The notes under the pieces are model-generated. The model was not told where the DNA came from and ran no database searches. It saw nothing but the letters and a program-made list of their open reading frames with translations. Positions 1-25,287 of a stretch of 25,287 nt of DNA are shown here, one piece after another (positions within the stretch are counted from its first letter, which is position 1; the number at the start of each line of letters is the position of its first letter). The position numbers and the translations under genes were made by a program. This DNA is from Spirogloea muscicola. Its lineage: Eukaryota; Streptophyta; Zygnematophyceae; Spirogloeales; Spirogloeaceae. Location: the NCBI GenBank assembly GCA_009602725.1, contig WELB01000236.1, positions 29,624-54,910 of the forward strand, given 5' to 3'.

Positions 1-23
1 CCCGACGGCCGCAGTGGCGGTGA

Positions 24-1840
24 CCTCTGCCCGCCCGCGCGCTGCGCAAGGCGGCGGCCGTCATCCGGGCGCTGGGCGCGGGCGCGTCGGTGGAGGCCGC
101 GGAGCTGGACCTGCGCAGCCAGGCATCGGTCCGGCGCTTCGCCGCGCGCCTGGCGGACTTGCTGGCGGCTGCGGCGCACCGGCCCCTGCAGCTGCTCGTC
201 AACAACGCCGGGGCCGTCGCTGCGCGCCGCCGCTGGACTGAGGACGACCTCGACTGGTCCGGTGCCCTCCGACACCACCCGGCACTCGCTGGACGAGGCT
301 TCGGGACGCGCACCAGCTCCGATGGAGTCGGCGTCGGCCACCGGCGATGGAGTCGGCGACCGCAGCCCTGACACGCGCTTCCCCCTCCCTGGCAGCATGG
401 TGGCCACCAACTACCTGGGGCCCTTCCTGCTCACGCAGCTCCTCCTGCCCATGCTGCGCGCCGCCCCGTCGCACGCCAGAGTCATCAACCTCGCCTCCTT
501 CACCCACCGGGCAGGTGCGCTGCAGCCGCTCGATGCTGCCATTGTGACAGCAGAAGTGTCCAGTCCAAGGCACCATCCAGTTAGGCATGATCTCTTCCGA
601 CTCGTATGCTCTGCTTGGCAGTGGGGAAGCTGCACGTAGACCCGGCGTCGCTGGCAGCCGGTGCCACGTCCGACTTAGCACACGAGGGGCCACGTGCTGC
701 TGCCCGCCCCTATGCCTTTGCACCTAACTACGCGGCTTCCAAGCGTAAGTTCTCTGCTGTCACCAGCAGAGCCCGTATGTGAGTCAGGTTGTGCAGGAAT
801 TGGCAGTATTTGTTCTCAGGAGGCACAGCCTGCGACCAAATTGAGTCTGCTGTCCAGGGCTTGAGGTTGTGTCTATTTCCGGTCTGTGGTCAAGGTATAG
901 TGTCGGCCCAGACGTGAACGTCAGATCACAGCAAGGGTGCTCCTAGTGAGCGGTTCTGGTCCCTGGCTTCCATGCCCTTTCCTGGTGATTGTGGCGCTGT
1001 TAACCTTCTCTAGTATCTGGCTCACGATGCTGGGGCATACTCGTCAGTCTGCATGACTATGTTCTCTCTGGAGCTCCACCGAAGACTTCACAGCTCAGCT
1101 GACTGCAGCCGCGTGAGCTGTATGTAAGTGCACCAATCTGCCAACTTCCAGCAGGCCTCGTCCTAATCCAACAGCTTCTTCTCCTGACCCCTCAATCTGG
1201 GACAATGAGATCATCTGCTCGATGCCTGCAGTGTGTATCACAGCTCTTCGCATTGCTTCCAAAGAGCCAATACTGCCTGGGCAATCAAGTGCACCAATTG
1301 CCAGCATCATTGTGCCGGGTCACCGTGGCTTTAGAGAATAAATCACTGCACTGTTCTCTGCGCCTGCAGCGCAGTTGACCCCGGGCTGGTCTTGACACAT
1401 CTTCTCCGAGAGCTGCCAACGTGGTACGTGAAGCTGGGCTTTGGTGTTGGGCGCTGCCTGGGCGTCCTGAGGTCGCCAGAGCAGGCAGCTGCGACCGTCA
1501 TGTTGGCTATCGATCTCCCTGAGGTTAGCCCTGACTATTCGCTGTGAACACATGTTTGGTTAATTAATGTTCTGGATCAAATGATGTGATATACGATCTA
1601 GCCTTTTTGTTTTTTAAATCTTGATGCTGGCAAGAACGATAGTATAGCGTGCTTGTCTCACATGCTATGGTCTTCATCAAAATCTGAGGAATCTTGCAGG
1701 AGGCGTCAGGAGGCTACGTTTTTGGAAGCACATTCCTATCTCCATCAAGGCTTGCCCAGGACAAAGAGATCGGCCGGGAGCTATGGGATGCCTCAATGAT
1801 GCTGACAACAGGCGAACGCAAGATCGTTGGTCTAGAATAG
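24..1840 (+). CDS. Short-chain dehydrogenase/reductase (RDH/Tic32-like), 5'-partial, six exons
   Basis: NAD(P)-dependent oxidoreductase of the SDR superfamily; the substrate cannot be told from sequence. Exons: about 24-256, 396-514, 622-744, 1048-1123, 1370-1523, 1700-1840. All five introns are GT-AG and all phases match, giving 281 visible residues. Motifs in order: LLVNNAG (exon 1), ATNYLGPFLLT and VINLASF (exon 2), the catalytic YAASK ending exon 3, then LELHRRL (exon 4), AVDPGLVLTHLL and SPEQAAATVMLA (exon 5), GGYVFGSTFLSPSRLA (exon 6), stop TAG. The order and spacing are those of retinol-dehydrogenase/Tic32-type SDRs of about 310-330 residues, so only the N-terminal TGxxxGIG cofactor segment is missing, upstream of the window. 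The frame is open only from base 24 (TGA at 21-23). The first exon may really start at 51 after an AAG acceptor, or there may be a sequence error. The family call is firm; the enzymatic role is not. Confidence 0.9.
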
Positions 1841-2472
1841 GTACTGCCAAAGGGGGTGACAGACGCAAGGTCAAAGAACAACTTACACGATGTGCTACAA
1901 AGCATTCTCGTTACTGCTCTTAATGTTGGCCACGTTGCCGGCTTTGTCCCGCCCTGTCTGTTGTTGCCTTCCATTGGTAAAGCAATTGACCTCAACAATA
2001 TCATCCCTTTATGTCCCGTGCATTGGTTGAGATGGGGTCCCTCCTTACACGTCAGTCGGAAGTCGGCACGTGCTGCGGTCATCATTTGCGAGGTTTCAAA
2101 GACTCGATCGCTTCCAGAGGCATGGGGGCAGTGTTCACACTTGATGCATACAAATTCCCAGGCGTGGTGTGTGCTCAGAGAAACACTTGACATCTACAGC
2201 AGCAAACAATGCATCATGACCCTGTGTTTGCGAAGGATCTGGGCTTTGGGTGGATTGAGCTGTACAACTGTTGCATGAAGTGACTGCTACATGGACCATG
2301 ACCTCCCTGCACTTGCTAGCAGTGCTGGCAAGCCATGGCAGCACATTGCAAGTACATGGCAGCTGCCTCCGGCCTTGACACACCTGGTGCTCCAAGCCAG
2401 TGAGTTGGGTTATCGTGGACGGGTAGGGTGTAGGATGGTGATCTTGGATTGGAATGTAAGTTTCAGGAGACT
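1841..2472. other. Convergent 3' region between the SDR and JmjC genes
   Basis: The two flanking genes converge here, so this stretch should hold both 3' UTRs. A 140-codon plus-strand frame (1856-2278) and a 159-codon minus frame (1714-2193) are open. Neither resembles a known family, and both have intron-like composition. A TGTAA motif, the usual green-algal polyadenylation signal, occurs on the plus strand near 2455. No RNA gene or repeat was recognised. Confidence 0.5.
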
Positions 2473-5400
2473 TCAGGAGAGCTCTGGCGGCCTTGCCGGC
2501 TTCACCTTGGGGCTCATCAGCCCTGCGCGAGGATCAAGCCCCATCTTCTTCAGGAGCCGGGCCCGCACCCCACCTGTGGGCGCTGGCGGCTTCTTCACAG
2601 GCGGCCCGCCTCGCCGGTCCCCTGCTTGCTCCTTTGAGCTCTGCATACTCGAAATGAACGACTTTGATATCAGTCTGCAATCATGTGAAGGTCAATAACC
2701 AAGTCTCAGCCGTCATACATAGAATGAGCTGCCGACAGCTCGAACGAGCATATCATGAGGTTCCAGCATTGAAACTGTGGAAGGACAGGCTATCATAGAT
2801 CCTTTGAGGTCGATTCAGATCTTGGCAGCACACGAAAGTGAGCAAACTTTTGATACTATTACTCCACCTTATGGGCTGGCCCGGAGATGGCCTTCTTATG
2901 CTGCCTGGAGCCACGGTCATCTGCAGAGAGGTCATCATCTTCCACCGCCTCAGCAGCATCCTGTCCCCTCTCAAAGACATCGGATTCGTCGTTGTCGCTC
3001 AGGGAACCCGGGGGGGGCACATATTCGTCATCGTCTGACGAGCCCAGTCTGTCCCCCGTTCTCTGCATGCGAATGGGAGACAGGACTTCACTGAAGTGCT
3101 GATGTCGTCCCATGGCCACAAATTGGCTTGGACGGCTAAGATCCTGCAGACCATAGACTAGCATGATAAAAGGCAACAACAATCAATCTGCTACATCTCA
3201 GAGGTCTCCAGCTGAGGAGCAATCTTACCTTGACTGTCCACTTGGCTCCGCCAGCCACATCTCTGACAGGCGATTGCAACTGCCATACACGTCCTTGAAC
3301 ATCGTCATGTCAGCGTCGAAGACGTCAGCTAACCACATACTTCTACCCATTGAAATCACCTGTCTCACAGGATTCTAGTGAAGACATGGACACCGAGAGA
3401 GCATATTGGCTCACTGTGATTCGGATCTTGTTGGGACTTTGTTGGGACTCAGCAGCTCGATTCCCCCCACGAGGACGTATCATCTGCAGAAATGACATAG
3501 CTACATCAGTGATGCCAACTTACCTGGTGCTTGCACTGCTCATCTGTTGGTGAGATAGAGGCACAACAACACCTGACGTTGTCTTCTCCACGCGATCCAT
3601 TTCTCTTTGTGCTCTACCAAGCATGCCTGTGATCATGACTATGCAAATTATAGTTTGATTGTCATACTCAGAGAGCATGAAGAGCTCACCTGTACTCTGC
3701 GACCAAGTTCGGCTAGCATTGCACCAGAATCAGCTAGGCCTCGCCAGGTGGCCTCTGGAGCTTTGACCTTGAAAGGCAAGACCACAACTCTCACTTCAGC
3801 TACTCATCCTCTGCACAGTTTTCCCGACCAGGGAGGCTTAGATTGTACCAACAAGAGCCTCCACTTTGGGGGCTTGCAAAGCGCGTGACAAATGCTTTGG
3901 TGTAGGCAGCAGCACACCTTTTTGGACCAAGACTTGAGGAGGGCGAGAAGGAACGGCACACCTTCTCTTTCTCTTTTGCTCAAGCTGGTGCTCGTATCTT
4001 CAGCAGCCCGTCCTTAACCCCGGAGAAAGTCCAAGTACCACCTTCCTGCATACCTGTCCCAACAAATGGCGGCTGCTTTTGGACGTGGCAGCGAGACTCC
4101 ATGAAGGAGAATGCACTGACTAATGGATCCTTGAACAAGGACATCAAACCAGTGTGGTCATAATGCATCCTGTTTCATCCTGGAAAGTCTGCCAGCATTG
4201 TACCACATGAGCTGCTGGTATGATGCCAGGCTGCCACTGGATGGCCTCCCTAGGCGCTCCTCCAATCCATACGTGCTTTTTGCCAAAGAAATGATTGCAT
4301 GAGTCAAAGATGTTGCAATATTTTACAACGTTGGCATGCTCTGGAAACGTTCTACCACTGGCTATGCAGACCCTATGTGGTGCTTCTCACAGTCACACTG
4401 TGCAGCGAGGCAGCACATTAAATGGTGCATGGAGGATATAAATGAAGCTGCAGTGGGAAGTTGTAGGGAGTGTGAAAGCTGCCGCCCAGGAGCAACGTGT
4501 CTTCAACTGCCGCTCTGGTGTGAGCCCAGCCACCAGGTCTGCAGGGCGCAAAGCAAATCAAGAGAAAGTCTCACCAAGACGAGGGGGACAATCAACCATA
4601 CTGCCTTGTCATTGCCACCATGAGGATGTAAGCTTACATCCTGTGATGTAAAGGACTGACAGAGATCTAGCAAGTGCCAGAGGGATGGGAGACTCACAGG
4701 ATGAGTGTGTCACAGGCATGGAGCTCACACTTGCGGCAGGAGACGGCCATGTCGAGGAAATTACCAACCTGTAATATACACAGCCTGCTGAGGCTGCTAA
4801 GCAAATAGCAGATGACGCATGGCAATCTGACATGCTTCATTCTTCATTGAAGCCTCACTTATGACTCCGAAATATCTTGGCTACTACTCTGAAGCATTGG
4901 GCAGACCCAAGAAGCACCACGGCCTGGAAGTATAAAACAACAGGGTCGTGCAGGTGAGTAAAGTACCTTCTTGTTGAAGCACCACCGCTCCAATTCATGC
5001 AGATTAGCAGCAGTTGGTGGAGCTATGACAAGTGCAACTCTGCCCCTGACCCAAACATCCAGCATCAGGGATCCTGAGAGGGAGCATCAGAGGCCAGGTT
5101 TGCACCTTTTGTATAAAGCGGGAACATGCTCAAGGTAGTAGTGACTTACTGGACAGCATGTAACCAGAGAGAGGAGCCTTGAGGCGCAATCTTAAAATCT
5201 AAGACGCAGTTCTCCCCATATGCGGCCAAAAGTATCTGAGCAGACACATAGTACTGACATCAGAGGATGGCTCTGAGAGAGGTCAGGCAAATTCTTCGTC
5301 AGAAGACCACAGCCAGAGGACCCTGAACCCAAGTAAAACGTCAGAGTACTGTAAGTAAGAAAGAAAGAATAAAAGCAGTGCTGCCAGACCACAGCTCTGA

Positions 5401-6654
5401 ACACTTCTTTCCTGCACACTCCTGTATACCATGAACGACACTCTTTACACAAAATAGTACCACACTAGTCTAATATACAGCCATTTGACAAACTGACCTG
5501 CGGGGATGCAGGAGCACTTGATGGCCAAACCTTTGCCTGCAAATCTACCTCCGTGACCAGATCTGGGGCTCTTACCTGCAAAGCAGCAAGAGAAGCCAAT
5601 CAAGGAGCGGCACGGCACTTTGACAGTCAACGACTAGAGCCGCATCTGCAACTCCATGCAAGGGCAGATGGGCCCTGATTGGGTCTAGGTGCCAGGCTGA
5701 AGGATACAATCTAGGCTTTTCTGTTGTGGCTATGAATCATTGAGGTTGAGCCACACAGATCAGCACTGCAGCAGGAAGAGCAGACACGGGCAGGCAGGGT
5801 GATTGTCCAGCAGCCTCTTGGCTAGAGCGCACAACTGGTGGCCTTCGCTTCTTCTTAATGGAAAGCCAGGTGTCCCAGTTGGTCCAGGCAGAGCACCTCG
5901 TTTATCGTACCATGCTGGCCAGAGCCGTGGTTGAGACATCCAGGGCGGGCAGCGCCAGCAGCGGCTTCCGAGGCGCCGGCGAGGCCATGTACCTGGCCCA
6001 CTGCTTCATGCTGTACTGCGGGCCAGCACCCTGCTCCTCGGCCATGACACCGAGCTCGCTTGCTGGTGAGGACGCTTGCTGACGTTAAACTGATGCCAGG
6101 TACTCAAATCCCGGAGTCCTAAGACCTCAACCCTCACACTACCTTCCTGGTGCTTGCAGTGCATCCTTGATCATGCATGCACATTGGCTGGGCGCAATAG
6201 ACAGGGGTCGAGACTGCAGGTGGCATGCAGACCTGGGCAGCGACGTCGTAGGTTGCAACGGGCTTGCTGCTCCCCACGAGCTGCACCAAGCGCTCGGAGC
6301 TCGCTGCCTCCACCGGCACCCTGCCACGCTCCGCGCCAGCAAGAGCAGCTCAGGCAGTGCCGAGAAGGTCCAGACAGTGACGTGCTCATGCAGTGCGCCT
6401 CGACCAACCTCATGCCCATGGCGTCGTCGGGGCGGCCTGAGAGGCCCTGGATGACCATAGGAGACTGGAGCTCGTCGCGCCGCAGCGCCGAGGCCGCCTC
6501 CGCAGCACCCAGGACCCGGACGCCGGGCGCGGGCCGTCCATTGCCTCCACTGCGCCGGCGGCCGGCAGCGGCCACCTCAATGACACTCCTGAAGAGCGCC
6601 TTGTGGTCCGGCCTGGCCGACGGCCCGCTCCTTGCGCCGCTGCGCTTGCCGTCG

Positions 6655-6690
<36 letters not shown>

Positions 6691-6755
6691 GTGGCGCCCT
6701 CCTCGTCGAGCTTGGCATAGTCCCGCACCACGCGCGGGCGCTTGGACCGCCGCAT
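2473..6755 (-). CDS. JmjC-domain protein, KDM2/KDM7 (PHF8)-like, with degenerate active site
   Basis: Chromatin protein of the Jumonji-C histone-demethylase class, probably nuclear, about 670 residues. Exons (minus): 6755-6409, 6320-6233, 6078-5911, 5575-5498, 5348-5322 (uncertain), 5235-5150, 5045-4967, 4768-4698, 4538-4449, 4275 to about 4190, about 4011-3918, 3767-3690, 3626-3573, 3483-3360, 3328-3229, 3135-2868, 2640-2473. The N-terminus is basic with an 11-Asp run, followed by LVGSSKPVATYDVAAQ, YSMKQWARYM, DLVTEVDLQAKVWPS, ENCVLDFKIAPQGSSLWLHA, LVIAPPTAANLHELERWC, CDTLILPGGWAHT, YNFPLQ, YQQLMWYNA and KREREGVPFLLALLKSW. These match KDM2/7 JmjC domains in order and nearly without gaps. An acidic SDDDEYVPPP region and a basic tail (VKKPPAP, RARLLKKMGL) end the protein. 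The HxD iron pair is replaced by K and A; the distal His (GWAH) remains. Exons 9 and 10 lack GT donors, so a GC donor, a sequence error or a decaying gene is possible. Confidence 0.85.
6657..6690. repeat. GTC/GAC trinucleotide microsatellite coding for poly-Asp
   Basis: About eleven uninterrupted GTC units on the plus strand, read on the minus strand as GAC codons. They give an 11-Asp run near residue 23 of the JmjC protein. The repeat lies in frame inside exon 1, so its length can vary without breaking the protein. Open frames in the other five readings here are shadows of the repeat. Confidence 0.9.
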
Positions 6756-7948
6756 GGCCTGCCCGCTGCCACGCAGCAGGCGGCGTCACGGCATCGACAA
6801 GACGCGGCCAGGCCAGAGCTTTGGAGGACGAGAGATGGCCAGCTCGGGGCGGGCTAGGCCTGCCCGCTGCAACGCAGCTGTGACAGCAGACTTACGACAG
6901 GCTCTTCACCACCTGCAGGCTGAGGTGGCAAGCAAGTCGGACAACAGCCTCAAAAACATAGCTCTTCCAAGAACGTCAACGAACGGGCTCTTCGAGCCCT
7001 GTGCCACACGCTGGAAATGAAAGCGCGGCCAGATTGACTGGTGGCTGGGAAAGGCCAGCCCACAGGAATGGACAAGGTCTGAAGGAGCCGGAGTGCGAAG
7101 GACTAGGACGAAGACATCATCTCAGTCACCTCTAGTCAGGAGATGCAAGTCTGAGTAGCTGGCCAACCTGCTGAAGCTGTTGCCAACCCCAAAACCTAAC
7201 GCCCGAGTGGTGCTGCTTTTTGGCACTCGGCACTGCTAAGAGATGCTAGCTAGGATAGCTGGACCAGGACCTTGACTTATTGGTCCTTCAAGCCCCACCT
7301 TCCTACTAGAAAGCTGTTTCTATGCTACCGTAAGAGATCCTGACAACAAGCTCTCTGGCAGCAGCCATCACTTGCTTCAACATGCCAAACTCTGCAAGCC
7401 TATGGGTTTGAGTGCTCTGCTCAAGCGACATGAGCCTCAGCATCGTCTCCCCTAGGTACTCCAACAGAAGACCTTATAGGGCTGAGGCATCACTCTTACG
7501 AGATGCCAAGCAGTTGACCGACTCATGCCAAGTGCCTGCAATGCTTTACTTGATGCCAATGTCTGCCACGCTGCTGACATTGATTTCGAAGCGGTCCAGA
7601 TAATTATGATGCATCACAGTCACTGAATTAAGAGTCCCAAGTCGACTTCCAACCGCCCTTGTCAGCCCACTGAGATACTTCATCTGCAAGCATCTGTCTG
7701 CAATTATGTGGGCCCAAGTGCATTGACAGAGGGTCTACAGAACATTCAGCAGGATAACCACGCACAGGGGCGACAAATATACATATAAGGTCCGGAGCTG
7801 GGAAGGCACAGAGATGGTAATGACAATGCCCTGTCGTAGTAATTACCACAAGACCTCCAAATGACTGTACATACTTTGCGCGCCTTGCTAAAGTAGCTTG
7901 TAGGTTGTCAGGAATTGTCTTGAATCAATCCATACTTTGCCCTCTTGC
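6756..7948. other. Intergenic: JmjC upstream region and FREE1 3' UTR
   Basis: Lies between the JmjC start codon (6755) and the FREE1 stop codon (7949), both on the minus strand. It should hold the FREE1 3' UTR at its right end and the JmjC promoter and 5' UTR at its left. The GC-rich portion up to about 6900 resembles a 5' UTR. Short open frames (for example 7412-7603 plus, 7628-7849 minus) match nothing I recognise. No TATA box, RNA gene or repeat stands out. Confidence 0.5.
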
Positions 7949-10753
7949 TCAGCACTCTGCTGCCACCAAGAATGGGTGCTGGCAGACGCCACACTCCACA
8001 GTCTCAGTGCCATGCGTAGGGATCTGTACCTGCATGAAAGTAGGACTCAAGATTCAACAAATGAGATTGAGGGGTAAAATCGTGAGGTCAATCGGCGTCA
8101 GGTGCACTGTAATGCACCTACTGCTTACTCATCTGCACTTCACACTGCCACACTGCCATCAAGCAAGCAAGGAAGCATAGGCAGAGCTGCGGTGCTAGAG
8201 CCTGGACTTGAGAGGAATGCAAGAGGACCTGAAGATGCACGGTGCACGTCGGGCAGGCCACATTGCGCATGACAGGTTCGGTGCTGCCGCCACCACCGCT
8301 GGCAGGCCACAAGTGGGGCGGGCCAGGCGGCAGCTGCCCCATGCTGTTGCCGTAGCGGTGATCGCTGACGGCAGCAGGGCTGCCATGGAGGCCCCCATCC
8401 ACAGTCGCAAAGCAGGCCGGGCACACTGCTGCAGCTGCCTCTGGCACCAGCGACACAGTGCTGCACTTCCCACAGGTCACCACGGTCGTCCGACCGCTGC
8501 CCTCGGACCTCAAGCTACTGTCACCACCACTGCCGCCGCTGCTGGTCGTCTGACGTGCAGCATTCTGCTCCATCTCATCCTGCCAATGCGCATGCATGTG
8601 CAGCTTAGCAACCCCAAGATTAATTTAAAGAACAGTTACTGTAGCATCAGCAATGTGAAGTGCTGATGCTACACGAGAGCACTTTAATGGCAGCTGCATG
8701 CTTCGAATCGCAAACATTGTCCTGCCACTAGTCCTTCCGCTGACAACAGATCCTCATACCCGCAACTTCTTAGCAAGGTCTTCGTGTGTGCGCTGGCTCG
8801 ACACTTTGGCCAAACTCGCGGCTCCTCCCCCCTCCTGGATATTGCTGAGTCGCTGAGTCACTTCAGCCTGCGCTCGGTTAAGTCAGAGATTGTAGCACAA
8901 CTCAAGCACCAGCTCAAGCAGCTTTGCCATGACATGCTGCACGTGCGTCTGTGCTTCTGTGCACAAGAAGTAAAATTACAATGAAGAACAGGCTTTGCTA
9001 GAGCAGAGATATACGCACCAGGCAGCGATCACAGACGCGCACAGGTAGGGCGTCCAGCTCGGCAGTCAACGGTGTCCTGCCTCGCGTGCACTTGTCGCAG
9101 AAAATATCGCCACAATTGCGGCAGTGGTGCTGCACAGCGTTGCGACAGCAGAAGGAGCACTGGCCAATAAGGCTGCCAATCCTTTAACATGCAATTTAAA
9201 TCTGAAGAGTAGCATTGAATATGCAAGAAGGGCCATCACTTCAACGCACCCGCCGATTGAAGGTCCCGAAGTCGGAAGCACAGCTGCTGCATTTGACGAC
9301 GGCCTCGTCAGGCACCTGCCAGGACCAGCGCCAATAGCACAGATGTTGCAGGCCCGTGCATGGAGGTGACAGCACATGGCGCCCACAGCCTGCTTGTGTC
9401 TGCAATTGCGTTCCAGCAGACAGGAGGAGGGGCGCAAAGGGCGTGGATGCCACGGCCATGACTGGCCTACCCAGTGCTGCTTCTCCTCTTGAGCGGCTGC
9501 GCGGCTCCGTGAGACGACCCAGTCAGCAATGGAAGATGCACGCCGCGGCTGCTCGCTGCCACCACTGGGCCCTTCCATGCCCTCCTTGCCGGGGCTTGCA
9601 GCATCCCCGCCGCCGCCCGCCCGCTGGCCGTCCTTACCCAGCATCTCACACAACTGCACGCAATGGAATACGCCTTTAGCTGAGCACGCTCATGATGACA
9701 GCGCACCCAATAATCGACTGGAAGGTGCTACATATGTGTGTGGCATCAGTCTGGACCTGTATGCAAGCAGCCGTTAGGGCGTCCAGGATGGCTGTGGTCG
9801 TGTACGCCGACGACTGTAGGCGCACGGTACGCTGCTCAAAGTCCACCGCGCTCTTCGCCCAGAAGGTGAACACCGCCGGTTCCTTAACCTGCACACAGGG
9901 CTCTCGGTGCACCACTGCGCGTCAGCTTACTTCTGTCCCAACATCTCCTTTTCCTGTTGCTCAGCAGTGGCAGCCCAAAGATGAGCCCAGGCTGAGAGGC
10001 AACTGACCGCCCAGCGCGTGATGGTCTCTAGGGGATAGATGCGCAGCGAGCGGCCCGAGCCGGGCTCCAGCATCCGCACGCCGTCCAGACCAATCTGCAC
10101 GCAGTCTCCATGCCATAGCTCTCAGAGAGACTGCAAAACGCCTACGCCACGGAGCTCCGCCGCCGACTATGGCCCTCGTGAGGACGCGACATGACGGTGG
10201 CGAGCAGCGTCCGGCCAACGGCAGCCGGCAGTGGGCAAGGTCGAGAGCGACGCCCGCGATCACTAACGGCCAGCTTCGGCGACAACCGGCACTGTGGCGG
10301 CTGCTGTAGTTGGCGCGGCAGCGAGGATCGTGGGGAGCCGGTGGGGCTCGCCTGGCACGTAACGTCCTTGGGCGCCTCGCCGTCAGCGAGGAGCTTCACG
10401 CGGAAGCGCTGCGCTCCGCCGTCGGCAGACATGCTGCCGGCAGCTCCGGGAGCCTCATCGCTGCTGCCGCCGCCGGCGTGCGGCCGTTGCGGGAAGGTCT
10501 CGTAGATGACTGCCCCGGGGCTCTCGTACCCGCCGTGGTGCGACGGGGCGGGCGACGACGGCTGCGGAGGCGGCGGGGCGTACAGATGCGGCGGCTGGTG
10601 GTAGTATGGCGCCGCGCCGGTGGCGGCGCCGCCGTAGGGGCTCGGGGGCTGCGGCAGGTCGTAGAGGCGGGAGCCATAGGCGCCGTGCAGCGGCGGCGCG
10701 CCCGGGCGGCCGCCGTCGTAGGCGTGGACCTCGCCGGCGCCGCCGGGCATCAT
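7949..10753 (-). CDS. FREE1: FREE1/FYVE1-like FYVE zinc-finger protein, plant-type ESCRT component
   Basis: Homologue of Arabidopsis FREE1/FYVE1, which binds PI3P on endosomes and works with ESCRT-I in multivesicular-body sorting. Nine exons (minus): 10753-10352, 10094-10008, 9888-9757, 9653-9471, 9315-9250, 9129-9019, 8867-8760, 8579-8229, 8029-7949. Every junction is phase 0, giving 506 residues. The N-terminus is Pro/Tyr/Gly-rich and low complexity. Then come QRFRVKLLADGE, IGLDGVRMLEPGSGRSLRIY, FTFWAKSAVDFEQRTVRLQS and a FYVE finger with W-V-PDEA, RRHHCRNCGD, RVCDRC and all eight Cys (277, 280, 293, 296, 301, 304, 323, 326). A helical AEVTQRLSN to HEDLAKKLR segment follows, then the diagnostic tail ACPTCTVHLQVQIP...ECGVCQHPFLV. 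The start is the first ATG of an ATG-ATG pair; the frame stays open 15 codons upstream without an ATG. Oddities: intron 1 has a GC donor, and a second Cys4 ribbon (399-419) is inserted. Confidence 0.95.
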
Positions 10754-11010
10754 GGCGGCGGCAGCGGCGGGGCCAAGTCGGCGGCAGGCAGGCGGCACTG
10801 CGGGAGCGGCAGGGGAAGCCGAAATATGTTACCGGCAGCCCTTCGAAAGCAGGCTCTTCCATAAAAGTTACATTGGGAGAGCTGTTTCGTTCCTTCGTTA
10901 CTTTTCTCTCTTTTCTTCGTTCGGGAAAGGCAGCCCGACAGGATGGACAAGGCCCGAAGGGGCCAGAAAAGAAGATGAGCTCGCCCATAGAAGAGAGGGG
11001 CTGGCAGAAG

Positions 11011-11350
11011 AAAGAAGAAAGGGCTCGCCGATTGAGGATAGGGGCTGGACAAGCCAGCCCAAAAAAGAATGAACAAAGAACGAGAAGGGGGCCAGAGGAA
11101 GCCAGAGGAAGCGCTAAGAAACCAAAGCACACAAAGAAAGAAAGCAGNACTCAGTAACCCCTGCTAAGCAGCCGCAGATCAGAGATGCTGGGCTCCTGGA
11201 AGTGGGTCCCCTGGCCAGCGCCAGAGGCAGCAGCGAGGGCTCTGCCGGCACGAAGGTGCAGCGCCCGGGCCATGGACCTCTGCAGCGAGACGGCCAGGCG
11301 CATTCGATACACTTGCGCCAGCGACCCGGCTGCAGGGAAGTCAACCGGCT
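11011..11350 (-). mobile_element. LINE family A, 5'-truncated copy X (3' end)
   Basis: The minus strand encodes the end of the retrotransposon ORF: GEPVDFPAAGSLAQVYRMRL, SLQRSMARALHLRAG, then ISDLRLLSRGY and stop. The same sequence recurs in the copy at 24567-25167. After the stop (3' side, lower coordinates) comes a tail holding a short hairpin (11041-11060) and a purine-rich run, ending near an AAGAAGAAAGGGCTCG motif shared with other copies. The 5' break is at about 11350, where coding sequence runs abruptly into tail sequence of an older copy. One N at 11148 interrupts it. Confidence 0.75.
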
Positions 11351-11435
11351 CCCCATTGAGAATAGGGGCTGGAACAACCAGCCCGAAAAAGAATGAACAG
11401 AGTACGAGAAGGGGGCCAGGGGAAGCTTGAAAGAA

Positions 11436-11672
11436 AAGAAGAAAGGGCTCGCCCATTGAGGATAGGGGCTGGACAAGCCAGCCCAAAAAAGAATGAACAA
11501 AGAACGAGAAGGGGGCCAGAGGAAGCGCTAAGAAACCAAAGCACACAAAGAAAGAAAGCAGCTACAAATTACTCAGTAACCCCTGCTAAGCAGCCGCAAA
11601 TCAGAGAGGCTAGGGTCCTGGAAGTGGGTCCCCTGGACAGAGCCAGAGGCAGCAGCGAGGGCTCTCCCGGCA
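11436..11672 (-). mobile_element. LINE family A, 5'-truncated copy Y (3' end)
   Basis: Nearly the same 3' tail as copy X (hairpin, purine-rich run, stop of the RGY end), then only the last few dozen codons of the ORF before a 5' break at about 11672. Between copies X and Y (11351-11435) is another tail unit with hairpin and GAACAGAGTACGAGAAG run, from an older insertion. A further diverged unit lies at about 10930-11010. All are in the same orientation, so this is a stack of nested 3' ends. Confidence 0.7.
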
Positions 11673-11810
11673 GAAAGCGCTACAACAAGAAGAAGTGGCA
11701 CTCCAAATGGGGGCAAGAATTAACAAGGGGCGTGTCGCCAAAGGTGAAAGACGGGAAGAAGACGGACGCGTGATAGCGACATCGTGGCGAGAGATTTAGA
11801 GAAGACTTAC

Positions 11811-13785
11811 CGAGGTTAGCAGGTCACCGACTCCTACTGCACTTGCTTGCAGGCCGCGCTTTGGTTGCTGCTGCTTTTGCCATGTGAGCACTCGGCTGCA
11901 GCCTAATTTGACGTGCGGCTGCTACTCACTCAGATGTGACATTGCCACGAGCTTGTAGGTGTGAACAACAAGAATTACCGTATAAGGGCCTGCTATGAGC
12001 GGGTGATTAACAACAGCAATGCTTGATGGTCCTAAACTACACCTCTCATTTGCATGTCATATGCATGAAATGAGAGTCGAAGTCACCCAACTTACAGTAA
12101 TTAAGTAGACCAAAGATACATTGGACCCTACCTCAGGGCCCTTATTCCTGCTTGCATCTTACCACAAAAGCAGAGGAGTATGCAAGACAGATCCTCAGCA
12201 GACGTACTCTGAATTTGCATGTCACCAATCCTGCTGTCTGCTGCCTCACAATTTTGACTTAGTATCTTTTGTGGCAATGCGTCCGACTTGACTTGTAGTG
12301 AAGCATTTTGTTATTCTAAGAGCTCTGCTCATATTCCTGCTCACAGTCAACTGGTCACCAGAAGGGCTCTATGGACACCTGAAGTACCGAGGAGATATTA
12401 CCGGACCAGGATAATCTCTGGCCCAAATGCCAAGCTCCAACCATACGACACCATGAGCGCTCGGTGTTGAAGGTCGGGCATACAGCAGTTTCGCCGTTGA
12501 AGACTCGGAAACAGCCAAGAACGAGCGTGATTGAGCGAGCACAGGTAGGAAACAGCGTCTATGGATACATGATATCTATATGCATACCAATATGCCTTAG
12601 TACTGCAGTTGCTGCAGGCCACAGAGCGATAACAGGCGGTGACTTTGGCTTATGCTCTGAGTTTCCAGTGCATCATGACAACGCACAGTTTAAGCGAAGG
12701 TGAGCAGTTGTAGCTGCTTAAACGGCCTTCCATCCCCCTAGCGTGCCAAGATCAGCATGCCCTCTGAGACCTTGCAATGTCTGCTATCCTCCTAGTTCAG
12801 TAATGAGGCCTGTGCGTCCGTTGTCGAGGGCCTGGTCATGTTGTCATAGAGCTAGTGCCACAGCCTAATAGCTCGCAATTGAAGGACAAGTCGACTGCTT
12901 CACTTCAACGACAATTAATCTGGCAGATGGACCAATACCTGCTCAAGCCTTCAGAGTCGTCCATAGTGCTCTCTGTAGCCCTCACCAACAGTGCGTTCAC
13001 GGTCAATGCAGGTTGAGGCTGCTCAGATCGCCCTTGTCTACAATAGGAAAATGCTCCTGTGGAATTGATCTACAGAAGCAGACATCAAGAAAGCGTAACT
13101 CGAGTAGCGTACCTCAAGGTGCAGCTGACCTGTAGGCTAGACGTTCGGCTACATCTTCTGAGCACAGCCTGAAGGATATTTGCATACCACGACTGCAGCA
13201 TGCCAGCCTGGGTATACCAGTTTGCAAGCCTAGTTGGGCTTGGTAGTATGGGCAAGGTATTGTCGCTGCTTGACTCTGAGGCTTCTGTGCTTGTCAAAGT
13301 CAAAAGCGCCTTCTTCCTATTTAGATTTCCTATATCTCACTCAGCTGTACACAGATCAGACAAGAAAAAGATGCCCCCTCTACACTACACTCAACCCCTT
13401 GGACTAACATCAAAATCCTCGGTCTTCAAGCACGTCGAACATTGTCGTACCTCCAAAAGTGGCTGCCTGTTGTGCTTTTCTTATTGCATGTGAAAACAAG
13501 GATCTGAGGACAGGTCTTGCGACAAGAATTGAGCATAGCATGAGCAGCTGTGTGTAAGTGCCGGAATCTGTCAATGCTGCACCCAGGAACAATTCTTCGT
13601 TTTGGGCTAGGATTTGCCGCACTTCCGAAGCAGTTGCTCCAAGCTTGTTGGCTTGCTTTCTATAATGCTAGGCCTATGTTGTCCAAGTAAAGACCTTCAT
13701 TGAAGTCTTCTTGGTACTGGGCACTGCGGGCTTTGACCACAGCATCTGCTTGGCACTATACAACACAGCCCTACAGGTGGCACAA
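11811..13785. other. Intergenic region without a recognised gene
   Basis: About 2 kb of low-GC sequence between the FREE1 upstream region and the LRR gene stop codon. Open frames are short (at most 97 codons, 13200-13493 plus). The most exon-like are RRYYRTRIISGPNAKLQP (plus, about 12390-12445) and a 70-codon minus frame at 13410-13622, but neither resembles a family I know. The part just left of 13786 should be the LRR 3' UTR. A short hairpin lies at 12043-12076. Confidence 0.5.
12043..12076. repeat. Short imperfect hairpin
   Basis: CTCTCATTT and AAATGAGAG face each other across about 16 bases that contain further GCAT/ATGC pairing with one offset. It is a near-palindrome in otherwise featureless intergenic DNA. 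Function is unknown and chance is possible. Confidence 0.4.
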
Positions 13786-16700
13786 CTAGCCAGGAAGCGT
13801 GCGACCACTATATTGGTAACTGTTTGGAGACTGAGGCAAGGAGGTCAGTGCCTGACAGTAGCCATTTGCACTACAGCCACAACCATAAGGATTTGACTCG
13901 CAATGTCCGTCTGGATCACATGCATAATATCCTTCGAAACCACAGAATGAGCAGTAATTTCCAGCACTCCCTTCATAGGAGCAGTGACCTTGGCCGTCAC
14001 AACGTGTGCAACATATGCCAGCACGATTCTCTCCACAATCATATCTGTCGCCACATGTTGTGCCCTTTGGCAGGAAACCTCGCCCCACACAGTAGCCCTG
14101 ACTGCACCACATTACAGTTGCAAGTAATTTTGTGAGGTCTCTGGCAGTACTTGGGTAGGATCACCTTCCGGCTGCGCTTGCTACTCCAATTAAGCCTTGC
14201 ATGACCAGTCTGTGTGGAGGGCAAAAGCATGGCCGTGAATTTCAACAACCCATTTACAGGAGTATGCTTCTCTGTCACACGGAATTGTAGCCATCCTGAT
14301 GCACGTGGAAGTGGTGTTATCCTGGCTCTGAAGAGAATCAAAAGCAGAATTCACCACAGCTTTCATTCAGCCCAAGAGTGGAAGCCATGCCCTCCCTGTT
14401 AGTGGACTGCTTGTAGGATAGAAGAACTTACTAGCATCCCAGTGAGACACACTCGTGGTCATGATCGTAGTAGTCATAAACTGGTGGGGGCTCTGTGTTG
14501 TAATCATAGCCTGGATGGTTGGGGTCTGCAATAGGTGGGGCTCCGCCATCAAATGTGTCGCAGAGAATATGGTCTGGCTTGTTTTTGACTGCTGTGCAAA
14601 CTCCGTCCCTGTAAGACGATTTTAAGAATCGTGGGTTGACTTTAGGTTGAGAAGAGAGACTGCCATTTGCTTTCAGCAACATCCTGAAATGTAAGGCGAA
14701 ATATAACCGAATCTCATCTGTCTGATTGTCAGACATACGAAGCCTCTGCATCCAGTACTTTGCCATTTGACAATTTGGACAAGAACAGTGGAGGCGCTCT
14801 CACTAACTTGCAAACTTTCTCCATGCACTGGCTTGAGCAGGACGTGTTGTCTGGGCTGGTGAATGCTTGAGTACCACAGAAGCCATTCCCACTGCAATGT
14901 GATACCACTTTTCAGAGCTAGCTCATTTCCTGTCTTTGCTTACGGGACCAATTTGCATGTCTCATGTTGCATGATTTGAGTACTAGCTCCTCAAGGAATG
15001 GAGTGTGTATGAAGTGATGGAGGGCCTGTGTGGCCAAGTACAAAGGCAAGCGACATATGGACATCACTTGCTGCTAAGCTGACCCGCTCAGTAACCACGA
15101 GTCAGCACATGGAGGTCGCTAACTGATGCCCGAACACTGGATGGCAAATGACGTCAATGATAGAAGCAAGAAAGCAAATGACATGGAGGAAGGTAGTGGA
15201 GCAGCACCTGCAGTAGTTTGTCTTGCAGTTTGGCAGAGAGGTAGAGTTGCACAAGGTCTTGTTGTTTGCAAAGACAACAGTATAGCAGCCCCCAGTGCTG
15301 AGCCAAGAGAGACACACTTATCATCAGTAAGCAATCTGCTGTTCACCAGCGCATGAAGCAACATGACAAAAGTAACAGAACAGTCGGAAATATGTTCAGC
15401 CTGTTAAAAGTACTAACATGACGTTGTAGAAATATCCAGGATCTGACCTACACAGAGCTTTGAAACCTACGCCATGACATGGCATTGAATGTGTGCTGGT
15501 GTTGTGAAAAGAGTCTCGAAGCACACTACAAGGTCATGCTTGGTAGTAGCATCTATGCTCACCTGTTGCAAGTAAGATGGTAGCATACGGGATGCCACTG
15601 AGGATTTAGTGGGGGATTATCGGATGGAAAGGCATTCTTGCAAGGTCTTCCAGGATGCGGAAAGGCTGTGCAAGTGCCATTCCTGCAGACAAACAGAAGT
15701 GACGTACATGGACAAGCACATCTCTTCCCGGTCAGGCTGCTATCTTAGTGAATGACGGTCACTTTGGACTTGTACACGTGGCTTGGCAAGTCACATGTGA
15801 CTTGCAAAGGGACATGGCAAGTACTGCAACATTACATCAATGTCACAGTGAGATGGGATACTGCAATTGCAGTGAACAACCTGCAGAGATGATCTTGGCA
15901 TTGGTCAGAAGTTGCAGAGCAGAGGGCACCATCAATTGCTTGCTGTGTCACGCAACTTCCCTTCCTGCAGCAGACGATGAAACTGTCAGTACTTCATCCA
16001 CTCCTATGAAGCGAAAGCTGACTCCACCATCGAGAATATCTAGCAACTCAGGAAAAACAATAACCCATTCTGCAAGCTCCCGGCAAACCTTTGGACATGG
16101 CATCCTTCTTTCACGACATGCACAAGTGGGTTAGTACAAGGATCACTCATTCCTTGTACTCAAGCATGGCAAGACGGCTGAGCACATAGCCACAGCAATT
16201 TGTTGCTCATCACATCCACGTGCTAAGCAGGTCTTCTCAAGCCTGCTTGCATGACTGCACGTCGAGTAGAAGGCAGTCATGGTACCCATCACAAGAAAGC
16301 TCTTGCTGGCAGAACTGAGGATCATCACGCCAAACGGGTGGGTAATATTCAGGGTATATCCAGCAAGGACTTTGTGCAGGCTGGAAGACATGCACGCATC
16401 TCCCACTCCTGCAGCATCATGGGCACACAGAGGTCAGGTCTCCAGGAAGGAGCTATTCCCAGAGGGCCTGCTTTGAGCTAATATGGTCTGGGTTATGCTA
16501 GACTCTTATGCACACGTCAAGAATATCTCATGTGTAGTCGTAATATATTCGTGAGGAGAAGTCCTTGTTCACCTGCATACAACGGAAGCACAGTCGGAAT
16601 CGGCGAAATCTACGTCATTGGGGCATTCTGTGGTACTTCCTTCTGTGGTGCACTCAGCTGCCAAGACACAACAAAGTGAGGGAGCTGCCATGCCATGCAG

Positions 16701-19700
16701 ATTAGAAGGCCAGAAATCGTCTACAGAGCTGGTGCACCTCTGGCTACACCTGCCAAATGTGAGTGCTGGACAAATACCAGGTGGTGAAGGTGGGGATGGT
16801 GGAGGTGGCGGCGGCGGCGAAGGTGGTGGTGGCACAGGAACACCATAGAATAGCTCACACTCAACATTCGCCCTCTGGCCTGAAGTAGGCATGTGACCGC
16901 CTGTGGTGAAGCCAAAGCAATTCTTGGTGAAGTTGAGGTACACCCCCTTGGCTGTGATATTTGGCTGCATGCCAGTGAGGTAATTTGAGGCCACACTGAG
17001 TGTCTTGAAAGCTGTGGAGTTTATCAGGGGGATGAGCGACATGGGGAAGCTGCCACTGAAGCGGTTGTCATCTAAGCGCCTGCAGGGCAGGAATAAACTC
17101 TAAGCATAGTGAGTAACTTCCAATGCTTGCTGTTCCAAAGTATTGAGGGGTAAGCAAAATTCCCAATACCATGGTACAGAAACAGCACAATGGCTTGCAA
17201 ACCAAAGACGAATCGAACAACAGCAGTATCGTGACTCCGTTAAAATTGGAAAAAGTCACCACTCACAACAAAGTCAATTTCTTGAGGCTTGTCCCAAGAC
17301 TTGCTGGTATTGTTCCATTGAATTTGTTGCCATTGAGAATCCTGCAATGCGATGCTCAGCCTGCTCAGTGGCCTGCTGAGACAGCACTTCTTAACGTCTA
17401 GGGTGGCCCTGCTTTGAACAACAAAAGTGACAACCACTCGGCCAGACAGTCCCTAGCCACCAACGCCCGCAAGCCTAGCACTTGTCGGGGCCCAATATAG
17501 TGTGTAAACATACAGCAACTGCAGATTTGTGAGGCCAGTCACATAAGAAGGAACCAGCTGCTCAGTCAGGTTGTTCCGAGAGGCGTCACTGCCACGTGAC
17601 CAATGGCATGTGTCAGCTGTTTATCGAGATATTAGTGACATGTAGCGATAGGGCTCATGATGTTGTCAGGTGCACTGGTGTGACAAGGTCCATGGTAGCA
17701 GTACATGCTGGCCAAGCTTCCTATCACGCAGTCTGCCTGTGAGAGGCTGGCAGAGTCAAGGTGTCTGAGCTTTTACTTCAAGCTGCCTTTGTGGGGAATA
17801 AAGTATGGCATTCGCATGTACGTGCTTCGTTCTGATGCAGTAGCTGTTGTCACTTCGGGAAGTCTAGGGGTTCGGGGTTAAGTAATATGGGGTTTAGGTT
17901 TTAGCATTGGTAGCATGCTTACAGGACTGTAAGGAATTGGAGCTTGCCAATGGAACTTGACAATGCCGAGATAGCATTGCCACCCACAACACTGAGGAAA
18001 ATGGAACAAGTGCCCACATCGTCAAAGCCAACACTGCGATCAGCTAATAGCTCTGCAAGCAAGAACCTTGAGACGCTTGAGAGAAAGGGAGCTTTTCCGT
18101 ACAGCTTCTGCAATCCCGTGAGTCGATCCAATGTGCTCGGCAGAGGTCCACTCAGCTTGTTATCATTTACAATACTGCAAAAACAGGCGCAAGTCCCTGA
18201 GGATCGTGACAACCCGACTTAGGCATTGCAAGCTATCACCAACGTGTGTGACCTGTGGAACCTGACAATCCATGAAAGGATACTAAGTAAGAAGCAACAC
18301 GTGTACACTATGCAGCCCTGAAATGTCCACCATATGCTTCACACAAGTGGCAAACTACAATATTTCAATTTGGCGGGCTAGATGTGATGCTTTCTAGGAT
18401 TCTCAAGCACTTTGCAGAGTTGCATTCTCAGAATATTACTCACAGTATCGCAAGCTTTGTCAGTGCATTCATTGAAGATGGTATTTCCCCAGTCAGTAGA
18501 TTGTAAGCAAGATGTCTGGGAGCATATTCCGAGAGAATATCACAACAATCCGCTTCGTCAGTGAACCAAGTAAGGGCAAGCAGTCTACAACATTAATGAC
18601 CAGAAGAATCTTGTGAGGCACAAATGCTCCATGGTCATCGGCCTCACAATGTAAAGAGGAGGAGGAGGAGTGAAGCCATCGAGGAGAAGTCATGGATGCA
18701 CACTTGTATTTATCATATGAGCTCTCCCACAGGAGCAAAGCCATGGATGCAGATGGTATTGACCATAAGAGCTCTCTAGTCTGGACGAAGATCACTGCCT
18801 TGACAGCACAAGAACCTCATGTAGGATCTGCTTACAACAGTGTCAAATTTCTCAGGTTGCCAATGGAAGTGGGAATTGGCCCGTTCAGGCTGTTGTTGTC
18901 CAAGTTCCTGAATGAGGGTCCAAGAAACGGCATTCCAAATATGAGGATGTTATGGCCTAGAATACCAATTGGCGCAAGGTTTGCCACCTACTTTTTGATC
19001 ACTATCAACAGTCATCATCTCTCCTCAAATGCCACATGTATACTCCCTTCAACATCCAGGAGTGATACGTCACTCTACACATGAGCTCCAGCACCACATG
19101 ATCACGCAGATGCAGGTATAGTCATTATTCCATGTCAGAGGTCATCACAGGATATACACATACAGCAGACTGAGATTGTGAAGGCTTCCTATGCTGGAAG
19201 GGATCCGTCCGAAGAGCTGATTCCCGTATAGGTGCCTGCAAGCATGCAACAGCAACTTTTGGACGAGGACCAAACCCTTTCACCAACCAAAAGCTGGGCA
19301 TTGCAAGGTCCACCTGCCTCTTAATTGCTGCATGCACAGCAAGAAGCTTATTTCTGATGACTATCAGTATGATGCACACGTGACACCCTGGTGACTGGAA
19401 AGGCCACCTTGAGGACTTACAACGTATTGAGGTATACGAGATTCCCTATGTTGTAAGGGATCACTGTATTGATGCCAAGGTTGATGAGTTGTCTGGAACA
19501 CACGCACAACGTGTGTGTCACATGCCGGTCTGCAAAATACAAAGCTGAGGCAGCAAGTACAAAAGCCTGTTTCCCTTGGGAAAGAGTCAGGCTAGGGTGG
19601 TGATACTCACAATGCGGAGACCCTGTGAGAGGGGATGTCGCAGGTGATGCCATACCAGGCGCAGCTGCCCGGGGCGGTGGTGCAATTTGCACATGGGTCT

Positions 19701-20155
19701 GTTCCTTGCCAGGTTGCTAGCTGAGAAGGTGGATTGAGCTGCGATTGCTTGAAATCTCGAAGAGGAGCATCTGGCACAGATAGTCAGCCAGTGGATTCTG
19801 AGCAAGTTGCAAAGTTGCGAAAGTTGGGGTGATGTCGAGTCACTTGACTTGTCTGCTATGACAAGATCAACTTCGCCAGAGCACTGAAGCATTGTAGAAT
19901 TTGACGTACCATGACGATTGATTCAAGCACCTTACTCTTAGGTATTTGCATGCAACACGAGCTCGCCGACAGGGTGGTCCATTAAACAGCCACTTCGTCT
20001 TACGCGCACCACTGTGAGGAGTATCACAACACTGTCAAAGCTGTTAGCCTCTCAGTGGCGGCAAGAAGCTCACAATCTGGGCTGATTGTCTGGAGCAACT
20101 TCCTTGACGGGCCCCCACTTCCAGATGCAGCAGCAACCTGTGCCAGAGGCACCAC
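13786..20155 (-). CDS. Secreted-type LRR protein with proline-rich and Cys-rich C-terminal regions
   Basis: Plant-type extracellular leucine-rich-repeat protein without a kinase. Exons (minus): 20155-20074, 19770-19611, 19492-19421, 19235-19164, 18907-18836, 18515-18444, 18174-18103, 17991-17923, 17588-17514, 17341-17267, 17079-16573, 15682-15563, 15297-15208, 14891-14808, 14608-14432, 14101-13786. These join without a stop into 704 residues; the true N-terminus lies further upstream. SRKLLQ follows a hydrophobic stretch, as in many algal secreted proteins. Next is an LRRNT cap (LRDFKQSQLNPPSQLATWQG, CAWYGITCD), then eight single-exon LRRs such as HLYGNQLFGRIPSSIGSL and LDNNSLNGPIPTSIGNL, and a ninth in the 507-nt exon. 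That exon also carries an SPPPPPPPSPPSPP block. Cys-rich segments with N-glycosylation sequons follow (CTAFPHPGRPC, CGTQAFTSPDNTSC, CCTRCDGQGHC). No transmembrane helix is visible. Likely a wall or surface recognition protein; ligand unknown. Confidence 0.85.
15032..15150 (-). mobile_element. LINE family B 3'-end fragment inside an LRR intron
   Basis: Lies between the LRR exons at 15297-15208 and 14891-14808. The minus strand reads SDLHVLTRGY and stop, then a 3' tail (GCGGGTCAG...TTTGTACTTGGCCA) matching the ends of the two larger family B copies at 23.2 and 23.9 kb. Only about 120 bases are recognisable, so it is heavily truncated. Limits are approximate. Confidence 0.7.
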
Positions 20156-20390
20156 CTGTTGCCACAAGCAATGCACGATAAAGACGACATATGACTTATT
20201 GCTGGTGGTGCAGCCAGAAGCTTGCTGTTGTTCGTCCGACCCAAGGCGTGTGTTTCGCGGCTGCTGTGCCAGTACAGTGGGCTTGCAGCAGCAGGCGCGT
20301 CATGGGCGCAACATCGGTCAAGTAGCTCTGTCACAAGAGTCTCCTGAGCTCAGTGAGCGGCCTTCTGCATGATCCCATGATGACCACCCT

Positions 20391-20467
20391 TACGCCTCAC
20401 AATTCATGACCGAAGCGGAGATGCCACCGTGGTGCTGCTCTCCTTCGGTCATCAATTGTGAGGCGTA
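20391..20467. repeat. 25-bp inverted repeat (hairpin) with 27-nt loop
   Basis: Arms 20391-20415 and 20443-20467 are complementary at 24 of 25 positions. The arms begin TACGCCTCACAATT and end AATTGTGAGGCGTA. The hairpin lies between the candidate first exon and second exon of the LRR gene, so it may be intronic. It could be a foldback element remnant, a small-RNA hairpin or a structured intron element. No second copy was found in the window. Confidence 0.85.
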
Positions 20468-20556
20468 GTGGCATTTCCACGATTCTGATGAACGCTCAGG
20501 TGCACTACCGAGAAGATAAGGACTGCTCGGGCGGGGAGAGGTCTAGAGCTTCTCAC

Positions 20557-20855
20557 ATCCCCAGTGGAGGTGGCATGCTGCTGCAGGGCTGCCGCCACGG
20601 TCGCTGCAGATGGAGACGAGGGAGAGTCGTCAGATGGAGGCTTGTGGTGGAGCTTCAAAAACCCAGGGTCCTCCTGGTCAGCATGCCCGGGACGGCCCGG
20701 GGAATGCATTGGATGCGTGCTGCCCGCTGAAGCGTGAACCCCAAAGCCTACAAAGCCCGCGCGGAGAGCAGCGCGCGAGTGCGGTCCAGCGCGGGGGCGC
20801 GGGGCGTCGCACCGGCGGCCAGCAGCAGCGCCAGCGCCGCGGGCGCGAGCGCCAT
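20557..20855 (-). CDS. Candidate first exon of the LRR gene (signal-peptide-like), frame broken
   Basis: From ATG at 20855 the minus strand reads MALAPAALALLLAAGATPRA, a plausible signal peptide with extreme GC3. It meets a stop after 36 codons (TAG near 20750). The adjacent frame then continues as PGRPGHADQEDPGFLKLHHK and a Ser/Ala/Gln-rich stretch to a GAT|GTGAGA donor at 20557. That donor is phase 0 and matches the phase-0 start of the exon at 20155. The two frames can be linked only by an improbably short 32-nt intron or a one-base sequence error. It may instead be a broken, unrelated gene. Confidence 0.4.
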
Positions 20856-20914
20856 GGCGCCGGGGCGGGCGCGTGGGCGGGGCGGCGGGGAGGAGGTGGC
20901 GGCTCTGGACCAGC

Positions 20915-21150
20915 CCCCGGCCCCTTTCGGACGAGCTCACGTTCCAAGGAAGGAGGTTGCTTAAGAAGGCATTCTTGTTCCTGGGCTGGAGACGGTCACA
21001 GCCATCGCCCGCTGCTGGAAGAGTCGTGCTTCCTGACGACGAGCTCACTTCCCTTCTTGGACGTGGGCCCGCCACGAGAGAAAGGCGCGCGGGGCGCATG
21101 GAAGGAAAAAGGGAGGCCAATTCAAGCCAATACACGGTTCAAGCAGAGGC
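20915..21150 (+). mobile_element. LINE tail fragment just upstream of the LRR candidate start
   Basis: The block (CCCCTTTCGGACGAGCTC, then TTCCTGGGCTGGAGACGG, CAGCCATCGCCC, CTGGAAGAGTC) is a diverged relative of the 3' tail of the plus-strand LINE copies at 21.7 and 22.4 kb. It is followed by GGAGGCCAATTCAAGCCAATAC, which recurs in part at about 23120. It lies about 60 bases upstream of the ATG at 20855. No coding part remains. Confidence 0.5.
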
Positions 21151-21179
21151 GAGTGCAAACTAAACACGGCTACATAATA

Positions 21180-21885
21180 CAGAGACCTAAACTAACTTGG
21201 CCCGCCACGAGGGGGCCAAGTGGGGCGGAAGGGCCCATAAAGCCACGCCACAGGTGCAGATGCGATGCGGTGCTGCTGTGGATGCGAGCGTGGCGGGGCG
21301 TGGCGCTAGTGGCAAAGCCCTGCCGGCCCGCGACCCGCGGGCGCCGGCGGCTGCCGGCGGCGGCCGACTTCCCGGCAGCCCGCCCGGCCGGCCCGCACGC
21401 GCGCTCCACCTGTCGCGGCGTGCTCGCCTCCTGCCCACTTTCTCCTGGGCTGTCCAGATTACAGCCGTCGCCCTCTCCTGGAAGCGCCTTCTCCCTTTGC
21501 AAAGCCAGTGAAAAGCAGCTTCTCCTTCTTCTCTTTCTTTCCTGTCAGTCTCGCTGCAGCCGTCCATGGCACGCGCGTTGCATCTGCGTGCCGGTCGCGC
21601 AGATGCAACGGCAGCCTTCTCTGGCTCTGGCCAGCATCTCCGACGTGCGGCTGCTCAACAGGGGTTACTGAGAGCCTCGTGGCCACTTGAGTCACTGTGT
21701 GATTTAGCGGTTTCTCTGGCCCCTTCGAAGTTGTCCATTCTTCTTGCTGGGCTGGCCTCTCACAGCCATCGCCCTCTACTGGAAGCGTCTCCTCCTCCAT
21801 TCTAGAAGAGCTACTGTATTCACACGCTTCCCCAACATCACACCATCGTCCCAAGCTTAGCACCCCCCCCCCCCCCCCCCCCCCC
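21180..21885 (+). mobile_element. LINE plus-strand copy P1, 3' end with C-tract
   Basis: A GC-rich block from 21284 (GCGAGCGTGGCGGGGCGTGG) is followed by a C/T-rich stretch, then the retrotransposon ORF end in broken form. The frame reads CGCSTGV instead of DVRLLNRGY in one register, while DVRLLNRGY is kept in another. The tail holds CCCCTTCGAAGTTGTCCATT and GGGCTGGCCTCTCACAGCC and ends AAGCTTAGCA followed by a run of C. It is a direct repeat of copy P2. It lacks two segments that P2 has and contains a 13-bp inverted repeat at 21576-21610. The limit left of 21284 is approximate. Confidence 0.65.
21863..21885. repeat. Poly-C tract ending in an N
   Basis: Twenty-three consecutive C, then N at 21886, then the start of the next LINE copy. 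Copy P2 ends at the same AAGCTTAGCA-C junction with a shorter C run, so the C tract is a property of the element's 3' end. Its true length here is unknown because the N probably marks a collapsed homopolymer. Confidence 0.9.
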
Positions 21886-21886
21886 N

Positions 21887-22587
21887 GCGAGCGTGGCGGG
21901 GCGTGGCGGGGCGGCAGGGGCTGCCGAGCCCTGCCGGCCCGCGACCCCGGGCTGCCGGCGGCCGCCGGCGGCAGCCGACGACCCGGCAGCCGGCACGGCC
22001 GGCCCGCACGCTCGGCCCACCTTGTCGCGGCGTGCTCGCCTCCCTGCCCCCTTCCCTTTCTTCTTTCCTGTGCTGGCCATATCACTGCCGCCGCCCTCTC
22101 CCGGAATCGCCTCGCTGGGGGTGAGGCGGAGACGGCGGCGTTTCAAAGCCAGTGCAGAGCAGCTTCTCCTTGTTCTCTTCTCTTTCCCGCTCTTAGGCCC
22201 CTCTGAACCTTTGTGAATTCTTTTTGGGCTGGCTTTTCCTGTCAGTCTCGCTGCAGCCGTCCATGGCACGCGCGTTGCATCTGCGTGCCGGTCGCGCATT
22301 GGCGGCAGCCTTCTCTGGCTCTGGCCAGGGGATCCGCCACCCGGAGACTGGTATCTCCGACGTGCGGCTGCTCAACAGGGGTTACGGAGAGCCTCGTGGC
22401 CACTTGAGCCATGTATTATTTAGCGCTTTCTCTGGCCCCTTCGAAGTTGTCCATTCTTTTTCCTGGGCTGGCCTCTCACAGCCATCGCCCTCTACTGGAA
22501 AGCGTCTCCTCCTCCATTCTGGAAGAGCTACTCTACCCACACGCTTCCCCCCCATCACGCCCTCGTCCCAAGCTTAGCACCCCCCCA
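21887..22587 (+). mobile_element. LINE plus-strand copy P2, 3' end
   Basis: Direct repeat of P1 immediately after the C-tract. The plus frame reads SLQPSMARALHLRAGRALAA, then ISDVRLLNRGY, where the usual stop codon is replaced by a sense codon (TACGGA instead of TACTGA). The ORF end is recognisably the same as in family A (SLQRSMARALHLRAG...RLLSRGY). The tail repeats that of P1 and ends AAGCTTAGCA plus seven C. Confidence 0.7.
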
Positions 22588-22840
22588 GCCATCGAGAGAA
22601 AGACGCTTCCAGGTGAGGGCGGTGGCTGTGAGAGGCCAGCCCAGAAAATAGAATGAAAAGGTTCGAAGGGGCCAGGGAAAGCGCGTAAGCACACAGGGAA
22701 GCAAGTAGCTACGAAACACTCAGTAACCCTGTTGAGCAGCCGCAGGTCGGAGAAACTGGTCTCCTGGTAGCGGCTCCCCTGGCCAGGGCCAGAGGCTGCA
22801 GCTAAGGCAGAGCCGTCACACGCACGACTGAGCACCCGCT
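22588..22840 (-). mobile_element. LINE 3'-end fragment, inverted against P2
   Basis: The minus strand reads ALAAASGPGQGSRYQETSFS, then DLRLLNRV with a shifted frame at the stop, then the tail (CTTTCCCTGGCCCCTTCGAA, GGGCTGGCCTCTCACAGCC, CTGGAAGCGTC). Its 3' end abuts the C run of P2, so the two copies meet tail to tail. The 5' break is near 22840. Confidence 0.65.
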
Positions 22841-23171
22841 CGTCGCGCTCGCCGCTCGCCGCCTGTTACAGGAAGGGTTGGCCACTGCACACGGGCAACG
22901 GCCAAGCTTCTTCATCCGGAGATTTGCAATGCTACAAAGCTTCAAGTGTGCACTTGAAAATATCATCACAACGAAACTAGCGGCCGCAGACTCTGGCTCA
23001 GGCCCTCTCAGTAAGCCCGTGTCAGCAACAGCAGCTGGTGAGCTAGGACGTGGCAGAACACCGCACGGCGCCAGAAAAGAGAGAGAGAAGGCGCGCGGAG
23101 CGCTTGGATTGTAAGGGAGGCCAATTCAAGCCAATACTTTGTTCAGGCGAGCTACATAAAGTGGTTGGTGG
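22841..23171. other. Spacer between LINE copies
   Basis: No gene recognised. At 23041-23150 a segment with GGCGCGCGGAGCGC and GGAGGCCAATTCAAGCCAATAC repeats the one at about 21060-21150 in the same orientation. It is a dispersed repeat, probably another retrotransposon remnant. The 78-codon plus frame at 22878-23114 overlaps it and shows no family resemblance. Confidence 0.45.
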
Positions 23172-23880
23172 ATTTGGAAACAAACGAAGGCCAAAATAGC
23201 CAAGTACGAAGGCAAGCAAAAGGAATGACGTACGTTAATAACTGCGAACTGACCCGCTCAGATACCACGGGTCAATACATGAAGGTCACTGATCGATGCC
23301 TGGATACCAGATGGCGGATTCGAGGCCCTTCTGCCACCAACTAGAGCTCGCCCAACTTTCTGTTGCAAAGTGTGTGCCTGAGCACGCTGCAAACAGGCCG
23401 ACACTCGTCGTCGCAAGATCGACAGATGTGCAGCTGGGAAGCCCATCTCAGCCGGAAGCACATCTGCACATCGTGCATAGCCTAGATTGGCAATATTCTG
23501 AAGGAGTGTCTATATGAGGACCTAAACAGCCAAAGATGTCTACTGCAGCTGGCAGGAGCTGATGGCATGGGGGATAATTGAAGTAATGCTGCAGCTCTCT
23601 GTGTTCTGCACTGCCCGCCGCGTGGCCAGCGATGTGTGTCGATGCTGGACCTTCAGAAGCCTCCGTAAGAACCGAAAGGAACAGCGCTTCCAACGGCGTA
23701 TCAACAACATCAACCAAGGCCCGTGGTCCTCCACCAGGTTGCACGCCCACGACGTCAAAGGTGCGGCGATGATGACGTCCCTGGGCATCCGTGGTGATAG
23801 GCATGATGATAGCTTCCACTACGACCGCACTATGCATAGCTATGGACCGTCAAGAGAAGTGGCGCTCCCAAAGGAATATT
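23172..23880 (-). mobile_element. LINE family B copy B (decayed)
   Basis: Diverged direct repeat of the copy at 23889-24535. The 3' end lies at a TTGGCCTTCGTTTGTTTCC motif shared with that copy. The coding part is broken: one minus frame (23837-23448) gives RTFDVVGVQPGGGPRALVDV and stops early. A second frame (to 23258) gives GFPAAHLSILRRRVSACLQR and DLHVLTRGI. The frameshift and extra codons (LEALFLSVL) mark it as the older of the two. Confidence 0.75.
23258..23837 (-). pseudogene. Retrotransposon ORF C-terminal domain, frameshifted
   Basis: Remains of the domain that follows reverse transcriptase in algal non-LTR elements. The two overlapping frames together cover the same stretch that is uninterrupted in the neighbouring copy (23971-24510). 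A frame change near 23455-23470 and an RGI instead of RGY end are visible. No catalytic reverse-transcriptase motif is present, as this lies 3' of it. Confidence 0.65.
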
Positions 23881-23888
23881 TCGTGTAT

Positions 23889-24535
23889 TTTGAAACAAAC
23901 GAAGGCCAAATGGCCAAGTACAAAGGCAAGCACATCTCAAGACCTACATATCTACAGCAGGTTGACCCGCTCAGTAACCACGGGTCAAAACATAAAGGTC
24001 GCTAATCGATGCCTGAATACCAGAGGTCAGATACGAAGCCCTTCTGCCACCAACTAGAGCTCGCCCAGCTTTTTGGTGCAAAGCATTAGCTCGCTGCAAA
24101 CAAGCCGAAACTCCTCGTCGCAAGAACGACAGATACGCAGCTGGCAAGCCCATCTCAGCCGGAAACAAATCTGCACGACGTATGTAGCCTAAATTGGCAA
24201 TATTCTGGAGGTATGTGTGTAATCGCGGACCAGAGCCAAATATTTCGATTGCCGCTGGCAGGAGCTGATCACATTGGGGATAATCGGAGTATTGCTGCAG
24301 CTTTCTTTGTTCAGCTCCGCCCACTGCGTGGCCAGCGATGTGTGTCGATGCTGGACCTTTATACGCCTCCGTTACAACGACATCGACCAGGGCCCGTGGT
24401 CCTCCACCAGGTTGCACGCCCATGACGTCAAGCGTGCGGCAGTGATGACGTCCCTGGGCATCCGTGGTGATGGGCATGATGATGTTTCCCACTACGACCG
24501 CACCATGCATAGCTACGGACGGTCGAGAGAAAAGG
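23889..24535 (-). mobile_element. LINE family B copy A (5'-truncated, ORF end intact)
   Basis: Same family and orientation as copy B, which begins immediately downstream, so the two are head to tail. The 3' end lies at CCTTCGTTTGTTTCAAAA. The 5' break near 24535 adjoins a short GC-rich spacer and then the family A copy. The last part of the ORF is uninterrupted to its stop. Confidence 0.75.
23971..24510 (-). pseudogene. Retrotransposon ORF C-terminal domain fragment (family B)
   Basis: 179 codons read DVMGVQPGGGPRALVDVVVT, then AGHAVGGAEQRKLQQYSDYP, LLPAAIEIFG, EMGLPAAYLSFLRRGVSACL and ISDLYVLTRGY, stop. This layout (DV-T, a KY/QY segment, PLAIE-G, then R-S-LQRANA) is what I know as the C-terminal region downstream of reverse transcriptase in non-LTR retrotransposons. 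There is no start and no RT core, so it is a fragment, not a host gene. Confidence 0.65.
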
Positions 24536-24556
24536 CTCCCCCACTGGGGGCGGGGG

Positions 24557-24566
24557 CTGTACTAAG
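24557..24566. repeat. Target-site duplication, left copy
   Basis: CTGTACTAAG directly at the 3' end of the family A copy. The identical 10 bases occur at 25168-25177 at its 5' end. Confidence 0.75.
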
Positions 24567-25167
24567 AAGAAAGGGCTCGCCCATTGAGGATGTGGGCTGG
24601 AACAGCCAGCCCAAAAAAAGAAGAGTACAAGAAGGGGGCCAGGCGAAGCACTAAGAAAGACAAGCACAAAAAGCGACCAAGCAGCTACGAATCACTCAGT
24701 AACCCCTGCTAAGCTGTCGCAGGTCAGAGATGCTAGGCTCCTGGAAGCGGGTCCCCTGGCCGCAGCCAGAGGCAGCCGCAAGGGCTCTGCCGGCACGCAG
24801 GTGCAGCGCACGGGCCATAGACCGCTGCAGCGAGACGGCCAGGCGCATGCGGTACACCTGTGCGAGCGACCCGGCTGCAGGAAAGTCCACCGGCTCCCCG
24901 TGGAAGCGGCGGGCGATGGCGTGGCGGGCGAGCTGGTTGAGCAGCTCGAGCCACCGAGCACCCAACGCCGCATGGGTGTCGATAGCTAGCGGGAAGAACA
25001 CGTCCTCCGCCGGGTGGTCAGCATACTTGAGCTCTTTTGCCCGAGCGGCGCAGGCGACCGCATACCCAGCCTTGGTGGCACACTGGGCTGGGTGGGAGCG
25101 GTCGAATGCGTCGGTAGTCACCACGTCCAGGAGAGGGAGGACGTGGCCCGCCACCTTGTGGGGTGCA
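24567..25167 (-). mobile_element. LINE family A copy Z, 5'-truncated, with target-site duplication
   Basis: A 601-bp minus-strand insertion bounded by identical CTGTACTAAG repeats. It holds the ORF end (stop at 24696) and a 3' tail with the family hairpin (24594-24612, GGGCTGG...CCAGCCC), the purine-rich run and the AAGAAAGGGCTCGCCC end. Its uninterrupted ORF and intact target-site duplication suggest it is the youngest copy in the window. It lies inside older LINE tail sequence that resumes at 25178 (CCAGCCCCAAGAAGATCACG). Confidence 0.8.
24696..25167 (-). pseudogene. Retrotransposon ORF C-terminal domain fragment (family A)
   Basis: Open from the 5' truncation to the stop: LLDVVTTDAFDRSHPAQCAT, AKELKYADHP, VFFPLAIDTHAALGARWLEL, GEPVDFPAAGSLAQVYRMRL, SLQRSMARALHLRAG, ISDLRQLSRGY. 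It has the same segment order as family B (DVVxT, KYAD, PLAID-GALG, LQR-ARAL, ISDL-RGY end), so both belong to one superfamily. Known function of this region in non-LTR elements is ill-defined. No start codon or RT core is present. Confidence 0.65.
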
Positions 25168-25177
25168 CTGTACTAAG
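25168..25177. repeat. Target-site duplication, right copy
   Basis: CTGTACTAAG at the 5' (truncated) end of the family A copy Z, identical to 24557-24566. Confidence 0.75.
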
Positions 25178-25287
25178 CCAGCCCCAAGAAGATCACGAGA
25201 GGGGGCCAAGCTACGTGCTGGCAAAGGGGCGCCCTGGGCGGACGGCCGGGCCGTGACCCGCGGGCCGCGCCGCGGCGCGCCGGCGGC
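25178..25287. mobile_element. Older LINE tail and GC-rich block at the window edge
   Basis: CCAGCCCCAAGAAGATCACGA and GAGGGGGCCAAG resemble the family A tail (half hairpin, purine-rich run, GGGGGCCAG). From about 25220 a very GC-rich block (GACCCGCGGGCCGCGCC) resembles the one at 21320-21370 of copy P1. Cut by the window end; orientation not settled. Confidence 0.45.

Follow-up and report, generated by a model that had tools for sequence, protein, structure and literature searches.

JmjC-fold chromatin proteins in which catalytic residues are missing or non-canonical are already known, JARID2 and Epe1 being described examples (PMC4233403, PMC7192584). JARID2, which has homology to the KDM5 family, is reported to be without essential catalytic residues, yet to be a key developmental factor (PMC4233403), and Epe1, for which a non-enzymatic function is described, keeps an HxE....Y motif (PMC7192584). 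PHF2, a member of the KDM7 family (KDM7A, PHF8, PHF2), has an altered metal site as well (GWIY, one Fe ligand changed) and is described as demethylating H3K9me2/me1 (PMC10769511). In human KDM2A (JHDM1A, FBXL11; PDB 4qwn and others), H212 and D214 have been mutated as the catalytic site (PMC3098377), and the N-terminus is reported to contact the nucleosome acidic patch (PMC10769511). According to a 2008 survey, KDM2 is animal-specific with no plant member, the plant JmjC genes considered come from Arabidopsis, poplar, rice, and moss with none from a green alga, no JmjC genes were collected for the alga Ostreococcus, and altered cofactor sites are noted in plant JmjC proteins of other subfamilies (PMC2579438).

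The window, that is, the whole stretch of 25,287 nucleotides from Spirogloea muscicola analysed here, contains on its minus strand a gene that would extend this picture, encoding a KDM2-type protein with a JmjC core and a Jumonji helical domain in which the Fe(II)/2-oxoglutarate pocket appears to have been dismantled; judged from the DNA, it has probably long been maintained as a non-enzymatic chromatin protein. The gene model, spliced by hand, spans 6755 to 4017 and has nine introns, eight of them GT-AG and one proposed to be AT-AC. Exons A to J were assigned manually, guided by the three reading frames and by resemblance to KDM2/7, and the start codon of the model, the ATG at 6755, is a guess. 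All seven introns between exons A and H are GT-AG with the phase kept and are 88 to 335 nt long, the I-J intron is GT-AG as well (150 nt), and the joints H-I and I-J are likewise in frame; the multi-exon reading is open over 358 codons up to a TAA. Since the splice sites were picked to follow homology and to keep the frames open, the intact frames are partly so by construction. The features of the gene are collected in Table 1.

Table 1. Features of the KDM2-type gene in the window (codons on the minus strand are given from higher to lower position)
Feature	Position	Strand	Reading and remarks
Exon A	6409..6755	minus	N-terminus, basic then Asp-rich, ending GM(R)
Exon B	6233..6320	minus	VPVEAASSERLVQLVGSSKPVATYDVAAQ
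Exon C	5911..6030	minus	QYSMKQWARYMASP...LLALPALDVS; Ala at codon 5955-5953 in place of the 2-oxoglutarate Asn; acceptor position uncertain
Exon D	5498..5575	minus	VRAPDLVTEVDLQAKVWPSSAPASPQ
Exon E	5150..5235	minus	LDFKIAPQGSSLWLH where the family has TDFHxDFGGTSVWYH; the exon as a whole (5235-5150) reads ILLAAYGENCVLDFKIAPQGSSLWLHAVQ, preceded by CAG and followed by GTAAGT; Thr replaced by Leu at 5202-5200, His by Lys at 5193-5191, and Asp by Ala at 5187-5185
Exon F	4967..5045	minus	GRVALVIAPPTAANLHELERWCFNKK; 2-oxoglutarate Lys replaced by Val, 5038-5036
Exon G	4698..4768	minus	VGNFLDMAVSCRKCELHACDTLI
Exon H	4440..4538	minus	PGGWAHTRAAVEDTLLLGGSFHTPYNFPLQLHL; sole kept Fe-ligand position, His 4522-4520
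Proposed AT-AC intron	4273..4439	minus	ATATCCTC...GCAC, 167 nt; its removal gives an in-frame junction of QLHL and YGLEERL
Exon I	4204..4272	minus	YGLEERLGRPSSGSLASYQQLMW; Jumonji helical domain begins
Exon J	4017..4053	minus	YAGRWYLDFLRG; helical domain
In-frame TAA	4014..4016	minus	Immediately follows LRG; may be a nonsense codon, lie in a very short intron, or come from an error in the assembly
Continued frame past TAA	3918..4013	minus	GRAAEDTSTSLSKREREGVPFLLALLKSWSKK; raises the helical-domain score
Exon L (candidate)	3690..3767	minus	VKAPEATWRGLADSGAMLAELGRRVQ; weak
C-terminal tail (candidate)	2476..3182	minus	Acidic SSDDDEYVPPPGSLSDNDES (frame 3182-2862) and GVRARLLKKMGLD (frame 2691-2476); tentative

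By similarity of sequence, the JmjC core is that of the KDM2/KDM7 family by descent. When a 327-residue model was compared with the PDB by phmmer, human KDM2A was the best match at E 2.1e-27, a similarity that is not due to chance, followed by KDM7A (1.5e-20), PHF8 (1.7e-20), and PHF2 (4e-19). The 17 PDB sequences listed with E values up to 1 all belong to JmjC proteins: the 14 best are KDM2A, KDM7A, PHF8, PHF2, and the worm KDM7 homologue (E 2.1e-27 to 4.1e-10), and the last three are JMJD6 at E about 1. The kinship with KDM2/KDM7 proteins proposed in an earlier note on this DNA is thus borne out, with the refinement that the closest solved relative is KDM2A and not a KDM7 protein. The protein of the window shares with KDM2A a JmjC core that aligns without gaps through the active-site strands and the same order of segments with the Jumonji helical domain behind; it differs in its overall identity of 81/246 residues (33%) and in the replacement of five cofactor-site residues (Asn, Thr, His, Asp, and Lys). 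The KDM7 proteins belong to the same JmjC-helical family and give a weaker JmjC match than KDM2A. For the segment YGLEERL...WYAGRWYLDFLRG the alignment score is highest with PHF8 (63), ahead of PHF2 (50) and KDM2A (43). Identity to PHF8 amounts to 66/235, against 130/246 between KDM2A and PHF8 themselves. In an alignment with KDM2A, PHF8, the N-terminal half of KDM7A, and the C-terminal half of PHF2, 51 of the 119 columns that are invariant in KDM2A and PHF8 (and in KDM7A where letters were at hand, the columns of the second half being defined by KDM2A and PHF8 only) are kept; the other 68, five of which are gaps, are not, and the protein is therefore diverged overall.

The Pfam JmjC family PF02373 gave no match up to E 1 with the model of exons A-H, the only Pfam match being Cupin_8 at E 0.31 over residues 269-297, whereas the KDM2A control scored 32.7 bits against PF02373 (cut-off 24). 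As the Pfam JmjC model is blind to the protein, automated annotation could miss such genes, and counts of the family could be too low. No CxxC, PHD, F-box, or LRR domain was listed by Pfam for exons A-H, a model that ends before the C-terminal tail beyond exon L, and no PHD finger was found by Pfam ahead of the JmjC core in the model that starts at the guessed N-terminus at 6755. The frame 2859-3182 of the candidate tail gave no Pfam match up to E 0.1. Near the end of the other frame of the tail lies GVRARLLKKMGLD (2691-2476, minus strand), which may be the last exon of the gene and which in our view is similar to the basic motif found at the C-terminus of KDM7 proteins.

The catalytic site, in contrast to the scaffold, is largely gone. 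In the alignment to KDM2A, five of the six Fe(II)/2-oxoglutarate positions no longer carry the family residue—Asn is Ala171, Thr is Leu223, His is Lys226, Asp is Ala228, and Lys is Val243—and only the distal His, residue 296, is kept, giving an iron-ligand motif of KxA...H in place of HxD...H. In JmjC demethylases, Asn, Thr, and Lys contact 2-oxoglutarate, and the distal His is an iron ligand. The earlier note had read the exon at 5150-5235 as carrying Lys and Ala in place of the iron ligands His and Asp and Leu in place of the 2-oxoglutarate Thr, and the core alignment, in which KDM2A TDFHVDFGGTSVWYH stands without gaps opposite LDFKIAPQGSSLWLH, agrees on each of these changes. The same holds for the following exon, in which the Lys was said to be Val with an Arg one place earlier, GRVAL standing opposite GGKVF of KDM2A. 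The His of GWAH was rightly named as the only ligand retained, its position in the present model being 296 and not about 321, and the upstream Asn (LYNVIS in KDM2A) was absent from that account, so that the loss is greater than had been claimed. Further changes affect the Tyr of WYH (Leu236) and the Asn of GGN (Ser310). At least 3, 2, 2, 2, and 3 nucleotide changes are required at the five replaced codons, and with a total of at least 12 the loss of the site was not one recent event. It is larger than the change in PHF2, since it extends to two Fe ligands plus three of the contacts to 2-oxoglutarate, and larger than in Epe1, which keeps its HxE....Y. With the scaffold recognisable and the catalytic site gone, the protein is a probable pseudo-demethylase.

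Behind the JmjC core, the Jumonji helical domain (PF17811) is recognised from exon H onward, as it also is after the JmjC domain in the KDM2A control, but it is interrupted by the in-frame TAA at 4016-4014. Seven readings of this region were scored against PF17811 (cut-off 23.4 bits), five of which lie above the cut-off: 30.1 bits with a 21-nt intron at the stop (frame kept), 29.5 bits when the stop is read as X within one exon, 25.3 bits with a 48-nt intron from a GTTAAG donor (frame kept), 24.6 bits with a 54-nt intron from the same donor (both lengths counted by hand), and 23.6 bits when the protein is cut at the stop. The two readings below the cut-off are both without WYLDFLRG, a cut before these residues giving 19.8 bits. 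The stretches on either side of the TAA thus each add to the helical score; the 29.5 bits with X against 23.6 when cut indicate that the stop sits in formerly coding sequence, and the similarity that continues in frame past it indicates that the ancestral protein was longer. When the sequence of exons I-J was shuffled, 0/5000 shuffles scored as well against PHF8 and PHF2 and 2/5000 against KDM2A, whereas for the second helical segment of KDM2A against the K-L candidate 153/5000 shuffles scored as high, which makes this latter match weak. The helical part alone had 26 PDB matches up to E 10, the best being antibody chains at E 0.048, with PHF8 in register at E 1.5; the C-terminal part of KDM2A compared with 2.4 kb of the window matched YGLEERL...WY at E 0.049.

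The TAA could be escaped by the 21- or 48-nt intron, by a longer intron that costs helical score, or through an assembly error. Removal by a very short intron with the GTTAAG donor, or an assembly or allele error, either of which would leave the protein at full length, is a serious possibility if not the prevailing one, and it refines the view of a long-kept non-enzyme instead of competing with it. Both short introns keep the frame, and the 21-nt reading gives the best helical score of all; however, the other introns of the model are at least 88 nt long, and 21 nt is below usual intron lengths. Two further treatments of the stop were set aside: a 54-nt intron that skips WYLDFLRG, with which the helical score drops to 22.0 bits, and TAA as a glutamine codon, there being no TAA or TAG in exons A-I, though these hold 13 glutamines by hand count.

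Whether the gene is retained or decaying was approached through its open frames. Exons A-I hold no stop in 345 codons and have splice dinucleotides at every joint, albeit hand-chosen ones, and the chance that random codons with this base composition hold no stop is 6e-5. Under simulated free drift of 0.1, 0.2, and 0.3 substitutions per site, 4.5%, 0.3%, and 0.1% of copies stayed stop-free, with a mean of 5.2 stops at 0.2; this simulation is a rough one on our own assumptions, starting from the present sequence with indels and splice sites excluded, and because the exons were picked by hand the test is weaker than its numbers. These points, together with the at least 12 changes at the cofactor codons, speak against a decaying pseudogene, in which a KDM2-type gene under relaxed constraint would be without its active site by now and would also have acquired a premature stop within the helical domain. 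Such changes alongside open frames imply constraint over most of the divergence, and any decay would be recent. This explanation is nonetheless one to be weighed, as the TAA breaks up the helical domain if it is not spliced out with a very short intron, which leaves early decay possible, and the helical score is higher across the stop than up to it. Moreover, the 68 of 119 family-invariant columns that are not kept include cofactor sites that fare no worse than the others: 1/6 cofactor sites is kept against 50/113 other invariant sites (one-sided Fisher p 0.18), and a preferential loss of the active site is thus not demonstrated. GC3 is 0.85-0.88 in exons A-C, drops to 0.46-0.50 in D-F, and stands at 0.70 in G and 0.59 in H; intron GC declines too, from 0.65 to 0.44-0.54 beside exons D-F. 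On balance, decay of this kind seems unlikely, though less so than the explanations that follow, and in our judgement the gene was long retained as a non-enzyme, with a stop that is either spliced out or a recent nonsense change. The earlier note had argued for a retained scaffold without demethylation; of this, the loss of the site and the recognisable fold, seen in the KDM2A and PF17811 matches, are upheld, while retention over decay is only partly shown, given the TAA in the helical domain, the Fisher p value, and the GC3 of exons D-F.

A truncated functional protein, with the TAA as the true end of a JmjC-like domain and part of a helical domain in 358 codons, would fit the frame that is open to this point and a helical score that, when cut there, just exceeds the cut-off, but is improbable because the helical similarity runs on in frame past the stop. 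Least probable by far is an active oxygenase that owes its activity to another exon or to a metal site of an unusual kind: although PHF2 without the distal His is described as demethylating and a non-canonical site need not be dead, the HxD residues, Thr, Lys, and Asn are lost together here, which removes the contacts to both metal and 2-oxoglutarate, and no exon with HxD was found in three introns or by tblastn of the window. In the three minus frames of the D-E and E-F introns no HxD or HxE occurs, the same scan of the C-D intron gave one HLD and one H-stop-E and no exon-like HxD, and tblastn of the complete window with KDM2A, PHF8, and the PHF8 core as queries, up to E 5, yielded no second HxD copy. 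A different exon that supplies HxD had been named beforehand as the finding that would speak against the loss; these scans of the DNA alone gave none, and to that extent the loss is not refuted. A search for relatives with the 142-residue piece encoded by exons D-H confirmed 0 of 11 pattern matches in IMG/VR viral contigs and 0 of 30 in GTDB genomes, both of them collections not meant for eukaryotes. In the titles and abstracts of the matches listed for green-algal KDM2/KDM7 proteins or pseudo-demethylases, the protein is undescribed.

If the protein is the long-kept non-enzyme favoured here, Fe(II) and 2-oxoglutarate binding would have been lost and demethylation with it, while the gene was kept as a folded protein after or during the loss of the site. 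Its most likely role would then be to bind a histone tail or the nucleosome surface through the folded JmjC and helical domains without any chemistry, acting on chromatin as a scaffold or competitor. By analogy with KDM2A, and if the guessed start is right, the N-terminus MRRSKRPRVVRDY might, speculatively, contact the nucleosome acidic patch. The fuller proposition that a green-lineage KDM2-type protein turned long ago into a stable, non-catalytic reader of nucleosomes or histone tails, conserved in its clade and equipped with an AT-AC intron, is a tentative one. Finding a KDM2-type gene in the green lineage would widen the family; against the background of dead JmjC proteins such as JARID2 and Epe1, as they are described, one of the KDM2 type in this lineage would be new, and its lack of a cofactor site would, if true, mean that scaffold role and demethylation have been separated in nature.

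The joint between exons H and I has no GT donor at the end of homology. With an AT-AC splice, CAT TT is followed directly by G TAT GGA, which gives QLHLYGLEERL, with the same spacing as QLKIYNIEDRT of KDM2A, and the intron at 4439-4273 is probably, on its sequence, a minor-type AT-AC intron. A GT-AG solution was sought by eye and rejected: there is no GT between LHL and the next TAA; past the last stop in the YGLEERL frame a single AG is present, and its use would add one residue, the AT-AC splice being exact. The motif [AG]TATCCT occurs six times on both strands of the window where about six are expected with equal bases, and therefore proves nothing by itself. Three branch-site patterns had no match in the H-I intron, in which TCTTTGAC was seen by eye. 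Among algae, minor introns are on record for Chara braunii, Klebsormidium nitens, and Cyanophora paradoxa (PMC10639083), whereas an earlier study found none in Chlamydomonas and counted green algae among the groups without them (PMC2846911). By these accounts, few algae are so far reported to have minor introns.

Elsewhere in the window, scans with Rfam (gathering threshold) and for tRNAs yielded nothing. The next gene upstream, on the same strand at about 10828-8118, encodes a FYVE domain (PF01363, E 2.7e-19, hand-joined exons), whose setting looks to us like that of plant FREE1. The FYVE match itself is not plant-specific, the best PDB matches being animal proteins such as WDFY3, while FREE1 is called plant-specific (PMC12051064); such a neighbour makes a green-algal source of the DNA probable. 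Copies of a dispersed repeat lie at 11011-11672 and 24563-24904 (67-99% alike). The frame 16569-17099 on the minus strand encodes the proline-rich VPPPPSPPPPPPPSPPSPP, for which Pfam gave only a weak Mito_fiss_reg match (E 0.079) and which is, to our eye, reminiscent of green-algal wall proteins. Direct repeats 611-717 bases apart and 86-100% alike occupy 21316-22794 together with three inverted pairs, and a duplication at 23250-24543 has offsets of 673-713 bases and copies that are 81-88% alike. The minus-strand frame 25172-24696, without a Pfam family up to E 0.1, overlaps the repeat copy at 24563-24904 and holds VDFPAAGSLAQVYR, which to our eye is reminiscent of an ABC1/AarF kinase.
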